64,000 bases of DNA from contig CANQLR010000010.1 of assembly GCA_947624745.1 (NCBI GenBank), positions 1-64,000 of the forward strand. Reading direction: 5' to 3'. This DNA is from an uncultured Clostridia bacterium (GTDB lineage Bacteria > Bacillota > Clostridia > Oscillospirales > Ruminococcaceae). The position numbers and the translations under genes were made by a program. The notes beneath the pieces were generated by a model that did no database searches, was not told the DNA's origin, and saw only the letters and a list, made by a program, of their open reading frames with translations. This document shows, piece after piece, positions 1 to 64,000 of this stretch (the stretch's first letter is position 1; each line of letters begins with the position of its first letter).

Positions 1-338
1 GTGCGGTTCCAATATCTTGAAAAACGCTTTTCGCGGACAAGATGAAAGCGGTAGTTGCCTTTTAACTCTGCGGCAAGGCGGGAGATATACGGCAAAGAAC
101 ATAGAAAAGGCAGAAGCCCGACAAACCACAGCGCCTTATCGGGCGTGCAAAATATGGGAGCGGAATTGGTTGATCTGCCCAAAAGCTCCTCCCGGCTGTC
201 CGAAAATCGGTTGAGGATCAGTGTGCTGCCGTTTCGCTCCAAGGTCGGGCAGGGCGTTAAAAGCAGCAAAATTACCGTTATCAGCGCCGCGAAAACATAT
301 CCCGAAATTGTATAAACCACTTCTTTTTTACTTCCCAT
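1..338 (-). CDS. Membrane protein, 3' part outside the window
   Basis: Partial gene running off the left edge; about 112 codons are visible. It begins with ATG at 338 (MGSKKEVVYTISGY), four bases after the stop of the upstream lipoprotein gene, with a GGAGAAGG ribosome site inside that gene's end. A hydrophobic segment at about residues 9-26 (GYVFAALITVILLLL) and a second near residues 70-87 (ALWFVGLLPFLCSLPYI) suggest an inner-membrane protein with a short external loop. I do not recognise the family. It is the fourth gene of an ECF sigma / anti-sigma operon, so it probably belongs to that envelope-related regulon. The C-terminus is not visible. Confidence 0.6.
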   Translation of the reverse strand, partial: MGSKKEVVYTISGYVFAALITVILLLLTPCPTLERNGSTLILNRFSDSREELLGRSTNSAPIFCTPDKALWFVGLLPFLCSLPYISRLAAELKGNYRFHLVREKRFSRYWNR

Positions 339-342
339 CGGT

Positions 343-1704
343 TCACCTTCTCTCCGTTCTGCCGTAAGCCATAGCGATCAGCTCGCCCGAGACGGCGTCG
401 ACAAAATACATCTCCGGCTGTTCGCCCGAAAACGCTGAAGCATCAGTCTTGAAGCACCAATAAGGGCGAATTTCAAGCTCGCAGTCCATTATCGCTTCGT
501 CCTTGTAATAAGCGGGGTATTCCCACATCGACCAGTAGATATAATCCTTGCAGACGGGAGCATAGTTAAGCTCGGCGGTAAGCGTAAGATTCGCGTTTGA
601 TGCGAGTTTTGACGAGAGCAGATCCGCAGCTTCTCCAAGGGTCAGCAAATCGTCGCCGCCGTCTGTCGCGGCATCTTTTTTGAATGAAAAATCCTTTATA
701 AATCGGGTCAGCACTTCTTTTTCCGCACACCAGCAGACGATATTGTTCGGGAGTAAAAACGGCAGACCGCTTTTGACCGCGTTATCGTCGCTGTAATAGT
801 CGCGGTCGGTATCGAAGAAGTTTCCGTTTTCGTCCTGCTTCGTGATCTGAAACAGATACCCGAAAGTATCCCTCGGCAGGGCTTTTACAAACACGGTTTT
901 AACGCTGTATGAAAACTTTTCGGGGTCGGACAGCGCGATCTCGGTGTTGTAAAAATTCTCGACAAACGCGATAGCTTCTTTAAGATTCCAGTCGGCGCCG
1001 TCATACATCGTATAGCTTAAATCTTCGGGGATCTCCGCATAGTCGGTATCGTATCTCTCCACCGTTTCAAAACTGTCGTGATAATATGTATTTTCGGGGA
1101 TTTTATCTCCCACCGCCGAGCCCCACATAGCGCCCGTGGAGTTAGATACCGTGCTCAGCCACTCGTCGCGGTATCCGTTTGGTCTGAACGCGTCCAGATC
1201 ATATGGCAGAGAGTTTTTGGCGATGATCGTTCCGTCAGCATTTCTTGTCGGCTCGGTCGTCACGGGCTCGTCCTCGTAATATGGGTCGCCGACTTGGGAA
1301 TGCCGCCAAAGCGATTCGTCGTGAACGTCGTATTTGTCGCCGAAAATGTATTCCGCAAAGGCGTAGACGTCGAAATCCTCCGCCCGCCCCGCCGTGACGT
1401 CATATGTCGGCATAACGCTTCCCTCGCCGACCCGCGCTCGCTCGACGGTTATATTTTTGTAGGTCTTTTGCAGGTCATAGTCAAGCTGCGCGCGGATAGT
1501 ATCTACGTTTCCGCGCTCTGCGGGCTGAACGGCGGTTTCCGTATCGATTGTATTGCCGACATCATCTGTCGAGGGAGCGGTAATAACCACCGGCGCAGTT
1601 GCTTCGGTCTCGCTTTCTTTAAGGCTTTCGGGCATTTCTGCGCAGGACGAAAGCATCAAAGCCGCAAGCAGCAAGGCAGCCGTTCTTTTAAACTTCTTAA
1701 TCAT
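343..1704 (-). CDS. Secreted lipoprotein of the ECF sigma operon
   Basis: Predicted lipoprotein of 453 residues. I take the start at MIKKFKRTAALL because AAGGAGG lies just upstream; an upstream in-frame ATG is possible. The signal peptide ends in a lipobox, LMLSSC, with Cys21 as the lipidated residue. A Thr/Glu-rich linker follows (about residues 22-55), then an acidic globular region with many Tyr and Trp. The last ~50 residues (RPYWCFKTD...YFVDAVSGELIAM) resemble the end of PepSY/YpeB-like domains, but this is weak. The ATG overlaps the stop of the membrane gene before it by 8 bases, so the two are translationally coupled. Exact function unknown. Confidence 0.7.
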   Translation of the reverse strand: MIKKFKRTAALLLAALMLSSCAEMPESLKESETEATAPVVITAPSTDDVGNTIDTETAVQPAERGNVDTIRAQLDYDLQKTYKNITVERARVGEGSVMPTYDVTAGRAEDFDVYAFAEYIFGDKYDVHDESLWRHSQVGDPYYEDEPVTTEPTRNADGTIIAKNSLPYDLDAFRPNGYRDEWLSTVSNSTGAMWGSAVGDKIPENTYYHDSFETVERYDTDYAEIPEDLSYTMYDGADWNLKEAIAFVENFYNTEIALSDPEKFSYSVKTVFVKALPRDTFGYLFQITKQDENGNFFDTDRDYYSDDNAVKSGLPFLLPNNIVCWCAEKEVLTRFIKDFSFKKDAATDGGDDLLTLGEAADLLSSKLASNANLTLTAELNYAPVCKDYIYWSMWEYPAYYKDEAIMDCELEIRPYWCFKTDASAFSGEQPEMYFVDAVSGELIAMAYGRTERR

Positions 1705-2716
1705 TATTTTCCTCCTTATCAAATTCAAATTTTACTCCGTGGAACGCGACCGACTCTATCTCCGAAATGTCGACCGGCGCGGTGAAACCGACATATTCGC
1801 AGTATTCGCCCGTGTCCTGGTCAATCCAGCCGTTCTGCGAGCGCAAAAGCCCCGTGTCGAAGTCCTGAACCGAGCCGTCGCGCATATAAACCGCCAAGTT
1901 GCGCGGCTTTAAATAGTCGTCGCCCTTTTCAATCCCGAACATATTAACGGGGTCGTCGCTCATCGTAAAAAGCATTCCGAGCGGGGAAAGCTCCGCGGAT
2001 ACGGTTATGCCCTCGATCTCGGCAGATTCAGCCGAGCGAACCGATTCAAGAATGTTCAGATCTTCTTTTTTGACGTCAAAGATTAGCTCGCCGTCCGAAA
2101 GAGAGACATAATCCGAATAACCGCCGTCGGAATAATATCCGAACCCGCCGAGGGTGATTTTTCCGCCGCCGTCGGGAATCTCGGCAAAGCCGAAGTTGTA
2201 GTAGCCGTAGGTGAAAACGCTCCCGCTTCGCGATAAAAGCGTCATGCCGCCTGTGCCGCCGTGGAAATCGTCAAGATACCGCCGAAACGTCGGAACGGCT
2301 TCGCTCGGAATTTCGCACCCGGACGCGTCGACCTCGACTATCGCGACGATATAATGCCCGTCGCAGGCGGTTTCGACAATGCTCGCGGTGAGATTATCCG
2401 CCGACGCGGTGATTATCTTATCACTTCCGTAAGCTTCGGTGCTGTCGATAATATCGGTATTCGTGCCGGAGCGCTCGACAGATTTTTCAAAGAACTGCTT
2501 AAGCCCGAAAAATCCCGTTCCGATCGCCGCGACGGTCATCGCCCCGGCTAAGATAAGCGCGAGCGCCGCTGCCGCAGCAAAGGGCAGGCGGAGGTATTTT
2601 GATCTTGAGCCTGCGCTCTCCCTCTCCGCAAGGCAGATACGGCGGTAAGCGGCCTGCTTCCGGCTTTCGTCGAGGGCAAGAGCTCGCATCGCCCGTTTGT
2701 AATCGTTAAGCTGCAT
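1697..2716 (-). CDS. DUF4179-like membrane anti-sigma candidate
   Basis: 339 residues. A short basic, helical cytoplasmic N-terminus (residues 1-42) precedes one transmembrane helix (LPFAAAAALALILAGAMTVA, about 44-66). The remainder is extracytoplasmic and beta-rich, with many Gly, Tyr and Asp. This single-pass architecture directly downstream of an ECF sigma factor is typical of anti-sigma factors of the DUF4179/RsiV-like kind: the N-terminus would bind the sigma factor and the outer domain would sense an envelope signal. The gene starts 12 bases after the sigma gene and overlaps the following lipoprotein gene. Assignment as anti-sigma is inferred from position and topology. Confidence 0.7.
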   Translation of the reverse strand: MQLNDYKRAMRALALDESRKQAAYRRICLAERESAGSRSKYLRLPFAAAAALALILAGAMTVAAIGTGFFGLKQFFEKSVERSGTNTDIIDSTEAYGSDKIITASADNLTASIVETACDGHYIVAIVEVDASGCEIPSEAVPTFRRYLDDFHGGTGGMTLLSRSGSVFTYGYYNFGFAEIPDGGGKITLGGFGYYSDGGYSDYVSLSDGELIFDVKKEDLNILESVRSAESAEIEGITVSAELSPLGMLFTMSDDPVNMFGIEKGDDYLKPRNLAVYMRDGSVQDFDTGLLRSQNGWIDQDTGEYCEYVGFTAPVDISEIESVAFHGVKFEFDKEENND

Positions 2717-2728
2717 AATTATCCTCCT

Positions 2729-3190
2729 TCAGTCCGAAAGAAACGGCTCAAGCATTTTCCGCGCTCGTTCGAGCCGCTTTTTAACGGCGCTTTCGCTGAT
2801 CCCGAGAACCCGCGAGATCTCCCGCACGGACATGTCCTCGTAATAAAACATGTGGATAACGGCGCGGTATTTTTCGGGGAGGGACAGCACCAAATCAAGA
2901 ATCTCGGGGCTCGGGTCGGACGAAAATGGCTGCGACTCGGGAGCGTTCCGAACGATTTTTGAGTGCCGCAAAAAGTTTTTGCACTTATTTATTGTGACCC
3001 GTATCAGCCACGCCTTTTCGTGCTCGGGAGAGGCGAATTTCGGCCGCGCCTCGATATATTTCAGGAAGACCTCACAGGCGATATCCTGCGCGTCGCAAAT
3101 GTTTTTGAGGTAGCTGAAAGCGATTTTTGAAAGGCTCTCGTAGTAGAGCTCAAACAGCTTTTCAGCGCCCCGGTTCTCATAATCGGCCAT
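2729..3190 (-). CDS. ECF-family RNA polymerase sigma factor
   Basis: 153 residues starting at MADYENRGAEKLFELYYES; the AAAGGA site 8 bases upstream decides this start over a longer frame. Region 2 (about residues 8-72) includes the DAQDIACEVFLKYIEARP helix and the EHEKAWLIRVTINKCKNFLR promoter-recognition segment. Region 4 (about 95-150) has LSLPEKYRAVIHMFYYEDMS followed by the helix-turn-helix REISRVLGISESAVKKRLER. This is the usual ECF layout and length. First gene of an operon with the anti-sigma candidate and a lipoprotein, implying response to an envelope condition. An AT-rich segment with TATTATAC lies upstream, but no clear ECF-type autoregulatory promoter was identified. Confidence 0.9.
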   Translation of the reverse strand: MADYENRGAEKLFELYYESLSKIAFSYLKNICDAQDIACEVFLKYIEARPKFASPEHEKAWLIRVTINKCKNFLRHSKIVRNAPESQPFSSDPSPEILDLVLSLPEKYRAVIHMFYYEDMSVREISRVLGISESAVKKRLERARKMLEPFLSD

Positions 3191-3293
3191 CGTTTCACGT
3201 CCTTTGTAATGAATACACTTTGGCGGGGGAAAAGGTGACGGGGAGGTATAATAATGCCAGAGGCTTTGCATCACACTTTTTATAAAACAATTT

Positions 3294-3331
3294 AAAAAAA
3301 GAGCACCCCTCATCAGGCTGCTCTTTTTATC
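3294..3331 (-). terminator. Rho-independent terminator after the solute-binding gene
   Basis: On the minus strand an AAAAAGAGCA / TGCTCTTTTT stem with a 13-base loop ends in a run of seven T. It lies about 100 bases downstream of the solute-binding lipoprotein gene and insulates it from the ECF sigma operon. Confidence 0.8.
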
Positions 3332-3432
3332 CCATAATATGTTACATCTTTAACCGTTTCATAACATCTTATGCTTACCGCACCGCACTATCTCTCAAAG
3401 CACTGTGCGTTCCCTATCCGACTGCCCCTCGC

Positions 3433-4929
3433 TTAGTCATTTCCCGCGGTCGGCATTGCGCTGTAGCCGTTCGCGATGAACTCGTCGACCTTGTTGTTGA
3501 GCTCGCCGATCTCATATTCGAGCGAATCGCCGAGGCTTTCCTTGAGCTGCGCCCAGGTCTGCGCGCCGGCAGCCGAGGTGGAGTGCGCGTTATCGTCGAA
3601 CTGAAGCACGCGAATGCCGATAGCCGAGCCGTAGCCGGCTTCCGCGTCGACGCCGTAGGTCAGGATAACGTTGTCGATACCCGAGTTGGCGAGCCTGTAG
3701 CACTCGTCGTACATTTCGAGCATCTCATCGGTCCAGAGGTAGGTGTGCTCGAGCTGATAGCGGTCGATACCCACAACGGTAGGATCGAGGACCTTGAAGC
3801 GGTCGCACATGGCAAGAAGCACCGCGGTGTCGTGATGAACGCCGCCCGCGATAAGGGCATAGCCGGTCGACTTGATGTCCTGATAGTAAACGCCGTCGCC
3901 GTTCGGGTCGCGAGGCATCGGGACGAACATCAGCTCGTTCGCCTCAACGTCGCCCCAGACCGCCGAGATGGTCTCGACAGGGCCGGTGAAGCCCCAGGAG
4001 CCTATCGGCTGGAAGAGGCACTGGCCTTCCTTCATACCGCCGCCGTCAACGCCGTTGCGGAGGGACCACCCGTTCCACCAAGGATAAACGACCTCGGCCT
4101 TGTTCAGATCGTAGAGGACCTGAGCGGCTCTTTCAAGCCTCGGGTCGTCGATGTTCGATACGAACTTGCCGGTCTCGGTGTCATATCCGATGGTGGGCAC
4201 GCCGGAGGAGTGCATGATCGCGCGGCCGAAGTACCAGCCGTCGAGGGCATAGCGGTCCTCGTTCTGGTCGGTGAAGTCCATGCACATGTCGCTGAAGACG
4301 TCCCAAGTCCACTCGTCGTTGGCGTAAAGCTCGGCGGGATCGTCGAAGCCCCACTCCTGGATAACTCTGCGGTTATACGGGCAGACGAGGTCGAAGGTCA
4401 TGTCGGTAAGTACGAAGTAGGTCTTGTCGCCGATGGAGAAATACTTCTCGGCGTAGTCCTTCATATCCGCCCACAGCGGGTCGGAGAAGTCGATATAATC
4501 GTTCACGGGGACTATCATGCCCTTTAAGGCCTTCATCGGGAAGAGCTCGGTGGAAGCGGGCGTGAAGTCGGGCGAGGTGCCTGCCAGAACAAGGTTGGCA
4601 AGCTGAGTGTAGCGCTCTTCCCAGGACGGGAACTCGATCCACTCGGTCTCGCAGCCGTATCTCTCGGTAAAGGTGAAGAAGCCGGTGTTTACGACCTCAT
4701 CCTCTCTGTAGTTGTGGAAATCCCAGTTAGAATACCATGTGGCGACCTGTCCCGCACCGGCGGCCGTTTCGGCGTCGGGGAGATATACGCCCGCGGCGTT
4801 CAGTATGGCTTCCGCGTCCTCGGTGGAAAGGGTGAGCTTAATGGGCTCTCTCCTGCTTCCGCCGCAGCCGACGAGCGCTATTACCAAAAGCGCGGCAAGC
4901 GTCAGAGCCAGAATTTTTTTGATTTTCAT
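3433..4929 (-). CDS. Orphan extracellular solute-binding lipoprotein (sugar ABC type), paralogue 1
   Basis: 498 residues starting at MKIKKILALTLAALL (GGAGGT 7 bases upstream). The signal peptide ends in the lipobox IALVGC, with Cys22 lipidated. The body resembles family 1 extracellular solute-binding proteins of sugar ABC importers: an early YNRRVIQEWGFDDPAELYA segment, WTWDVF, and a C-terminal segment with many Asp and Trp. A clear paralogue lies at 51.0-52.5 kb and shares long blocks (for example YNRR, EWGFDDPAELYANDEWTWDVF and TLSTED.EAILNAAGV). No permease or ATPase gene lies next to either copy, so the importer partner must be elsewhere or absent. Substrate unknown. Confidence 0.8.
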   Translation of the reverse strand: MKIKKILALTLAALLVIALVGCGGSRREPIKLTLSTEDAEAILNAAGVYLPDAETAAGAGQVATWYSNWDFHNYREDEVVNTGFFTFTERYGCETEWIEFPSWEERYTQLANLVLAGTSPDFTPASTELFPMKALKGMIVPVNDYIDFSDPLWADMKDYAEKYFSIGDKTYFVLTDMTFDLVCPYNRRVIQEWGFDDPAELYANDEWTWDVFSDMCMDFTDQNEDRYALDGWYFGRAIMHSSGVPTIGYDTETGKFVSNIDDPRLERAAQVLYDLNKAEVVYPWWNGWSLRNGVDGGGMKEGQCLFQPIGSWGFTGPVETISAVWGDVEANELMFVPMPRDPNGDGVYYQDIKSTGYALIAGGVHHDTAVLLAMCDRFKVLDPTVVGIDRYQLEHTYLWTDEMLEMYDECYRLANSGIDNVILTYGVDAEAGYGSAIGIRVLQFDDNAHSTSAAGAQTWAQLKESLGDSLEYEIGELNNKVDEFIANGYSAMPTAGND

Positions 4930-4979
4930 AGTTGACCTCCATTTCATTGCGCCTCAAGTGCGCAAAAAGTTACATATAG

Positions 4980-5066
4980 ATTATAGCACCATTCCGAAAA
5001 ATCTTCAATCATAAATTTCTACAAGATTACGCTGTTGATTTTGTGTATTATATCAACAAAATGCTG
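4980..5066 (-). promoter_or_regulatory. Promoter and palindromic operator candidate for the solute-binding gene
   Basis: Minus-strand promoter: -10 TATAAT at 4980-4985 and -35 TTGAAG at 5003-5008, with a 17-base spacer. Farther upstream, at about 5041-5065, is a palindrome with 7-base arms (ATTTTGT / ACAAAAT) around an AT-rich centre that itself contains TATAAT. It could be an operator for a sugar-responsive repressor; that role is inferred. Confidence 0.6.
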
Positions 5067-5135
5067 ATGATATGTCAATTTCAGATAGCAGGCATCAAAA
5101 AACGCAGCCGCCGAAACGACAGCTGCGCTTAATTT

Positions 5136-6161
5136 TTACTCTTCTGCCGAGCTTTCCGGCGGCTCGGTCTGCGAGGCCCTCTGCCTGTCCCTTTCCAGCC
5201 TCGACATATAAAGCGACATCTGCGGGTCCATGAACCTCTGCGCGGTGGTCGTCGCCTCGGTCGTCTCGCTTATGTCGGTCACGTCCGGCTCTGTGGCTCT
5301 CGGCTGCTGCTCCTCTTCGGGGGCGGTGGTCTCCTCCGGCTCGTCGGGCTCCGGCTCGGTCTCCTCGGTGGTCATCTCTGCCGTAACGCGCGCCCTGCGC
5401 TCGCTTAAGCTTTCCGTCTCGACGTAAAGCACCGCGCCGTTATACCATATCGACGACCAGCCGTCCTCGAAGCTCTCGATGACCTCTACCCGCTCGTTGG
5501 TGTAGAAATACCCTATTATCATCGAGTCCTGATCCGGCGTGAGGCGTATATACGCGGTCTTCGCGGCATACATTCTCGTCGTCTCCTCCGGCTCGGTCTG
5601 TGTCCCGGTCTCGACAGCCGGAACCGTCGTGGGCGCTTCTGTCGTCGGGGGAGCGGTCGTAATCGGCCTCTCTGTAGTCGTGACCGGCGGCTCGGTGACG
5701 GCAGGTTCGGTCACCGCGGGCAGGGGCTCGGTCTCCTCCGTATCCTCGGTTTCGGCCCTTGTTTCGCACAGCCCGAGGGCGTTTCCCGCGCTGCGAAGCC
5801 TATCGCCGAGCGGCAGCTCCTCCTTATAATAGGACTGGAGCTCTCTAAGATACTCCCCGCTCGGCAGCTTTTCGAGCCGAAGCGTCGGGGCCTTTCCGCC
5901 CCTCGACAAAAACGCGAAGCTAAGTGACATCATGACGATAACGAGGCTTAAAACGGCGAAGGATATGAGGTCGGCCTCCGAGCGTCGGGCGCTGCTGAAC
6001 AGTCCCGAAAACAGCGACTGCACGCGGTTCTGCTCCTTTTTTATGACCTCGGTGTATTTCTGGTCAAACTCGTCGCCCTTTTTTCCGATCTCAAACCTCG
6101 GGACGGACCTTTCGGGCGCCGCCTGCGGGGCTTGAGGGGATTTTCTTTTCTTTTTCGCCAT
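5136..6161 (-). CDS. Membrane-anchored SH3-like protein with remnant DHHW/AlgJ-like N-terminal segment
   Basis: 341 residues starting at MAKKKRKSPQAPQAAP (GGAGGCGGGAGA before the ATG). A basic cytoplasmic tail of about 65 residues precedes one transmembrane helix (ISFAVLSLVIVMMSLSFAFL). Just outside, the segment PSGEYLRELQSYYKEELPLGDRL followed by SAGNALG closely matches the start of DHHW/AlgJ-type acetylation partners (SG.Y..D...Y..D.FP.RD...), but the rest of that catalytic domain is absent. It is replaced by a Thr/Pro/Glu-rich linker, a bacterial SH3-like repeat (about residues 200-260: AYIRLTPDQDSMIIGYF...) and a second acidic Thr/Glu-rich tail. It lies 11 bases after an MBOAT-like gene, the usual partner of DHHW proteins. 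It may bind or organise cell wall or glycan material. Confidence 0.6.
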   Translation of the reverse strand: MAKKKRKSPQAPQAAPERSVPRFEIGKKGDEFDQKYTEVIKKEQNRVQSLFSGLFSSARRSEADLISFAVLSLVIVMMSLSFAFLSRGGKAPTLRLEKLPSGEYLRELQSYYKEELPLGDRLRSAGNALGLCETRAETEDTEETEPLPAVTEPAVTEPPVTTTERPITTAPPTTEAPTTVPAVETGTQTEPEETTRMYAAKTAYIRLTPDQDSMIIGYFYTNERVEVIESFEDGWSSIWYNGAVLYVETESLSERRARVTAEMTTEETEPEPDEPEETTAPEEEQQPRATEPDVTDISETTEATTTAQRFMDPQMSLYMSRLERDRQRASQTEPPESSAEE

Positions 6162-6172
6162 TCTCCCGCCTC

Positions 6173-7483
6173 CTATCTCAGCGCCGCTGCCGCCGCCAAA
6201 ACAAGCAGCGCGCAGCAGGCCGCGGTCTCGCAAAGCTTATACGCAAAATAGAAGCTCTCGCTCCCGTCCGCCCTTTCCCTCACCCTTTCGGCGATCATCT
6301 TCGCCGGCGGAGAGACGAGCGCCGCGCCTATGATAAGCCACGGAAGGCGGCGTAAAAGCTCGTAATTCAAAATATATGTGATGTCGTAATCATACGCCGA
6401 GGGCGAGGTCAGCGAGCCGAAAGCCCTCGCTATCCCCTTGGGCGATCGGAACGCCAAAAGCAGGAACGCAAGTATGCAGACTGTCGCCGCGAACACCGTT
6501 TTTACGGCCTTCGGCAGACCCTCCGGCGCGCACCGTTCGAGAGCGATCCCGATTATAATAAGGCAGAACGCCCCGGCCGCACCGAGCCCGAGGCCGATGA
6601 GACCCCCTGTGATAACGCAAAGCGGCGCCAAAAGCGTGATGAATCCCCCGAAGCTTCGGGCGGAAAAGATGTCGGCGATAAAGTCGGAAAACCCCGGCAT
6701 AAGGCAGTCGGCGTGCTCGCCGAGGGTCGCTTTAAAGCCGAAATACGGGTAATCTGCGGCCGCCCTGTAGCCGTAGACGAGGGAGATCCCCCGCGACATG
6801 CTCACGAAAGCCGAAACGCAGACATATGCGCCGAGCGCGGTCACGATAAACGAGACGAGCGGGTTTGCCCAAGGGTAGGCAGAATATTCGGTCGACGCAA
6901 GCCGCACCGAATCGCAGGAAAGCGCGCATACCGCGCCGAGCGCGAAGCCCTTTACGAACAGCGCGACCCCCTCGGAGGAGCGCTTTAAAACCGGCCTGCG
7001 CGAGGCTATCTCCCCCCGAACGTCTTTGTAAGGCCGAAGCTGCGGGATCAGCATATTCTCAAACGAAATAAGATATACCGCGAGGCGGGCGAAGCTTCGC
7101 TCGGCGGGCTCGAACTCGGACACCTCTTTAAGATAGTGCATCGCCCGAAGCGAGAAACCGACAAACCCGACCGACAGAAGCGCGTGGGTGAGGCTCCCCC
7201 TGTCGGGGAGGAAGTATATCGCCAAAAACGAGGTCGCCGCGGCGACGGCATCCCCCAAAAGCTCAAAAATTTTCCCGGAGCGCTCCAAAACCCGGCCGAA
7301 AACGTATATCAGGGCGACGGAGGCGAGTATCAGAAGGTACTGCCACGGCCTGCCCCAGACGATGAACAGCAACGAAAAAACGAGGGAGAACGCGTTTTTC
7401 GACCAGTCCTCGCCGCAGGTGAAGGCGAGTATCACGCTTATCGGCAGAAAGCAAAAGACAAACATGACGTCGGTAAAAATCAT
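6173..7483 (-). CDS. MBOAT-like membrane protein lacking the catalytic histidine region
   Basis: 436 residues starting at MIFTDVMFVFCFLPISVILA (AAGGAGGGTC upstream). The N-terminus follows the AlgI/MBOAT pattern closely: FCFLPISVILAFTC, KNAFSLVFSLLFIVWGRP, then LLILASVALIYVFG. A central PQLRPYKDVRGEI segment matches the conserved SGPI.RY.D element, and the C-terminus (LLLAFRSPKGIARAFGSL...LRRLPWLIIGAALVSPP) matches the MBOAT end. The segment where MBOATs carry the FWRRWHISLS.W motif with the essential His is replaced by FGFKATLGEHADCLMPGFSD. About ten transmembrane helices. O-acyl transfer is therefore unlikely; it may be a scaffold or binding partner. Paired with the downstream SH3-like gene. 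Confidence 0.65.
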   Translation of the reverse strand: MIFTDVMFVFCFLPISVILAFTCGEDWSKNAFSLVFSLLFIVWGRPWQYLLILASVALIYVFGRVLERSGKIFELLGDAVAAATSFLAIYFLPDRGSLTHALLSVGFVGFSLRAMHYLKEVSEFEPAERSFARLAVYLISFENMLIPQLRPYKDVRGEIASRRPVLKRSSEGVALFVKGFALGAVCALSCDSVRLASTEYSAYPWANPLVSFIVTALGAYVCVSAFVSMSRGISLVYGYRAAADYPYFGFKATLGEHADCLMPGFSDFIADIFSARSFGGFITLLAPLCVITGGLIGLGLGAAGAFCLIIIGIALERCAPEGLPKAVKTVFAATVCILAFLLLAFRSPKGIARAFGSLTSPSAYDYDITYILNYELLRRLPWLIIGAALVSPPAKMIAERVRERADGSESFYFAYKLCETAACCALLVLAAAAALR

Positions 7484-7631
7484 CCGTGACCCTCCTTTTC
7501 GGCATATCGGCAGACATTTCGGAAAAAATATCCGCATAGACGATTTTATTATAGCAGAGTTTAGCGGAAAAGTCAAGGAAAGCAGCACTATTAGAAGATA
7601 GAGAATAGAAGATAGAGGATAGAGGTTGAAC

Positions 7632-7850
7632 TTACCGGTAGAGAGATAAATTGAAAAGGTTTCGCCGGCCTTTCCTCAAAAGGCCGCGGGGTCGAGGGGC
7701 AGCGCCCCTCGTCGCCCGTCGCAACGGGCGAAATCCCCTACGCGTTAGCGAGCGCAGGACGGGGAGAAAAAATCTGTCCGGTGGACAGTTTTTTCGTGGG
7801 GAGACCCTCGCCGGGGGTCTCCCCGTTTGCCGAGCGATGAGCGAGGCAAA
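7632..7850 (+). repeat. Dispersed GC-rich repeat, copy C
   Basis: The block begins GAGAGATAAATTGAAAAGG and contains the hairpin CGCCCGTCGCAACGGGCG, then GGGGAGACCC...GGGTCTCCCC, ending in the 25-bp TTTGCC box at 7826. It is strongly similar to 13129-13393 (same strand) and 44379-44594 (opposite strand). Reading frames through it are products of the repeat and are not called as genes. Confidence 0.8.
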
Positions 7851-8024
7851 GAGAAGAATGAGGTTACATCTAAGGTAGACGGTTGCGCACAAAGCGGGGT
7901 GTTCGCTCCCTATTTGCCGAGCGATGAGCGAGGCAAAGAAAAGGCGGAGCTTAGCAGATAATGCAGATGATGCGCTGTGGGTGGGGCGGCGGCTCCTTAT
8001 TTGCCGAGCGATGAGCGAGGCAAA
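7826..8024 (+). repeat. Array of three 25-bp TTTGCC...GGCAAA boxes at an 87-bp period
   Basis: Identical 25-bp boxes (TTTGCC GAGCGATGAGCGA GGCAAA, with 6-bp inverted ends around a direct repeat of GAGCGA) lie at 7826-7850, 7913-7937 and 8000-8024. They are separated by two intervals of exactly 62 bases. The intervals share sequence at their ends (gAaaAgg...; ...ctcctta), so this is a tandem duplication rather than a CRISPR array. The same box occurs at 13369 and twice at 44293-44403 at an 86-bp period. Confidence 0.85.
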
Positions 8025-8075
8025 CTCTGCACGCAGTTGGGGCTATAGCTCAACGCGGAGCTTGCGCTGGCGGCG

Positions 8076-8170
8076 GGGGCGAAGCCCCGAGGCGGCAGCT
8101 CTGCTGCCGCCGTGCCCGACCCGCTTGCGGGTCGGGCGGTGCGCACGGAGTGCGCACACGGGGCTTCGCC
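8076..8170 (+). repeat. Triple-hairpin module 1
   Basis: GGGGCGAAGCCCC is followed by three adjacent perfect hairpins: GGCGGCAGC/GCTGCCGCC (8091-8111), GCCCGACCCGC/GCGGGTCGGGC (8114-8137) and GTGCGCAC/GTGCGCAC (8139-8157). GGGGCTTCGCC closes the module and CTGCACTTTGCTGCGGTG follows. Same plan as the modules at 8280, 8608 and 13447, with different stem sequences. Confidence 0.85.
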
Positions 8171-8279
8171 GCGCAGGGTCTGCACTTTGCTGCGGTGAAT
8201 CAGAAAAGTGCAAGTCAGCACATACAAGGAGAGGCACAAAGCTTGTGCCCCTCTGCAAACTGCGGTAGAGGCACCGACC

Positions 8280-8376
8280 GGGGCGAAGCCCCATGCGCGG
8301 AGCTTCGCTCCGCGCGGCCGGGAGGCTCCGCCTCCCGGCACGCCGGCCACGAAGTGGCCGGCGGGGGCTTCGCCCC
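8280..8376 (+). repeat. Triple-hairpin module 2
   Basis: GGGGCGAAGCCCC, then hairpins GCGCGGAGC/GCTCCGCGC (8295-8315, loop TTC), GCCGGGAGGC/GCCTCCCGGC (8317-8339, loop TCC) and GCCGGCCAC/GTGGCCGGC (8342-8362, loop GAA), then GGGGCTTCGCCCC. Module architecture is conserved while stems differ from the other copies. It is followed by a reverse-orientation degenerate TTTGCC-type box near 8430-8452. Confidence 0.85.
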
Positions 8377-8607
8377 TATCCCCCTGCGTTTTAGCCGAGT
8401 TCGATATTGCCCCAACCGGGCTGCATAAGGTATTCGCTTCGCTCATGCTATTTTAAGCCCCCTCCCCTGCCCCTCCCCGACGGGGAGGGAGCGCAACGGC
8501 CTATCGACATCTGACTCGTACCTTAGTTCCCGTTGCGCAGCGAACCCGCCGGAGCGGCGGCTTCGCCCTCACCCTGCCTCACCGCAGCAAAGTGCAAAAC
8601 CCGCACC

Positions 8608-8702
8608 GGGCGAAGCCCGTGTCGGCAGCTTCGCTGCCGACACGCCGCCCGAGCCGAGCTCGGGCGGCGAGCGCGCACTCCGTGCGCGCCCGGGCTTCGC
8701 CC
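8608..8702 (+). repeat. Triple-hairpin module 3 (inverted orientation)
   Basis: GGGCGAAGCCC, then hairpins GTGTCGGCAGC/GCTGCCGACAC (8619-8643), GCCGCCCGAGC/GCTCGGGCGGC (8644-8668) and GCGCGCAC/GTGCGCGC (8671-8689), then GGGCTTCGCCCC. The conserved flank CACCGCAGCAAAGTGCA lies on the left side, the reverse complement of the right flank of module 1, so this copy is inverted. It ends about 145 bases before the htrA start codon. Confidence 0.85.
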
Positions 8703-8847
8703 CACCCCTCCCTTTTCGCAACTAAATCTCCAAAAATTCCGCTTTCTTTCATACAGTTTTCACATCGGTGGGGTAATATTTAAAGCAATAAGACCAATGC
8801 GGTTCATGACAGATATCACGCAGTTTACGAGCTTGGAGGTAAACACA

Positions 8848-10563
8848 ATGTATGGATCGGATCTTGAAAATGTAAATAACGCCCCCGAAGAGGCCGCCTC
8901 GGAAGACTCCGGGAACGCCGTTTCGGGCGACGCTCGGGATCCCGCGGCGGAAGCCTCGGCAGCCGCTCCCGAGGCTCAGAATATTTCGGAAATTCCGGGG
9001 GAGGATATCCCCGAAGCGCCCAAGAGCGAGCCCGCGACCAAGCCTTCTCATGAAGAGCCCGCCGCCGAGGCCGCTAAGGAAGAGCCTGTTAAGGAGGAGC
9101 CCGCAAACGCCGGCGCGTCCTACTACGAAGCCCCGAGCGCGAGCGTTCCGCCGCAGCACACGGCCCAGCCGCAGCAGCAGTATTCGCAGCAGTACGGCTA
9201 TCACCAGCCGCCGAGGCCGCCCTACAACCCTTCGCAGGGCTACTACGTCCCCCAGACCAACGAGTTCGTCTACGCTCCCCAGCCGCCGAAGAAAAAGAAA
9301 AACGTCGGCAAGGCCATTCTGATCGCGATCGCCGCGGTGCTCTGCGTTTTCGTGATCTCGGTCGGTTCAATTTCCGCCTACAGCTTTATCAACGGGCAGC
9401 GGCTCGAAACGAACAACGAGCGCCAGAAGGTCGACATAGACAAGGAATTCCGCCAGAATTACGACGACGAGGACGTTGCCGCCGAGAGCGACGATATCGA
9501 CAGGGACGAGCCCGACGACGATGACGGCGAGGAAGACGGCGAGAAGGAGAACCTCAGCATAAACCGCACTCCTCTGCGCGATTTCCCGACCCTCGAACAG
9601 CTTGCTTCCCCCGAGGACGCCATGGCCATACCCGACATCTATGACAAGGTAAGCCCGTCGGTCGTGGGAGTGTCCTGCAAGGTCGCAAGGGGCACCCAGC
9701 TCGGCACCGGCTTTATAATCTCGGAAGACGGATATATCATCACGAACGCCCACGTCATCGACGGCCACACCGCTTCGGTGATGGTCGTGGACAGCGACCT
9801 GAACGAGTACGAGGCCGAGATCATCGGCTCGGACGAGCAGAGCGATATCGCGGTTCTTAAGATCGACCCCTCCGACTTCGACCTTGTTCCGGTCGAGTTC
9901 GGAAAGTCCTCCGACCTTAGAATCGGCGAGCTTGCGATAGCGATAGGAAACCCCCTCGGCTTCGACCTTTACGGCACAATGACCACCGGCATAATCTCCG
10001 GCCTCAACAGAACGGTCACCGTCGAGGACAACACCATGACCCTGCTTCAGACCTCCGCCTCGATAAATAACGGAAACTCGGGCGGGCCTTTGATAGACGC
10101 CTACGGGCACGTCATCGGGATAACCTCCGCAAAGATCGACTCCATGTACGGCGAGAGCCTCGGCTTCGCGATACCCATCGACGAGGCGCTCCCGATAGTC
10201 ACTAACCTCATCCAGTACGGCTACGTCATCGGAAGGCCGTCGATAGGCATTTCGGGTCAGGACATCTCGGAGCTCCTGTCGATCTACTACGGCATCCCGC
10301 GCGGGGTTCTTATATACTCCGTGACCGACGGCTCGGGCGCGCAGAAGGCGGGTATCCAGCCGGACGACGTGATAATCGCCATCGAGGGCGAGACGATAAC
10401 CGGCATGAACGAACTCAACGAGGTCAAAAACCGGTACAAGGTCGGCGACACGATAACCCTCACCATCTATCGCCCGGAAATGAGCGAGTGGGGACAGCAC
10501 TCGGGCAAGAGCTTTGACGTCGAAGTCGTTCTGACCGAAGCCTACCCCACCGAGCAGCAATAA
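8848..10563 (+). CDS. htrA: HtrA/DegP-like membrane-anchored serine protease
   Basis: 571 residues from ATG 8848 (MYGSDLENVNNAPEE), chosen because TTGGAGG lies 8 bases upstream; the longer open frame upstream runs through the hairpin repeats. A long Ala/Glu/Pro- and Gln/Tyr-rich cytoplasmic tail (1-147) and a lysine cluster precede a transmembrane helix (about 155-177). A very acidic linker (200-235) follows, then a trypsin-like domain with His302 (TNAHVIDG), Asp333 (SDIAVL) and Ser411 (NNGNSGGPL), and a C-terminal PDZ domain (about 470-565). HtrA proteases degrade misfolded envelope proteins. The Pro/Gln-rich cytoplasmic tail is longer than in typical HtrA. Monocistronic by context. Confidence 0.93.
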   Translation: MYGSDLENVNNAPEEAASEDSGNAVSGDARDPAAEASAAAPEAQNISEIPGEDIPEAPKSEPATKPSHEEPAAEAAKEEPVKEEPANAGASYYEAPSASVPPQHTAQPQQQYSQQYGYHQPPRPPYNPSQGYYVPQTNEFVYAPQPPKKKKNVGKAILIAIAAVLCVFVISVGSISAYSFINGQRLETNNERQKVDIDKEFRQNYDDEDVAAESDDIDRDEPDDDDGEEDGEKENLSINRTPLRDFPTLEQLASPEDAMAIPDIYDKVSPSVVGVSCKVARGTQLGTGFIISEDGYIITNAHVIDGHTASVMVVDSDLNEYEAEIIGSDEQSDIAVLKIDPSDFDLVPVEFGKSSDLRIGELAIAIGNPLGFDLYGTMTTGIISGLNRTVTVEDNTMTLLQTSASINNGNSGGPLIDAYGHVIGITSAKIDSMYGESLGFAIPIDEALPIVTNLIQYGYVIGRPSIGISGQDISELLSIYYGIPRGVLIYSVTDGSGAQKAGIQPDDVIIAIEGETITGMNELNEVKNRYKVGDTITLTIYRPEMSEWGQHSGKSFDVEVVLTEAYPTEQQ

Positions 10564-10605
10564 TATTGACATCTTCAACGCTTTTTCATATTTTTCCCTT
10601 TCTTT

Positions 10606-10651
10606 TGAAGTCGGCAGATGTCAGCGACCCTGACATCTGTGGCTGACTTCA
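10606..10651. repeat. Long hairpin downstream of htrA
   Basis: CAGATGTCAG and CTGACATCTG form a perfect 10-bp stem, extended outward by GAAGTC/GACTTC. There is no T-run, so it is not a standard intrinsic terminator; it may stabilise the htrA transcript 3' end. Confidence 0.6.
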
Positions 10652-10770
10652 TTAAGAAGACAGAGGTCGGATATCGGATATCAGACCCGAAAGGTGTGCT
10701 GACGCACATTCTCAAATTAACCCTCTACCAGCATTTTTTAGTGCGCTGTTTTCATTTTTTCCCTCTCGGA

Positions 10771-10808
10771 AGACAGTCGGTCGAAAGGCCGGCTGTTTTC
10801 CTGTTTAC
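10771..10808 (+). terminator. Probable terminator downstream of htrA
   Basis: ACAGTCGGTC-GAAA-GGCCGGCTGT stem-loop (10 bp with two G-U pairs) followed by TTTTCCTGTTT. The distance from the htrA stop, about 200 bases, is long, and the intervening 10564-10770 holds only the hairpin at 10606. Confidence 0.6.
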
Positions 10809-10810
10809 GC

Positions 10811-10838
10811 GAAAAAATATCCCCCGGCGGCCCGGGGG
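10811..10838 (-). terminator. Terminator of the cotF-like gene
   Basis: On the minus strand CCCCCGGG-ccg-CCGGGGG is followed by ATATTTTTTC. It sits just after the stop of the minus-strand coat-protein gene and faces the htrA terminator. Confidence 0.8.
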
Positions 10839-10864
10839 AAAGAGTGTTATTTAATGTCCTTAGG

Positions 10865-11320
10865 CTATTCGTACAGCCCGTTCGCGTTCATATAGGCCCA
10901 GAGCTTTTCGCCGTGCTGCTGCTCCTCGGCCTGAATATGGTTCAGGGCTTTTCTTGCGTTCGGGTCGGTGAACTCGAAAACGCTCACGTCGTAAAGGCTC
11001 GAAGCGTGCTTTTCGGAGGCGAGCATATCGGTGCAGAGAAATTTGTCGATGTTTTTCGACATCTCGTCGCGATAGTCGACCTTTCGGCACCAGTGATTGT
11101 TTTCGCCCGAAAGTCCGGTCGGCATCTGCGGGACCGTCCCCGAAAGCATCTGCGTGATGGAATCGTAGTGGCTGCGTTCGGTGTTCGCCATCTCGCTGAA
11201 CATGTTCTTTAGCTCGTCCGAGCAGGCGTCGGTGCTGTATTTGTCATACTTCTCCCAGCAGAGCTTTTCCTGCCCCTTAAGGTCCTTTAAAAGGGCCTGT
11301 TCCTTTGGAGTCAGCGTCAT
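10865..11320 (-). CDS. CotF-like spore coat / ferritin-like protein
   Basis: 151 residues (MTLTPKEQALLKDLKGQEKL). The pattern LLKDLKGQEKLCWEKY, with ELKNMFSEMANTERSHYDSITQML and a C-terminal NHIQAEEQQHGEKLWAYM, matches the CotF family. These are four-helix, ferritin-like coat proteins of Clostridia and Bacilli, with Glu/His pairs in helices 2 and 4. A role in the spore coat is inferred from the family; its presence with gpr supports a spore-former. AAGGATATGATGA precedes the start. Transcribed alone, convergent with htrA. Confidence 0.8.
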   Translation of the reverse strand: MTLTPKEQALLKDLKGQEKLCWEKYDKYSTDACSDELKNMFSEMANTERSHYDSITQMLSGTVPQMPTGLSGENNHWCRKVDYRDEMSKNIDKFLCTDMLASEKHASSLYDVSVFEFTDPNARKALNHIQAEEQQHGEKLWAYMNANGLYE

Positions 11321-11387
11321 TTCATCATATCCTTTCTTAGTGGAATATGGTAGTATTATGTACGCCGCTCGGGAAAATATTCATCGG

Positions 11388-11867
11388 CTATATGCGCTTT
11401 TTCATGTAGCCGATCGGGAAGGAAAAGCCGCTCTCGTTTCTGACCTCGACCGTCTCAAAGCCGAACCCCTCATACCACTTTCTGAGCTTAACGTTCGGCC
11501 AGATCAGGCAGACGACCATATTTTTGCAGCCGGCTTCCCTCGCCCTTTTTATGCCGTCCTCCATAAGCTCGCGGCCGATGCCTTGGTGGCGCATTTTCGG
11601 CAGGACGCTGAGGTTATTTATCTCGCAGTCCTCCCCGCGAATGCTCAAAGAATAGTACCCCACGATATCCCCGTTTTGCGCATAGCAAAGCATAGGCCTT
11701 TTTTCGACGTCCATCTGGTAAAAAAGCCTCTCCTCAGATATTGAAAAGCCGGTAAAGCGGGGCGCGTCCTCCCGCGTGAAGCCGAGCATGTCGGCGACGG
11801 TGAGAAAGCTCGTTCTTATCACCCCGACGCAGGCGGGGATCTCGTCTCGGGTTATAGGCCGTATCAT
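11388..11867 (-). CDS. GNAT-family N-acetyltransferase
   Basis: 159 residues. It has the Gcn5-related fold: a first strand MIRPITRDEIPACVGVI, the acetyl-CoA-binding loop LSVLPKMRHQGIGRELME (R..GIG signature) and a late strand with LRKWYEGFGFETVEVRNE. The GFGFE ending is typical of small-molecule or peptide acetyltransferases. The start lies 9 bases after the stop of the amidohydrolase gene, so the two form an operon. Substrate cannot be read from sequence. Confidence 0.88.
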   Translation of the reverse strand: MIRPITRDEIPACVGVIRTSFLTVADMLGFTREDAPRFTGFSISEERLFYQMDVEKRPMLCYAQNGDIVGYYSLSIRGEDCEINNLSVLPKMRHQGIGRELMEDGIKRAREAGCKNMVVCLIWPNVKLRKWYEGFGFETVEVRNESGFSFPIGYMKKRI

Positions 11868-11876
11868 TTAATCACC

Positions 11877-12662
11877 CTATTCAAAAAACAGCTCATGAGC
11901 ATTTTTGTAAAGTATTTTTTCGCTCTCGTTCCGACTTAAACCGAGGGCATTAAAGCGCTCAAGCTCCTTGCCGAAGTCCCACATCGGGTAGTCGGTCCCG
12001 AAAAGAACCCGCTCGGCCCCGTAGGCCCTTATTATCCCGACCGCCTCGTCCTTCGGAAGAAACGCCAGCGAGCTCGAACAGTCGGTCATGAAGCCTTCAT
12101 AGCCCGAGAGGATCTCCTGAGCCTCCTTCCAGAAGCTCCAGCCGCCGAAATGAGCGCCTATCACCCGAAGCCCCCCGAAGCTGTCGAAAACCCTTTTGAG
12201 CCTTTTCGGGTGAGAAAAATCGCTGCGGGGGTCGCCCATGTGAAGAAGCAGCAGAACGCCCTTGTCGCGGCAGATCTCGTAAATTCTTAAGCATTTCGGG
12301 TCGTCAAGCGGCGCGCCCTGAAAGTCGTGGTGCATCTTTACGCCCTTGAGGCCGAGGGAAATGAGCGAGTTTATCTCCGCCTCGGGGTCGGAAGAATCGG
12401 GGTGAACGGTGCCGAGCCCCGCAAGGTTCGGGTATGCCTTGATCTCGCCCGCGATGAACGAGTTGATGCTTTCGGTCTGGCTCGGCTTGGTCGCGACCGA
12501 AAAAATCACGCTGTGGGTTATGCCGGCGCTCTCCCGCGCGGCGATCATCTCGCTCGCCGAGCCTTTGTAGGCCATCGGCAGGCTGTAAAAATCGCCGATG
12601 CTCTTTGAAGCCTTCTCCGCGATCTTGTCGGGGTAAACGTGGCAGTGGCAGTCAATTATCAT
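11877..12662 (-). CDS. TIM-barrel amidohydrolase (amidohydrolase 2 family)
   Basis: 261 residues (MIIDCHCHVYPDKIAEKASK). Metal ligands expected for the family are visible: His6 and His8 in DCHCH, a mid-chain LLLHMGDP His, VIGAHFGGW His and the final LFGTDYPMWDF Asp. The family covers metal-dependent decarboxylases and hydrolases related to aminocarboxymuconate-semialdehyde decarboxylase and uronate-type hydrolases; the specific reaction is not clear. It lies first in a two-gene operon with the GNAT enzyme. The upstream region (12663-12720) contains TATGATACT repeats that may hold its promoter. Confidence 0.85.
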   Translation of the reverse strand: MIIDCHCHVYPDKIAEKASKSIGDFYSLPMAYKGSASEMIAARESAGITHSVIFSVATKPSQTESINSFIAGEIKAYPNLAGLGTVHPDSSDPEAEINSLISLGLKGVKMHHDFQGAPLDDPKCLRIYEICRDKGVLLLLHMGDPRSDFSHPKRLKRVFDSFGGLRVIGAHFGGWSFWKEAQEILSGYEGFMTDCSSSLAFLPKDEAVGIIRAYGAERVLFGTDYPMWDFGKELERFNALGLSRNESEKILYKNAHELFFE

Positions 12663-12815
12663 AGTATCATCTCCGGTATTGTATGATACTACATTTGGGG
12701 AGGAATGTCAAGCGCGGAGGAGGAAAATCGGGGAGCGGGAAAGTCGGGGGCGATGATATGGGAGGAACGATGAGAGGGTGGAAGGGGGCGGAGAACGGGC
12801 ATCGGGGGGCGTATT

Positions 12816-12900
12816 AAAAGGTGTCGCCGTTGGCGCTGTCAGAGGACAGAGGACAGACATCAGAGGGCAGAATAAAAGGTGTCGCCGTTGGCGACGAATA
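12816..12900 (+). repeat. Purine-rich tandem plus GTGTCGCCGTTGGCG repeat
   Basis: AAAAGGTGTCGCCGTTGGCG occurs at 12816-12835 and 12874-12893, a 58-bp period, separated by AGAGGACAGAGGACAGACATCAGAGG. The TCGCCGTTGGCGA core is self-complementary. Related sequence lies, inverted, at 34651-34860. No gene lies between 12663 and 12815. Confidence 0.7.
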
Positions 12901-12923
12901 TATAAACGCGTTGAAAAAGGCTT

Positions 12924-13393
12924 CCCATATATACCGAAAAAACGGGCATTTGTTGCACGGAAATGTGCAACTTTTTTGAAAAAATTTTTTAAATCCTTCT
13001 CGGAGTACAAATGTACGGACTATAAAGGAGGTTAAGAAACAAAAAATTGGGGGGATTTTTGTGGAAGGTGACGAAAAGTCTAAGCGTGTTAGAGGCAGGC
13101 AAAATAGTTTAACCGGCTAATTTTATGAGAGACAAGCCGAAAAGGTTTCGCCGGCCTTTCCTCAAAAGGCCGCAGGATTCCAAAGGGCAGAGCCCTTTGG
13201 TCGCCCGTCGCAACGGGCGAAATCCCCTTTCCAAAAATATCGCAGGAGGGTAGCCAAACAGTCCGACCCCGGGCGAAGCCGCCGCTCCGGCGGGTTCGCT
13301 GCGCAACGGGTGCTAAGGTACGAGTCAGAAGTCGATTGGGCGTTGCGTTCTCGACGGGAGTCTCCCCGTTTGCCGAGCGGAGAGTGAGGCAAA
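12924..13393 (+). repeat. Long composite repeat, copy A
   Basis: AT-rich block 12924-13136: it starts CCCATATATACCGAAAAAACG, contains GTTGCACggaaatGTGCAAC and GGAGTACAAATGTACGG, and ends AAAATAGTTTAACCGGCTAATTTTATGAGAGACAAG. It is followed by the GC-rich block with CGCCCGTCGCAACGGGCG, up to a TTTGCC box at 13369-13393. Nearly the same sequence lies inverted at 44379-44795. Translating the matching frame gives the same peptide as copy B, but copy A has two in-frame stops, so it is not called as a gene. Confidence 0.85.
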
Positions 13394-13446
13394 CTCTGCT
13401 CTCGACCGGGGTTTAGCAGAAAGTTTGGGAGTTATGCCATGGTCGT

Positions 13447-13541
13447 GGGCGAAGCCCCGAGGCGGCAGCGGAGCTGCCGCCGTAAAGGCCGCGCGGAGCG
13501 CGGCCTTTGGCGCCCACGGAGTGGGTGCCCGGGGCTTCGCC
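13447..13541 (+). repeat. Triple-hairpin module 4
   Basis: GGGCGAAGCCCC, then hairpins GGCGGCAGC/GCTGCCGCC (13461-13481), AAAGGCCGCGC/GCGCGGCCTTT (13484-13508) and GGCGCCCAC/GTGGGTGCC (13509-13529), all with GGA loops, then GGGGCTTCGCC and CTGTACTTTGCTGCGGTG. Same orientation as module 1. Confidence 0.85.
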
Positions 13542-13709
13542 ACGCAGAGTCTGTACTTTGCTGCGGTGGGGCAGCACGGTGTGGGGCGCACCCCGGGCTT
13601 CGCCCCGCCCCCAGCGCCCCCGCTGCCAACCCGTTATCCCCTGTCTTCTCCCCGCCCCCCTCCTTAGACCGCGCCCCCAAAAAATATTATTATTTTTTCA
13701 AATTCCCTC

Positions 13710-13738
13710 TTGTAACTCTCAAAAAAATGTGCTATACT
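13710..13738 (+). promoter_or_regulatory. Sigma-A promoter of mreB
   Basis: TTGTAA (13710-13715), 17-base spacer, TATACT (13733-13738); 37 bases before the mreB ATG. Confidence 0.8.
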
Positions 13739-13775
13739 TACCTTGGACTAATTTTTACAAAGAAAGAGGATCATT

Positions 13776-14792
13776 ATGAGCATGTTCAAAAAAGATATAG
13801 GAATCGACCTCGGCACTGCGAACACCCTCGTTTACGCGAAGGGCAAGGGCATCATTCTTCGCGAGCCTTCCGTCGTCGCGGTGGATACAAAATCCGAGGT
13901 CGTCAGATACGTCGGCACCGAGGCGAAAAACATCATCGGCCGCACTCCGGGCTCTATCCGCGCGGTGAGGCCCCTTAAGGACGGCGTTATCGCCGATTTC
14001 GACATGACCACCGCCATGCTTCAGGAGTTTATCCGAAAGGCGCTCGGCAACCCGCTTGCCCGCGCAAGAGTAATAATCTGCATTCCCTCCGGCGTTACGG
14101 CTGTCGAGAGGCGCGCAGTTAAAGAGGCCGCCGAGGGCGCCGGCGCCAAGAAGGTCGCCATCATCGAGGAGCCTATGGCAGCCGCAATCGGCGCGGGTCT
14201 TCCCGTCGAATCCCCTACCGGGTCGATGATTGTCGACATCGGCGGCGGCACCAGCGAGGTCGCGGTCATCTCCCTCTGCGGCATCGTCACCAGCCGCTCG
14301 GTCAGGGTCGCGGGGGACGAGTTCGACAACTCCATAATTAACTTCATTAAGAGAAAATACAACCTTCTGATAGGCGAGCGCACCGCCGAGACCATCAAGA
14401 TCTCCATCGGCTCGGCCTATCCCGGCGACGAGGACACCGAGCTCGAAATAAAGGGCAGAAACCTTCTCACCGGCCTTCCCGAAAACATCACCGTGACCTC
14501 GGAGGAGATAAGAGAGGCCCTTTCCGAGTCGCTCTCGCACATCATCGAGGCCATCAAGGTGACCCTTGAGCGCACTCCCCCGGAGCTTTCCGCCGACATC
14601 ATCGACGCGGGTATAACCCTTGCGGGCGGCGGCGCGCTTTTAAGAGGTCTCGACCTTCTTATCAACGAGGAGACCGGCATTCCCGTTCACATCGCCGAAA
14701 GGCCGCTCGACTGCGTTGTCGACGGCACCGGCAAGCTTCTTGACAACATCGAGGAGCTCTCGGAGGTCTTAAACGCCGAGTCGAACAGCTGA
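13776..14792 (+). CDS. mreB: Rod-shape determining protein MreB
   Basis: 338 residues. It carries the actin-like phosphate-1 motif [19 protein letters not shown] at residues 8-25, [20 protein letters not shown], the phosphate-2 motif [17 protein letters not shown] and the adenosine motif [13 protein letters not shown]. Length matches the family (about 330-345). MreB forms membrane-associated filaments that orient lateral wall synthesis together with MreC, MreD and PBP2, which follow here. Start ATG with AGAGGA upstream. A CCCCGC/GCGGGG hairpin at about 14821-14840 lies between mreB and mreC and may damp read-through. Confidence 0.97.
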
Positions 14793-14867
14793 AACTCGGC
14801 TGATCAACAATAGCCCATCTGCCCCGCACCTTGCGGGGCTTAATCACCTTAAAGGGAGGCGGAGCGC

Positions 14868-15725
14868 TTGAAGGAGTTTTTCTCGTCGAAAAAGTTCATC
14901 GTAATAGCCTGCATCGCGGCTTTTCTGATCGGCGTCATGATTTACGCGGCGGTCAGCTCCTCGAACGCGATCTCCTCCGCCATCGGCACCGCTTTTTCCC
15001 CGGTGCAGAAGTTTTCAAACAAAATCTCCGACGCCGTCACCGAAACGATAGACATGCTCATCAACGCGAGGGACTACTACAACGAAAACCTCGCCCTTAA
15101 GGAGGAGCTTGCCGAGCTTTACGCGAAAATTTCCGACTATACACAGCTTGAGCAGGAAAACGAGCACCTTCGCGAGATGATAGATCTTGCGGACTCATCG
15201 AACGGGATAGAGCTTTCGGAGCCGTGCCAGGTCATCGGCCGAACGGCGAACGACCCCTACGGCTCGTTTTTCATCGACAAGGGCGAAAAGGACGGCATCG
15301 AATATTACGACCCGGTCGTGACGGCGAACGGCCTCGCGGGGTATGTGACCGAGGTGCAGTACACCTACTCCAAGGTGACCACCCTTCTTTCAAACGAGCT
15401 CTCGCTCGGCGTTTACTGCGTCCGCACAGGCGAAACCGGCGTCATCGAGGGAGGGTATGAGCTCGCCCTCGACGGCAAGGTCAGAATGGTATATATCCCG
15501 CTCGAATGCGAGCTTGGCGAGGGCGATATCCTTCTCACCTCCGGCTACAGCGGCACTGTCCCGAAGGGGATAGTCGTCGGTCTTTTGCAGGACAGCTATA
15601 TCGCCTCGAACGGGCTTTCCCGCTCGGCCGACGTGACACCGGCGGTCGACCCGTACTCCTTAAAAACAGTATTCGTCATCACCGATTTCGACGGGAAAGG
15701 CTCTGCTTATGACGAGGAGAACTGA
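14868..15725 (+). CDS. mreC: Rod-shape determining protein MreC
   Basis: 285 residues, apparently initiated at TTG 14868 (GGGAGGCGG ribosome site 6 bases upstream); no ATG fits. One N-terminal transmembrane helix (about 9-28) is followed by a coiled coil (about 50-100: NLALKEELAELYAKI...LEQENEHLREMI). The extracellular beta domain includes GRTANDPYGSFFIDKGEKDG and LLTSGYSGTVPKGIVVG, hallmarks of MreC. It would couple MreB filaments to the elongasome. The 3' end overlaps the mreD start by 17 bases, indicating coupled translation. Confidence 0.95.
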   Translation: MKEFFSSKKFIVIACIAAFLIGVMIYAAVSSSNAISSAIGTAFSPVQKFSNKISDAVTETIDMLINARDYYNENLALKEELAELYAKISDYTQLEQENEHLREMIDLADSSNGIELSEPCQVIGRTANDPYGSFFIDKGEKDGIEYYDPVVTANGLAGYVTEVQYTYSKVTTLLSNELSLGVYCVRTGETGVIEGGYELALDGKVRMVYIPLECELGEGDILLTSGYSGTVPKGIVVGLLQDSYIASNGLSRSADVTPAVDPYSLKTVFVITDFDGKGSAYDEEN

Positions 15726-16281
15726 CGCGCCGAAGGCCGTTAAGCCGGGGGTCAGAACGGTCATAAAATGGGTGATATTCTCGCTTTTAATGGTGATCGG
15801 CTTCACCACCTCCACTGCGGGAAACGGCGGTTCGACCGGGCTTTTTCTTTTCCCGCTCGCGATAGCCGTCTCGGTCTATGAAAGCGAGATACCCGCCTGC
15901 ATATACGGCTCCTGCGCGGGGCTTCTTTTGGACGTTTCCCTCGGGAAGCTCCCGGGGTTCACCGCGCTTTGGCTCTGCCTTTGCTGCGCGGGGCTTTCGG
16001 CGCTCTTTTCAAATCTACTGAGAAAAAATATCGTAAACTACTTGATTACATTTTCCCTCACCGGGGCGATATACCTCGGCGCGGACTATTACTTTTACTA
16101 CAAGATCTGGGCATACGAGGGCTACGAGCTGATATTCAAAAAGCTCCTTTGGCCCTCGGCTCTGAAAACGCTCGCCTGGGCGATCCCGGCATACATTATT
16201 ATATATATCGTCGAGCGTTTAAGCGGCGTGTTCAGAAAGCTCACGCTCGAACAGCAGGACGAAAACATTGAGCGCATTTAG
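15709..16281 (+). CDS. mreD: Rod-shape determining protein MreD
   Basis: 190 residues and highly hydrophobic, with about five to six transmembrane segments (VIKWVIFSLLMVIGFTT..., LFPLAIAVSVYES, IYGSCAGLLLDVSLGKLPG). The G...G.L.D match in AGLLLDVSLG is characteristic of MreD. It completes the mreBCD set and sits inside overlapping reading frames between mreC and mrdA. It acts in the membrane with MreC and PBP2/RodA. Confidence 0.9.
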   Translation: MTRRTDAPKAVKPGVRTVIKWVIFSLLMVIGFTTSTAGNGGSTGLFLFPLAIAVSVYESEIPACIYGSCAGLLLDVSLGKLPGFTALWLCLCCAGLSALFSNLLRKNIVNYLITFSLTGAIYLGADYYFYYKIWAYEGYELIFKKLLWPSALKTLAWAIPAYIIIYIVERLSGVFRKLTLEQQDENIERI

Positions 16282-16294
16282 CGGGGGGCGGCGA

Positions 16295-18406
16295 ATGAAA
16301 AAGGCTTTTGAAACGTTAAGAATAGTGATAATCACCGCCGTGCTCGCGGTGGCTGTGGTCTTTGCGGGCTCCGAGCTGATGAAGATCCAGGTCGTCGACG
16401 GCGAGATGTATCTGCAGATGTCCCGCTCGTCCAAGACCGCGACCCAGACGGTATCCGCCGCGAGGGGGCAGATAGTCGACACGAACGGCGTGCCTCTCGT
16501 GAAAAACAGGGTGTCCTATAACGTCGTGATAAACCGCTCCTTCTTCCCCGACTCGAAGGAGGCGCAGAACGAGGTCATACTCAAGGTCGCGAAGATCCTC
16601 AAAGCCGACGGGATAATGTGGATAGACGATCTGCCGATAACCCGCGAGAGGCCATACGCCTACACCCTCGACGAAAACGACAGAAAGGTCTCGCAGATAC
16701 ACGAAAAGCTGCGGCTGAACTCCTATGCGACGGCGGAAAACTGCATCGACGCGCTCGTGAAGGAGTACGACATCTCGAAAAATTACACCAACGAGGAGAA
16801 GCGCATCATCGCGGGTGTGAGATACCAGATGATACTGGCGGATTTTTCCTCCTCGACCGACTATGTTTTCGTTAAGGACGTCCCGATCGAGACCGCCTCG
16901 AAAATCAGGGAGCTCAACTATCAGATCTCCGGCGCGGGGGTGGTCGAGGACGCGGTGAGGGTCTATTCCTCGGGCGACATCTTCCCCCACGGGATAGGCT
17001 ATGTCGGCCCGATATATGCCGAGGAGTACCCGGCTCTTAAAGAGGCGGGGTATCTCATCAACGACACCGTCGGCAAGGCGGGGATCGAAAGGGCGATGGA
17101 AACGAGCCTTCGCGGAAAGCGCGGGGAGAAGATCATCACCGTGAGCTCCGACGGCGAGATCACCGAGGAGATCACCAAAGAAGCCGTCCCGGGGCAGACG
17201 GTAATGCTTACCATCGACAGCGAATTTCAGAAAAAGCTTCAAAATATTTTGGGGGAGTTTATCGGCTCGTTGGCCGATGGCACGCTGACGAAGCAGGACT
17301 ATGATTTTACGGCCTGCTCCTCCGGCGCGATAGTCGTCGAGGACGTCAAGACCGGCGCCATAAAGGGCGTTGCGACCTGGCCGAACTACGACATAAACGA
17401 CCTTATTAACGACTATTCCTCGGTGCTTTCCGCCGACGGCCAGCCGCTTTATAACCGAGCTCTCGACGGGCTTTACCGCCCCGGCTCGGTGATGAAAACC
17501 GTCACTGCGACGGCGGCGCTCTCGGAGGGAGTCATAACCGATCAGACAAAGCTCACCTGCAACCTAAACATGCGGTATCTCGACATCGAGGTGCACTGCA
17601 CCGGCAGCCACGGCTCGATAAACGTGGTGACGGCTCTCCAAAAAAGCTGCAACATCTTCTTCTATCAGGTGGTGCAGCAGATGGGCCTCGACGGGCTTTT
17701 AAAGTATGAATCGCTCTACGGCCTCGGGGAGAGCACAGGGCTCGAGATCCCGAGCGCGAAGGGATATTTAGCCTCGCCCGACACCTTTGCGCAGCTCGGG
17801 CTGGAGTGGACGGTGGGGCAGGTCTTACAGGCCGCCATCGGGCAGTCCGAGGTCGCGGTCACGCCGCTGCAGATGTGCTCTTTGGCGGCTACTATAGCCA
17901 ATCGCGGGGTGAGGCTAAGACCGCACCTTGTCGAGTCGCTCTGGGACTATAACATGACCGAAATGCTCTCCGAGACCGAGCCGGTGGAGGACGCGGTCGT
18001 TCCCTGCTCGGCGGAGGATTACGACACCATCATCGCGGGAATGAAGCTCGCCGCCGAAAACACTACCGCGGCGCAGTATTACGAGACGAACGAGCAGGCG
18101 AAGTACCTCTCGCAGTTTTCCTTACAGGCGCTGCCGTACCCCGCAGCTATAAAGACCGGCACCCCGCAGGCCTCGAACGAGGCGACCCAGAACTCGACCG
18201 TGGTCGGCTTCTATCCGGCGGATGATCCCGAGATAGCCTTCGCGGCGGTGATCGAAAACGGCGAATACTCGAAGTATCTCGTGAGAAAGATAATCGAGGC
18301 GTATTACGGCTATGAAAGCGGCGTCGAGGAGGTCTCGAAGGGGATATACCGCAGCGTTATCACGAACCTTCCCGAGAGCGATACGTCTGAAGCGGCTTTA
18401 AACTGA
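16295..18406 (+). CDS. mrdA: Penicillin-binding protein 2 (elongasome transpeptidase)
   Basis: 703 residues from ATG 16295 (MKKAFETLRIVIITAV, GGGGGGCGGCG upstream); a TTG nine codons earlier is possible. One transmembrane anchor (8-26), the PBP dimerisation domain with RGQIVDTNG.PL (58-68), and a transpeptidase domain with the SxxK active site Ser398-Val-Met-Lys401, Ser451-Cys-Asn453 and KTG at 620-622. This is a monofunctional class B PBP that cross-links peptidoglycan during lateral growth. Last gene of the mreBCD operon. The rodA partner is not in this cluster. Confidence 0.94.
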   Translation: MKKAFETLRIVIITAVLAVAVVFAGSELMKIQVVDGEMYLQMSRSSKTATQTVSAARGQIVDTNGVPLVKNRVSYNVVINRSFFPDSKEAQNEVILKVAKILKADGIMWIDDLPITRERPYAYTLDENDRKVSQIHEKLRLNSYATAENCIDALVKEYDISKNYTNEEKRIIAGVRYQMILADFSSSTDYVFVKDVPIETASKIRELNYQISGAGVVEDAVRVYSSGDIFPHGIGYVGPIYAEEYPALKEAGYLINDTVGKAGIERAMETSLRGKRGEKIITVSSDGEITEEITKEAVPGQTVMLTIDSEFQKKLQNILGEFIGSLADGTLTKQDYDFTACSSGAIVVEDVKTGAIKGVATWPNYDINDLINDYSSVLSADGQPLYNRALDGLYRPGSVMKTVTATAALSEGVITDQTKLTCNLNMRYLDIEVHCTGSHGSINVVTALQKSCNIFFYQVVQQMGLDGLLKYESLYGLGESTGLEIPSAKGYLASPDTFAQLGLEWTVGQVLQAAIGQSEVAVTPLQMCSLAATIANRGVRLRPHLVESLWDYNMTEMLSETEPVEDAVVPCSAEDYDTIIAGMKLAAENTTAAQYYETNEQAKYLSQFSLQALPYPAAIKTGTPQASNEATQNSTVVGFYPADDPEIAFAAVIENGEYSKYLVRKIIEAYYGYESGVEEVSKGIYRSVITNLPESDTSEAALN

Positions 18407-18457
18407 TGAAGTATTCTGAAAATTTTGTGTACTGCTCAATTTTTTATCAAAAAAGCT

Positions 18458-18486
18458 TTGACAATTCGATAAAATTGTGGTAGAAT
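18458..18486 (+). promoter_or_regulatory. Sigma-A promoter of mgsA
   Basis: TTGACA (18458-18463), 17-base spacer, TAGAAT (18481-18486); 90 bases before the mgsA ATG. Confidence 0.85.
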
Positions 18487-18576
18487 ACTAATTGTCTAAC
18501 AAATAATGATGCTCTCGGGCTCGCAAAGGGCGGGCCGAATAAACAATAACACGACAAAACACAAGGAGGGCTATTT

Positions 18577-18972
18577 ATGCACATAGCACTTATTGCGCAT
18601 GACTCTAAAAAAGAGCTTATGATCCAATTCTGCATTGCCTACAGCGGCATTCTTAGCAAGCACTCCCTCTGCGCTACCGGCACCACCGGCAAACAGGTAT
18701 CCGAGGCCACCGGGCTCCAGATACAGAAATACCTCATAGGCTCGCAGGGCGGGACCGAACAGATAGGCTCGCGCATCTCCTGCAACGAGATCGACCTTCT
18801 GATCTTCTTCCGCGACCCCTTGAACCGCAAGCCTACCGAACCGAACGAGCAGGATATACTTCGGCTCTGCGACGTTCACAATATCCCCGTGGCGACGAAT
18901 ATCGCGACGGCGGAGGCGCTCATCATGGCTCTTGAAAGAGGAGATCTTGACTGGCGCGAATATGTAAGATAA
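18577..18972 (+). CDS. mgsA: Methylglyoxal synthase
   Basis: 131 residues, the usual family length. Motifs: IALIAHDSKKELMIQF at the start, ATGTTGKQV phosphate-binding loop, GSQGGTEQIGSRI, and FFRDPLNRKPTEPNEQDILR with the catalytic Asp segment, then CDVHNIPVATNIATAE. It converts dihydroxyacetone phosphate to methylglyoxal and phosphate, a bypass that relieves phosphate limitation of glycolysis. AAGGAGGGC precedes the ATG. It follows mrdA, as in many Clostridia, but has its own strong promoter. Confidence 0.96.
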   Translation: MHIALIAHDSKKELMIQFCIAYSGILSKHSLCATGTTGKQVSEATGLQIQKYLIGSQGGTEQIGSRISCNEIDLLIFFRDPLNRKPTEPNEQDILRLCDVHNIPVATNIATAEALIMALERGDLDWREYVR

Positions 18973-18990
18973 CAAAATATTTCATATGCT

Positions 18991-19204
18991 TGGAACGGAA
19001 GAGTAGCCTTTTTTCGGGACTTCAGAGAGAACGCGGCCGGTGAAAGCGTTCGCCCAAAAACGGCGAAGGACATCCGCGAGCATCCGGGTGACAAAGCCCG
19101 GACGTCCCCCCGCGTTAAGGGGAAATGAGAGGCCGCTTCGGCGGCAACTAAGGTGGCAACACGGCCGAGCGTCGTCCTTATTTTCGGGGACGGCGCTTTT
19201 TAAT
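18991..19204 (+). promoter_or_regulatory. T-box leader of hisS-aspS, probable Asp specifier
   Basis: Classic T-box elements in order: GAAGAGTAGCC, CAGAGAG...GGTGAAAGCG (19023-19048), a specifier region, the antiterminator T-box AAGGTGGCAACACGG (19150-19164) and an intrinsic terminator (GCGTCGTCC...GGGACGGCGC with T5, about 19169-19202). Aligning the specifier loop with the tryptophan T-box of this window, whose UGG at 37441 is unambiguous, places GAC (Asp) at 19069-19071. The leader would sense uncharged tRNA-Asp. The specifier call is an inference. Confidence 0.88.
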
Positions 19205-19227
19205 TTATACCGAAAGGATTTGTTGAA

Positions 19228-20577
19228 ATGATTCTGAAAAGACCAAAGGGCACGCAGGACATAACCCCCGGCGTGATCAACCGCTGGAGGACCGTCGAGA
19301 CGGCGGCATCGGGGCTTGCCGAGCAGTTCGGCTTCCGCGAGATAAGGACCCCCGTTTTCGAGGAGACCGGGCTTTACGTCCGCTCGGTCGGCGACACCTC
19401 CGACGTCGTCACGAAGGAGATGTATACCGTCTCCTCAAAGGGCGACGACGCCTTCACCCTAAGGCCCGAGGGCACCGCCGGGGTCATCAGGGCGCTACTT
19501 GAAAACGGCATTCTGAACGAGGGCTTCCCGCAGAAGGTGTACTATATTATCCCCTGCTACCGCCACGAAAAGCCGCAGGCAGGGCGCTTCCGTGAATTTC
19601 GTCAGTTCGGGGTCGAGATGGCGGGCTCTGCCTCGCCCTACGCCGACGCGGAGATAATTCTTCTGGCAGCGAGCGTTCTGGACGCCTGCGGGCTCGAAAA
19701 TGTCGAGCTGCACCTCAACTCCATCGGCTGCCCCGAGTGCCGCGCAGAGTACCGAAAAGCCCTCAAAAGCTACTTCGAGCCGCATATCGGTGAGATGTGC
19801 GACACCTGCCGCGACCGTCTCGAAAAAAATCCGATGAGGCTTTTGGACTGCAAATCCCCCGTCTGCAAGGAAATAGCCAAAAACGCCCCCGTCATCACCG
19901 ACTACCTCTGCGGCGGGTGCAGGGAGCACTTTGAAAAGCTCAAATCCATCCTTGACGGCTACGAGATAAAATACACCGTCGACCCGAGGATAGTCAGGGG
20001 TCTCGACTACTATACCCGCACCGTTTTCGAGTTTATCTCGAACGATATCGGCGCGCAGGGCACCGTCTGCGGCGGCGGAAGATACGACGGGCTTATTTCG
20101 GAGCTCGGCGGACAGCCCACCCCCGCGCTCGGCTTCGGAATGGGTCTCGAGCGGCTGATACTTTGCATGGAGGCCGCCGGGGTCGAATTCGACCCGCCCA
20201 AGACCCCCGATCTTTACATCGCGCCGATGGGCGAGCGGGCCCAGGAAAAGGCCGCGCTTCTGTGCGACGCCGTACGCAGGGCGGGCTATGCGGCGGAGTT
20301 CGACCTCATCGGCAGGGGGATAAAGCCGCAGATGAGATACGCCGACAAGGTCGGGGCGAAGTTCGTCTGCGTTTTGGGTGACAACGAGCTCGACTCGGGC
20401 GAGGCGAAGCTGAAAAACATGAAAACCGGCGAGGAGACCCCGGTCAGGCTCGAGGATTTCATCTCGGCGTTCAACAGCCTGCTTTTGAACGAGATGTTCG
20501 GGAGCAATTTTTCGGAGGAATTCGGCAGCATTTTAAACGACCTCCCGGCGGAGGATACCGCGCCGAATAACGAATGA
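19228..20577 (+). CDS. hisS: Histidyl-tRNA synthetase
   Basis: 449 residues; class II aminoacyl-tRNA synthetase. Motif 2 is YRHEKPQAGRFREFRQFGVE, the two histidine signatures are RGLDYYTRTVFEF and GGGRYDGL, and motif 3 is LGFGMGLERL. A Cys-rich insert CPECRAEY...CDTC...CKSPVCKEI...CGGC lies between them, as in many clostridial HisRS. The C-terminal anticodon-binding domain starts near YIAPMGERAQ. It charges tRNA-His. The gene lies downstream of the T-box and is followed by aspS after about 30 bases. Confidence 0.97.
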   Translation: MILKRPKGTQDITPGVINRWRTVETAASGLAEQFGFREIRTPVFEETGLYVRSVGDTSDVVTKEMYTVSSKGDDAFTLRPEGTAGVIRALLENGILNEGFPQKVYYIIPCYRHEKPQAGRFREFRQFGVEMAGSASPYADAEIILLAASVLDACGLENVELHLNSIGCPECRAEYRKALKSYFEPHIGEMCDTCRDRLEKNPMRLLDCKSPVCKEIAKNAPVITDYLCGGCREHFEKLKSILDGYEIKYTVDPRIVRGLDYYTRTVFEFISNDIGAQGTVCGGGRYDGLISELGGQPTPALGFGMGLERLILCMEAAGVEFDPPKTPDLYIAPMGERAQEKAALLCDAVRRAGYAAEFDLIGRGIKPQMRYADKVGAKFVCVLGDNELDSGEAKLKNMKTGEETPVRLEDFISAFNSLLLNEMFGSNFSEEFGSILNDLPAEDTAPNNE

Positions 20578-20608
20578 TAATACTATATTATATATAAGGA
20601 GATTTACT

Positions 20609-22381
20609 ATGGACAGTCTTAAGAATTTCAAACGCAGCCATTACTGCGGCGAGGTGCCTTTAGAGCCCTGCGAGGTCGCGGTCTGCGGCTTCGCCCAGAA
20701 GATAAGAGACCTCGGAAACCTCATATTCATCGACCTTCGCGACCGCACCGGGATAGTTCAGCTCGCTTTCGGCGACTATACCGACCGTGAGGTCTTTGAA
20801 AAGGCCCGCTCGGTAAGAAACGAATACGTTCTGGCGGCAGTCGGCGACATCTCCCCGAGAGAGAGCGTGAACAAGGATATCCCCACCGGAACGGTCGAAA
20901 TAAAGGTAAAAGAGCTTCGCATTATCTCGAAGGCCGAGACCGCGCCGTTTGAGATATCCAATTCGGACAAGGTCAACGACGAGCTCAAGCTCAAATACCG
21001 CTATCTTGACCTGAGAAACCAGCGCCTCACGAAAAACATCATCACCCGCCACAACATCGCCCGCATAACCCGCGAATATTTCTACGAAAACGGGTTCATC
21101 GAGATCGAAACGCCGATGATGATGAAATCCACCCCCGAGGGCGCGAGGGACTATCTTGTGCCGTCAAGGATACACGCCGGGAAATTCTACGCCCTGCCGC
21201 AGTCGCCGCAGATCTACAAGCAGCTTCTGATGGTCGCGGGGTTTGACAGATATATCCAGCTCGCCCGCTGCTTCCGGGACGAGGACCTTCGCGCAGACCG
21301 CCAGCCCGAGTTCACGCAGATCGACCTCGAAATGTCCTTTGTCGACGAGGAGGATATCCGCAGCATGGCGGAGGGCTGGCTGAAACGGCTGTTCAAGGAG
21401 ATAAAGGGCATCGACATCGAAACTCCCCTGCCGAGAATGACCTTCGCCGACGCCATGAACCGCTACGGCACCGACAAGCCCGACACCCGCTACGGCATGG
21501 AGATCATTGACATCTCCGACATCGCCGCAAAGACCGATTTTACGGTGTTCAAGGGCGCGGTCGAGTCGGGCGGGACGGTCCGTGCGATAGTCGCCGAGAA
21601 CGCGGCGGCGGTATACACCCGCAAGGAGATAGACAAGCTCGTCGAGCACGCAAAGGGGATCGGCGCGAAGGGGCTTTCCTACATTCGCCTGACCGACGAC
21701 GGCGTGAGCTGCTCGTTCGCGAAGTTCCTTAAAGAAGGCGAGCTGGAGGAGATCTTGGAGCGCGTCGGCGCGAAAAAGGGCGACGTCGTTTTCATTGCGG
21801 CCGACCGCAAAAAGACCGTCTGCACCGTACTGGGCGCTATCCGTCAGATGGCCGCGAAAAAATTAGACATCATCCCCGCCGACAAGTTCAACCTTCTTTG
21901 GATAGTTGAAATGCCCTTCTTCGAGTTCAACGAGGATACCGGCGCGTGGGAGGCCGCGCACCACCCGTTCACCATGCCCCTCGAGGAGTGCCTGCCCTAT
22001 CTCGACAGCGACCCAGAAAAGGTCAGGGCGACGGCGTTCGACCTCGTTCTGAACGGGACCGAGCTCTGCTCCGGCTCGATGAGGATCACCGACCCCGAGC
22101 TCCAAAACAGAATGTTCGAGGCTTTGGGCCTCACCGACGAGGAGATAGAGGCGAAATTCGGCTTCTTGGTGGACGCCTACAAGTACGGCGCTCCCCCGCA
22201 CGGAGGCATGGGCCTCGGGCTCGACCGTATCTCGATGATACTCTGCGGCGCGGATAATCTGAGGGATGTCGTCGCGTTCCCGAAGGTGCAGAACGCCAGC
22301 GAACTGATGAGCGGCTGCCCGTCGCCGGTCGACGAAAAGCAGCTCAAGGAGCTAAGCATCGCGACTGTCGCGGAGGAATAA
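20609..22381 (+). CDS. aspS: Aspartyl-tRNA synthetase
   Basis: 590 residues; bacterial-type AspRS. N-terminal OB-fold anticodon domain (VAVCGFAQKIRDLGNLIFID), motif 2 FRDEDLRADRQPEFTQIDLE, a GAD insertion domain in the middle (about residues 290-400) and motif 3 GMGLGLDRI. The ATG follows TATAAGGAG. It charges tRNA-Asp (possibly tRNA-Asn as well in organisms using the transamidation route). Second gene of the hisS-aspS operon under the upstream T-box. Confidence 0.97.
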   Translation: MDSLKNFKRSHYCGEVPLEPCEVAVCGFAQKIRDLGNLIFIDLRDRTGIVQLAFGDYTDREVFEKARSVRNEYVLAAVGDISPRESVNKDIPTGTVEIKVKELRIISKAETAPFEISNSDKVNDELKLKYRYLDLRNQRLTKNIITRHNIARITREYFYENGFIEIETPMMMKSTPEGARDYLVPSRIHAGKFYALPQSPQIYKQLLMVAGFDRYIQLARCFRDEDLRADRQPEFTQIDLEMSFVDEEDIRSMAEGWLKRLFKEIKGIDIETPLPRMTFADAMNRYGTDKPDTRYGMEIIDISDIAAKTDFTVFKGAVESGGTVRAIVAENAAAVYTRKEIDKLVEHAKGIGAKGLSYIRLTDDGVSCSFAKFLKEGELEEILERVGAKKGDVVFIAADRKKTVCTVLGAIRQMAAKKLDIIPADKFNLLWIVEMPFFEFNEDTGAWEAAHHPFTMPLEECLPYLDSDPEKVRATAFDLVLNGTELCSGSMRITDPELQNRMFEALGLTDEEIEAKFGFLVDAYKYGAPPHGGMGLGLDRISMILCGADNLRDVVAFPKVQNASELMSGCPSPVDEKQLKELSIATVAEE

Positions 22382-22385
22382 GCTT

Positions 22386-22811
22386 ATGAAAAAGACGCTG
22401 CTTTTTTCTTTATTGCTTATTATGAGTTTGATGCTGGCGGCTTGCGGAAATAATAATCAGGGAACGTATTATCCGGACAGCAACGAAATGCAAAGTAATC
22501 TTGAAGGTAAAAACTATACCGTCTGCGTATCAACAATGGTACAGAACGATAGCACAATAACTGTTTTGACTGCAACAAAAGGGGATGAATTTATTGATTT
22601 CTACTGGTTTGACAATGACAAAGAGGTTGACGATATAGCGACGAGTCTGGAATCCAAGCATGACGGCTACGCTAAATTAGTCAGTATAAAAAATGACGAA
22701 AAGTTCGGAAATCTGGTTTTTTGTTCAACCGAAAAAGCGATGGAAGATTCGGGGATCGTTATTGCCGGCGATGTAAAAGTCAATGTCGATGTAAAGGCCA
22801 ATACAGATTGA
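22386..22811 (+). CDS. Small lipoprotein, unknown function
   Basis: 141 residues (MKKTLLFSLLLIMSLMLAACGNNNQ) with a clean signal peptide and lipobox LMLAAC (Cys20). The mature part is acidic, about 120 residues, with no family I recognise. The start lies only four bases after the aspS stop, so it would be cotranscribed, yet the codon use is much more AT-rich than aspS (many ATA, AAA, GAT, TTT). That suggests recent acquisition. The long near-palindrome that follows may end the transcript. Confidence 0.75.
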   Translation: MKKTLLFSLLLIMSLMLAACGNNNQGTYYPDSNEMQSNLEGKNYTVCVSTMVQNDSTITVLTATKGDEFIDFYWFDNDKEVDDIATSLESKHDGYAKLVSIKNDEKFGNLVFCSTEKAMEDSGIVIAGDVKVNVDVKANTD

Positions 22812-22857
22812 ATGCGACGATACGATAAAATCCCGTTAAATACGCGCTTCTACACAC

Positions 22858-23076
22858 AAAAAGCAGGCGGTTTGCCCCTCTGAGATAAGAAAACAAGAGT
22901 GCCCGGCGGGCACTGCGAAGCACCGCATAGTCGGTCAAAGCCGTCAGATTCAAGGCGGCGGCTCGCACGCACTCCTTTGTGGAATGCAAGAGCCGCCAAC
23001 GATGAAGATGGCGGCTTTGAGTCAGATTATGCGGGCTTGTTTTCTTATTGAAGAGGGGCTTTCTTCGCCTGCTTTT
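22858..23076. repeat. 219-bp near-palindromic element (MITE-like)
   Basis: Ends are inverted: AAAAGCAGGCG at the left, CGCCTGCTTTT at 23066-23076. Pairing continues inward over almost the full length: GCCCCTCT/AGAGGGGC, TAAGAAAACAAG/CTTGTTTTCTTA, GCATA.TC/GA.TATGC, CAAAGCCG/CGGCTTTG, and a central GGCGGCTC/GAGCCGCC hairpin. It resembles a miniature inverted-repeat element or a very long terminator hairpin. No target-site duplication was found. Confidence 0.7.
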
Positions 23077-23113
23077 GCTGTTTTATGCGGGTCAGCCTGA
23101 CCGCTCCCCTTTT

Positions 23114-24439
23114 TTAATCAATCAGATCAAGTATCAGCACCTTGTCGCTGTTTAAGAGCCAGTTTTCGTCCCGCTCCATCTCCCTCCACTGCGACACGGT
23201 CCCCGCAAAGCTTATCCGCTCGGCGGGCTCGTTGCTTGCGCCGGACGCGCTCACCGACCAAAATCCGAGCTTTTTCAGGGTCGAGGGCAGTACTATCTCG
23301 CGGATATACTCATAATCGTTAAGTCCGTATTCCTTTATCTCGCTCACCCCCTCGGGTATGACCACCCTGTCCGCCGAAATGCCCCTGTAGGCAAACGGCG
23401 CCACCGCTTTGACGCTGCCGTCGCTCGGAACGTCCTCCGGCGAGATCATGAACAAAAGCTCTCCCACGCGGGATATAATGCAGTTGTTTTGGCTGTAATA
23501 AACGGGGTTTTCGGGATCTATCTCGACCCGCACGAGGCTTTCGCAATACGAGAACGGGCTTCCGCCGCTTTCGCCGAAGCCGTCGCCGTCAAGCCTTTCG
23601 ACGCTCGCGGGGATATAAACGCTCTCAAGAAGCGTCCTGCTGAACGCCTTGCACCCGATCTCGCGTATCCCCTCCGGCAGATCTATCTCCGAAATGGGGC
23701 AGCCCATGAACGCGCAGTAGCCTATCTTTTCAAGGCCGTCGGGCAGCTCTGCCGAGGTAAGCCTCGTGCTCTGAAACGCCTTGCCGCCGATCTCTTTAAG
23801 GCTCTCGGGCAGGACAATTTTTTCGAGTCCGCTGTGGGTGAACGCGTCGTCGCCGATATATTCGACCCCGCCGGGAATTTCGACATATGTCAGCGCCGTG
23901 CAGCGCGCAAACGCCTCTGCGGGTATCTCCGTGAGGTTTTTCGGCAGGGTAACTTCCCTAAGCGCCTCGCAGCCCGAAAAAACGCTCTTGCCGAGGCTCT
24001 CGACCGCCTCCGGCAGCCTTGCGCTTATAAGCTTTTCGCAGTCCGCAAACGCGTAGCCCTCGATAATTTTCACGCTGTCGGGTATGATCAGTTTTTCTAT
24101 CGGACAGCCGCGAAACGCCGCCTCGCGTATCGCCACGACCGTGTCGGGGATAATAACCGAAGTGACCGATCTCTCCCCGCGGAATGCTCGAAGCCCGATC
24201 TCCTTTACCGGCACGCCGTCAAATTCGGAAGGTATCTCGATATCGCCTCCCGCATTTTTCCCGAGCCCCGTGACGGTGTAAAAGCTCCCGTCGGGGCTGA
24301 GCTCCATCGCGAGGACGTTTTTCTCTCCCTCGCCGTCGCCGACGGTCCGCTTCGGCTGGCGGTCGAGAAATATAAAGAGCGCCGCGACCGCGATCAGCGC
24401 TGCCGTTCCCAAAATCAGGGAGGGAAGATATTTTCTCAT
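23114..24439 (-). CDS. Leucine-rich-repeat (BspA type) surface protein
   Basis: 441 residues from MRKYLPSLILGTAALIAVAA (AGAAGG seven bases upstream; an adjacent ATG is equally possible). An N-terminal transmembrane anchor (about 5-25) is followed by about 13 repeats of LRR_5/BspA type, for example VKEIGLRAFRGERSVTSVIIPD, IREAAFRGCPIEKLIIPDSV and IGGKAFQSTRLTSAELPDGL, with the A.F..C..L....LP consensus. Such proteins are displayed on the cell surface and bind host or environmental ligands. There is no sorting motif; the membrane helix would anchor it. Single gene, divergent from ylxM. Confidence 0.85.
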   Translation of the reverse strand: MRKYLPSLILGTAALIAVAALFIFLDRQPKRTVGDGEGEKNVLAMELSPDGSFYTVTGLGKNAGGDIEIPSEFDGVPVKEIGLRAFRGERSVTSVIIPDTVVAIREAAFRGCPIEKLIIPDSVKIIEGYAFADCEKLISARLPEAVESLGKSVFSGCEALREVTLPKNLTEIPAEAFARCTALTYVEIPGGVEYIGDDAFTHSGLEKIVLPESLKEIGGKAFQSTRLTSAELPDGLEKIGYCAFMGCPISEIDLPEGIREIGCKAFSRTLLESVYIPASVERLDGDGFGESGGSPFSYCESLVRVEIDPENPVYYSQNNCIISRVGELLFMISPEDVPSDGSVKAVAPFAYRGISADRVVIPEGVSEIKEYGLNDYEYIREIVLPSTLKKLGFWSVSASGASNEPAERISFAGTVSQWREMERDENWLLNSDKVLILDLID

Positions 24440-24577
24440 CATGACACCTTCTTTATAATATATATAAGTAAATGCGCGGGACTCGGGTTTTATTGCACGG
24501 GGGCGGAAAAAATCATGGCGCCGGAGCAACAAAAATATTACAAAAAGTATAAATTTCAAAAAATTTTTCATAACCCC

Positions 24578-24606
24578 TTGACAAGTCGGAGGAAATGGTA
24601 TATAAT
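24578..24606 (+). promoter_or_regulatory. Sigma-A promoter of ylxM-ffh
   Basis: Perfect TTGACA (24578-24583), 17-base spacer, perfect TATAAT (24601-24606). Confidence 0.9.
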
Positions 24607-24681
24607 ATACGGTGTAAAGCTGAGCAGCTTTACATTTACCACGACATTTAGTGGTCGGTCTGCTTTTCGGAGGGTGATATT

Positions 24682-25044
24682 GTGGCTAAGGACTTAAAAT
24701 TCTCTGCGCTGTTGGATATTTACGGCGGTGTTCTCACCGAAAAACAGAAGGATATGCTCGAATTATATTACAACGAGGATTTATCCCTTTCCGAGATCGC
24801 CGAGCAGGCGGGTATCTCCCGCCAAGGAGTGAGAGACTCCATCAAGCGCGGCGAGGAAACTCTTTCGGAGCTTGAGGAGAAGATCGGCGTCGCGGCCATC
24901 TACGAGAAATACGACGCGATCTTGGACGGCGTTATAAAGGCCGCCGACGGCATAATCGCCGACTGCCGCTCGTATACCACGACGAAAAACGTCATCGAGA
25001 AGCTCGAGAGAATGAAAAACGCCGTTTCAAGCGGCAGAAACTGA
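24682..25044 (+). CDS. ylxM: YlxM family SRP-associated HTH protein
   Basis: 120 residues with a GTG start (GGAGGGTGATATT upstream). Sigma-factor-region-4-like helix-turn-helix: LTEKQKDMLELYYNEDLSLSEI followed by AEQAGISRQGVRDSIKRGEE, then a coiled C-terminal helix. This matches the UPF0122/YlxM family, which is always encoded next to ffh and stimulates SRP assembly in Gram-positives. The ffh ATG lies 20 bases after its stop. Confidence 0.92.
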   Translation: MAKDLKFSALLDIYGGVLTEKQKDMLELYYNEDLSLSEIAEQAGISRQGVRDSIKRGEETLSELEEKIGVAAIYEKYDAILDGVIKAADGIIADCRSYTTTKNVIEKLERMKNAVSSGRN

Positions 25045-25064
25045 CTTAAGGAGAGTGCGCGCCA

Positions 25065-26438
25065 ATGGCTTTTGAAGGTCTTTCCGAGAAGCTGTCGGGT
25101 GTATTTAAAAAGCTTAAAAATCGCGGCAAGCTTTCGGAAGCCGACGTCAAGGCCTGCATGAAAGAGGTCAGGATGGCGCTTTTGGAGGCCGACGTCAGCT
25201 ACAAGGTCGTCAAGGACTTTGTCGCGAAGCTCACCGAGCGCTGCGTCGGCGAGGAGGTGCTTTCGAGCCTCACCCCCGCCCAGCAGGTCATCAAGATAAC
25301 CAACGAGGAGCTCATCGCGCTGATGGGCGAGTCGAACACAAAGATAAACTTCCCCTCGAAGCCGCCCTGCGTGATCATGATGTGCGGCCTTCAGGGAAGC
25401 GGCAAGACCACCCACGCGGCGAAGCTCGCGAAGTACTTCAAGGGCATGGACCGCCGGCCGATACTCGTCGGCTGCGACGTTTACCGCCCCGCCGCCATCG
25501 AACAGCTCAAGATAAACGGCGACAGAGCGGGTGTTCCTGTGTTCGAGATGGGTCAGGGCGACCCGAGAGTTATCGCCCGCGAGGCCTTGAAGCACGCCCG
25601 GGATCACGGAAATGACATAGTTATAATAGATACCGCGGGACGCTTGCAGATCGACGAGGAGCTCATGGCGGAGCTTAAGGATCTTAAAAAGATCGCCGAG
25701 CCGTCCGAGATAATCCTTGTCGTCGACGCCATGACCGGCCAGGAGGCCGTGAACGTTGCCAAGACGTTTGATACCGAGATCGGAATAGACAGCGTTATCT
25801 TAACGAAGCTCGATTCCGACACCAGGGGCGGCGCCGCGCTTTCGGTTCTGGCCGCTACGGGCAAGCCGATAAAATTCGTCGGCACCGGCGAAAAGCTTGA
25901 CGATTTCGAGGCGTTTCACCCCGAGAGAATGGCCTCGCGCATTCTCGGCATGGGCGACGTTTTGTCCCTCATCGAAAAGGCGCAGAACGCCATGGACGAG
26001 AAGGAAGCCGAAAAGATGGCCCAAAAGCTCGAAAAGGGCGGCTTCGACCTCAACGACCTGCTGGATCAGATGAAGCAGATCAAGAAAATGGGCTCCCTGC
26101 GCTCCATTTTGGAGATGATGCCCGGCGCGGGGAAGATCGACGAGAGCCAGATAGACGAGAAGCAGCTCCCGCGCACCGAGGCGATGATACTTTCGATGAC
26201 CCCGGCCGAGCGCGCAAAGCCCTCGATAATAAACCACCCGCGCAAGCTTCGCATCGCCGCGGGCAGCGGAACGAGGGTCGAGGACGTGAACCGACTGCTT
26301 CGTCAGTATGAACAGATGCAGAAGCTTATGAAGCAGATGGGCATAACCGGCTCGGGCAAAAACGGCAAGGGAAAGAGAAGAAAATTCATTCCCGGCCTGC
26401 CGAAGAACTTCATGAGCGAGCTTGACAACATGAAGTAA
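25065..26438 (+). CDS. ffh: Signal recognition particle protein Ffh
   Basis: 457 residues. N domain, then the G domain with P-loop GLQGSGKTTHAAKLAKY (about residues 106-122), DTAGRL, and TKLDSDTRGGAALSV. Then the methionine-rich M domain (about 295-440) with GSLRSILEMMPG and MEQMQKLMKQMG, which binds 4.5S RNA and signal sequences. A basic C-terminal tail follows. GTPase core of the signal recognition particle for cotranslational membrane targeting. No 4.5S RNA gene was recognised in this window. Confidence 0.97.
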   Translation: MAFEGLSEKLSGVFKKLKNRGKLSEADVKACMKEVRMALLEADVSYKVVKDFVAKLTERCVGEEVLSSLTPAQQVIKITNEELIALMGESNTKINFPSKPPCVIMMCGLQGSGKTTHAAKLAKYFKGMDRRPILVGCDVYRPAAIEQLKINGDRAGVPVFEMGQGDPRVIAREALKHARDHGNDIVIIDTAGRLQIDEELMAELKDLKKIAEPSEIILVVDAMTGQEAVNVAKTFDTEIGIDSVILTKLDSDTRGGAALSVLAATGKPIKFVGTGEKLDDFEAFHPERMASRILGMGDVLSLIEKAQNAMDEKEAEKMAQKLEKGGFDLNDLLDQMKQIKKMGSLRSILEMMPGAGKIDESQIDEKQLPRTEAMILSMTPAERAKPSIINHPRKLRIAAGSGTRVEDVNRLLRQYEQMQKLMKQMGITGSGKNGKGKRRKFIPGLPKNFMSELDNMK

Positions 26439-26534
26439 AAAAAGCTTTCAACGGCGGAACTTCATATCCACGCAGCGACGCCTTGAAATAAAACTTGATA
26501 TTCTAACTCTGCTCACCGAAAAGGGGGTGTAAAA

Positions 26535-26777
26535 ATGGCAGTTAAGATCAGATTACGCCGCATTGGCGCCAAGAAGGATCCTTTCTACAGGATCGTCGTC
26601 GCCGACTCGCGCTATCCCCGCGACGGTAGGTTCATTGAGGAAATAGGCTACTATGACCCCACCACCGAGCCCGCAGCCTTTAAGGCCGACGCCGAGAAGG
26701 CAAAAACCTGGATGGCACAGGGCGCACAGCCCACGGATACCGTTAAGGCGCTGTTCAAGAAGAACGGTATACTCTAA
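26535..26777 (+). CDS. rpsP: 30S ribosomal protein S16
   Basis: 80 residues; matches S16 throughout ([40 protein letters not shown]). AAGGGGGTG lies before the ATG. Assembles into the 30S platform. Third gene of ylxM-ffh-rpsP-khpA, with about 97 bases after ffh. Confidence 0.97.
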
Positions 26778-26833
26778 TCCAATCACAATTCAACGAAAGG
26801 ACGTTCCCCCACGAGGGGACAGGTAAACAAAAA

Positions 26834-27067
26834 ATGACAGAGCTTTTAAAAAACATCGCGGCAGGGCTTGTCGATGACAAGTCCGCTGTCGAAGTAACAG
26901 TCGACGAGCCGAACGAAGAGGGCGTGATCGTGTATCACCTGCACGTCGCTCCCGATGATATGGGCAGAGTTATAGGTAAGCAGGGCAGAATAGCCAAGGC
27001 CATTCGCACTCTTATGCGTTCCGCCGCCGCTAAAGCGAACCAGGAGATCATGGTCGAGATCGACTGA
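26834..27067 (+). CDS. khpA: KhpA-like KH-domain RNA-binding protein
   Basis: 77 residues made of a single KH domain; GxxG loop in VIGKQGRIAKAIRTLMR. The family (YlqC/KhpA) lies between rpsP and rimM in most Firmicutes and partners KhpB/Jag in RNA binding and control of cell elongation. A small GTTCCCCC/GGGGGAC-type hairpin (about 26803-26820) precedes the start. Confidence 0.94.
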   Translation: MTELLKNIAAGLVDDKSAVEVTVDEPNEEGVIVYHLHVAPDDMGRVIGKQGRIAKAIRTLMRSAAAKANQEIMVEID

Positions 27068-27140
27068 CCATACCTAACCCCGAGGAGTTTGCCGCCGTCC
27101 GCGGCAGGCTCCCGAGGGAAAGACCCTTTTGACAGGATAC

Positions 27141-27170
27141 GCGGTTCAGAGAATGAGCCGCATTTTTCTT
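27141..27170 (+). terminator. Intrinsic terminator between khpA and rimM
   Basis: GCGGTTCA-gagaa-TGAGCCGC stem followed by ATTTTTCTT. It splits the operon, so rimM-trmD may depend on partial read-through. Confidence 0.7.
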
Positions 27171-27181
27171 AGGATGATATC

Positions 27182-27688
27182 ATGAAAAAATACCTTGAAA
27201 CAGTTAAAATAACCTCCGTCCACGGTATCAAGGGCGAGGTGAACGCCGAGGCCTGGTGCGACAGCCCGAGCGATCTTAGGCGCCTTAAGACCCTCTACAG
27301 CCGCGGCGGCGAGAAAAAATATACCCTTGAAAGGGCGAGGGCGAAGTCGGACACCATGGCGATATTGAAATTCGCGGGGATAGACTCCCCCGAGGAGGCG
27401 ATAAAGCTCCGGGGCATGGTCCTTTGCGCCGACAGGGACGACCTTAAGCTCCCCGAGGGCAGCTATTTCATTCAGGACCTCATCGGGCTCGAGTGCTTCT
27501 CCGAGACCGGCGAGCCGCTCGGCAAAATCACCGACGTTTTAGAGACCGGCGCGAACGACGTCTATGAAATAGATAAGGGCGGGAAGAAGTTTTACGTCCC
27601 CGCGGTGCCGTCGGTGATACTTAAAACGGATATTCAAAACGGAAGAATGGATATCCTTAAAATGGAGGGACTTTTCGATGAGGATTGA
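27182..27688 (+). CDS. rimM: Ribosome maturation factor RimM
   Basis: 168 residues. N-terminal RimM barrel (KITSVHGIKGEVNAEAW), then the PRC-barrel-like C-terminal domain (LPEGSYFIQDLIGLECF, GANDVYEI, YVPAVPSVILKTD). RimM binds S19 and assists 30S head maturation. The end overlaps the trmD start by 11 bases. Confidence 0.95.
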   Translation: MKKYLETVKITSVHGIKGEVNAEAWCDSPSDLRRLKTLYSRGGEKKYTLERARAKSDTMAILKFAGIDSPEEAIKLRGMVLCADRDDLKLPEGSYFIQDLIGLECFSETGEPLGKITDVLETGANDVYEIDKGGKKFYVPAVPSVILKTDIQNGRMDILKMEGLFDED

Positions 27689-28445
27689 CATAGCGACCCT
27701 TTTCCCGGAGATCTGCGAGACCTACCTCGGCCAGTCGATAGTCGGCAGGGCGCGGAACAAGGGCGTTTTCGAGCTTTACTGCCACCAGATACGGGACTAC
27801 GCCTTTGACAAGCACCGCCGCGTCGACGACACCCCCTACAGCGAGCGGCAGGGAATGCTCCTTATGGCCGAGCCGATCTGGCAGTGCTTTAAAGCCGTCG
27901 TCGGCGAGAGAAAGCCGAAGGTCATCTATATGTCCCCGCGCGGAAAGGTCTTGGATCAGAAAAAGCTCAAGGAGCTTGCCGAGGCGAGGGAGGATCTTTT
28001 TATCCTCTGCGGCCACTACGAGGGGGTCGACCAGCGCGTTCTCGACCGAATGGAGGCCGAGGAGATCTCGATCGGCGACTATGTCCTGACCGGGGGCGAG
28101 CTCCCCGCGATGATACTTGCCGACGGCGTCGTGAGGCTTTTGGACGGCACTCTCTCGCAGGAGGACTGCTTCATGGACGAAAGCCACTACAACGGCCTCT
28201 TAGAGTATCCCCAGTACACGAAGCCGCAGGTCTGGGACGGCTACGAGGTGCCGGAGGTCCTGGTCTCGGGCCATCGGGCGAACATTCTTCGCTGGCGGCG
28301 GGAAAAATCCCTCGAGGAGACCTATCTTAAGCGCCCCGAGCTTTTAAAGACCGCTCCCCTGACCCCTCAGGACGAGGCGTATTTAAGCGAGCTCGAGGCC
28401 CGTTATGTCGACATGGCCGAGTTTTTCGAGGGAAAATTCCGTTAA
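27678..28445 (+). CDS. trmD: tRNA (guanine-N1)-methyltransferase TrmD
   Basis: 255 residues; SPOUT-fold methyltransferase that makes m1G37 in tRNAs. The N-terminus is MRIDIATLFPEICETYLGQS. The SAM-binding trefoil-knot segments are LFILCGHYEGVDQRVLDR and EISIGDYVLTGGELPAM, with the catalytic Asp segment SVLTGG/SRRED-equivalent LSQEDCFMD. The usual next gene, rplS, is not adjacent; the operon appears to end here. Confidence 0.96.
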   Translation: MRIDIATLFPEICETYLGQSIVGRARNKGVFELYCHQIRDYAFDKHRRVDDTPYSERQGMLLMAEPIWQCFKAVVGERKPKVIYMSPRGKVLDQKKLKELAEAREDLFILCGHYEGVDQRVLDRMEAEEISIGDYVLTGGELPAMILADGVVRLLDGTLSQEDCFMDESHYNGLLEYPQYTKPQVWDGYEVPEVLVSGHRANILRWRREKSLEETYLKRPELLKTAPLTPQDEAYLSELEARYVDMAEFFEGKFR

Positions 28446-28630
28446 TTCCCACGCAAAATTTTGGAATTCTGTATTCTTGTATATGTATGTAAATTAGTGG
28501 TTTGGTCAATATGTATCTAAAAGCTAATTATTATCGTGCAATTTTAACAAAAGTCGCGCCCTAAATTTGCCGTCGACTAATCAATAAGCAGAAATTTTGC
28601 CCGAAACCCCGAAAACCCGGTATTTGTCCG
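28446..28630. other. Intergenic region between trmD and ptsH
   Basis: About 185 AT-rich bases with no gene, tRNA or convincing terminator hairpin. rplS, which commonly follows trmD, is absent. The ptsH promoter starts just after this stretch. Confidence 0.5.
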
Positions 28631-28659
28631 TTGACTTAAAGGAAAAAAATCTATATACT
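28631..28659 (+). promoter_or_regulatory. Sigma-A promoter of ptsH
   Basis: TTGACT (28631-28636), 17-base spacer, TATACT (28654-28659); about 90 bases before the ATG. Confidence 0.8.
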
Positions 28660-28749
28660 AATCGTAGGTCAATCAAAAGTCGAGGCCGAACGCGTCATGC
28701 GAAAAAAACGGTCCCTGTATATTTTGAAACTGAAACGGAGAGTATTGTT

Positions 28750-29022
28750 ATGTTCGTAAAAGATGTAGTAGTCAAAAACCAGATCGGTCTTCACGCACGT
28801 CCCGCGACCTTCTTCATCCAGAAAGCCAACGAGTTCAAGTCGTCCATCTGGGTCGAAAAGGAGGAGCGCAGGGTAAACGGCAAGAGCCTTCTCGGCGTTC
28901 TCTCGCTCGGCATCATCGGCGGAGTAAGCATCCGCATCATCGCCGACGGACCCGATGAGGAGGAAGCTGTTTCGGGGCTCGTATCCCTTGTTGACAGCGA
29001 ATTTGCCGAAGAGGCAAGGTAA
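28750..29022 (+). CDS. ptsH: HPr family phosphocarrier protein
   Basis: 90 residues from ATG 28750. His15 in GLHARPATFF is the PEP-dependent phosphorylation site, and Ser46 in NGKSLLGVLSLG is the HPr-kinase regulatory site, both at canonical numbers. It carries phosphate from enzyme I to sugar-specific EII proteins and, when Ser46-phosphorylated, acts with CcpA in catabolite control. No ptsI or EII gene lies nearby, so the gene stands alone between its own promoter and terminator. Confidence 0.92.
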   Translation: MFVKDVVVKNQIGLHARPATFFIQKANEFKSSIWVEKEERRVNGKSLLGVLSLGIIGGVSIRIIADGPDEEEAVSGLVSLVDSEFAEEAR

Positions 29023-29047
29023 GAAGCTTGCCCCGTTAAAAGACGCC

Positions 29048-29086
29048 AAAAAGCCGTCGAGAGCTGCTCGGCGGCTTTGCTTTTTT
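29048..29086 (+). terminator. Terminator of ptsH
   Basis: AAAGCCGTCGAG / CTCGGCGGCTTT stem, loop agctg, then GCTTTTTT. The following 29087-29380 contains no gene; a TATAAT at 29290-29295 is a likely -10 element for the next gene, without a clear -35. Confidence 0.88.
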
Positions 29087-29380
29087 CCGGGGGAAGTCGG
29101 CGGAAAACGTCGGAATGTATAGCTCTTAGGGCTTTCTTTGTGCAACTTTTCGGGCCTCCTTTGTATGTTTTGGCACAATTTCGGGCGATTTTGAGGCATA
29201 AAATTTCTGTCTTGGTAATTCTGTATAAAAAAAGCGTAATTTTTTTGTCGTATTCACACTTTATTAACACATCGGTCAAAAAATAATGATATAATTCTAA
29301 AGAACTGATTTCATCGTCATTTTGCGGCTATTATGTCAGCATATCGTCATGAAAAATTTATTTGCAGGGAGACTAAAATA

Positions 29381-30466
29381 ATGCCTAACAGATTTTTCCA
29401 AGGTATCGTACACCAGATGAGTGAAACAGTCGGATGCGAGATCGGAGTTGTGGACGAAAGCGCCGTCGTCGTCGCGTGCAGCGACATATCCAAGGTCGGC
29501 AGCTCGAACGAGTTCGTTTCCTTGGATCTCAACGAGACCTACGACTATTTCGTTCGCGACGGCTATACCTACAAGCCCTTCGGCACCAAGAGCCGCAACG
29601 AGTACGCGGTATTTGTTGAGGGAACCGATGAATCGGCCTATAAGACCGCTTCGATGCTCTGCGTGTCCCTCTCAAATTTGCAGCAGTTCTATGACGAGAA
29701 GTATGACAGAACGAATTTCGTTAAAAACGTCGTGCTCGACAATATCCTTCCCGGCGACATCATGATAAAAGCCCGCGAGCTTCACTTCAACAACGAGGCT
29801 CACCGCGTGGTCCTTCTTATCAGGATAGTCTCCTCGAACGACGTTTCCGCCTTCGATGTGATCCAGAACCTCTTCCCCGACAAGAACAAGGACTTTGTCT
29901 TCACGACCTCCGAGACGGACATCGTTCTTATTAAGGACGTCCGCCCGAACATCGAGCCGCAGGACCTTGAAAAGCTCGCGTTTTCCATCGCCGACACCCT
30001 TTCGAGCGAGTTCTATACCCGCGTCAACGTCGGCATCGGCACCGCCGTCGACAGCGTAAGGGCCCTGGCCGTTTCCTTCAAGGAGGCACAGATCGCCCTC
30101 GAGGTCGGAAAGGTCTTCGACACCGACAAGACCATCATAAGCTATGAAAACTTAGGCATCGCCCGGCTCATCTATCACCTGCCGACGACCCTCTGCGAGA
30201 CCTTCTTAAAAGAGGTCTTCAAGAAGGGCTCCATCGAATCCCTCGACCAGGAGACCCTCTTCACGATCCAGAAATTCTTTGAAAACAACCTCAACGTCTC
30301 CGAGACGTCAAGAAAGCTCTTCGTGCACAGAAACACCCTTGTGTACCGGCTCGAAAAGATCAAGAAGCTCACCGGTCTCGACCTTAGGGAGTTCGATCAC
30401 GCGATAATCTTCAAGATCGCCCTCATGGTCAAGAAATATCTCTCGTCCGAGCCGACAAAGTTCTGA
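29381..30466 (+). CDS. PucR/CdaR-type transcriptional regulator
   Basis: 361 residues from ATG 29381 (MPNRFFQGIVHQMSETVGCE; GGGAG upstream). The N-terminal ~130 residues are a GAF/sugar-diacid-recognition-like sensory domain (EIGVVDESAVVVACSDISKV). A middle GGDEF-like fold with NVGIGTAVDSVRALAVSFKE is typical of CdaR proteins. The C-terminal PucR helix-turn-helix reads NLNVSETSRKLFVHRNTLVY followed by RLEKIKKLTGLDL. A signal-responsive regulator; the ligand is unknown. It ends 31 bases before ftsE, so it may be cotranscribed with the ftsEX group. Confidence 0.85.
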   Translation: MPNRFFQGIVHQMSETVGCEIGVVDESAVVVACSDISKVGSSNEFVSLDLNETYDYFVRDGYTYKPFGTKSRNEYAVFVEGTDESAYKTASMLCVSLSNLQQFYDEKYDRTNFVKNVVLDNILPGDIMIKARELHFNNEAHRVVLLIRIVSSNDVSAFDVIQNLFPDKNKDFVFTTSETDIVLIKDVRPNIEPQDLEKLAFSIADTLSSEFYTRVNVGIGTAVDSVRALAVSFKEAQIALEVGKVFDTDKTIISYENLGIARLIYHLPTTLCETFLKEVFKKGSIESLDQETLFTIQKFFENNLNVSETSRKLFVHRNTLVYRLEKIKKLTGLDLREFDHAIIFKIALMVKKYLSSEPTKF

Positions 30467-30497
30467 TAACGCGTTCCCGAAAGGAGTAACCTTTAAC

Positions 30498-31181
30498 GTG
30501 GTAGAATTTCGCAATGTTTCCTATACATACCCGTCGGGACAGCACGCCCTCAACCGCATCAACCTCAAGATAGACGACAGCGAGTTTGCGTTCGTCGTCG
30601 GCGCCAACGGCGCGGGAAAATCAACGCTGATAAAACTCATCCTCCGCGAGCTCACCGCCACCGAGGGCGAGGTCATCGTCAACGGCTTCAATCTTTCGAC
30701 CATGAAAAAGCGGAAGATCCCGAAGCTTCGGCGCACCATCGGCGTTGTTTTTCAGGACTTTCGGCTGATCCCCAACATGACGGTCTACGACAACGTGGCG
30801 TTCGCCCTTCGGGTGATAGACGCCCCGACAAAATATATCAGAGCCCGCGTCCCATACGTCATAAGCCTTGTCGGGCTGACCGAAAAGGCCCGCTCCTATC
30901 CGAACGATCTTTCGGGCGGCGAGCAGCAAAGGGTCGCGCTTGCAAGAGCCTTGGTGAACGACCCCCAGCTTCTTATCGCCGATGAGCCGACCGGCAACGT
31001 CGACCCCGCAAGGAGCTTCGAGATAGTCGATCTTTTAAAGGCAATAAACGCCTGCGGCACGACGGTGCTGATGGTCACCCACCAGCACGACCTCGTCAAG
31101 TACTTCGGCGGGCGTATCATAAACATAAACAGCGGCACCATCGCCTTTGATGAATTCATAGGAGGCGAAAATGAGACTTAG
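30498..31181 (+). CDS. ftsE: Cell division ATPase FtsE
   Basis: 227 residues, GTG start (AAAGGAGT upstream). ABC ATPase with Walker A GANGAGKST, signature LSGGEQQRVALARAL, Walker B LLIADEPTGNVDP and the switch His in MVTHQHDLV. It pairs with FtsX in the membrane to control a periplasmic or extracellular wall hydrolase. The end overlaps the ftsX start by 11 bases. Confidence 0.95.
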   Translation: MVEFRNVSYTYPSGQHALNRINLKIDDSEFAFVVGANGAGKSTLIKLILRELTATEGEVIVNGFNLSTMKKRKIPKLRRTIGVVFQDFRLIPNMTVYDNVAFALRVIDAPTKYIRARVPYVISLVGLTEKARSYPNDLSGGEQQRVALARALVNDPQLLIADEPTGNVDPARSFEIVDLLKAINACGTTVLMVTHQHDLVKYFGGRIININSGTIAFDEFIGGENET

Positions 31182-32076
31182 CAGCTTTAAATACCTCGTG
31201 AAGCAGGGCTTTACGGGCATTTGGTTCAACCGCATAAACTCGTTTGCCTCGCTCTGCGTGATAACCATTTCGCTGATGATGGTGGGCATTTCGGTGCTCC
31301 TGTCGATGAACATAAACAGCATGATCGGCTCTATCGAGTCGCGAAACGAGGTCATCGTCGTCATCACCGACGGCACCCCCGAAAACAACGTCGCCCTTCT
31401 CGGCGACCAGCTGAGGGGCAACCCGAACATCTTCGAGGTCAATTTCTACTCCAAGGACGACGCCTGGGCGGGAATGCTCGAAACGATGACCGAGGAGGAG
31501 AAGCACGACTTCCGCTATATCCGCGAAAACCCCCTGCCCGACTGCTACAGGATCCGGGTCAGCGACATCGACAAGCTCTCAAAGACCGTGGCGGAGATTT
31601 CCTCCCTCGACTTTGTCGACTCGGTCCAGTCGCCGGACGATTTCGCCTCGATCCTCGTCGGGATAAGAAACGTCACCACGCTTCTTTTCTCTGCGGTGAC
31701 TCTCTCGCTGATAATCGTCTGCTTCGTCATTATCTCGAACTCGACGCGCGCTTCGGTTTACGCCCGCCGCCGCGAGATAAACATAATGCGCTACGTCGGA
31801 GCGTCGAAATCCTTCATTGAGATACCGTTCTTCGTCGAGGGGCTCATAATCGGGCTTCTCTCGGCGGGCATCGCCTACGGGATAACCTGGTTCGCTTATA
31901 AAGAGGTCTACGCCATGTTCTCGAGCGACGTAAGCATGTACTCGATATTCGGCCTTAAGGCCCTCATTCCGTTTGATACAATCGCTATACCCACCGCCGT
32001 CGCATATCTGGTGTGCGGGGTGATATTGGGCGCGCTCGGCACGGTCGTGTCCGCGAGAAAGCACCTGAACGTTTAA
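31171..32076 (+). CDS. ftsX: Cell division permease-like protein FtsX
   Basis: 301 residues. N-terminal cytoplasmic segment and first helix (ASLCVITISLMMVGISVLLS), an extracellular loop of about 110 residues, then three helices (VTLSLIIVCFVIISNST, FVEGLIIGLLSAGIAYGIT, AVAYLVCGVILGALGT), the usual MacB/FtsX topology. Transmits FtsE ATP hydrolysis to the exterior; the M23 protein encoded next is the likely effector. Confidence 0.94.
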   Translation: MRLSSFKYLVKQGFTGIWFNRINSFASLCVITISLMMVGISVLLSMNINSMIGSIESRNEVIVVITDGTPENNVALLGDQLRGNPNIFEVNFYSKDDAWAGMLETMTEEEKHDFRYIRENPLPDCYRIRVSDIDKLSKTVAEISSLDFVDSVQSPDDFASILVGIRNVTTLLFSAVTLSLIIVCFVIISNSTRASVYARRREINIMRYVGASKSFIEIPFFVEGLIIGLLSAGIAYGITWFAYKEVYAMFSSDVSMYSIFGLKALIPFDTIAIPTAVAYLVCGVILGALGTVVSARKHLNV

Positions 32077-32089
32077 GAAAGGAGCTTTT

Positions 32090-33373
32090 GTGAGACCGCT
32101 TTTAAAAAAGCTCGCGACGGTGATAATAGCCCTCGCGATAGCCTTTTCGGCGCTTTGCGTAGGAGGCCCGAAGCTTTCGGCCGACGAACAGAGCGAGCTT
32201 GAGGACAAGATAGCTTCGAGCAAGGAAAGGCAGAAGGAAATAAAGAAAAAAATAGAAGCCACCAAGGACGACATCTCCAAGGAAAAGGAGAATCAGGAGG
32301 CGATAGATGAGCAGATCGAGGAGGTCGAGGACTATCTTGCGGACCTGAGCAAGCTCATCGGCGACTATGAGGACCAGATCGAGGCCTTGGAGGACGAGAT
32401 AGCCGTTTTGGAGGCCGAGATCGCCATTCAGGAGAAGAAGATATCCGACCGCGAGGCAAGCGCCGAGGATATATCCTATCGCTACGGCCAGTCGCTCCGC
32501 TCGATATATCTGAACGGCAACAACTCGACGGCGTCGATAATACTCGGCTCCCGCGACTTTTTCGACATGCTCATGAGAATGGAGTTTGTAAAGCGGATCG
32601 CCGACTATAACGACGACCTGATACAGTCTTTACACGACGCGATAACCGACCTTGAGGCGGCGGAGCTCGAGCTTGCCAACCAGCAGGCAGCCCTGGACGA
32701 GACCAAGACCCTCACCGAGCAGAAAAAGGCCGACACCGAGGCGCAGAAGGCAGAGTGGGACTCGAAGCTTTCGGAGCTCGAGGACCTGTACGACCAGTCA
32801 AAGGCCGCCCAGAAGCTCCTTGAAAAGCAAAAGGACAGCTTAAACGCCGACCTTCAGGACGCGATAGACGAGCAGGAGAAGTATAACGACGAGCTCGAGG
32901 AGCTTATCCGCCAGAAGGCAAGGGCGCAGTATATGGGCGATCTGCCGGAGGGCACCTTCCTCTGGCCCTGTCCCGGAAACTATAAGATAACCTCGGGCTA
33001 CGGCGCCCGCCCCGAAAACTATCACAAGGGAATAGACATCGGCGCTCACAAGGGCGACGACATAACCGCTGCAAACTCGGGGATCGTGCTTACGGTCTAT
33101 AACGGCTGCACGCACAACTACGGAAAAAGCGGCTCCTGCGGCTGCGGAGGCGGCTTCGGCAACTACTGCATCATAGATCACGGCGGCGGATACCAGACCC
33201 TTTACGGCCACGCCACCAAGATAACCGTCCACGAGGGCGACGCTGTGAACACCGGCGACGTGATAGGACAGGTCGGCTCGACGGGCTGGTCTACCGGCTT
33301 CCACCTTCACTTTGAAATAAGGGTGAACGGCGAGAGACTCAACCCCGAAAAGTTCGATATCAAGAAATACTAA
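32090..33373 (+). CDS. M23 (LytM) peptidoglycan endopeptidase with coiled coil
   Basis: 427 residues, GTG start (AAAGGAGC upstream). Signal peptide (LATVIIALAIAFSALCVGG...), a long coiled coil (about residues 30-275, heptads rich in E, K, L and D) and a C-terminal LytM domain. Zinc ligands are in YHKGIDIGAHKGDD (His, Asp) and GFHLHFEIRVNGE (HxH). A GSCGCGGGFGNYC cysteine-rich loop is inserted before CIIDHGGGYQTLYGHA. Same architecture as EnvC/PcsB-type FtsEX effectors, and it lies directly after ftsX. Predicted to be an active hydrolase, unlike EnvC. Confidence 0.92.
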   Translation: MRPLLKKLATVIIALAIAFSALCVGGPKLSADEQSELEDKIASSKERQKEIKKKIEATKDDISKEKENQEAIDEQIEEVEDYLADLSKLIGDYEDQIEALEDEIAVLEAEIAIQEKKISDREASAEDISYRYGQSLRSIYLNGNNSTASIILGSRDFFDMLMRMEFVKRIADYNDDLIQSLHDAITDLEAAELELANQQAALDETKTLTEQKKADTEAQKAEWDSKLSELEDLYDQSKAAQKLLEKQKDSLNADLQDAIDEQEKYNDELEELIRQKARAQYMGDLPEGTFLWPCPGNYKITSGYGARPENYHKGIDIGAHKGDDITAANSGIVLTVYNGCTHNYGKSGSCGCGGGFGNYCIIDHGGGYQTLYGHATKITVHEGDAVNTGDVIGQVGSTGWSTGFHLHFEIRVNGERLNPEKFDIKKY

Positions 33374-33382
33374 GGAAGGCTT

Positions 33383-34591
33383 ATGAACCGTAAAATACCG
33401 CTCGGACTGGCTATCGCTCTAATGGCGATAGCCGCCGCTATAACCTTTATAATTTCCACGAGCTATTCTATGAACATCTATAACGACCTTGTCGCCGACG
33501 TTCAGCAGCGCGCGGAGATGTATCAGAAGCTCGAACAGATAGACACCTACGTCCGTGCCTACTATGACGGCCCTCTCGACGAGGACAGGCTTATAGAGGC
33601 TCTTTCCGAGGGCTATATCTCGATAATCGAGGACGCAGAGGCGGACTATCTTAACGCGCAGGAATACGCCCTCTACCGCGAGAGGCAGTCGGGCACCCAC
33701 CTCGGGATCGGCGTTTATACCCGTGAGGACGCGGGATACCCGGTCATCACCGAGGTTTTGGCGAACAGTCCCGCCTCGACAGCGGGGGTATCGGTCGGCG
33801 AGAGCATCGTCGAAATAAACGGCCAGAGCTGCATAGACATCGGCTACGACGAGGTCTGCGAGCTTCTTCGCTCGGCGGCGGGGACCCAGCTGAACCTCAC
33901 CCTTCGTTCGGGAGGGGTCGACCGCAGCGCGGTGATCGCCACCTCGCAGATGACCGTAGCCTCGATAAAAAGCGCTGTCTACGGCGATCTCGGCTATATC
34001 AAGATATCCTCCTTCACCGAAAAGACATACCAGCAGTTCATGGCGTCCTATCAGTCGCTCCAGTCGCAGGGGGTGCGGGGTCTGATAATTGATCTCAGAA
34101 ACACCTCCGGCGGAGTCACCGAAAGCGCCGTGAACATAGCTTCGGCGATGCTTCCCGCGGGGGGAGACGTGGCGATAAACATCGGCCGCGACGGCACGAG
34201 ATCCGTTTTCGCGACGGCGAGCGGCTCGCGGGTGCCCGAGTTCCCGCTCTGCGTGATCGTGAACGAGCGCACCAAGGGCCCGGCGGAGATATTTGCCGCC
34301 TCGCTTGCGGACTATCTTAAAGCCCCCGTCGTCGGCATGACGACCGCAGGCGACGGCGACCTGTTCGAGTCGTACCAGCTCTACGACGGCACCGCGATAG
34401 TGCTGCCGATATCGACACTCAAGACCGAGAATTTCGACATCGAGGGGGTGGGCATCAAGCCCAACTACGAGGTCAGCCAGCCCGACGGCGACGCCAACGA
34501 GCAGCTCGCGCTCCTGAACGAGAGCACCGACAACGCCCTCCGCCGCGCGATAGAGGTCGTCACGAGCCTCATTCCCGCCGCGCAGGAGTAA
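33383..34591 (+). CDS. S41/CtpA-like protein, catalytic Ser and Lys missing
   Basis: 402 residues. Signal anchor (7-28), an N-terminal helical segment, a PDZ domain (about 108-180: THLGIGVYTREDAGYPVI...NSPASTAGVSVGESIVEING) and an S41 fold with LGYIKISSFTEKT and GLIIDLRNTSGG. The family dyad lies in ASASEI...FGKG, Ser and Lys 25 residues apart. Here the aligned segment is KGPAEIFAASLADYLKAPVV ending TAGDG, giving Gly299 and Asp324 at exactly that spacing. It should be proteolytically inactive and may act as a PDZ adaptor for the M23/FtsEX complex. Confidence 0.88.
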   Translation: MNRKIPLGLAIALMAIAAAITFIISTSYSMNIYNDLVADVQQRAEMYQKLEQIDTYVRAYYDGPLDEDRLIEALSEGYISIIEDAEADYLNAQEYALYRERQSGTHLGIGVYTREDAGYPVITEVLANSPASTAGVSVGESIVEINGQSCIDIGYDEVCELLRSAAGTQLNLTLRSGGVDRSAVIATSQMTVASIKSAVYGDLGYIKISSFTEKTYQQFMASYQSLQSQGVRGLIIDLRNTSGGVTESAVNIASAMLPAGGDVAINIGRDGTRSVFATASGSRVPEFPLCVIVNERTKGPAEIFAASLADYLKAPVVGMTTAGDGDLFESYQLYDGTAIVLPISTLKTENFDIEGVGIKPNYEVSQPDGDANEQLALLNESTDNALRRAIEVVTSLIPAAQE

Positions 34592-34601
34592 ATAAATAAA
34601 G

Positions 34602-34638
34602 TAAGCCCCCGGGAGCGTTTCCGGGGGCTTTTTGCTGG
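34602..34638 (+). terminator. Terminator of the ftsEX operon
   Basis: AGCCCCCGG-gagcgttt-CCGGGGGCT stem followed by TTTTT. Confidence 0.92.
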
Positions 34639-34650
34639 CTGTTACTTTAA

Positions 34651-34860
34651 ATCATCGCCGAAGGCGATACCTCGCAAATCTGACCTATGACTTCTGTCTT
34701 CTGGCGCACAATCGGGGCCCCAAAAACGCCTGCGTTTTGGGGAAGAGGAGGAGCAGCGGAATGAGTGAGCCCCGACGCTCGCGGAGGGGCGAGGGATATG
34801 AAGCTTGCGACGACGAGGGCGACACCTTATAGTTCTGACCTCTGACCTCTGTTATCTGCC
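34651..34860 (-). repeat. Purine-rich / GGTGTCGCC repeat, inverted copies
   Basis: On the minus strand this stretch reads CAGAGGTCAGAGGTCAGAACTATAAGGTGTCGCC near its right end, and AGAAGACAGAAGTCATAGGTCAGA followed by ATCGCCTTCGGCGAT near its left end. Both parallel the element at 12816-12900. No gene is evident. Confidence 0.6.
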
Positions 34861-34867
34861 GTCTCCC

Positions 34868-35032
34868 GGGGCGAAGCCCCCAACGTTCGCGGAGCGAACG
34901 TTGTCTGCCGCGCCCCAAGGCTAAGCGGGACGGCTTTTAAAAGGCAGAAAGCGAAGGCGCAGCACAAATCTTGAAATTACCGCTGCGCGGCGGGAAGCGC
35001 GCCGTTCGCGGCGCGCTTAGGGCTTCGCCCCT
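34868..35032 (+). repeat. Single-hairpin forms of the GGGGCGAAGCCCC module
   Basis: GGGGCGAAGCCCC followed by CAACGTTCGC-gga-GCGAACGTTG (34881-34903), then, 90 bases on, AAGCGCGCCG-ttcg-CGGCGCGCTT (34995-35018) and GGGCTTCGCCCC. Reduced version of the triple-hairpin modules, ending at the stop of the lipoprotein gene. Confidence 0.7.
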
Positions 35033-35525
35033 ACCCGTTCACATTCCCGTCCTCCCCTGCCCCGATGGACAGGAGCCACTCGTCAAAGTTCTCGATGCCT
35101 TCCCAGCCGTCGCTGCCGACGTTCTCGGTCTCAAACTCCATAACGAGCGACGTGGTCATGTTGGTCGTGGTCTCGACAGGCGCCTCGGTCGCGGGCGGGT
35201 CGGTCTTTTTCGTCTCGCTTGCTTTGGTGGCCTCGGTCGAGGTCTCGGTCTCGCTCGCGGGAGCCTCCGTGACCGTCGCCGCGGTGGTGCCCGAATCGAG
35301 CGCGCTCGTCTCGGCAAACGGATTGATAGTCGTCTCCGAAACGCTCGTCACCAAAGGCTCCGAGGTCGTATCAAGCGTACTCTCCGATGTCTCGGCAGGC
35401 AGCGTTTCGGAGTTATTAGGATCGAGCGATACGCTTCCCCCGCCCTCCTGCCCGCCGCTCGGCCCGCAGGAGCAAAGTATCAGCGACAGCCCAAGGCATA
35501 TCGCCAAAAAACCGTATTTTTTCAT
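35031..35525 (-). CDS. Ser/Thr/Glu-rich lipoprotein
   Basis: 164 residues: signal peptide and lipobox LILCSC (Cys20), then about 110 residues of Thr/Ser/Glu/Ala-rich low-complexity linker (SETLPAETSESTLDTTSEPL) and a short acidic C-terminal segment ending EWLLSIGAGEDGNVNG. The composition suggests a surface-exposed stalk, with no catalytic domain. It lies downstream of the rpsT terminator, so it depends on read-through or its own promoter. No family recognised. Confidence 0.65.
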   Translation of the reverse strand: MKKYGFLAICLGLSLILCSCGPSGGQEGGGSVSLDPNNSETLPAETSESTLDTTSEPLVTSVSETTINPFAETSALDSGTTAATVTEAPASETETSTEATKASETKKTDPPATEAPVETTTNMTTSLVMEFETENVGSDGWEGIENFDEWLLSIGAGEDGNVNG

Positions 35526-35535
35526 GGTTCCCCCT

Positions 35536-35570
35536 TAAAAAATTCTCCGCCGTGGGTCTTCGGCGGAGTT
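35536..35570 (-). terminator. Terminator of rpsT
   Basis: Minus strand: CTCCGCC-gaagacccac-GGCGGAG followed by AATTTTTT. Confidence 0.88.
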
Positions 35571-35574
35571 AAAA

Positions 35575-35820
35575 TCAACCGTTGAGCTTCTTAGCAAGCT
35601 GCGACTTCTTCCTTGCGGCGGCGTTCTTGTGCAGAATGCCCTTGGCGCAGGCCTGGTCGACCTTCTTGATGGCCGCTCTTACGGCAGCCTCCTTGTCGGC
35701 GCCCTCGGCGGCGTCAGCCTTCTTCACAACAGTCTTGAGATTGGACTTTATCATTTTGTTGCGCAGGGTCTTGGTCTTGATGACCTCCACTCTTTTCTTT
35801 GCGGACTTGATGTTTGCCAC
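35575..35820 (-). CDS. rpsT: 30S ribosomal protein S20
   Basis: 81 residues; Lys/Arg/Ala-rich helical protein matching S20 ([38 protein letters not shown]). AGGAGGTG precedes the ATG. Primary 16S-binding protein of the 30S body. Divergent from gpr. About 100 bases of 5' leader follow its promoter, possibly for autogenous control. Confidence 0.97.
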
Positions 35821-35930
35821 ATCGACACCTCCTTGTTTTCCCTTGCGGGTATGAATTTCACTTATTAGGATAAGCTAATTGCACGACTGAGAGAAAATGC
35901 AACAAGGCATACTTAACAAGTATCAGTCCT

Positions 35931-35959
35931 ACTATATCACCCTTTTGCGAAAATTGCAA
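35931..35959 (-). promoter_or_regulatory. Sigma-A promoter of rpsT
   Basis: Minus strand: -35 TTGCAA (35954-35959), 17-base spacer, -10 TATAGT (35931-35936). Confidence 0.8.
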
Positions 35960-36018
35960 GCCCTTTTTTAAAATTTTCTCTCATTTTATCAAAAATTTTT
36001 TGTTTCGGAGGATAATTT

Positions 36019-36861
36019 ATGGATTTATTTGCTAAAAGAACCGACCTTGCGCTCGAAAGCGCCCAGACCGTGAGCCGAAACGGCCGCCTCCCCGACGGGA
36101 TAGAGCTCTCGACCCGCCGCACCGACTGCTTCGAGATCACCGATATCTCGGTCCTAACTCCCGAGGCCGCGGGCTCTATCCAAAAGCCGATCGGCCGCTA
36201 CGTCACCTGCGAGGCCGGATCCCGCCTTGATATGAAACCCGAAAATTTCACTGATCACATAAAGCGCTTAAGCGACGAGATAAAAAGCTTTTTGGGCGGC
36301 GCCGAAAACATACTTGTCGCGGGGCTCGGGAACGAAAACATCACCCCCGACAGCTTGGGGCCGAGGGTCATCTCGAAGATCTTCGCGACCCGCCACATCA
36401 AGGAAAACGCCCCCGCCATATATTCCGACGGGCTCGGGGTCTTAAGCGCGATTGCCCCCGGGGTCATGGGCCAGACCGGGGTCGAAGCCTCCGAGATAGT
36501 CGCCGCCGTCTGCCGCACCGTAAAGCCGGACGCCGTCATCACCGTCGACGCGCTCGCCTGCTCCGAGGCCGCAAAGATAGGAAAGACCGTGCAGCTCACC
36601 GACGCGGGGATATCCCCCGGAAGCGGTGTCATGAACTCCCGCCGCGAGCTTTCCTCAAAGACGCTCGGGGTGGAGCTATGCCTCGCCATCGGCGTTCCGA
36701 CGGTGTCCGAATCCCGGGAAAAGGGCAAGGAGCCCCTGATGGTCACTCCCCGCTCGGTGGACAAGCTCGTCTTATGCACGGCGGAGCTGATCGCCATGGC
36801 GATAAACACGGCGGTGCACACCGGGCTCGGGCTTTCTGAGCTTGAGAGCCTCGTCGGCTGA
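36019..36861 (+). CDS. gpr: Germination protease GPR
   Basis: 280 residues. Matches the A25 aspartic-like protease family: N-terminal propeptide-like FAKRTDLALE, GLGNENITPDSLGPRVISKI, IAPGVMGQTGVEASEI, VDALACSEAAKIGKTVQLTD and DAGISPGSGVMNSRRE. It degrades small acid-soluble spore proteins at germination; diagnostic of an endospore former. CGGAGG precedes the ATG. Expected to be expressed in the forespore under sigma-G, but I could not identify a convincing sigma-G promoter. Confidence 0.95.
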   Translation: MDLFAKRTDLALESAQTVSRNGRLPDGIELSTRRTDCFEITDISVLTPEAAGSIQKPIGRYVTCEAGSRLDMKPENFTDHIKRLSDEIKSFLGGAENILVAGLGNENITPDSLGPRVISKIFATRHIKENAPAIYSDGLGVLSAIAPGVMGQTGVEASEIVAAVCRTVKPDAVITVDALACSEAAKIGKTVQLTDAGISPGSGVMNSRRELSSKTLGVELCLAIGVPTVSESREKGKEPLMVTPRSVDKLVLCTAELIAMAINTAVHTGLGLSELESLVG

Positions 36862-36879
36862 TATTTTTCAAAAAAACAC

Positions 36880-36908
36880 TTGACAAATGCTCAATATGGC
36901 GCTACTAT
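36880..36908 (+). promoter_or_regulatory. Sigma-A promoter of acpP
   Basis: TTGACA (36880-36885), 17-base spacer, TACTAT (36903-36908). Confidence 0.75.
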
Positions 36909-37019
36909 ATATGTGAAGCATCCGGCTTCCCCTGAAAATGTATGAGAAGCTTTCAGAATTTAACTTATTTTTCCATATAATGACGGGAGAGCATAATATC
37001 AAGACAGGAGGTTTTTAAA

Positions 37020-37247
37020 ATGGTTTTTGAAAAGGTAAAGTCCATAATCGCCGAGCAGTTAGACATCGACCCCGAGAGCGTGACCTACGACGCGTCTATC
37101 ACCGACGACCTCGGCGCGGATTCCCTTGACGTCGTCGATCTCGTGATGTCCTTCGAGGACGAGTTCGACGTAGAGATCCCCGACGACGCCGTCGAGACTA
37201 TCCACACGGTCTCGGATATCGTCAAATACATCGAAGACAACCAGTAA
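37020..37247 (+). CDS. acpP: Acyl carrier protein
   Basis: 75 residues, very acidic. The phosphopantetheine attachment Ser lies in [20 protein letters not shown] (Ser36); [20 protein letters not shown] is the usual first helix. Carries acyl chains in fatty acid synthesis. It stands alone with its own promoter and terminator; no fab genes lie adjacent. AGGAGG upstream. Confidence 0.96.
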
Positions 37248-37263
37248 TTTCAAATCTGTAAAA

Positions 37264-37298
37264 AGTTCGGGAGGAAAGCTTTTCTCCCGAATTTTTTC
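37264..37298 (+). terminator. Terminator of acpP
   Basis: TTCGGGAG / CTCCCGAA stem with a 10-base loop, followed by TTTTTT. Confidence 0.9.
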
Positions 37299-37319
37299 GG
37301 AAATTTTTTCGCTTTTCTC

Positions 37320-37348
37320 TTGACAAATCATTCGGATGGGAGTATAAT
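37320..37348 (+). promoter_or_regulatory. Sigma-A promoter of the trp operon
   Basis: Perfect TTGACA (37320-37325), 17-base spacer, perfect TATAAT (37343-37348). Confidence 0.92.
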
Positions 37349-37351
37349 TAC

Positions 37352-37618
37352 TTAAAACCAATGAAGCGGGAGTAAAGACGGAAAAAGGTTTCAAAGAGAG
37401 TCCGGGCAAGGTGAAAGCCGGTCAGATACTTGCCGTCAAATGGGCCGCCGAGGGTGCGTCGAAAGGGAGACCGAGTATAACGCAACGCTATGACTTGCGT
37501 AAGTAGTCGGAGGTATAATGTACCTCGCTAAGTGCGCCGCAGACGCGGCGAATCAAGGTGGCAACGCGGATATTTATGTATTCGTCCTTGGCAGTATTCT
37601 GCCGGGGGCATTTTTTGT
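37352..37618 (+). promoter_or_regulatory. Tryptophan T-box leader
   Basis: GGGAGTAAAGACGG, AAAGAGAG, GGTGAAAGCC, then the specifier UGG at 37441-37443. T-box AAGGTGGCAACGCGG (37556-37570) is followed by a terminator (CCTTGGCAG-tatt-CTGCCGGGG, then CATTTTTT). Uncharged tRNA-Trp would stabilise the antiterminator and open the trp operon. The trpE ATG lies 14 bases after the leader ends. Confidence 0.95.
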
Positions 37619-37631
37619 TAGGAGGAGCGCC

Positions 37632-39107
37632 ATGAAATTTTCGCCCGATATAAATAAAGTAAAAGAGGTTGCAAAAAGCGGCAAATACAGGGTCTGCCCC
37701 GTCTCGCTCGAGCTTTTGTCCGACAGCTTCACCCCGATAGAGGTCCTGCGCATCTTAAAGACCCTGTCGTCCCACTGCTATCTTTTGGAGTCGATCGAGA
37801 GCCGCGAAAAGTGGGGGCGGTATACGTTTTTGGGCTTCGAGCCGAAGATGGAGCTGACCTACTCGCACGGCGTTTTCACCGCGGGGGAGGAAAAGATCGA
37901 GACCGCTGATCCTGCCGACAACATCAGAAAGATACTTTCCGATTATAAAAGCCCCAAGATCGAGGGTCTTCCCCCGTTCACCGGCGGCCTCGTCGGATAT
38001 TTCACCTACGACTATTTCGGCGACGTCGAGCCGGCGGCGTATGTTCCCGTAAACGACGAGGAGGACTTTCGCGATCTCGACCTCATGCTCTTCGATAAGG
38101 TCATCGCCTTCGACAACTTCCGCCAAAAGATAATCCTCATCACGAATATGCCGCTTGACGACCCCGAGGCGGGCTATAAGACGGCCTGCGGCGAGCTTAA
38201 GGCCCTCGCCGAAACGCTCATCTCCCGCCGGGGAGATATCCCGAGCGAAAAGGGCGGAAGGCTTCTGGGCGAGGTAAAACCCCTTTTCGGCAGGGAGAGC
38301 TTTTGCTCGATGGTCGAGCGCGCGAAGCACTATATCCGCGAGGGCGACATCTTCCAGATAGTCCTCTCGAACCGCCTCTGCGCGCCGTTCGAGGGCAGCC
38401 TTTTGAACACCTACCGCCTTCTTCGGACGATAAACCCCTCGCCGTATATGTTCTATCTCTGCGGCACCGACGTCGAGGTCGCGGGCGCTTCCCCCGAAAC
38501 GCTCGTGAAGCTTGAAAACGGCGTTTTGCACACCTTCCCGCTCGCCGGCACCCGCCCGAGGGGCAGGACCGAGGCCGAGGATTTCGCCCTTGAAAAGGAG
38601 CTTCTGGCGGACGAAAAGGAGCTCGCCGAGCATAATATGCTTGTGGACCTCGGCAGAAACGATCTCGGAAAGATATCGAAATTCGGCACAGTCTCGGTGG
38701 AAAAATACCACTCGATTGAGCGATACTCCCACGTCATGCACATCGGCTCGACGGTAAGAGGCGAGATCGACCCCGAAAAATACGACGCCTTGGACGCCGT
38801 GGGCGCGGTTCTCCCCGCGGGAACGCTCTCGGGAGCGCCGAAGATAAGGGCCTGCCAGCTCATAGGAGAGCTTGAAAACAACAAGCGCGGCATATACGGC
38901 GGCGCGATAGGATATATCGACTTCACGGGAAACCTCGACACCTGCATAGCGATACGCCTTGCATACAAGAAAAACGGCAGGGTGTTTGTACGCTCCGGCG
39001 CGGGGATAGTCGCCGATTCGGTGCCCGAGAAGGAATATCAGGAGTGCCTTAACAAGGCGAAGGCCGTGCTCACGGCTCTTAAAGAGGCGGAGGAGGAAAT
39101 GCTTTGA
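37632..39107 (+). CDS. trpE: Anthranilate synthase component I
   Basis: 491 residues from ATG 37632 (MKFSPDINKVKEVAKSGKY; AGGAGGAGCGCC upstream), chosen over a frame that would begin inside the T-box leader. It has the tryptophan feedback-site element LLESIES near the N-terminus and the chorismate-binding blocks REGDIFQIVLSNRL, FPLAGTRPRG, DLGRNDLGKI, PAGTLSGAPKIRA and YGGAIGYIDFTGNLD. Converts chorismate and ammonia to anthranilate. The stop overlaps the trpG start. Confidence 0.96.
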   Translation: MKFSPDINKVKEVAKSGKYRVCPVSLELLSDSFTPIEVLRILKTLSSHCYLLESIESREKWGRYTFLGFEPKMELTYSHGVFTAGEEKIETADPADNIRKILSDYKSPKIEGLPPFTGGLVGYFTYDYFGDVEPAAYVPVNDEEDFRDLDLMLFDKVIAFDNFRQKIILITNMPLDDPEAGYKTACGELKALAETLISRRGDIPSEKGGRLLGEVKPLFGRESFCSMVERAKHYIREGDIFQIVLSNRLCAPFEGSLLNTYRLLRTINPSPYMFYLCGTDVEVAGASPETLVKLENGVLHTFPLAGTRPRGRTEAEDFALEKELLADEKELAEHNMLVDLGRNDLGKISKFGTVSVEKYHSIERYSHVMHIGSTVRGEIDPEKYDALDAVGAVLPAGTLSGAPKIRACQLIGELENNKRGIYGGAIGYIDFTGNLDTCIAIRLAYKKNGRVFVRSGAGIVADSVPEKEYQECLNKAKAVLTALKEAEEEML

Positions 39108-39673
39108 TACTTTTGATAGACAACTACGACAGCTTTTCATACAATCTTTACCAGCTCGTCGGCGAGATCACCCCGGACATCAGGGTCATAAGAAACGACG
39201 AAATGACGGTGGGCGAGATTGAGGCGCTTAACCCCTCGCGGATAATCCTCTCCCCCGGACCGGGCCGCCCCGAAAACGCGGGCATAACGCAGGAGACCGC
39301 CGCGACGGTCTCGAAAAAAATACCGACCCTCGGGGTCTGCCTCGGCCACCAGGCGATCTGTCAGGCCTACGGCGCGGCGGTCACATACGCCTCCCGCCTC
39401 ATGCACGGAAAGCAGTCCGTGGTCACTCTCGACCCCGACTGCCCCCTGTTCAAGGGCCTCCCCGAGCGCGTTACCGTCGCGAGGTATCACTCCCTCGCCG
39501 CCGACCCGAAGACCGTCCCCGACTGCCTCAAGGTCACAGCCCTCACCGACGAGGGCGAGATAATGGCGGTGCGGCACCGCGACTACCCCATTTTCGGCGT
39601 ACAGTTTCACCCAGAGAGCATCATGACCCCCGACGGGCGGCAGATGCTTAAAAACTTCATCTTCGGGCTATGA
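39104..39673 (+). CDS. trpG: Anthranilate synthase component II (glutamine amidotransferase)
   Basis: 189 residues, probably initiated at TTG 39104, overlapping the trpE stop by four bases (TTGA). Class I glutamine amidotransferase: LLIDNYDSFSYNL, LSPGPGRPENAG, the nucleophile Cys in GVCLGHQAICQ and the His-Glu pair in GVQFHPES. Supplies ammonia to TrpE. The 168 bases before trpD contain no gene. Confidence 0.95.
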   Translation: MILLIDNYDSFSYNLYQLVGEITPDIRVIRNDEMTVGEIEALNPSRIILSPGPGRPENAGITQETAATVSKKIPTLGVCLGHQAICQAYGAAVTYASRLMHGKQSVVTLDPDCPLFKGLPERVTVARYHSLAADPKTVPDCLKVTALTDEGEIMAVRHRDYPIFGVQFHPESIMTPDGRQMLKNFIFGL

Positions 39674-39841
39674 TAAAGCCGGCCGGCAAAAACGACCCCG
39701 CCGTCCTCGGTTTTGCCATGAAAATGCGGGAGCGAAGCCCCATTTCTTAAGGCAGCGGGATTTGCCCCGAAGCCCGAAACGGACAACATAACATACAGCA
39801 TTAACTTTTAATAACATAAATTATATACAGGAGGAATCACT

Positions 39842-40858
39842 ATGATCAAGGAAGCGATCGCAAAGATCGTCAACAAGGAGGACCTGAGCTATGACGAAGC
39901 GTATCAGGTCATGTCGGAGATAATGTCGGGCGACACCACCCCGACCCAGAATGCGGCGTTTCTGGCCGCTCTCTCGACGAAAAGCACCAAGGCGGAGACC
40001 ATCGACGAGATCTCGGGCTGCGCGGCGGCAATGCGCTCGAAGGCTCTCGAGGTGCACCCCTCGATGAAGACCCTCGAGATAGTCGGCACCGGCGGAGACA
40101 ACGCGGGCTCCATCAACATCTCGACCACGGCGGCGATCATCACCGCGGCGGCGGGGATACCCGTCTCGAAGCACGGAAACCGCGCGGCAAGCTCGAAATG
40201 CGGCGCCGCGGACTGCCTCGAAGCGCTCGGGGTCAACATCGACCTTTCACCCGAAAAGTGCGAGCAGCTTTTGAAGGACGTAGGTATCTGCTTCTTCTTC
40301 GCCCAAAAATATCACCCCTCGATGAAATACGTCGGCGCTATCCGGCGCGAGCTCGGCTTTAGAACCGTCTTTAACATTTTAGGGCCTCTCACCAACCCCG
40401 CAAAGCCCGCCTACCAGCTCCTCGGAGTGTACGACGGCAGCCTCTGCGAGCCCCTTGCAAAGGTCCTCATGAGCCTCGGGGTCGAGCGCGGCATGGTCGT
40501 CTACGGTCAGGATAAGCTCGACGAGATCTCTTTGAGCTCCCCGACGACCGTATGCGAATTCAAGGGCGATATGTATAAGACCTATGAGATAAAGCCCGAG
40601 GACTTCGGCTTTAAGACCTGCAAAAAATCCGACCTTGTCGGCGGCACCCCCGAGGAAAACGCCACCATCACTTACGCTATCCTTGACGGCAGCCTAAAGG
40701 GCCCGAAGCGCGACGCCGTAGTCATGAACGCGGGCGCGGCCATCTACATCGGCGGCAAGGCGGACTCGACCGCTGACGGAATTAAACTCGCCGAAAAGCT
40801 CATCGACTCGGGCGAGGCGGTCAAAAAGCTCGAACAGTTCAGGGCGGCCTCCAACTGA
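39842..40858 (+). CDS. trpD: Anthranilate phosphoribosyltransferase
   Basis: 338 residues. PRPP and anthranilate binding motifs [37 protein letters not shown] and [13 protein letters not shown]. Transfers phosphoribose from PRPP to anthranilate. AGGAGG upstream. Ends one base before the trpC ATG. Confidence 0.96.
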
Positions 40859-40859
40859 T

Positions 40860-41639
40860 ATGGACATACTTGAAATTCTGGCGGATTCCGCTCGCGAGCG
40901 CACCGAGGAGCGCCGCATGACCCTCCCCGACGGCGAAATAAGACAGCTTGCGGAGAGCCTGCCCCGCCTCGGCTTCGGGTTTGAAAACGCCCTAAAAAAG
41001 CCGGACATCGCCTTCATCTGCGAGTGCAAAAAAGCCTCCCCCTCAAAGGGGCTCATCGCCCCCGAATTCGACTATCTTTCGATTGCCCGCGACTATGAGG
41101 CCGCCGGCGCGGACTGCATATCGGTCCTCACCGAGCCGACAAAATTTTTGGGCTCTGACAGATACCTCCGCGAGATAGCCGAAGCGGTCTCGATCCCCTG
41201 CCTTCGCAAGGATTTCACCGTCGACAGCTACATGATCTACGAGGCGCGGCTTCTGGGCGCGCAGGCGGTGCTTCTCATTTGCTCCATTCTCGAGCCGGGG
41301 CAGCTCAAAGAGTATATCGGCCTCTGCGACAGCCTCGGGCTCTCCGCGCTTGTCGAGGCGCACTCCGAAAGCGAGATAGACACTGCCCTCAGATGCGGCG
41401 CAAGGGTGATAGGAGTAAACAACCGAAACCTCCGCGACTTCTCGGTCGACACCGAAAACAGCAGACGGCTAAGAAGACTTGTCCCTCCCGAGTGTATTTT
41501 CGTCTCGGAGAGCGGTGTCAGCTCCGCCGAGGACGTGAAGGCCTTGCGCGAAATCGGCGTAAACGCGGTTTTGGTCGGAGAGGCTCTCATGCGCGCCGAG
41601 GATAAGTCAAAAAAGCTTAAGGAGCTTAAGGGCATATGA
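40860..41639 (+). CDS. trpC: Indole-3-glycerol phosphate synthase
   Basis: 259 residues; TIM barrel. Motifs FICECKKASPSKGLI (catalytic Lys), YEAAGADCISVLTEP, CLRKDFTVDSY, VEAHSESE, IGVNNRNLRDF and SESGV. Closes CdRP to indole-3-glycerol phosphate. Overlaps trpF by four bases. Confidence 0.96.
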   Translation: MDILEILADSARERTEERRMTLPDGEIRQLAESLPRLGFGFENALKKPDIAFICECKKASPSKGLIAPEFDYLSIARDYEAAGADCISVLTEPTKFLGSDRYLREIAEAVSIPCLRKDFTVDSYMIYEARLLGAQAVLLICSILEPGQLKEYIGLCDSLGLSALVEAHSESEIDTALRCGARVIGVNNRNLRDFSVDTENSRRLRRLVPPECIFVSESGVSSAEDVKALREIGVNAVLVGEALMRAEDKSKKLKELKGI

Positions 41640-42229
41640 GTAGGATAAAATTCTGCGGCTTAAGGCGAAAAGAGGACGTCGCCCTTGTGAACGAGATCCG
41701 CCCCGATTACGCGGGATTTATCCTCTGCCGCAGGTTCCGGCGCTTCGCCGAGGATTTTAAGGATATCCGCCCGCTCCTCTCGCCGGATATCCCCGCCGTG
41801 GGCGTTTTCGTCGACGACGGCTTCGGGGAGATAGAGGGCTATCTTGACCTTCTCGACTACGTCCAGCTCCACGGGAACGAGAGCGAGGAACTTATTGAGC
41901 GCCTTCAGGACTGCGGAAAAAAGGTCATTAAGGCATTTAAAGTTACCTCCGAGCGGGACTTGGAAAACGCCTATCGCTCCCCCGCCGACCTGGTGCTTTT
42001 GGATTCCGGCACAGGCACAGGCGAGCGGTTCGACTGGCGGCTCATCGAGGGCTTCGGGCGGGACTACATCTTGGCCGGCGGGCTCTGTCCCGAAAACGCC
42101 GCCGAGGCGGTAAAAAGGCTTCACCCGTTCGCGCTCGACGTCAGCTCGGGCATAGAGACGGACAGGGTAAAGGACGGCGAAAAAATGCGCAGGTTCGCAG
42201 CCGCAGTAAGGCTGCCGTCAATACAATAA
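41636..42229 (+). CDS. trpF: Phosphoribosylanthranilate isomerase
   Basis: 197 residues; small TIM barrel with [15 protein letters not shown] (catalytic Cys), [39 protein letters not shown] and DVSSGIE. Converts phosphoribosylanthranilate to CdRP. A separate gene, not fused to trpC as in E. coli. Confidence 0.95.
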
Positions 42230-42242
42230 AGGAGAAAGAATT

Positions 42243-43433
42243 ATGGAACAAAAACGCGGGCGTTTCGGCATTCACGGCGGACAGTATATCCCCGAGACGC
42301 TTATGAACGCCGTAAACGAGCTCGAAGCGGCCTATAACCGCTATAAGGACGACCCCGAATTCAACGCGGAGCTTAAGGACCTTCTCAACAACTACGCCAA
42401 CCGGCCGTCGATGCTTTATTACGCCGAGAAAATGTCCAAGGACCTCGGCGGCGCGAAGATCTATCTTAAGCGGGAGGATCTTAACCACACCGGCGCGCAC
42501 AAGATAAATAACGTTTTAGGGCAGGCGCTTTTGGCGAAGAAGATGGGAAAGACCCGGCTTATCGCCGAGACCGGCGCGGGGCAGCACGGCGTTGCCACAG
42601 CCACCGCGGCGGCGCTCTTCGGCATGGAGTGCGTGGTGTTCATGGGCGAGGAGGACACCAAAAGACAGGCCCTCAACGTCTATAGAATGAAGCTTCTGGG
42701 CTCGGAAGTGGTGCCGGTGAAATCTGGCACAGCGACCCTTAAGGACGCCGTAAACGAGGCCATGCGCGAGTGGACAAGGCGCATATCCGACACGCACTAC
42801 TGCCTCGGCTCCTGCATGGGCCCCCACCCCTTCCCGACGATAGTCCGCGATTTTCAGTCGGTCATCTCGAAGGAGATCAAGGAGCAGTGCCTTGAAAGGG
42901 AGGGCCGCCTGCCCGACGTCGTTATGGCATGCGTCGGCGGAGGCTCGAACGCCATCGGCGCGTTCTATAACTTCATTAACGATAAATCGGTGCGGCTTAT
43001 AGGCTGCGAGGCGGCGGGCAGAGGTATCGACACCTTCGAGACCGCCGCCACGGTAAACACCGGCAGGCTCGGGATCTTCCACGGCATGAAATCCTACTTC
43101 TGCCAGGACGAGTACGGCCAGATCGCGCCGGTTTACTCCATCTCCGCGGGACTCGACTATCCCGGCGTCGGCCCCGAGCACGCCTATCTTCACGACATCG
43201 GCAGGGCGGAATACGTCCCCGTGACCGACGACGAGGCGGTCGAGGCGTTTGAGTATCTCTCGAAGACCGAGGGAGTAATCCCCGCAATCGAGAGCGCCCA
43301 CGCCGTCGCCTACGCGATGAAGATCGCCCCCGAGATGGGTAAGGACAAAATTATCGTAGTCAATCTTTCGGGGCGCGGCGACAAGGACGTTGCGGCCATC
43401 GCGAGATACAGAGGGGAGGATATCTATGAGTAA
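42243..43433 (+). CDS. trpB: Tryptophan synthase beta chain
   Basis: 396 residues, TrpB1 type. The PLP lysine is in [20 protein letters not shown]; other motifs are [27 protein letters not shown] and [16 protein letters not shown]. Condenses indole with serine. AAGGAGAAAG upstream. The last 8 bases overlap trpA. Confidence 0.97.
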
Positions 43434-44193
43434 CGTAAAAAAGGCGTTTGAGAACGGCAAGGCGTTCATCCCCTTCGTGACCTGCGGCTATCCCGACGAG
43501 GAGACGTCCGAAAAAATTATCCGCACGCTCGCCGAAAACGGCGCGGACCTTATTGAGCTCGGCATTCCCTTTTCAGACCCGACCGCAGAGGGCCCGGTGA
43601 TTCAGGGCGCGAACGTAGTGGCTCTCAAAAACGGCATTACGACGGTAAAGGTCTTCGAGATGGTAAAGCGCCTCCGCCGCGACATCAAAACGCCGTTTGT
43701 GTTCATGACCTACGCGAACGTCGTCTTCTCGAACGGCGCGGACAAATTTATCTCGCAGTGCCGCGACATCGGGATCGACGGGCTGATCCTGCCCGATCTT
43801 CCGTACGAGGAGCGGGGCGAGTTCTCGGACATCTGCGATAAGTACGGGATAGATCTGATCCCGCTCGTCGCCCCGACCTCGGAAAACCGCATCGCGATGA
43901 TCGCCAAGGCCGCGCAGGGGTTCATCTACATAGTTTCGAGCCTCGGCGTGACCGGAATGCGCGACGCCATCACGACCGACATCCCGAGCATCGTGAAGAT
44001 AATCCGCGAAAATACCGACGTTCCCTGCGCGGTCGGCTTCGGCATTTCGACACCCGCGCAGGCCCACGACATGGCCGCCATATCCGACGGCGCCATCGTC
44101 GGCTCGGCGATAATCAACGAGATTTCCAAAGGCGGCAGCGATATGCTCAAGCGCGTGGGAAGGCTCGTGAGGGATATGAAAAGGGCACTGTGA
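43426..44193 (+). CDS. trpA: Tryptophan synthase alpha chain
   Basis: 255 residues from ATG 43426 ([20 protein letters not shown]), chosen because this ATG overlaps the trpB stop (ATGAGTAA). Catalytic Glu and Asp in [19 protein letters not shown] and LPDLPYEE; phosphate loop [11 protein letters not shown]. Cleaves indole-3-glycerol phosphate to indole for TrpB. Last gene of trpEGDCFBA. Confidence 0.96.
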
Positions 44194-44200
44194 GGGGATA

Positions 44201-44226
44201 AAAAGCGGCCGTGAGGCTGCTTTTTT
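44201..44226 (+). terminator. Terminator of the trp operon
   Basis: AAAAGCGGCC-gtga-GGCTGCTTTTTT, a short stem ending in six T. Confidence 0.82.
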
Positions 44227-44292
44227 GTTGGGGATTTGCCCCGGATTCGCGCAATTTCCAACCCAAGCACTTGACCGCACTTTCGTGCAAAG

Positions 44293-44403
44293 TTTGCCTC
44301 GCTCATCGCTCGGCAAATGCGGATTGTAGCTCCGGCTCTGTGCGCAACCGTTTACCTTTGATATAGCCCCACCTTTTCTTTGCCTCGCTCATCGCTCGGC
44401 AAA
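44293..44403 (-). repeat. Pair of TTTGCC...GGCAAA boxes
   Basis: Inverted copies of the 25-bp box at 44293-44317 and 44379-44403, an 86-bp period. The interval contains, on the minus strand, GGTAAACGGTTGCGCACAGAGC, matching the first interval of the 7826-8024 array (GGTAGACGGTTGCGCACAAAGC). Confidence 0.85.
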
Positions 44404-44795
44404 CGGGGAGACCCCCGGCGAGGGTCTCCCCACGTCGCAACAGCCCACCGGGCTGATTGCTCCTCCCCGTCCTGCGCCCGCTTACGCTTGGGGATTTCGC
44501 CCGTTGCGACGGGCGACCAGAGGCTCCTCGCCTCTGGACTCTCGCCCGCTTTTTGAGGAAAAGCGGGATAAAACCTTTTCGTCTTGTCTCTCATAAAATT
44601 AGCCGGCTAAACTATTTTGCCCGCCTCTAACATGCTTTGACTTTTCGTCATTTTCCACAAAAATCCCCTCAAATTTTTGTCCCTTAACCCCCTTAACAGT
44701 CCGTACATTTGTACTCCGGGAGCATTTTCAAAAAAATTTTTCAAAATGTTGCACATCACCGTGCAACTTTTCCCCGTTTTTTCGGTATATATGGG
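44404..44795 (-). repeat. Long composite repeat, copy B (inverted relative to copy A)
   Basis: Reverse complement of the 12924-13370 element: AT-rich block 44582-44795 with CCCATATATACCGAAAAAACGG, GTTGCAC/GTGCAAC, GGAGTACAAATGTACGG and TTTTATGAGAGACAAG, then the GC-rich block with the CGCCCGTCGCAACGGGCG hairpin. On the minus strand the AT-rich block is open (ending ...KSQSMLEAGKIV), while copy A has two stops in that frame. No gene is called. Confidence 0.85.
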
Positions 44796-44828
44796 AGGAC
44801 AATTTCTTCGACGTCGAATTTCCACCCC

Positions 44829-44856
44829 GAAAAAAGCAGCCCCCTGAGCTGCTTTC
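44829..44856 (-). terminator. Terminator of the ABC exporter operon
   Basis: Minus strand: AAGCAGCTCAGGGGGCTGCTT followed by TTTTCG, five bases after the stop codon. Confidence 0.85.
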
Positions 44857-44860
44857 TCCC

Positions 44861-46855
44861 TTATTTATCCACCAGCTGCAGGTCGTACAGCTTCTTATAA
44901 AGCCCGTTTTGCTTCAGCAGCTCCTGGTGCGAGCCCTGCTCGCGGATCCTGCCGTGGTGCATGACGATGATCTTGTCCGCGTGCTGAATGGTCGACAGCC
45001 TGTGGGCGACCATGATGGTCGTGCGCCCCTCCATCAGCTTTCCGAGCGCCTCGGTGATAAGCACCTCCGTCTCGGTGTCGATGTTCGCTGTCGCTTCGTC
45101 GAGTACCAGTATCGACGGCTTGTGCGCCAGCGTTCTTGCGAAGCTTATGAGCTGCCTCTGCCCCGCCGAGAGGGTCGACCCGCGCTCGGTGACCGCCTGA
45201 TCGTACCCGTCCGGCATCCTCTCGATGAACCCCGAAGCCCGCACGGTCTGCGCCGCCGCGATGATATCCTCCCTCGTGATGTCGTCTGAACCGAGCGAGA
45301 TATTGTCCGCGACGTTTCCGGTGAACAGGAAAACGTCCTGCTGCACCTGACCGATCGCCCCGCGCAGAACGTCGGTGTCGACCTGCTTTATGTTCACCCC
45401 GTCGATGAGTATCTCGCCCTTCTGAATGTCGAAATATCTTCCGATGAGGTTTAATATCGAGGTCTTTCCCGCGCCTGTCGCGCCGACGAACGCAACCTTT
45501 TCCCCCGGCGAGATGGTAAAGCTCACGTCCTTAAGGATATAGTCGTCCTTCTCGTAGGCAAACCAAACGTTTTTGAACTCTATCCTCCCGCTCATGGGCG
45601 GCGCTACGGGGTTAGGCGCGTTCACTATCTCCGGCTCGACGTCGAGGACCGAGAACACCTTTCCCGCCGAGGCAAGAGAGGACTGCAGCGTTCCGAACTG
45701 CTCGGCGAGCTCCTGGATAGGCTCGAAGAACGAGCCGATGTAGGTGATGAAGATAAAGAGCGTTCCGAGCGAGATCTTATCCTGCAAGACGAAGCTCGCG
45801 CCGAAGCCGATGACGATTATCTTCGCGATTATCGAGACCAAGAAGATGGCCGGGCGGAATATCGCGAATATCATCATCTCGCGCCATGAAGCGTCGAACA
45901 GCTCCTGCGACTTGCCCTCGAATTCCTTATATTTTTCCTTCTCGCGGGCAAATATCTGTATCAGCCTCATGCCCGAGATATGCTCCGACAAAAACGTGTT
46001 CAGCTCGGTGATCTTGTTTCTCGTGAGCTCATACGCCTTTCTCGAAACGTGGCGGAAGTAGAACGTCAGCACCCCGACGACCGGCAGCAGCATAAATGAC
46101 ACCGCGGTCATTCCCGGCGAGCGGCTGAACATAATCACCGCATAGCCGAAGATCATGATGACGTTTCTGAAAAGCCTCACCAAAATGGTCGTGAAGAGCT
46201 CGTTTATCGCCTCGGTATCGTTCGAGACCCTCGTCACGAGCTTCCCGACAGGCGTTGTGTTAAAGAAATTGAGACTTAAGCTGTGAATGTGCGTGAAGAC
46301 CTGCTCGCGCATCGAATAAATTATCTTCTGCCCCATTTTCTGGAGTATCCATGTGTCTGCCCAGTTCAGGACGAACCCGAGCGCCAGCACCGCAAGATAG
46401 AGCGCCGAAGCCTTCAGGATCCCCGAAAAGTCGGACTTTCGCAGTACCTTAAGCTCTCCCTTTTCAAGCGGAACCCCGTCCGAATGAGAGTCGATAAACT
46501 CCTTAACCGTCTCCGGCTCGGCCTCGATGAGCGCCCGCGACTCCGCCGCCGTCAGCCCCTCGGCCATGTAGTATTCGTCGTCATAAAGAAGTATCTGGTA
46601 ATACTTAGGCGAGCTGTCCGCCAGCTCCTCCTCCGAAAAATCGCCGTAGTGCCGAGTGAGCCGCTTTCCGTCGTATTCCGTTTCGCCGCCGTCCGCCTCG
46701 GTAAAGGGCTGATAGTAGCCGTTTATGTAGTCGTCTATCGCGTCGCCGATGATTATCGGCCGATAAAGCTCCACCGCGATGATAAAGAGCACCAGAACCG
46801 TCGCCGCGAGCATCGCCCATTTGTGCGGCTTAAGATATCCTAAAAGTCGTCTCAT
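44861..46855 (-). CDS. Heterodimeric ABC exporter, subunit with intact ATPase and extracellular insert
   Basis: 664 residues. Six-helix exporter domain followed by an ABC ATPase: Walker A GATGAGKTS, signature LSAGQRQLISFARTL, Walker B ILVLDEATANID with the catalytic Glu, switch His in MVAHRLST. Between helices 1 and 2 lies an insert of about 110 residues (about 40-150, rich in Tyr, Glu and Asp: HYGDFSEEELADSSPKYYQI), as in the BmrD/YheH half of BmrCD-type multidrug exporters. The start overlaps the partner gene's stop by four bases. Substrate unknown. Confidence 0.92.
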   Translation of the reverse strand: MRRLLGYLKPHKWAMLAATVLVLFIIAVELYRPIIIGDAIDDYINGYYQPFTEADGGETEYDGKRLTRHYGDFSEEELADSSPKYYQILLYDDEYYMAEGLTAAESRALIEAEPETVKEFIDSHSDGVPLEKGELKVLRKSDFSGILKASALYLAVLALGFVLNWADTWILQKMGQKIIYSMREQVFTHIHSLSLNFFNTTPVGKLVTRVSNDTEAINELFTTILVRLFRNVIMIFGYAVIMFSRSPGMTAVSFMLLPVVGVLTFYFRHVSRKAYELTRNKITELNTFLSEHISGMRLIQIFAREKEKYKEFEGKSQELFDASWREMMIFAIFRPAIFLVSIIAKIIVIGFGASFVLQDKISLGTLFIFITYIGSFFEPIQELAEQFGTLQSSLASAGKVFSVLDVEPEIVNAPNPVAPPMSGRIEFKNVWFAYEKDDYILKDVSFTISPGEKVAFVGATGAGKTSILNLIGRYFDIQKGEILIDGVNIKQVDTDVLRGAIGQVQQDVFLFTGNVADNISLGSDDITREDIIAAAQTVRASGFIERMPDGYDQAVTERGSTLSAGQRQLISFARTLAHKPSILVLDEATANIDTETEVLITEALGKLMEGRTTIMVAHRLSTIQHADKIIVMHHGRIREQGSHQELLKQNGLYKKLYDLQLVDK

Positions 46856-48645
46856 TCCTCCGCGCCCTCCTTAACGATGTCCCTCTCAAGGGCTGCCCGC
46901 TGCTCGCCGATGGCCGCCTCGAGCTGCTGGCTCTCGAACATCTCGGCGTAAATTCCGCCCTTTTCCATGAGCTCGGCGTGGCTCCCGACCTCGGCCGCGC
47001 TGCCGTCCTCCAAAACCATGATAACGTCCGCGTCCTTTATGGTCGACACCCTGTGCGCGATGATTATCGTCGTCTTTCCGGCTCGGTTTTTCTTGAGGTT
47101 TGTAAGTATATGCTCCTCGGTATCGGTGTCCACCGCCGAGAGAGCGTCGTCCAAAATAAGTATCGGCGCGTCCTTTATGAGCGCCCTCGCGATGGACGAG
47201 CGCTGCTTCTGGCCGCCCGAAAGGGTCACGCCCCGCTCGCCGACCACCGTTTCATACCCCTCGGGGAACTCGATTATATTGTCGTGTATGCACGCCGCGC
47301 GGGAGGCCTCGACGATGCGCTCCATGCTCTTTTCGTGGGTGCCGAAGGCGATATTCGAGGCAAGAGTGTCCGAAAACAGAAAGTTATCCTGCGGCACATA
47401 GGCGATATTCTCGCGAAGAACGTTTAAGGGAACGTCGTTTATGTCCGTCCCGTCGAAGCTTATCATGCCGCGGCGGGTGTTGTAAAGGTGCAGAAGCAGG
47501 TTCACAAGGGTGGATTTTCCGTTTCCCGTCCGCCCGATAATGGCAAGGGTCGTCCCGGCGGGAACGTCGAGGGTCAGGTCCCTTATAGTCGGCTCGCTCG
47601 AGCCCTTGTGGATAAAAGTAAGGTCGTTAAAGGATATCTGCCCCGAAAGCTCATGCACCGGCGCCGGCTCGGGAGAATCCTCTATCTCGGTCTTGGAGGC
47701 AAAGACCTCCTCAATTCGTTTTGCCGAGGCGAACCCCTGCGAGAACATATTTATCGCGTCGCCGCAGGCTATCATCGGCCAGACGAGCATTCCGACGTAC
47801 TGGTTGAACGCCACGAACCGCCCGAGGGTTATCTCGCCCACGATTGCAAGATATCCGCCGTAAATCAGGGTGATCAGGCTCGACGAGCCGATAATTACGG
47901 TCAGAAGCGGGTTCACCACCGCCTGCCACTTAACTATGTCGAGGTTTTTGTCCATGGCGTTCTGGTTCGCCTTCAAAAATTCCTTAAGCTGCTGCCGCTC
48001 CCGGACGAACGCCTTTATGACCCTTACCCCCGAAAAGCTCTCCTGAACGAAATCGGTGAGATCCGACACCGCCTCCTGGCGCTTGCGGTACTTTTTGTGC
48101 ATAATTTTGCCGTAATAAATTTCGCCGACCATTATGACCGACATCGGTATCAGCACCAAAAGCGTCAGCCGGATATTCACATATATCATCATCTGGATAA
48201 TGACCATGAGCCCCATGACCGTCGCGTCGAATATCGAGATTATCGCCGGGCCGATGGACATTCTTATCGAGTTCAGATCCGACGTGAAGCGGGTCATCAG
48301 ATCGCCCGTCTTGTGCGAGTTGTAATATTCGACGTCCATCGTTTCGAGGTGGGAAAACATATCGTTTCTTATCTCTTTTTCGATGGTCCTTGCGGCGCCG
48401 AAGAGGAAAAATCTCCACAAAAATCTTCCCGCAGCCAAAGTAACGCCGAGCGCTAAAATTATCCCTAACACCTTGAAGATCTCGTTCATTCCCATGGTGC
48501 GGTCGGTAAGTCCGTCGGTTATGCGCCCCGTAAGCTCGGGTATGAAAAGGTTTGCGTAGTCGACGATAAACAGCGTGATTATCCCGAGAATATACTGCCA
48601 TTTATGCCTTTTTATGTATTGCATCAGAAACTTCAGCGGTGACAC
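46852..48645 (-). CDS. Heterodimeric ABC exporter, subunit with degenerate catalytic site
   Basis: 597 residues from GTG 48645 (GGGGAGGATAAGA upstream). Exporter-type transmembrane domain and ATPase with Walker A GRTGNGKSTL, signature LSGGQKQRSSIARAL and Walker B ILILDDALSAVD. The catalytic Glu is replaced by Asp, the standard asymmetry of heterodimeric exporters (BmrC, LmrC, TM287 type). It would form one complex with the adjacent gene product. First gene of the two-gene operon. Confidence 0.92.
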   Translation of the reverse strand: MSPLKFLMQYIKRHKWQYILGIITLFIVDYANLFIPELTGRITDGLTDRTMGMNEIFKVLGIILALGVTLAAGRFLWRFFLFGAARTIEKEIRNDMFSHLETMDVEYYNSHKTGDLMTRFTSDLNSIRMSIGPAIISIFDATVMGLMVIIQMMIYVNIRLTLLVLIPMSVIMVGEIYYGKIMHKKYRKRQEAVSDLTDFVQESFSGVRVIKAFVRERQQLKEFLKANQNAMDKNLDIVKWQAVVNPLLTVIIGSSSLITLIYGGYLAIVGEITLGRFVAFNQYVGMLVWPMIACGDAINMFSQGFASAKRIEEVFASKTEIEDSPEPAPVHELSGQISFNDLTFIHKGSSEPTIRDLTLDVPAGTTLAIIGRTGNGKSTLVNLLLHLYNTRRGMISFDGTDINDVPLNVLRENIAYVPQDNFLFSDTLASNIAFGTHEKSMERIVEASRAACIHDNIIEFPEGYETVVGERGVTLSGGQKQRSSIARALIKDAPILILDDALSAVDTDTEEHILTNLKKNRAGKTTIIIAHRVSTIKDADVIMVLEDGSAAEVGSHAELMEKGGIYAEMFESQQLEAAIGEQRAALERDIVKEGAEE

Positions 48646-48698
48646 TCTCTTATCCTCCCCGGGTCGGTATATTCTTAATTTTCAGACGTAATATTGCT

Positions 48699-48727
48699 AT
48701 TATAACGCATTTTTCGGTAACTTGCAA
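48699..48727 (-). promoter_or_regulatory. Sigma-A promoter of the ABC exporter operon
   Basis: Minus strand: -35 TTGCAA (48722-48727), 17-base spacer, -10 TATAAT (48699-48704). Confidence 0.82.
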
Positions 48728-48758
48728 TAGACGTTTTCACATATTTTTGCGCTTTTGG

Positions 48759-48787
48759 TTGCATTTCTATGTATAATATGATATAAT
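48759..48787 (+). promoter_or_regulatory. Sigma-A promoter of malQ
   Basis: -35 TTGCAT (48759-48764), 17-base spacer, -10 TATAAT (48782-48787). A second TATAAT at 48772 is too close to be used with it. Divergent from the exporter promoter, with 31 bases between the two -35 boxes. Confidence 0.75.
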
Positions 48788-48831
48788 GTAGACTGCGCAT
48801 AAAATCATTCCATCATGAAAGGAAAACAAAT

Positions 48832-50355
48832 ATGAGAGCAAGCGGAATTTTACTCGGCATAAGCTCGCTTCACGGCGGCTACGGAATAGGAAAGCTCGGG
48901 CGCGAGGCGTATGAATTCGTCGACTTTTTGAAGGAGGCTCGGCAGAAATACTGGCAGATACTGCCTTTAAGCCCCACCGGCTACGGCGACAGCCCCTACC
49001 AGTCCTTCTCGACCCGCGCGGGGAACCCCTACTTCATCGACCTCGAAACTCTTGAAAAGGAGGGGCTCTTAAAGCCCGAGGAGTACAAGTCGGTGCAGTT
49101 CGGCGACAACGACCGCTACATAAACTACGGAATGCTCTATTTCGCGATATATCCGGTCTTAAGAAAGGCCTACTCCCGCTTTGCGCCGAACGCGGACTAT
49201 GCCGCTTTTATGGAGAAAAACGGCGACTGGGTCAAGGACTACGCGGTCTTTTCCGCCCTAAAGGACGCCCACGGCGGCAAGCCATGGTCCGAGTGGGAGG
49301 ATGATCTGAAATTCGCCCGCCCCGACGCCCTCAAAAAGGCGGAGGAGGAGCTTAAGGACGACGTCGGCTTCTATGAATTTTTGCAGTACGAGTTCTACCG
49401 CCAGTGGTCAAAGCTCAAAAAATACGCGAACGAAAACGGTATAGAGATAATCGGCGACATGCCGATATACTGCGCCTACGACAGCGTGGAGTGCTGGAAA
49501 AACCCCGAGCTTTTCGAGCTCGACGAGCTTAAGCGCCCGAAATTCGTCGCGGGCTGCCCGCCCGACCCCTACGCCGTCGAGGGCCAGCTTTGGGGGAACC
49601 CCTTATACAACTGGCGGGACATGGAGATGAACGGCTATAAGTGGTGGATCGACCGCATCGCCTTCGCGACCGAGATCTACGACGTTTTGAGGATAGACCA
49701 CTTCCGCGCCTTCGCGGGGTATTACGCTATCCCCGGCAGCGACAAAAACGCCGTAAACGGGCAGTGGCGCGAGGGTCCGAGAATGAAGCTGTTTAATTCG
49801 ACTAACTATTGGCTCGGCCCGAAGAAGATAATCGCCGAGGACCTCGGCTTCATCACCGACGACGTGGTGCAGCTCCTTCACGACACGGGATATCCGGGCA
49901 TGAAGGTCTTGCAGTTCTCCTTCGACCCCGCCGCCGACAGCGTGTATCTCCCCTGCAACTATGAAAGCCGCGACTGCGTGGTCTACACCTCGACCCACGA
50001 CAGCGACACCGCCCCCGGCTGGGCGAAGGGCCTCGAGGGAAGCTCGCTTCGCTTCTGCCTCGACTATCTCGGCGTAAAGACGCGCGAGGAGATCCCCGAC
50101 GCGCTTTTGCGGCTCGCGTGGTCGAGCACCGCCGACACCGCCATCGCCCAGATGCAGGACCTCTTGGGGCTCGGCAATGAGGCGAGGATAAACGTGCCCT
50201 CGACGGTCGGCCAAAACTGGCGCTGGAGGATATCGAAGGGCGACATCTCGGGCGAGATCAAGGAGAAGCTTCGCTTTTTGAACGAGACCTATAACCGCGT
50301 CGGCACAGTGCGGGGCAAGCAGTCCGACGCCGAACGGGGCTACGTTTTTCGGTGA
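48832..50355 (+). CDS. malQ: 4-alpha-glucanotransferase (amylomaltase)
   Basis: 507 residues, GH77. SGILLGISSLHGGYGIGKLG at the start, the nucleophile Asp in LRIDHFRAF, acid/base Glu in IAEDLGFIT and transition-state Asp in STHDSDTAPGW. Transfers maltodextrin units between glucans, converting maltose and maltotriose to longer chains and glucose. No phosphorylase or transporter lies beside it. Its last four bases overlap the HAD phosphatase start (GTGA). Confidence 0.96.
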   Translation: MRASGILLGISSLHGGYGIGKLGREAYEFVDFLKEARQKYWQILPLSPTGYGDSPYQSFSTRAGNPYFIDLETLEKEGLLKPEEYKSVQFGDNDRYINYGMLYFAIYPVLRKAYSRFAPNADYAAFMEKNGDWVKDYAVFSALKDAHGGKPWSEWEDDLKFARPDALKKAEEELKDDVGFYEFLQYEFYRQWSKLKKYANENGIEIIGDMPIYCAYDSVECWKNPELFELDELKRPKFVAGCPPDPYAVEGQLWGNPLYNWRDMEMNGYKWWIDRIAFATEIYDVLRIDHFRAFAGYYAIPGSDKNAVNGQWREGPRMKLFNSTNYWLGPKKIIAEDLGFITDDVVQLLHDTGYPGMKVLQFSFDPAADSVYLPCNYESRDCVVYTSTHDSDTAPGWAKGLEGSSLRFCLDYLGVKTREEIPDALLRLAWSSTADTAIAQMQDLLGLGNEARINVPSTVGQNWRWRISKGDISGEIKEKLRFLNETYNRVGTVRGKQSDAERGYVFR

Positions 50356-50981
50356 GAGCGCATATTTTCGACTTTGACGGCACGCTGGTCCGCTCGCTCG
50401 GGGTCTGGCGGCAGGCCGACGACGAATTTTTCGCCCGCCGCGGCATGGCCTGCCCCGAGGACTTATATAAAAAGATCGCGCACATGAACCTCGTTCAGGC
50501 TTCGGAGCTCATAAAGCGCGATTTCGGCCTTTCGGAGAGCGTTTCGGACATCGTGCATGAGTTTACCGAGACGGTTCGGCACAAATACGCCCGTGAGGTC
50601 AGGCTCGTCGACGGCGCGGGGGAATACTTAAAGAAATTAAAGGCCACGGGCGAAAAAATCGCCCTTGCGACCTCGAGCACCGAGGAGCTTTACCTCCCCT
50701 GCCTTAAAAATAACGGCGTGGATACGCTCTTTGACGCCTTTGCGACCACCGCCGAGGCGGGCTGCACCAAGGGCTCGGAAAGGGTGTATCTTTTAGCTGC
50801 GGAAAAGCTCAACGTCCCGCCCGAGCGCTGCATGGTCTATGAGGATATCCTCCCCGCCATAGATGCCGCCCGCCGCGCGGGAATGAGGACGCTTGCCATC
50901 TTAGAGCCCCGCTCAAAGGGCGATTGGGAGAGGATAAAAGGTACGGCGGATAGGTGGGCGTTTGATTTTTCGGATATGTAA
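50352..50981 (+). CDS. HAD-superfamily phosphatase, beta-phosphoglucomutase-like
   Basis: 209 residues, GTG start overlapping the malQ stop. HAD motifs in order: IFDFDGTLV (nucleophile and acid Asp), LATSSTEEL (motif II), a Lys in the SERVY region and VYEDILPAIDAA (motif IV). A helical cap lies between motifs I and II. It is probably a sugar-phosphate phosphatase or mutase linked to maltodextrin use, inferred from translational coupling to malQ. Confidence 0.85.
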   Translation: MRAHIFDFDGTLVRSLGVWRQADDEFFARRGMACPEDLYKKIAHMNLVQASELIKRDFGLSESVSDIVHEFTETVRHKYAREVRLVDGAGEYLKKLKATGEKIALATSSTEELYLPCLKNNGVDTLFDAFATTAEAGCTKGSERVYLLAAEKLNVPPERCMVYEDILPAIDAARRAGMRTLAILEPRSKGDWERIKGTADRWAFDFSDM

Positions 50982-51013
50982 AAAAGAGCAGGAGATCAAC
51001 TCCTGCTCTTAAT
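50981..51013. terminator. Bidirectional terminator
   Basis: AAGAGCAGGAG-atcaa-CTCCTGCTCTT, an 11-bp perfect stem between convergent genes. On the minus strand it is followed by six T and serves the solute-binding gene; on the plus strand only AATTT follows. Confidence 0.88.
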
Positions 51014-51025
51014 TTAGCCGTTTAA

Positions 51026-52477
51026 TTACCCGCCGTTTGCCGTGATATAATCGTCGATCTCCTTATTCTGCTCCTCGAGGTAATACTCGAAGCTGTCGGC
51101 GAAGTTCTCCTTGAGCTGCGCCCAGGTGGTGGTGGCGCCGCCGCGGGCGATGTCGTCGCGGAAGTGGTTATACGCGGTGTTGAGGTTGTCGATGAAGTTG
51201 CCGTTCAGATACATATAGGTGTTCTTGAGGATTATCCTGCGGCACTCGTCGTACATTTCGAGCATCTCGTCGGTCCAGAGATATTTCTCCTGGAGCTGTC
51301 TGCGGTCGATTCTCTCGACGGTCGGGTCGATGAGCTTGAACCGCTCGCAGGCCGAGAACAGAGCCACGCCCTCGGGGTTATCCGAGCCCTGGACGAGCAT
51401 ATATCCCGAAGGAATGGAGGCCAGATAATACTCGCCGTCGCCCTTGTCGTTTCTCGGCAGCGGGACGTACATCAGCTCGCCGCTGGTGACGTCGCCCCAG
51501 ACCGCGGAGATCTCGTCGACAGGTCCCTGGATCGAGGTGAAGTAGGTTATGTAGAAGAGGCAGAGGCCGTCCTTAACGCCGGCGCCGTCGGTGTGGTTGT
51601 CTCTTCCGGCCCAGTAGGAGGTGCCCTCGTGGTATACGCACTCGTTCTTTACGAGGTCGTAGATGAGCTGGTTGGCCTGCTCCAGAACGGGGTCGTCAAG
51701 GTTAGAGGTATAGTGGCCGTCCTCGTCCTTATCGACGAACTTGTGGCCCGAAGCCTCCTGAACGAGAGCTCCGTTATAGGCATAGCCGTCGAGCGCGAAG
51801 CGGTTTGCCTCGGCGTCCGAAAACTCGACGCACATGTCGTAGAAGACGTCCCACGTCCACTCGTCGTTGGCGTAAAGCTCGGCGGGGTCGTCAAATCCCC
51901 ACTCGTTTATAACTCTGCGGTTGTAGGGGCAGATGTTTCTGAAGGTGACGTCGGTGATGAACGCGAAGCACTTTCCCGCGAGGGTGAACGCCTCGGCAGG
52001 CTCGGCCATGCCGTCCCAAAGGGGATCGGTATAGTCGATATAAGCGTCGACGGGGGCGAAGGTGCCCTTAACGCAGTACATCGGGAAGGTCGCCTCTGAG
52101 GAAACGCCCGCGGGGAAGAAGTCGGGCGAGGTCGCGGCCATGATGAGGTTCGCGAGCTCGTCGTATCTCGTGTCGTAGGTGCACTCGTAGAACTCGACGG
52201 TGCTGTTGTACTTCTCGCGGAAGGTCCAGTAGCCGGTGTTTACGATCTGATCCTCGCTGTAGTTGTTGATGGGGTCGTACCAGGAGAAGAAGGTGATGGT
52301 GGAATTAGCCGCACTCGTCTCGCTGATGTCGGGGAGCCTTACTCCGGCCGCGTTGAGTATCGCCTCGGAGTCCTCGGTCGACAGGGTGAGAATGATGGGC
52401 TGACGCTTTTTGCCGCCGCAGCCGACCAGAGCGACCACAAGCACCAAAGCAAGCGCAAGCGCTAAGATTCTTTTCAT
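51026..52477 (-). CDS. Orphan extracellular solute-binding lipoprotein, paralogue 2
   Basis: 483 residues (MKRILALALALVLVVALVGC; lipobox Cys20). It is the paralogue of the protein at 3433-4929, sharing TLSTED.EAILNAAGV near the N-terminus, the YNRRVINEWGFDDPAELYA core, WTWDVF and the FKL.DPTV.RIDR...YLWTDEMLEMYDEC region. Typical of family 1 solute-binding proteins of sugar ABC importers, yet no permease or ATPase gene is close. It lies beside a GH2 glycosidase, suggesting a carbohydrate ligand. A TATAAT lies upstream on the minus strand. Confidence 0.82.
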   Translation of the reverse strand: MKRILALALALVLVVALVGCGGKKRQPIILTLSTEDSEAILNAAGVRLPDISETSAANSTITFFSWYDPINNYSEDQIVNTGYWTFREKYNSTVEFYECTYDTRYDELANLIMAATSPDFFPAGVSSEATFPMYCVKGTFAPVDAYIDYTDPLWDGMAEPAEAFTLAGKCFAFITDVTFRNICPYNRRVINEWGFDDPAELYANDEWTWDVFYDMCVEFSDAEANRFALDGYAYNGALVQEASGHKFVDKDEDGHYTSNLDDPVLEQANQLIYDLVKNECVYHEGTSYWAGRDNHTDGAGVKDGLCLFYITYFTSIQGPVDEISAVWGDVTSGELMYVPLPRNDKGDGEYYLASIPSGYMLVQGSDNPEGVALFSACERFKLIDPTVERIDRRQLQEKYLWTDEMLEMYDECRRIILKNTYMYLNGNFIDNLNTAYNHFRDDIARGGATTTWAQLKENFADSFEYYLEEQNKEIDDYITANGG

Positions 52478-52537
52478 AATGATCCGTTCCTTTCTGAAGG
52501 GTTTAGGACAATTATACTATACAAATTTGACAAATTC

Positions 52538-52569
52538 CTTGCATTAAGTATAATTTTTCTTGCGTTAAG
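52538..52569 (-). promoter_or_regulatory. Direct repeat upstream of the solute-binding gene
   Basis: CTTGCATTAAG (52538-52548) and CTTGCGTTAAG (52559-52569), an 11-base direct repeat with a 21-base period (two helical turns), about 60 bases upstream of the start of paralogue 2. Candidate activator or repressor site; purely positional inference. Confidence 0.4.
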
Positions 52570-52581
52570 ATGATTTCTCGA

Positions 52582-55500
52582 TCATATAAGCCTTATCCCG
52601 TAAAGGTCGAAATCGCACCCGGGAAGGTATAAAAGGGTGAGCTTAAGCCTACCTGCGGGCACTGAAACGGGGTATCTCTCGGCGTGCGCCTCTCCGCCCG
52701 AAAACTCGACCGCCTCGGTGCGCTCGCCCGCTTCGCTTTCAATAACTATCCTTATGCTCTCGGCGGCGTTTTTGGTCTGCCCGGATATCTCAAGCGCCGT
52801 AACCTCGCCCCCCGTAATGAGCCCGTCGAAGATGACCGTGACGTTGTTCCCGATATTTTTGATAGCGTCTCCCTCCTCGGCGAACCTGTCGCCGAATACC
52901 GAGCTGCGCTGATTGGCCGCGATAAAACTCCCCAAAAGCGGCATTTTTTTGAAGGAAAATCCCTCGAAGCGAAGCGATTCGCCGAAGCTGAAAATGATGT
53001 CCCGCGTACCGAAAAGCCGGTTTTTGAGCTTAAACGTGTTGTACTGATAGGTGTTCCAGCGGCTCTCGGCCTGATAGGTGAAGCTTTCGAGGACGTTTCC
53101 CTCGCCGTCGCAGAGATCAAACGGTATCGGCCCCGAGGAGTAGCTGAAAATGCCGACGGTCAGCTCCTCCGTGCCGGGTACTCCGAAGTCGACGCTGTCA
53201 AAGCCGACCCACGTCCTTCTGTCCGCGAAGGTCTGCACCCCGCCCTGCATGACGACCTGAAGCGGCTCGCTCGTGCGGGAGGATATCGAGGCCGACACTG
53301 TCCCCGAATAGGGGTCGAAGCTTGCGGGGCCGAAGCCGCAATTAGTCATTTCAAGCTCGGAAATTATCGCTTCATACGGCGTGCCGTTTCGGCAGAACGC
53401 CCGAAGCCTGCATTTACCGTCCCCGACGGCGCGGATAACCGCCCTTCCTCCATTGAAGCTGACCTTGGAAATATTTGTCGTCACGCCCGAATCGCTCGTC
53501 ACCTTAAAGAAGATGTCGTCCGGCGTAAACGTCGTGTTTTCGGGGTATAGCTTCGCCTCGGCCCGAACCTCGGGGCAGTCCGGGGTGAGGGTGTTTCCGG
53601 TGAGCTTAAGATCTATCCTTCTGACCGGGACCTCCCTGTTTTCGGGGCTTTCGCGGCACTCGTCACAGCAGGGCGCGGCCTCGCCGTCAAAGGGTTCGGC
53701 GGTCAGATTAAGCTCCGCCCCCGCGACGCCCTCCGAGCGCGCGGTAAGGGTGATCTTGCCCGCGAAATCCCTCGCGCCGACTATCGCAAGGAGCTTTCCG
53801 TTGAACATTCTGCGGGAGGTGCCCTTGTATTGGTCGTAATCGGTCGAATCGCCGTTGTCGAGCCCCATCAGCCGCCCCGCGCCCCCGACCTCGACCGTGA
53901 CCCTATTCCGGGCGTTCTCGACGGGGTTGCCGTCTTTATCCTCCGCAGAAATTTCCACATAGATAAGATCCTCGCCGTCGGCGGAAAGAGCCGTTTTGTC
54001 CGGCCTAAGGACGAGCCGTGCGGGGTCGGAAAAGCTCCTTCTCGTCATCTCGGCGACCTTTCGGCCGTTTTCGTCGTAGCCTATCGCCCTGATCTCGCCG
54101 CGATGATATAGCACCTGCCACCTGCCCGAGAGCTGCCCGAAGCCGCTGTGGTCGTGGATATGCCTCCCCATGCAGACGCCGTTCACCCAAAGCTCGGAGC
54201 TGTGGCAGTTCGAGAAGATGAAGAGGTCGATCAGCTGCCCCTCGTTCCAGTCCCAGTGCGGGTAGAGGTGCACGAACGGCTCCCCCGAAAGCGCCCACTC
54301 GGCCTTGTAGGCGTAGTAGGTGTCCTTTTTAAAGCCCGCCGTGTCGACATGCCCGAAGTGGGAATTTTTGGTGTGAAAAGGTGTTGGCTCGCCGATATAA
54401 TCGAGCGCCGTCCAGATAAACTGCCCGAGGGAAAATTCGCGGACGCGGTCCATCGTGATGTTCCACTCGGTATTTATCGCGCCGTAGCTGGTCGCGCAGT
54501 TCAAAAGCGAGGAGCACTGCTCGTCGTCGTAGGTCGACGTGACCGTCGCGGCGGGGAAGTGGTAAACTCCACGCGACTGGTAGGTCGAGGAAGTCTCGGA
54601 GCCGTAAATTATCCAGTCGGGGTACTTTTTTCGGTGCTGATCGTAGAGCTTCTCGCCGTAGTTGTAGCCGACCGCGTCGAGGTACTTCGCGCACTCCTGC
54701 CCGCCCTCGCCGTGCATGGTGTTCGAGCCGAGCGTGACCGGGTAGAGCCGCTTGTAGTCGTGGATTTTTACGAGCCGTGAAAGCTCCTTCGTGATCTCTG
54801 CCCCGCGCGGCAAAAAGCCGGTGTCGGAAATTTCGTTCCCTATGCTCCACATCAGAAGGCACGCTCTGCTGCGGTCCCGCCTCACCCACGAGGCGACGTC
54901 GCGCTCGTGCCACTCGGGGAAGAAGCGGTGGTAATCGAAGGCGTTTTTGGGGCGCTCCCACATGTCGAAGCACTCGTCGACCACTAAAAAGCCCATCTCG
55001 TCGCAGAGGTCCAGAAATTCGGTTGCGGGAGGGTTGTGGGAGGTCCGAAGCGCGTTCACGCCCATTTCCTTTAATATATTAAACTGTCTTTTTATCGCGT
55101 TTTTGTTGACCGCCGAGCCGAGCGCGCCGCAGTCGTGGTGGATGCAGGTGCCGTTCAGCTTGTACTGCCTGCCGTTCAAAATAAGCCCGCGGTCTGTGGT
55201 AAATTCAAGGGTCTTGTAGCCTATTTTTTGGATGACGTAATCGACCGTCTCGCCGCCCTTGATAAGCTCGGTTTTGAGAATATAGAGGTTCGGCTCCTCG
55301 GGGCTCCAAAGCCGCGGGGAAAACTCGGGAAGGCGCATCTGAACGGCGGCAGCGCTGTCCGAAAGCTCGGCCTCGCGCTCGCCAAAGGCCATGACAGCGC
55401 CGCTTTGGTCGCTTATGGTGTGCCGCAAAAGTCCCCTGCCCGTGCCCCTGACCTCAGTATCTATCTCGGTCGCAAAGCCGCTTCCCGACTGCCTCGTGGC

Positions 55501-55944
55501 GACGTAAACGCCGTCGGGGAGGATCTCGGAATCCCCCTTAACGGTAAGCCAGACATTGCGGAATATCCCCGCGCCGGAGTACCAGCGGGAGTTCGGGTGG
55601 CGGTGCCTCACCAAAACCGTGAGGGTGTTTTCGCCCCGCCGAATCCCCCGAAGCGGCACGTCGAAGGCGGTGTAGCCGTACTTCCACTCGAAAATTTTCT
55701 CGCCGTTGAGCCGCACCTCGCAGTCCTGATAAACGCCGTCGAACCGCAGCGAGAAGCATTTCGAGGGGTCGTCGGCGACGATCATTCGCCGATAGTATCC
55801 GTCGCCGTCCCGGTAAAGGTTTTCCGTGTCATATATCAGCCAGTCGTGGGGTATCGCGACAGGGCGAAAATCGCCCTCCGCGGGCTCTCCGCCCGGCTCG
55901 CAAAGGCAAAACTCCCAGCCGCTTTGCAGCTTCATTCGCACCAT
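52582..55944 (-). CDS. GH2-family glycosidase (beta-galactosidase-like)
   Basis: 1120 residues from ATG 55944 (MVRMKLQSGWEFCL; AAAGGAGGCGG upstream). Sugar-binding domain (IPHDWLIYD), immunoglobulin-like domain, then the TIM barrel (GTCIHHDCGALGSAVNK, ALRTSHNPPA, DECFDMW). The acid/base Glu371 is in LMWSIGNEIS and the nucleophile Glu450 in IIYGSETSST. The C-terminal 600 residues hold DUF4982- and Ig-like domains (LVLRPDKTALSADGEDLIYV) and a final beta-rich carbohydrate-binding-like part. There is no signal peptide, so it is probably cytoplasmic and acts on imported oligosaccharides. Exact sugar specificity is not readable. Confidence 0.92.
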   Translation of the reverse strand: MVRMKLQSGWEFCLCEPGGEPAEGDFRPVAIPHDWLIYDTENLYRDGDGYYRRMIVADDPSKCFSLRFDGVYQDCEVRLNGEKIFEWKYGYTAFDVPLRGIRRGENTLTVLVRHRHPNSRWYSGAGIFRNVWLTVKGDSEILPDGVYVATRQSGSGFATEIDTEVRGTGRGLLRHTISDQSGAVMAFGEREAELSDSAAAVQMRLPEFSPRLWSPEEPNLYILKTELIKGGETVDYVIQKIGYKTLEFTTDRGLILNGRQYKLNGTCIHHDCGALGSAVNKNAIKRQFNILKEMGVNALRTSHNPPATEFLDLCDEMGFLVVDECFDMWERPKNAFDYHRFFPEWHERDVASWVRRDRSRACLLMWSIGNEISDTGFLPRGAEITKELSRLVKIHDYKRLYPVTLGSNTMHGEGGQECAKYLDAVGYNYGEKLYDQHRKKYPDWIIYGSETSSTYQSRGVYHFPAATVTSTYDDEQCSSLLNCATSYGAINTEWNITMDRVREFSLGQFIWTALDYIGEPTPFHTKNSHFGHVDTAGFKKDTYYAYKAEWALSGEPFVHLYPHWDWNEGQLIDLFIFSNCHSSELWVNGVCMGRHIHDHSGFGQLSGRWQVLYHRGEIRAIGYDENGRKVAEMTRRSFSDPARLVLRPDKTALSADGEDLIYVEISAEDKDGNPVENARNRVTVEVGGAGRLMGLDNGDSTDYDQYKGTSRRMFNGKLLAIVGARDFAGKITLTARSEGVAGAELNLTAEPFDGEAAPCCDECRESPENREVPVRRIDLKLTGNTLTPDCPEVRAEAKLYPENTTFTPDDIFFKVTSDSGVTTNISKVSFNGGRAVIRAVGDGKCRLRAFCRNGTPYEAIISELEMTNCGFGPASFDPYSGTVSASISSRTSEPLQVVMQGGVQTFADRRTWVGFDSVDFGVPGTEELTVGIFSYSSGPIPFDLCDGEGNVLESFTYQAESRWNTYQYNTFKLKNRLFGTRDIIFSFGESLRFEGFSFKKMPLLGSFIAANQRSSVFGDRFAEEGDAIKNIGNNVTVIFDGLITGGEVTALEISGQTKNAAESIRIVIESEAGERTEAVEFSGGEAHAERYPVSVPAGRLKLTLLYLPGCDFDLYGIRLI

Positions 55945-56170
55945 AAAACCGCCTCCTTTGGGGTTGGGGATATTATAGCACAAAATGGAGGGAGATGCAA
56001 GGGGGGCATAACGTATAGCGATGCAGCAAACCGGCGAGCATATTATAAAAGGTTTTAACGCGTTTTTCCTTAAAAAGCGTGATTCCATTGGGAGTGTCCA
56101 TTCCACCCACATTAAAGAAAATTAACAAGACCGAAAGGCAATTCTCCTTTTGGATACTTCTTACGATACA

Positions 56171-56654
56171 TCAATTTTGCAACCCCGAACTTATTGTAGG
56201 CATCAGCAAAAACGTCAACGACAGCTTTAAGGTTTCAATGCTCCTCGCAAAACATCTACTCCTCCGCCTCAGCAGCGGTATATAGTCGCGTAGATCGGCA
56301 TTAACACTTTCGACTGTAAAAGTATCGCTTTTGTCATGACAATTATAAATATGTTTTCCGGGATAGATCACGCTCAGATATCCAAAATACCCGTCGGTGC
56401 AGTAGTAATCGGCATACGGGGCTCTGTCGACTATCTCCTGAATCCTGTTCGCAGATTTGTCTTCCACAACTTGATGACCCGCTATAATGCGCGGCTTGCG
56501 GGAAACCATCGACATCAAATAAACATTCTCCTTTGTTTTTGTCTTCGGCTTTTTGCCTATGAACCAGTATAACTCGTCGAGTTCATAAACCTTAGGTTTG
56601 ATATTAAATTTCTTGAAAACCCCAGAAAGTTTAGAACGATTTTCAACGCTTTGT
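56171..56654 (-). pseudogene. IS1-family transposase, InsB-like part (frame broken)
   Basis: The open stretch, read from about 56654, contains KPKVYELDELYWFIGKKPKT, DRAPYADYYCTDGYFGYLSV and NADLRDYIPLLRRRSRCFAR, the DDE-type end of IS1 transposases. Its frame is +1 relative to the InsA part, whereas IS1 elements use a -1 slip at an A6C site. A TGA also interrupts InsA just before the A7 tract, where the family would have Trp. It is therefore called non-functional. Confidence 0.75.
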
Positions 56655-56678
56655 TGATTACTTGCTTCGTTTTTTTAT

Positions 56679-56951
56679 TCAATTATAGACATTGGATTTG
56701 CTGAAGTTATTCAAAAGGCCTATCTTTCTTCCGCTTACTCCGGAATAGTATGTCTTGATTGCTTGCTCCCTAACTTCCTCGCTGTATTGCCATGGACGCG
56801 GTTCGGGAGTGTAGTCTATGTTACAGTCATTGCAGCGATATTTCTGTGACCCTGACTTGTTTTTGCCGTGTCTGACCTGATGCTCATGCTTGCCGCATTT
56901 TGGGCAATATATGTTTTCGTCAATTTTTGCTACTCGCGACATTTTTATCAC
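56679..56951 (-). pseudogene. IS1-family InsA-like zinc-finger protein
   Basis: About 90 residues with the zinc ribbon CPKCGKHEHQVRHG...YRCNDC and a helix-turn-helix-like YSGVSGRKIGLLNNFSKSNV. It matches the N-terminal half of IS1 transposases. It ends at TGA, preceding an ATAAAAAAAC tract, instead of shifting into the InsB frame. It may be made as a free InsA-like repressor, but the element is disrupted. Confidence 0.7.
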
Positions 56952-57201
56952 CTCGGGGATATTATAGCATATTGTGGATGATTTGGACAGACCCTTCGTT
57001 TTTACAATATTAAAGACACGAGTTAGGACTTTAATTATTTTTGCCCAAAAATCTGTAATAATCTTAATTTTATGCTTTCAATCTCATTCTGAAATTTTTA
57101 ATCATAACAATCTTTTCTATCAATTTATTTAACTTTTTGGCAGTCATTTCAATCCGTTTTATAGCATGGAAATGGCAATTTATTTGGTGGATTGAATATT
57201 A

Positions 57202-57230
57202 TTGACATTTTCTCCTACATTTGCTATACT
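57202..57230 (+). promoter_or_regulatory. Sigma-A promoter of the DUF3795 gene
   Basis: Perfect TTGACA (57202-57207), 17-base spacer, TATACT (57225-57230). The rest of 56995-57201 is AT-rich with no gene. Confidence 0.85.
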
Positions 57231-57269
57231 TCACCCATAAAACAAATCGTATTTTTCGGAGGGCGCCCA

Positions 57270-57716
57270 ATGAGTAAGAAAGAACTTTAAAAATGTGGCA
57301 ACAGATGTGATTTATGCTTGATTTACCATCCTAATCTTGAGAAAAATGATAGGCGTAGAGAAATTTGTACCGTATTAGGCAAAATATTTCCCGGATATAA
57401 TGCGGATCCGTCAAATGTAATATGTGATGGCTGCTTAAGCGAAAAGGAAAATTCTGTATTGTTGGATTCAACGTGCAACACGAGAAAATGTGTAACCGAA
57501 AAAGGGCTTAACCGTTTCGGATATTGCAATCAATATCCGTGTGATATTTTTCCTGCCGAACCGACATATGAAATGCTCGTCCAAAAGATAGATATTGAAA
57601 AACAATGGACTTGGGAAGATGAGAAGCTAACGGAAGCATATAATTTCAAAAAGAATATTGATGAGTTTAGAAAAATAAATTATGATTTGCCTTGCTACTT
57701 ATTAAAGCATGCCTGA
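57270..57716 (+). pseudogene. DUF3795-like cysteine-rich protein, stop at codon 7
   Basis: An ATG at 57270 with GGAGGGCG upstream begins MSKKEL, then meets TAA at 57288-57290. The same frame continues as KCGNRCDLCLIYHPNLEK, the conserved Cys cluster at the N-terminus of DUF3795 proteins, then CDGCLSEKE, CNTRKC and YCNQYPCD. A TTG-initiated start at 57318 would lose CGNRCDLC. Intact promoter and ribosome site argue that only this nonsense mutation disables it. Composition is much more AT-rich than the core genes, consistent with transfer. Confidence 0.7.
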
Positions 57717-57937
57717 GAACCGTAGGTGATACGGCAGCGGCTAAATCCTCGTCACATATTTCCCCCCCAGCAGCCTGACCGGCTGTTTCTTTTTGCCGAT
57801 TTCCTCTTTCCGCCCTGCAAACCCGCCCGCGAAATCAGCGTCTTTTGAGTTCATCTGCATTTTATGCTATAATAATTTTTGCACCCCGCACAAAGTGCCC
57901 GCCTAATCCGTTATACACATTGAAAAGAGGTTTTTTG

Positions 57938-58387
57938 ATGGACTTAGAGGAAGTATATGACAAAATTTACCGCTACTGCTATTTTCGTCTGCGGCGGCGG
58001 GATTTGGCGGAGGACGTCACGCAGGAGGCGTTTCTGCGGTTTTTTGAGAGCGGGTGCGTGAATATCGGGAAGGACCTGCACTACCTCTACACGATCGCGC
58101 GAAATCTCTGCATCGACGAGTTTCGGCGGCGGCAGGCGGAGCCTCTTGACGGTGAAATCCCGGACGGGTTTTCGGAGGAGGAAATGCTCGAAAACATCGC
58201 CATCCGGGCGGCTCTTTCGCAGCTTGATGAAGAGGACCGCGAGCTGCTTTTGCTTAGGTATGTGAACGAAGTTCCGGTTTCGGTCATCGGGAAAATTTAC
58301 GGAATTTCGCGGTTTGCAGTCTATCGGCGGGCCGCGCAGGCTGTTAAAAAACTGAAAGAAAAGTTAGGTGGGGAGGAATTTTTATGA
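57938..58387 (+). CDS. ECF-family RNA polymerase sigma factor (transporter operon)
   Basis: 149 residues from ATG 57938 (MDLEEVYDKIYRYCYFRLRR; AAAGAGG upstream). Region 2 includes RDLAEDVTQEAFLRFF and LHYLYTIARNLCIDEFRRR; region 4 is LSQLDEEDRELLLLRYVNEV followed by the HTH VSVIGKIYGISRFAVYRRAA. It shares an operon with a membrane protein and an ABC exporter pair, the ends overlapping. Probably an autoregulated sigma factor sensing an envelope or drug signal. Confidence 0.9.
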   Translation: MDLEEVYDKIYRYCYFRLRRRDLAEDVTQEAFLRFFESGCVNIGKDLHYLYTIARNLCIDEFRRRQAEPLDGEIPDGFSEEEMLENIAIRAALSQLDEEDRELLLLRYVNEVPVSVIGKIYGISRFAVYRRAAQAVKKLKEKLGGEEFL

Positions 58388-59085
58388 ACAAAAAACTAAA
58401 ACGGGCGCTTCGGGACGGATTTACAGCTCCTGCGCCCGTAGGGAAAAAGGAGTTTTTGCGCGGCTTATCTGAGCCGCCGATAGGGAATTTTGAATTTATA
58501 GTCAGCCAGCTCGGCTATATCAGAAAGTGGGTCTGGGCGGCGGCAGGGCTGATCTTCGCGCTCGCGGTGGTCGGTTCCGAGTGGGTCGGGCGGGATATTA
58601 TTTGGTGCGTTTCGGCCTTCATGCCGCTTTTGGCACTCGGGATTATCACCGAATGCGGGCGCGCGGAGGCCTACAAAATGGCCGAGCTTGAGATGTCGAC
58701 GCGGTTCTCGATAAAAAGCGCGGTGCTTGCGCGGCTCGGGATAATCGGCGGGGTTTCGCTGATACTTATCTGCGCTGTCACGCCTATAATCGGCTCGGAC
58801 ATTCTCGGGACGGGCGTTTACATTCTCTGCCCCTATCTTCTTACGGCGTATCTCGGGTTTTTGGCTGTTCGCAAAATCCACGGCCGGGAGAGCATGTACG
58901 TCTGCGTCGGGATTGCAGCGGCGGTGAGCGTTCTGAACATTATTTTTTCAACCGAGCTGTCCGCGCTCTGTATCCCCGAAAATTTCGCTTTGTGGGGAGC
59001 GGCTTTGGCGGTTTTGGGGATCGGGACGGCGGTTCAGTGCTATAAAATGATAAAGCAAACGGAGGATTTGACATGGAGCTTATGA
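58384..59085 (+). CDS. Polytopic membrane protein, possible anti-sigma role
   Basis: 233 residues. A basic N-terminus (MNKKLKRALRDGFTAPAPVG) is followed by about six transmembrane helices (WVWAAAGLIFALAVVGSEWV, IIWCVSAFMPLLALGIIT, and four more). The start overlaps the ECF gene stop by four bases, and its end overlaps the ATPase start. The position suggests a membrane-bound inhibitor or sensor for the sigma factor, but no anti-sigma motif is visible. Confidence 0.65.
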   Translation: MNKKLKRALRDGFTAPAPVGKKEFLRGLSEPPIGNFEFIVSQLGYIRKWVWAAAGLIFALAVVGSEWVGRDIIWCVSAFMPLLALGIITECGRAEAYKMAELEMSTRFSIKSAVLARLGIIGGVSLILICAVTPIIGSDILGTGVYILCPYLLTAYLGFLAVRKIHGRESMYVCVGIAAAVSVLNIIFSTELSALCIPENFALWGAALAVLGIGTAVQCYKMIKQTEDLTWSL

Positions 59086-59774
59086 TCGACAGGCTTACAA
59101 AGCAGTACAAAAACAAGATTGCGGTGGACAGGATATCTTTGAGGCTCGAAAAGGGCGTTCACGGGCTTTTGGGAGCGAACGGCGCGGGAAAAACCACGCT
59201 GATGAGAATGATATGCGGGATATTAAGGCCGACCGGCGGGACAGTCTCGTTTGACAATATGGACGTGAGTGAGGAGGGATACAGGGCGATTTTAGGGTAT
59301 CTGCCGCAGGATTTCGGCTATTATCCCGAGTTTTCGGGGCGGGATTTTCTGATGTATCTGGCGGCGCTCAAAGGGCTATCAAAGCCGAGGGCAAAGAAAA
59401 AATGCGACGAGCTTTTGGAGCTTGTGTCGCTTCGTGAGGTCGCGAATAAAAAAATAAGGACATATTCGGGAGGAATGAAGCAGCGCCTCGGCATTGCGCA
59501 GGCTCTTTTGAACGACCCGAAGCTGCTTGTTTTAGACGAGCCGACGGTGGGACTTGACCCTAAAGAACGCGTTAAATTCCGCGATATAATTAAACAGCTC
59601 GGCGAGCAAAGCGTGGTCCTTCTTTCGACGCATATAGTTTCGGATATTGAGCATATCGCCGACAATGTGCTGATAATGCGGGCGGGGCAGGTTGTGTATC
59701 AGGGGAATTGGGGCGAAGAGGACGGAGATCTGGAGGAATTTTATCTCAAAAAGATGTCGGAGGGAAAAATATGA
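59073..59774 (+). CDS. ABC transporter ATP-binding protein
   Basis: 233 residues. Walker A GANGAGKTT, signature YSGGMKQRLGIAQAL, Walker B LLVLDEPTVGLDP, switch His in LSTHIVSD. Typical of ABC-2 type exporter ATPases of the bacitracin/lantibiotic-immunity kind. It overlaps the preceding gene by 13 bases and the permease by four. Third gene of the ECF operon. Confidence 0.93.
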   Translation: MELMIDRLTKQYKNKIAVDRISLRLEKGVHGLLGANGAGKTTLMRMICGILRPTGGTVSFDNMDVSEEGYRAILGYLPQDFGYYPEFSGRDFLMYLAALKGLSKPRAKKKCDELLELVSLREVANKKIRTYSGGMKQRLGIAQALLNDPKLLVLDEPTVGLDPKERVKFRDIIKQLGEQSVVLLSTHIVSDIEHIADNVLIMRAGQVVYQGNWGEEDGDLEEFYLKKMSEGKI

Positions 59775-60973
59775 ATAATTTCGGGACGATTTTTCGGTTT
59801 GAATGCAAAAAAATATTCACCAAGAAAATTTTTGTGATCTCCACGGCGCTTTGCGTTATAGCGATCGTTCTCACGCTGACCGTGCCGCTTCAGGGGGATT
59901 ATTACGGGGACGGCGGCGTGCGGATCGACTCAAATAAAAATATGTATCTTCAGGACAAGGCATATGCCGAGGCGCTCGACGGGAGGATCATCGGTCAGGA
60001 GCTTATAGAAGAAACGGTGGAGGCATACCGGAAAGTTCCGCAGGACAGAGTCGCGACCGAGGAGTATCTGACATACGCGCGGCCTTACAGCGAGATTTTT
60101 AATTTTATCCGCAGCTATTCCGGCATTCCGCTTTCGGAGCTGTATTCTTGGGAGCCGAGCGAGGCGGGGGCGTATAGTATGCACCTTGAAATGCTCGAAA
60201 AGAATTGGGAGGCGCTGCGCCTCGGCGAGGGCGAAAAGGAGTTTTGGCGGGCGCAGGAGGAGGAAATCGCGAAGCCTATAACATATCACAAGACGCATTT
60301 TTATAACGAGATCCTGTCCGGCATCATGACGGTCGGGCTGATGGTTCTGATGATAATCGCGCTTTGCCTTTCGGGGATATTTTCGGGCGAGCGCCAGCGC
60401 GGCACGGACAGCATAATGCTCTGCACCAAAAACGGAAAATCGCGGCTTTATCTTGCAAAAATCGCCGCCGCGATGATCTTCTCGGCCGCCGTCGCGGCGC
60501 TGCTTTTTGCCGCAGCGCTGCTGATCGCCCTTGCCGTCTACGGCCCCGATGACCCGAGCGCTGCGCTGCAGCTGATATACCCGCAAACCTCCGCGCCCAT
60601 CACCTGCGCCGGGGCGGTCGGGATACTGTTTGTCAGCCTTCTTGCAGCGGCGGTCGTGACGGGGATACTGTGCGCAGTGCTGTCCGAGGCGTTCGGAAGC
60701 CGGATCGCGGTGATCGCGGTCATGATCGCGCTTCTGATCCTGCCGATGATGTTTTCCGTCCCGGAGCAGTACCGGATCGCCGCGCAGATCTGGAACTGGC
60801 TGCCGTTCGGGTTTGTTTCGCCGCGGAATATTTTCGGGAGCTATACCCTGCCGCTTTTCGGAAAGCATTTTGCCCCGTGGCAAGCCGTCCCGGGGATCTA
60901 TGCGCTCGCAGCCGCAGCCGCCGCACTGATGGGCTTTGCGGGGTATAGGAGATGGAATGTCGGGGGAAGGTAG
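59771..60973 (+). CDS. ABC-2 type permease
   Basis: 400 residues from ATG 59771 (MNNFGTIFRFECKKIFTKKI). A first helix at about 20-38, a large extracytoplasmic loop of about 160 residues, then five helices (MTVGLMVLMIIALCLSGIF, KIAAAMIFSAAVAALLFAAA, VGILFVSLLAAAVVTGIL, and two more). Permease partner of the adjacent ATPase, completing a four-gene ECF-controlled exporter operon. Substrate unknown. Confidence 0.88.
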   Translation: MNNFGTIFRFECKKIFTKKIFVISTALCVIAIVLTLTVPLQGDYYGDGGVRIDSNKNMYLQDKAYAEALDGRIIGQELIEETVEAYRKVPQDRVATEEYLTYARPYSEIFNFIRSYSGIPLSELYSWEPSEAGAYSMHLEMLEKNWEALRLGEGEKEFWRAQEEEIAKPITYHKTHFYNEILSGIMTVGLMVLMIIALCLSGIFSGERQRGTDSIMLCTKNGKSRLYLAKIAAAMIFSAAVAALLFAAALLIALAVYGPDDPSAALQLIYPQTSAPITCAGAVGILFVSLLAAAVVTGILCAVLSEAFGSRIAVIAVMIALLILPMMFSVPEQYRIAAQIWNWLPFGFVSPRNIFGSYTLPLFGKHFAPWQAVPGIYALAAAAAALMGFAGYRRWNVGGR

Positions 60974-61109
60974 GGGGTAAAAAGGGTTTGCTAAGGCATT
61001 TTATCTGACGCTTGGGGGAATGATTGAATGTATAATAAAACTGCCTGTTCATGAGGATGAGGGGATAGGCGGGTTGGGTTTGTAATGGTGGGAGGGATGG
61101 AAGGGGTTT
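60974..61109. other. Non-coding stretch after the exporter operon
   Basis: About 135 GC-poor bases with GGGGGAAGGTAGGGGGTAAAAAG and GGGTGGGAGGG-like purine runs. No gene or terminator was recognised; it separates the ABC operon from the recombinase remnant. Confidence 0.4.
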
Positions 61110-61405
61110 GGGGGAGGCATAAAAGATAATAATAAATGAGTAAAATCGTTGTCGCCGGGGTTTGCACTGCCCACGCAGTTGTTGATAGCAATAAAACGGC
61201 GCCATTCTCCGGTAAGATGAGTTCCGTGGAAAAGGTCACTCTCGGGTAATTCCTGCCCAACCTCGAAAGGCCTTTAACGATGCACATTGCTACATTACAG
61301 GCCTCAATTTCCGAAAGCATCTTTTGAAAACCGGGGCGGTCGTAGTTCGTTCCGATACCCATCATCGACAAAAAACTTCAGATTAGGAAAATGCTAATAT
61401 CTAAG
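61110..61405 (-). pseudogene. Remnant of a serine site-specific recombinase
   Basis: Minus-strand frames contain HFPNLKFFVDDGY, then in another frame GTNYDRPGFQKMLSEIEACN and CIVKGLSRLGRNYPRVTF, then FIAINNCVGSANPGDNDFTH in a third. Together these match the N-terminal resolvase domain of large serine recombinases (TnpX/Tn1549 type). At least two frameshifts and the loss of both ends make it a fossil of a conjugative transposon. Confidence 0.75.
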
Positions 61406-61552
61406 CAATATCTGCTTTTGAGACGTGATTTGTCAAGTCTATTTTCCCCAAAACCCGAATTTTTATCTTTCAAAATACGGTATGTCGCCCATTTTAGGTC
61501 ATTGTCCTGCTTATTTCAACAACCTGAAAGCAATATTTTTTTCAAAAAGCTA

Positions 61553-61602
61553 TTGACATTGTGTCAGAATGGTGCTATAATGGCTATGCTGACAAGATGT
61601 CA
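61553..61602 (+). promoter_or_regulatory. Promoter with twin TGACAnnnTGTCA operators
   Basis: -35 TTGACA (61553-61558), 17-base spacer, -10 TATAAT (61576-61581). The palindrome TGACA-ttg-TGTCA (61554-61566) overlaps the -35, and a second, TGACA-aga-TGTCA (61590-61602), lies just after the -10, with centres 36 bases apart. Such sites suit a TetR-family repressor; a tetR-type gene is two genes downstream, so autoregulation is likely. Confidence 0.8.
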
Positions 61603-61653
61603 GAACAAGTTTACACCTATATTTTACACCTTTATCTACCTTATAAATTTGAA

Positions 61654-62772
61654 ATGAGGACGCCCATAAAACGCCTATTACTCGCACTTTTAGCGGCTTT
61701 GATGCTTGTCGGCTGCGGGGCTGTGGGGTCGGAAACGATCCCGAAACGAAACCGAATGACGAAAACTCTGCAGAACCTGCCGAAGTGCAAACGCAGGCTC
61801 AAACATCAAACAGGTGACGTAGAAACAGAGCCGACCGATGAATCGGAAATCGCCACTGATTCAGCAGACACTACCGAAGCACTTCCTGACAGCGAACAGG
61901 AATCAGCAGAACCCTCTTTGCCCGTCGTCTACATGACCTCCGACATCAGCTCCGACGGGCTTATGGCGGTTTATGAGGCTTTGGGCGCTGATCCCGAGGG
62001 GAAAATCGCGGTCAAAATTTCGACGGGCGAGCCGGGGAGCAACTATCTTCGCATCGAACTGATCGTCGAGCTTGTGCAGTCGCTGGACGGCACCATCGTC
62101 GAGCGCAACACCGCTTACGGCGGGCAGCGCGCTAACACTGCGATGCACTATCAGCTCGCGAAGGACCACGGCTACACCGACATCGCCGACGTCGACATTA
62201 TGGACGAGTACGGCTCGATGACTTTGCCTGTTGTGAGCGGCAGCAATCTCACCGAAAATTACGTCGGCTCGCACTTCGCAAACTACGATTATTTCGTCGT
62301 TCTCTCGCATTTCAAGGGCCACGCGATGGCGGGCTTCGGCGGCGCGATCAAAAATATATCAATCGGTATCGCCTCCGCGGACGGCAAGTCGCATATCCAC
62401 ACCGCGGTCGAGGGCGACAGTATGTGGAGCGTCGAGCAGGACCCGTTTTTGGAGTCTATGGCGGAGGCAGGGAAGTCGGTCGTCGACGCTCTCGGCGGAA
62501 ATATTTTGTATATTAACGTGATGAACCGCCTGTCGGTGGATTGCGACTGCGACTCAAGCCCCGCCGAGCCGGATATGCACGACATCGGGATTTTGGCGTC
62601 GCTTGATCCCGTCGCGCTCGACCAAGTCTGTATAGATTTGGCATATTCGGAAGATGATGGGCAGTCGCTCATCAAAAGAATAGAATCGAGAAACGGTCTG
62701 CACACTCTCGAACACGCAGAGGAAATCGGGCTCGGAAGCCGTGAATATCGGCTGGAGAATATAGATGATTGA
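61654..62772 (+). CDS. DUF362-type lipoprotein
   Basis: 372 residues from ATG 61654 (MRTPIKRLLLALLAALMLVGCG; lipobox Cys21). The DUF362 core runs from about PVVYMTSDISSDGLMAVYEA to the end, with KISTGEPGSNYLR, YGGQRANTAMHYQLAKDHGY, FKGHAMAGFGGAIKNISIGI and DCDCDSSPAEPDMHDIGILA. DUF362 proteins act in redox or metal-linked functions with iron-sulfur partners, but are poorly defined. The linker shows a double frameshift relative to a better acidic frame (see findings). Under the TetR-type operators. Confidence 0.8.
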   Translation: MRTPIKRLLLALLAALMLVGCGAVGSETIPKRNRMTKTLQNLPKCKRRLKHQTGDVETEPTDESEIATDSADTTEALPDSEQESAEPSLPVVYMTSDISSDGLMAVYEALGADPEGKIAVKISTGEPGSNYLRIELIVELVQSLDGTIVERNTAYGGQRANTAMHYQLAKDHGYTDIADVDIMDEYGSMTLPVVSGSNLTENYVGSHFANYDYFVVLSHFKGHAMAGFGGAIKNISIGIASADGKSHIHTAVEGDSMWSVEQDPFLESMAEAGKSVVDALGGNILYINVMNRLSVDCDCDSSPAEPDMHDIGILASLDPVALDQVCIDLAYSEDDGQSLIKRIESRNGLHTLEHAEEIGLGSREYRLENIDD

Positions 62773-62805
62773 TACGCTGACAGATAAATTAAAGGAGGAA
62801 AGATT

Positions 62806-63426
62806 ATGCCGAAAGGTTCACCGGAACTCACATCAGCGAGGCGCGAAGAGATAATCAACGCCTGCGAAAAGCTTTATCAAGTTAAAAGCTTTAAGGAGAT
62901 AACGCTTCGCGACATCGCGGGCGCAACGAGCTTCACGCGTACGTCGATCTATAACTATTTTCAGACGAAAGAGGAGATTTTTCTTGCTCTCCTGACCCGC
63001 GAATACAACCGCTGGATTGATGAATTGTCATCTATCCTCGCTCGCAAAAAAATGTCCCGCGAGGAGTTTGCGGAGGCTCTTGCCCATTCTTTGGAAAACC
63101 GCGCGCAGCTTTTAAAAATCATGTCGATGAATCACTATGATATGGAGGAAAACAGCCGTCCCGAGAATTTGGTCGAGATGAAAATCGCCTACGGACGGGC
63201 TATGAGCGCGGTTCGCGACTGCCTCAATAAATTCTTCCCCGAGATGACGGCTAAACAGGTTGACGATTTTATTTACAACTTTTTCCCGTTTATGTTCGGG
63301 ATCTACCCCTACACGTTCGTCACCGAAAAGCAGCGCACGGCGATGGAAGAAGCCGGCGTGAACTATGTATTTTTAACGATTTATGAGATAACGTATAACT
63401 GCGTTATAGGGCTGCTGAAAAGTTAA
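62806..63426 (+). CDS. TetR-family transcriptional repressor
   Basis: 206 residues from ATG 62806 (AAGGAGG upstream). N-terminal helix-turn-helix SARREEIINACEKLYQVKSF continuing KEITLRDIAGATSFTRTSIYNYFQTKEEIF, and a helical ligand domain. It follows the DUF362 gene in the same transcript and precedes an aldo/keto reductase. It probably binds the TGACAnnnTGTCA sites upstream and represses the whole operon until a ligand appears. Confidence 0.9.
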   Translation: MPKGSPELTSARREEIINACEKLYQVKSFKEITLRDIAGATSFTRTSIYNYFQTKEEIFLALLTREYNRWIDELSSILARKKMSREEFAEALAHSLENRAQLLKIMSMNHYDMEENSRPENLVEMKIAYGRAMSAVRDCLNKFFPEMTAKQVDDFIYNFFPFMFGIYPYTFVTEKQRTAMEEAGVNYVFLTIYEITYNCVIGLLKS

Positions 63427-63435
63427 GGAGGTTAT

Positions 63436-64000
63436 ATGAAGTACACAAAATTGGGCAATTCCGAGCTCAGCGTGTCCCGCATCTGCATGGGCTGCATGGG
63501 TTTCGGAAACGCCGCGACGGGTCAGCACAGCTGGACGGTGGACGAGGCGCAAAGCCGCGAAATTATTAAACGAGGTTTAGAATTGGGGATCAACTTTTTC
63601 GACACCGCGATAGTATATCAGAACGGCACAAGCGAGCAGTTTTTGGGACGCGCGCTCCGCGACTTCGCCAAGCGCGATGAGGTCGTCGTCGCGACGAAAT
63701 TCACCCCGCGCACGCAGGAGGAAATCGACGACGGAATCCCGGGGCAGCAGCACATCGAGAATTACATCAACCAAAGCCTTAAAAATCTAAATATGGAGTA
63801 CGTCGACCTCTACATCTACCACATGTGGGACTATCACACGCCGATGGAGGAGATAATGGAGGGGCTACATAACATCGTCAAGGCCGGCAAGGCGAGGTAT
63901 ATCGGCATATCGAACTGCTTCGCGTGGCAGCTTGCTAAAGCGAATTTCTACGCGCGGGAGCGTCATTTGACCGAATTTGGCTCGATTCAGGGTCACTACA
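63436..64000 (+). CDS. Aldo/keto reductase, 3' part outside the window
   Basis: 188 codons visible from ATG 63436 (AAGGAGG upstream): MKYTKLGNSELSVSRICMGC. The catalytic tetrad is present: Asp and Tyr in NFFDTAIVYQNGTSEQFLG, Lys in VVVATKFTPR and His in LYIYHMWDYHTP. Further family marks are GKARYIGISNCFAWQLA. An NADPH-dependent aldehyde/ketone reductase; substrate not known. Part of the TetR operon, ending beyond the window. Confidence 0.92.
   Translation, partial: MKYTKLGNSELSVSRICMGCMGFGNAATGQHSWTVDEAQSREIIKRGLELGINFFDTAIVYQNGTSEQFLGRALRDFAKRDEVVVATKFTPRTQEEIDDGIPGQQHIENYINQSLKNLNMEYVDLYIYHMWDYHTPMEEIMEGLHNIVKAGKARYIGISNCFAWQLAKANFYARERHLTEFGSIQGHY

Follow-up and report, generated by a model that had tools for sequence, protein, structure and literature searches.

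Interspersed non-coding DNA elements of ∼75–100 nt, each able to fold into a four-armed cross, occur in about half of the sampled members of the genus to which this DNA belongs. The best explanation of the observations as a whole, which we consider about as probable as all others together (roughly 0.5), is that of a DNA-level cross that is rewritten by recopying and from some copies of which the host has come to benefit. The elements came to attention through an earlier note on the window (the whole stretch of DNA analysed, 64,000 nucleotides), which had described four modules with three consecutive hairpins each; all four were found (Table 1). The triple-hairpin observation holds and extends beyond the version of the note, which as a whole is partly confirmed.

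Four-armed crosses in the window and in the genome

In each of the four modules, a left box is followed by three hairpins and a right box. The boxes, GGGGCGAAGCCCC and GGGGCTTCGCC, are inverse complements and pair with each other as an outer stem, so that each module is a four-way cross consisting of an outer stem and three hairpins. The hairpin arms, initially described as perfect over 8–11 bp, are perfect over 8–12 bp, except for one G.T pair in the third hairpin of the element at 13446. The flank motif TTTGCTGCGGTG (at most one mismatch), thought to accompany every module, was present at three of them (at module 3 inverted and on the left side) and absent near module 2; the motif is one component of a larger composite repeat.

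Table 1. Crosses, flank motifs and a class B relative in the window (., strand unassigned; hairpins given as stem followed by loop in brackets)
Feature	Position	Strand	Remarks
Cross element 1	8076..8172	+	Outer arms 8076–8088 and 8160–8172; hairpins GGCGGCAGC(TCT), GCCCGACCCG(CTTG), GTGCGCAC(GGA)
Flank motif TTTGCTGCGGTG	8186..8197	+	Within the ∼108-nt spacer repeat that separates elements
Cross element 2	8280..8376	.	Without close flank motif; hairpins on + strand GCGCGGAGC(TTC), GCCGGGAGGC(TCC), CGCCGGCCAC(GAA)
Inverted flank motif CACCGCAGCAAA	8580..8591	-	Adjoins element 3 on its left side
Cross element 3	8607..8703	-	Hairpins of 10–12, 12 and 8 bp
Cross element 4	13446..13543	+	Upstream of mreB; one G.T mismatch in hairpin 3
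Flank motif TTTGCTGCGGTG	13557..13568	+	Adjoins element 4
Class B relative	34868..35031	+	Outer arms as in class A; one hairpin on each side of an AT-rich middle arm; 164 nt

Folded as single-stranded DNA (+ strand), all four modules gave the cross, with z-scores of the fold energy between −9.8 and −11.9; folded as RNA, their energies ranged from −84 to −94 kcal/mol. A descriptor free of sequence (an outer stem of at least 8 pairs in which one mismatch is tolerated, three hairpins of at least 6 pairs in which none is, loops of 3–6, gaps of at most 4) recovered three of the four modules in the window and nothing in five dinucleotide shuffles; the element at 13446 was missed because of its hairpin mismatch. 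When the window was searched against Rfam at the gathering score, no family matched the cross, the sole match being a T-box leader (RF00230) at 18982–19182. The window also contains two related long open reading frames on the − strand (3433–4947 and 51026–52477), probably paralogues, with segments that are 71–75% identical.

The motif GGGGCGAAGCCC occurs 281 times in the organism's own genome (2.57 Mb in 100 contigs) and its reversed control twice. In the window, together with 35 stretches surrounding BLAST matches, 96 arm-bounded elements were counted, 65 of which belong to class A, the cross (76–99 nt), the other 31 being 153–164 nt long and nearly all of class B. Parsing succeeded for 63 of the 65 class A elements; 162 of their 189 hairpins are perfect, and only 29 of 1,758 pairs are not Watson-Crick. 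By their flank, 36 of the 65 could be oriented. For 49 copies (alignment A1; unoriented, unparsed and short ones omitted), RNAalifold returned the outer stem together with the three hairpins, and 21 of 29 pairs showed changes on both sides. Pairing was kept in 93.6% of the cells of A1, compared with 74.5% after shuffling and 35.6–43.0% after sliding, and the covariation score was 0.457, compared with 0.135 for shuffled alignments; none of 500 shuffles reached the observed value, which is not to be read as a probability because the copies are related. The claim that stem sequences vary between copies while complementarity is kept was thus borne out, and the covariation statistics that the earlier note had proposed revealed a real signal, orthologous sites (see below) included. 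The outer arms pair in 99.3% of the cells, so that the elements end in terminal inverted repeats as MITEs do, and they sit within larger composite repeats with a common spacer. Like REP sequences, they are high-copy extragenic palindromes: 0 of 95 and 0 of 19 crosses had their midpoint inside a predicted gene, as called by a simple codon-usage script. The stretches of the own genome contained 49 crosses in 378 kb, a density that is biased because the stretches were picked near arms.

Occurrence in relatives and at two orthologous sites

The earlier note had suggested a covariance-model search and had made its case depend on further copies in related genomes. Such copies exist: model R1, though biased to one arm sequence in the genus search, matched 14 of 31 genus genomes (E ≤ 1e-4). 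In the own genome, 132 of the 133 candidates scored were matches, some of them both strands of one place. Using the descriptor, 43 crosses were found in 399 kb of a sister species (G018); G010 yielded 12 (400 kb), G017 3 (200 kb) and G020 4 (190 kb), and shuffled sequence none. The same scan gave no cross in G025, which belongs to the genus but is not matched by R1 (245 kb), nor in G034 (60 kb), G043 (120 kb), Escherichia coli K-12 (100 kb) or the mreB loci L192–L216 (73 kb); these loci come mostly from more distant relatives, although at least L197 and L207 look genus-like. Outside the genus, the exact arm pattern was absent from all 390 other genomes of the class that were sampled. Among 245 genomes of the order, R1 matched the own genome and one of the same family (E 1.8e-6), whose locus L101 contains no cross according to the descriptor; since scoring was limited to 16 candidates in each genome, weak or re-armed crosses could escape this search. 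Stems and some outer arms differ between species (e.g. GGGCAAATCCCC with GGGGATTTGCCC in G016), and L073, L075 and L077 are cross-like by eye, yet fail the descriptor. All genus genomes are draft assemblies, the identified relatives being mostly MAGs from one rabbit project. The nearest named relatives by mreB, in a listing that may omit the own genome, were uncultured Clostridia MAGs from rabbit gut, followed by Ruminococcus-labelled and Oscillospiraceae MAGs. As at window position 13446, a cross lies upstream of mreB in G004 (L181:754–842); none was found with the relaxed descriptor at the remaining mreB loci of relatives. A cross of G020 (L287:10542–10636) with the outer stem GGGCCCCTTTT and AAAAGGGGCCC lies in a convergent gap and may double as a two-way terminator. 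SbcD was considered as an excluding factor and rejected: it scored above the cut-off in 8 of the 14 cross-bearing genomes and in 3 of the remaining 17 of the genus, so genomes with SbcD can carry crosses too.

Two gene boundaries allowed crosses to be compared between species. A search for the response regulator next to phoU matched 11 of 31 genomes (E ≤ 1e-60), and six species (G000, G004, G010, G018, G022 and G028) have a cross between the two genes. As judged by eye, phoU directly adjoins the regulator without a cross in the more distant G008 and G026, and the regulator gene has another neighbour in G016 and G023; G003 was left unresolved. Among the six species, the stems showed a mean pairwise difference of 0.006 (1 of 54 sites variable) and the outer arms one of 0.030 (2 of 25), compared with 0.252 in the loops (5 of 9), 0.178 at the junction bases (1 of 3), and 0.087 and 0.095 in the two intergenic flanks (9 of 39 and 16 of 74). 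Differences at third codon positions amounted to 0.18–0.20, those at first and second positions to 0.02–0.03. The stems are significantly less variable than the flanking intergenic sequence (1/54 versus 25/113; Fisher p 4e-4), and the first loop is inverted (GAA/TTC) in one of the six species. Selection on structure, which the earlier note had implied for the modules in general, is therefore supported at least at phoU, where the stems are held while the flanks diverge. The orthologous analysis covers two sites, and stem constraint was seen at this one.

At the second site, which was located by a malic enzyme search (18 of 31 genomes matched), a kinase-like gene lies downstream of the malic enzyme gene in 12 species (by eye), in nine with and in three without a cross in between. 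Eight of the nine crosses were recovered by the relaxed descriptor (arms of at least 5); the ninth, in G016, has a long middle loop and was therefore identified by eye. Apart from these nine, G018 has a cross that is interrupted by the contig end. The gap is short and free of a cross in G000, G007 and G028, and in G012, G013, G023, G008 and G021 no cross follows the malic enzyme gene and the subsequent sequence differs. G003, G005 and G011 have most stems in common, with changed loops, and G016 has two of these in part; the remaining stems are strongly diverged. Anchored at the loops, stem identity was 0.62–0.79 among G003, G005 and G011 and averaged 0.53 (0.23–0.75) for the other 33 pairs, compared with 0.41 (5–95% range, 0.26–0.59) for random pairs of crosses from different species. 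The notion that the stems at this site are unrelated was therefore dropped: because 0.53 exceeds the random value, some ancestry is retained. A CCCGCGC-like middle arm recurs among the crosses, and in G020 the outer stem (∼20 bp) is entirely different. The stems may have come to differ stepwise by double changes, through template switching, or through conversion by other copies. Together, this suggests that related species keep a cross at the same gene boundary despite sequence turnover, shape being preserved more than sequence.

Loops, strand and competing explanations

The loops are far from random. In G018, 113 of 113 triloops are GNA or TNC, all closed by C-G; the corresponding numbers for G000 are 107 and 118 of 123, and in 27 crosses from 13 other species 56 of 67 triloops are GNA or TNC, compared with 10 of 50 in background triloop hairpins of three control genomes. 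Most of the other loops are tetraloops, CTTG or CAAG above all in G000. A TNC loop is a GNA loop read on the opposite strand, and GNA loops on G-C stems correspond to the superstable DNA mini-hairpin C(GNA)G, as described in the accessible part of PMC4686876. On the sense strand of 59 crosses lying between co-directional genes, 64 loops are GNA, 74 TNC and 39 other, i.e. without overall strand bias; single species lean in opposite directions (GNA/TNC 29/43 in G018, 27/16 in G000 and 6/12 in G010), and the malic enzyme site has 10 of each (by eye). Among 36 unique crosses of G018, 21 have three GNA or TNC loops, 15 of them mixed and 6 with all on the same strand, which is the random ratio; for G000 the numbers are 10 and 9, with 67 of 86 unique crosses unscorable. 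In the main family of G018, the loops of the side hairpins are inherited and flipping is not free. A 12:12 count of GNA and TNC, once taken as evidence of free flipping, was withdrawn, since much of it reflects the orientation of the element.

Inversions were nevertheless seen within elements. Of 18 flank-oriented copies with a CTTG or CAAG middle loop (L025:1511, a false motif match, excluded), three have the whole hairpin block reversed relative to the flank and one has only the middle loop reversed (by eye). Copies with two stem cores in common mostly differ by at least three pairs in the third (43 of 44 comparable pairs in G018, 118 of 178 in G000; the pairs are not independent). Template switching, according to the accessible text of PMC8794818, keeps stems paired and rarely inverts loops. 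The origin of the stems by local inversion or slippage, which the earlier note had named as an argument against itself, is probably part of the truth because loops and inner blocks invert; the conserved phoU stems speak against it as the whole. On a larger scale, where G000 has a gap of 9 nt, G018 has ∼1.26 kb containing three crosses, the insert being composite with undefined ends, so that arrays appear to be gained or lost as composites. Loop type as a predictor of mismatches failed: imperfect hairpins make up 17 of 126 with GNA or TNC loops, 6 of 32 with CTTG or CAAG and 4 of 31 others, and non-GNA hairpins are thus not less perfect, contrary to a corollary of template switching.

Whether the structure is selected in RNA or as cruciform DNA had been left undecided by the earlier note. 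DNA-level structure is favoured because loop type is without overall strand bias and loops invert; in addition, wobble pairs are not in excess on the sense strand (G.T 2, A.C 2). A weak hint in the other direction comes from copies oriented by flank or middle loop, in which G.T mismatches outnumber A.C (12 versus 4). On balance, the structure seems either to be important at the level of DNA or to originate there. In the favoured explanation, either strand would fold into the four-armed cross, with hairpins mostly tipped by C(GNA)G on either of the two strands, and the structure would act as DNA, i.e. as an extruded cruciform or as a hairpin at the replication fork. One arm may occasionally be recopied from the other during replication, by template switching at the stable hairpin turn, or else a whole arm may be replaced from another copy; the same recopying would also invert loops and inner blocks. 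Copies would spread as parts of larger composite intergenic repeats, and some would have become useful to the host and then been held by purifying selection, as at phoU. Selection on some copies is part of the explanation because template switching does not account for the slow phoU stems. Going further, the crosses might constitute a class of chromosomal site whose shape is conserved more strongly than its sequence (a four-way DNA cross that stays at one gene boundary across species, with arms, including the outer ones, that can be rewritten and C(GNA)G tips on either strand), serving as target of a host junction protein or as a topological or replication signal; this proposal is tentative and, for now, rather doubtful.

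A structured RNA, transcribed and acting in the mRNA by stabilizing it or insulating cistrons from each other, would explain compensatory change as selection on an RNA helix. It would fit the orthologous crosses between co-directional genes at both sites, phoU stems that are constrained while loops vary, the strong predicted RNA fold of the window modules and the G.T excess in oriented copies. Co-directional gaps are also somewhat over-represented in G018 (27 of 36 crosses, above their share of intergenic bases, versus 5 divergent and 4 convergent); in G000, 22 co-directional, 15 divergent and 11 convergent gaps roughly follow intergenic length. We nonetheless consider this explanation unlikely: crosses occur in all three types of gap, no Rfam family matched them in the window, and the strand-consistent loops and sense-strand wobble by which an RNA element would be recognized were not found, the G.T excess in oriented copies being the observation that runs counter. 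A purely mutational origin, in which template switching and recombination create and maintain palindromes and no copy is functional, would account for the inversions of loops and blocks and for whole-hairpin differences between copies by a mechanism that has been published (PMC8794818 and PMC8604942, as far as accessible). It is hard to reconcile with phoU stems conserved beyond their flanks, with C(GNA)G loops that prevail while their middle base and the stems vary, and with a three-hairpin layout kept across species at the malic enzyme site, and is thus distinctly unlikely.

High copy number, intergenic location, inverted arms, the ∼1.26-kb array that a sister species has in place of a 9-nt gap, and a Y1 remnant in the own genome would be expected of a REP/REPIN-like or MITE-like mobile element, moved by Y1/RAYT or another transposase. 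The REP-associated tyrosine transposase that the earlier note had proposed as a partner was rejected, however. The own-genome Y1 match is a broken remnant, 8 of the 14 cross-bearing genomes have no Y1_Tnp match at E ≤ 0.001, and full-length uninterrupted matches are restricted to G004, G017 and G018. Ten Y1 loci examined (of 19 matches) contain other hairpins and no cross. The tetranucleotides GTAG or CGTC, which beside a palindrome mark REPs (PMC3733652, accessible part), lie within 12 nt, on either strand, of only 9 of 114 crosses. The Y1 version of this explanation is thereby partly refuted, and mobility of this kind is quite improbable. Y1 transposase genes at L093, L094, L096 and L100 in sister species, which we take to be IS200-like, are adjoined by CCCCCGGCNNNGCCGGGGG hairpins. 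Intrinsic transcription terminators, as GC-rich intergenic hairpins might suggest, were rejected and have next to no probability, since 0 of 114 crosses are followed by at least six T in the next 10 nt on either strand and 20 of 84 scorable crosses of G018 and G000 lie in divergent gaps.

Known repeat families and other repeats of the genome

The crosses resemble REP, BIME and REPIN sequences in being intergenic, high-copy, palindromic and clustered. REPIN hairpins also show compensatory changes, and a “clover” fold is mentioned (PMC3116915, accessible part). REPINs, however, have ends strongly conserved in sequence and an adjacent RAYT, whereas the crosses have three hairpins plus an outer stem, arms and stems that diverge between species, and no RAYT. 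Because a Y1 link is lacking and REP tags are rare, we place the crosses among bacterial interspersed palindromic repeats but outside REP/REPIN. Repeats of the ERIC, NEMIS and RU type are defined by conserved sequence. These MITE-type repeats are likewise short and intergenic (PMC2759123, in part), whereas the crosses keep their shape with little sequence, and neither a parent transposase (Y1_Tnp search) nor a target duplication was found. Mitochondrial double-hairpin elements of fungi and sponges are similarly dispersed, lineage-specific and structurally divergent, but organellar, and the accessible parts of the sources describe single, double or “more elaborate” forms and no fixed four-armed layout (PMC2800124; PMC5910586). 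The stem-loop families of Cozzuto et al (2008) share a common predicted structure and are mostly intergenic; unlike the crosses, they were found by sequence clustering, in 40 genomes, and are compared here by their description in the accessible text only (PMC2267715). The four-armed layout is not described in the accessible parts of the literature searched, which lay mostly outside subscription papers; in the portion of PMC13155455 at hand, the words cloverleaf, four-way and Clostridia are absent.

Compensatory stem change normally counts as a sign that an RNA is functional; its occurrence here together with strand-indifferent, inverting loops is a warning for covariation pipelines that call new RNAs. 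Because loop type ignores the transcribed strand and loops invert, the crosses are a natural test case for RNA selection versus DNA arm copying. Crosses at the same site with different stems would allow the rewriting rate of DNA palindromes to be measured, and orthologous crosses would show whether a bacterial chromosome can select the shape of a junction.

The supposed single-hairpin forms at 34868–35032 turned out to be a second class (B) with outer arms as in class A, two side hairpins, and a middle arm with ∼80 AT-rich bases. Class B elements (153–164 nt) were also seen at L012, L017, L029, L043 and other loci, with few side-stem alleles and recurrent TTTTAAAAGGCAG-like stretches in the middle arm. 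Alignment A2 comprises 28 of the 31 long elements; L027:1786 was omitted because of its poor alignment, and L016:932 and L024:1411 because of their opposite orientation. Another repeat (class C, ∼110 nt, with GACGACGAG ends) was found inside hairpin loops of two class A crosses (L019:983–1180 and L041:1083–1269) and seems to target palindrome loops; class C-like sequence is present at ∼34715–34820 of the window. A 25-nt imperfect palindrome, TTTGCCGAGCGATGAGCGAGGCAAA, occurs in the window at 7826–7850, 7913–7937, 8000–8024, 13369–13393, 44293–44317 and 44379–44403, forming arrays with 86–87-nt spacing within larger composite repeats. Long intergenic repeats, inverted and 85–87% complementary, link distant gene gaps (12913–13148 with 44571–44806, 236 nt; 7736–7856 with 44373–44493, 121 nt). 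Lastly, L029:3303–3350 is a solo long palindrome in which the outer arms enclose just one class B hairpin and which looks like a snap-back duplication.
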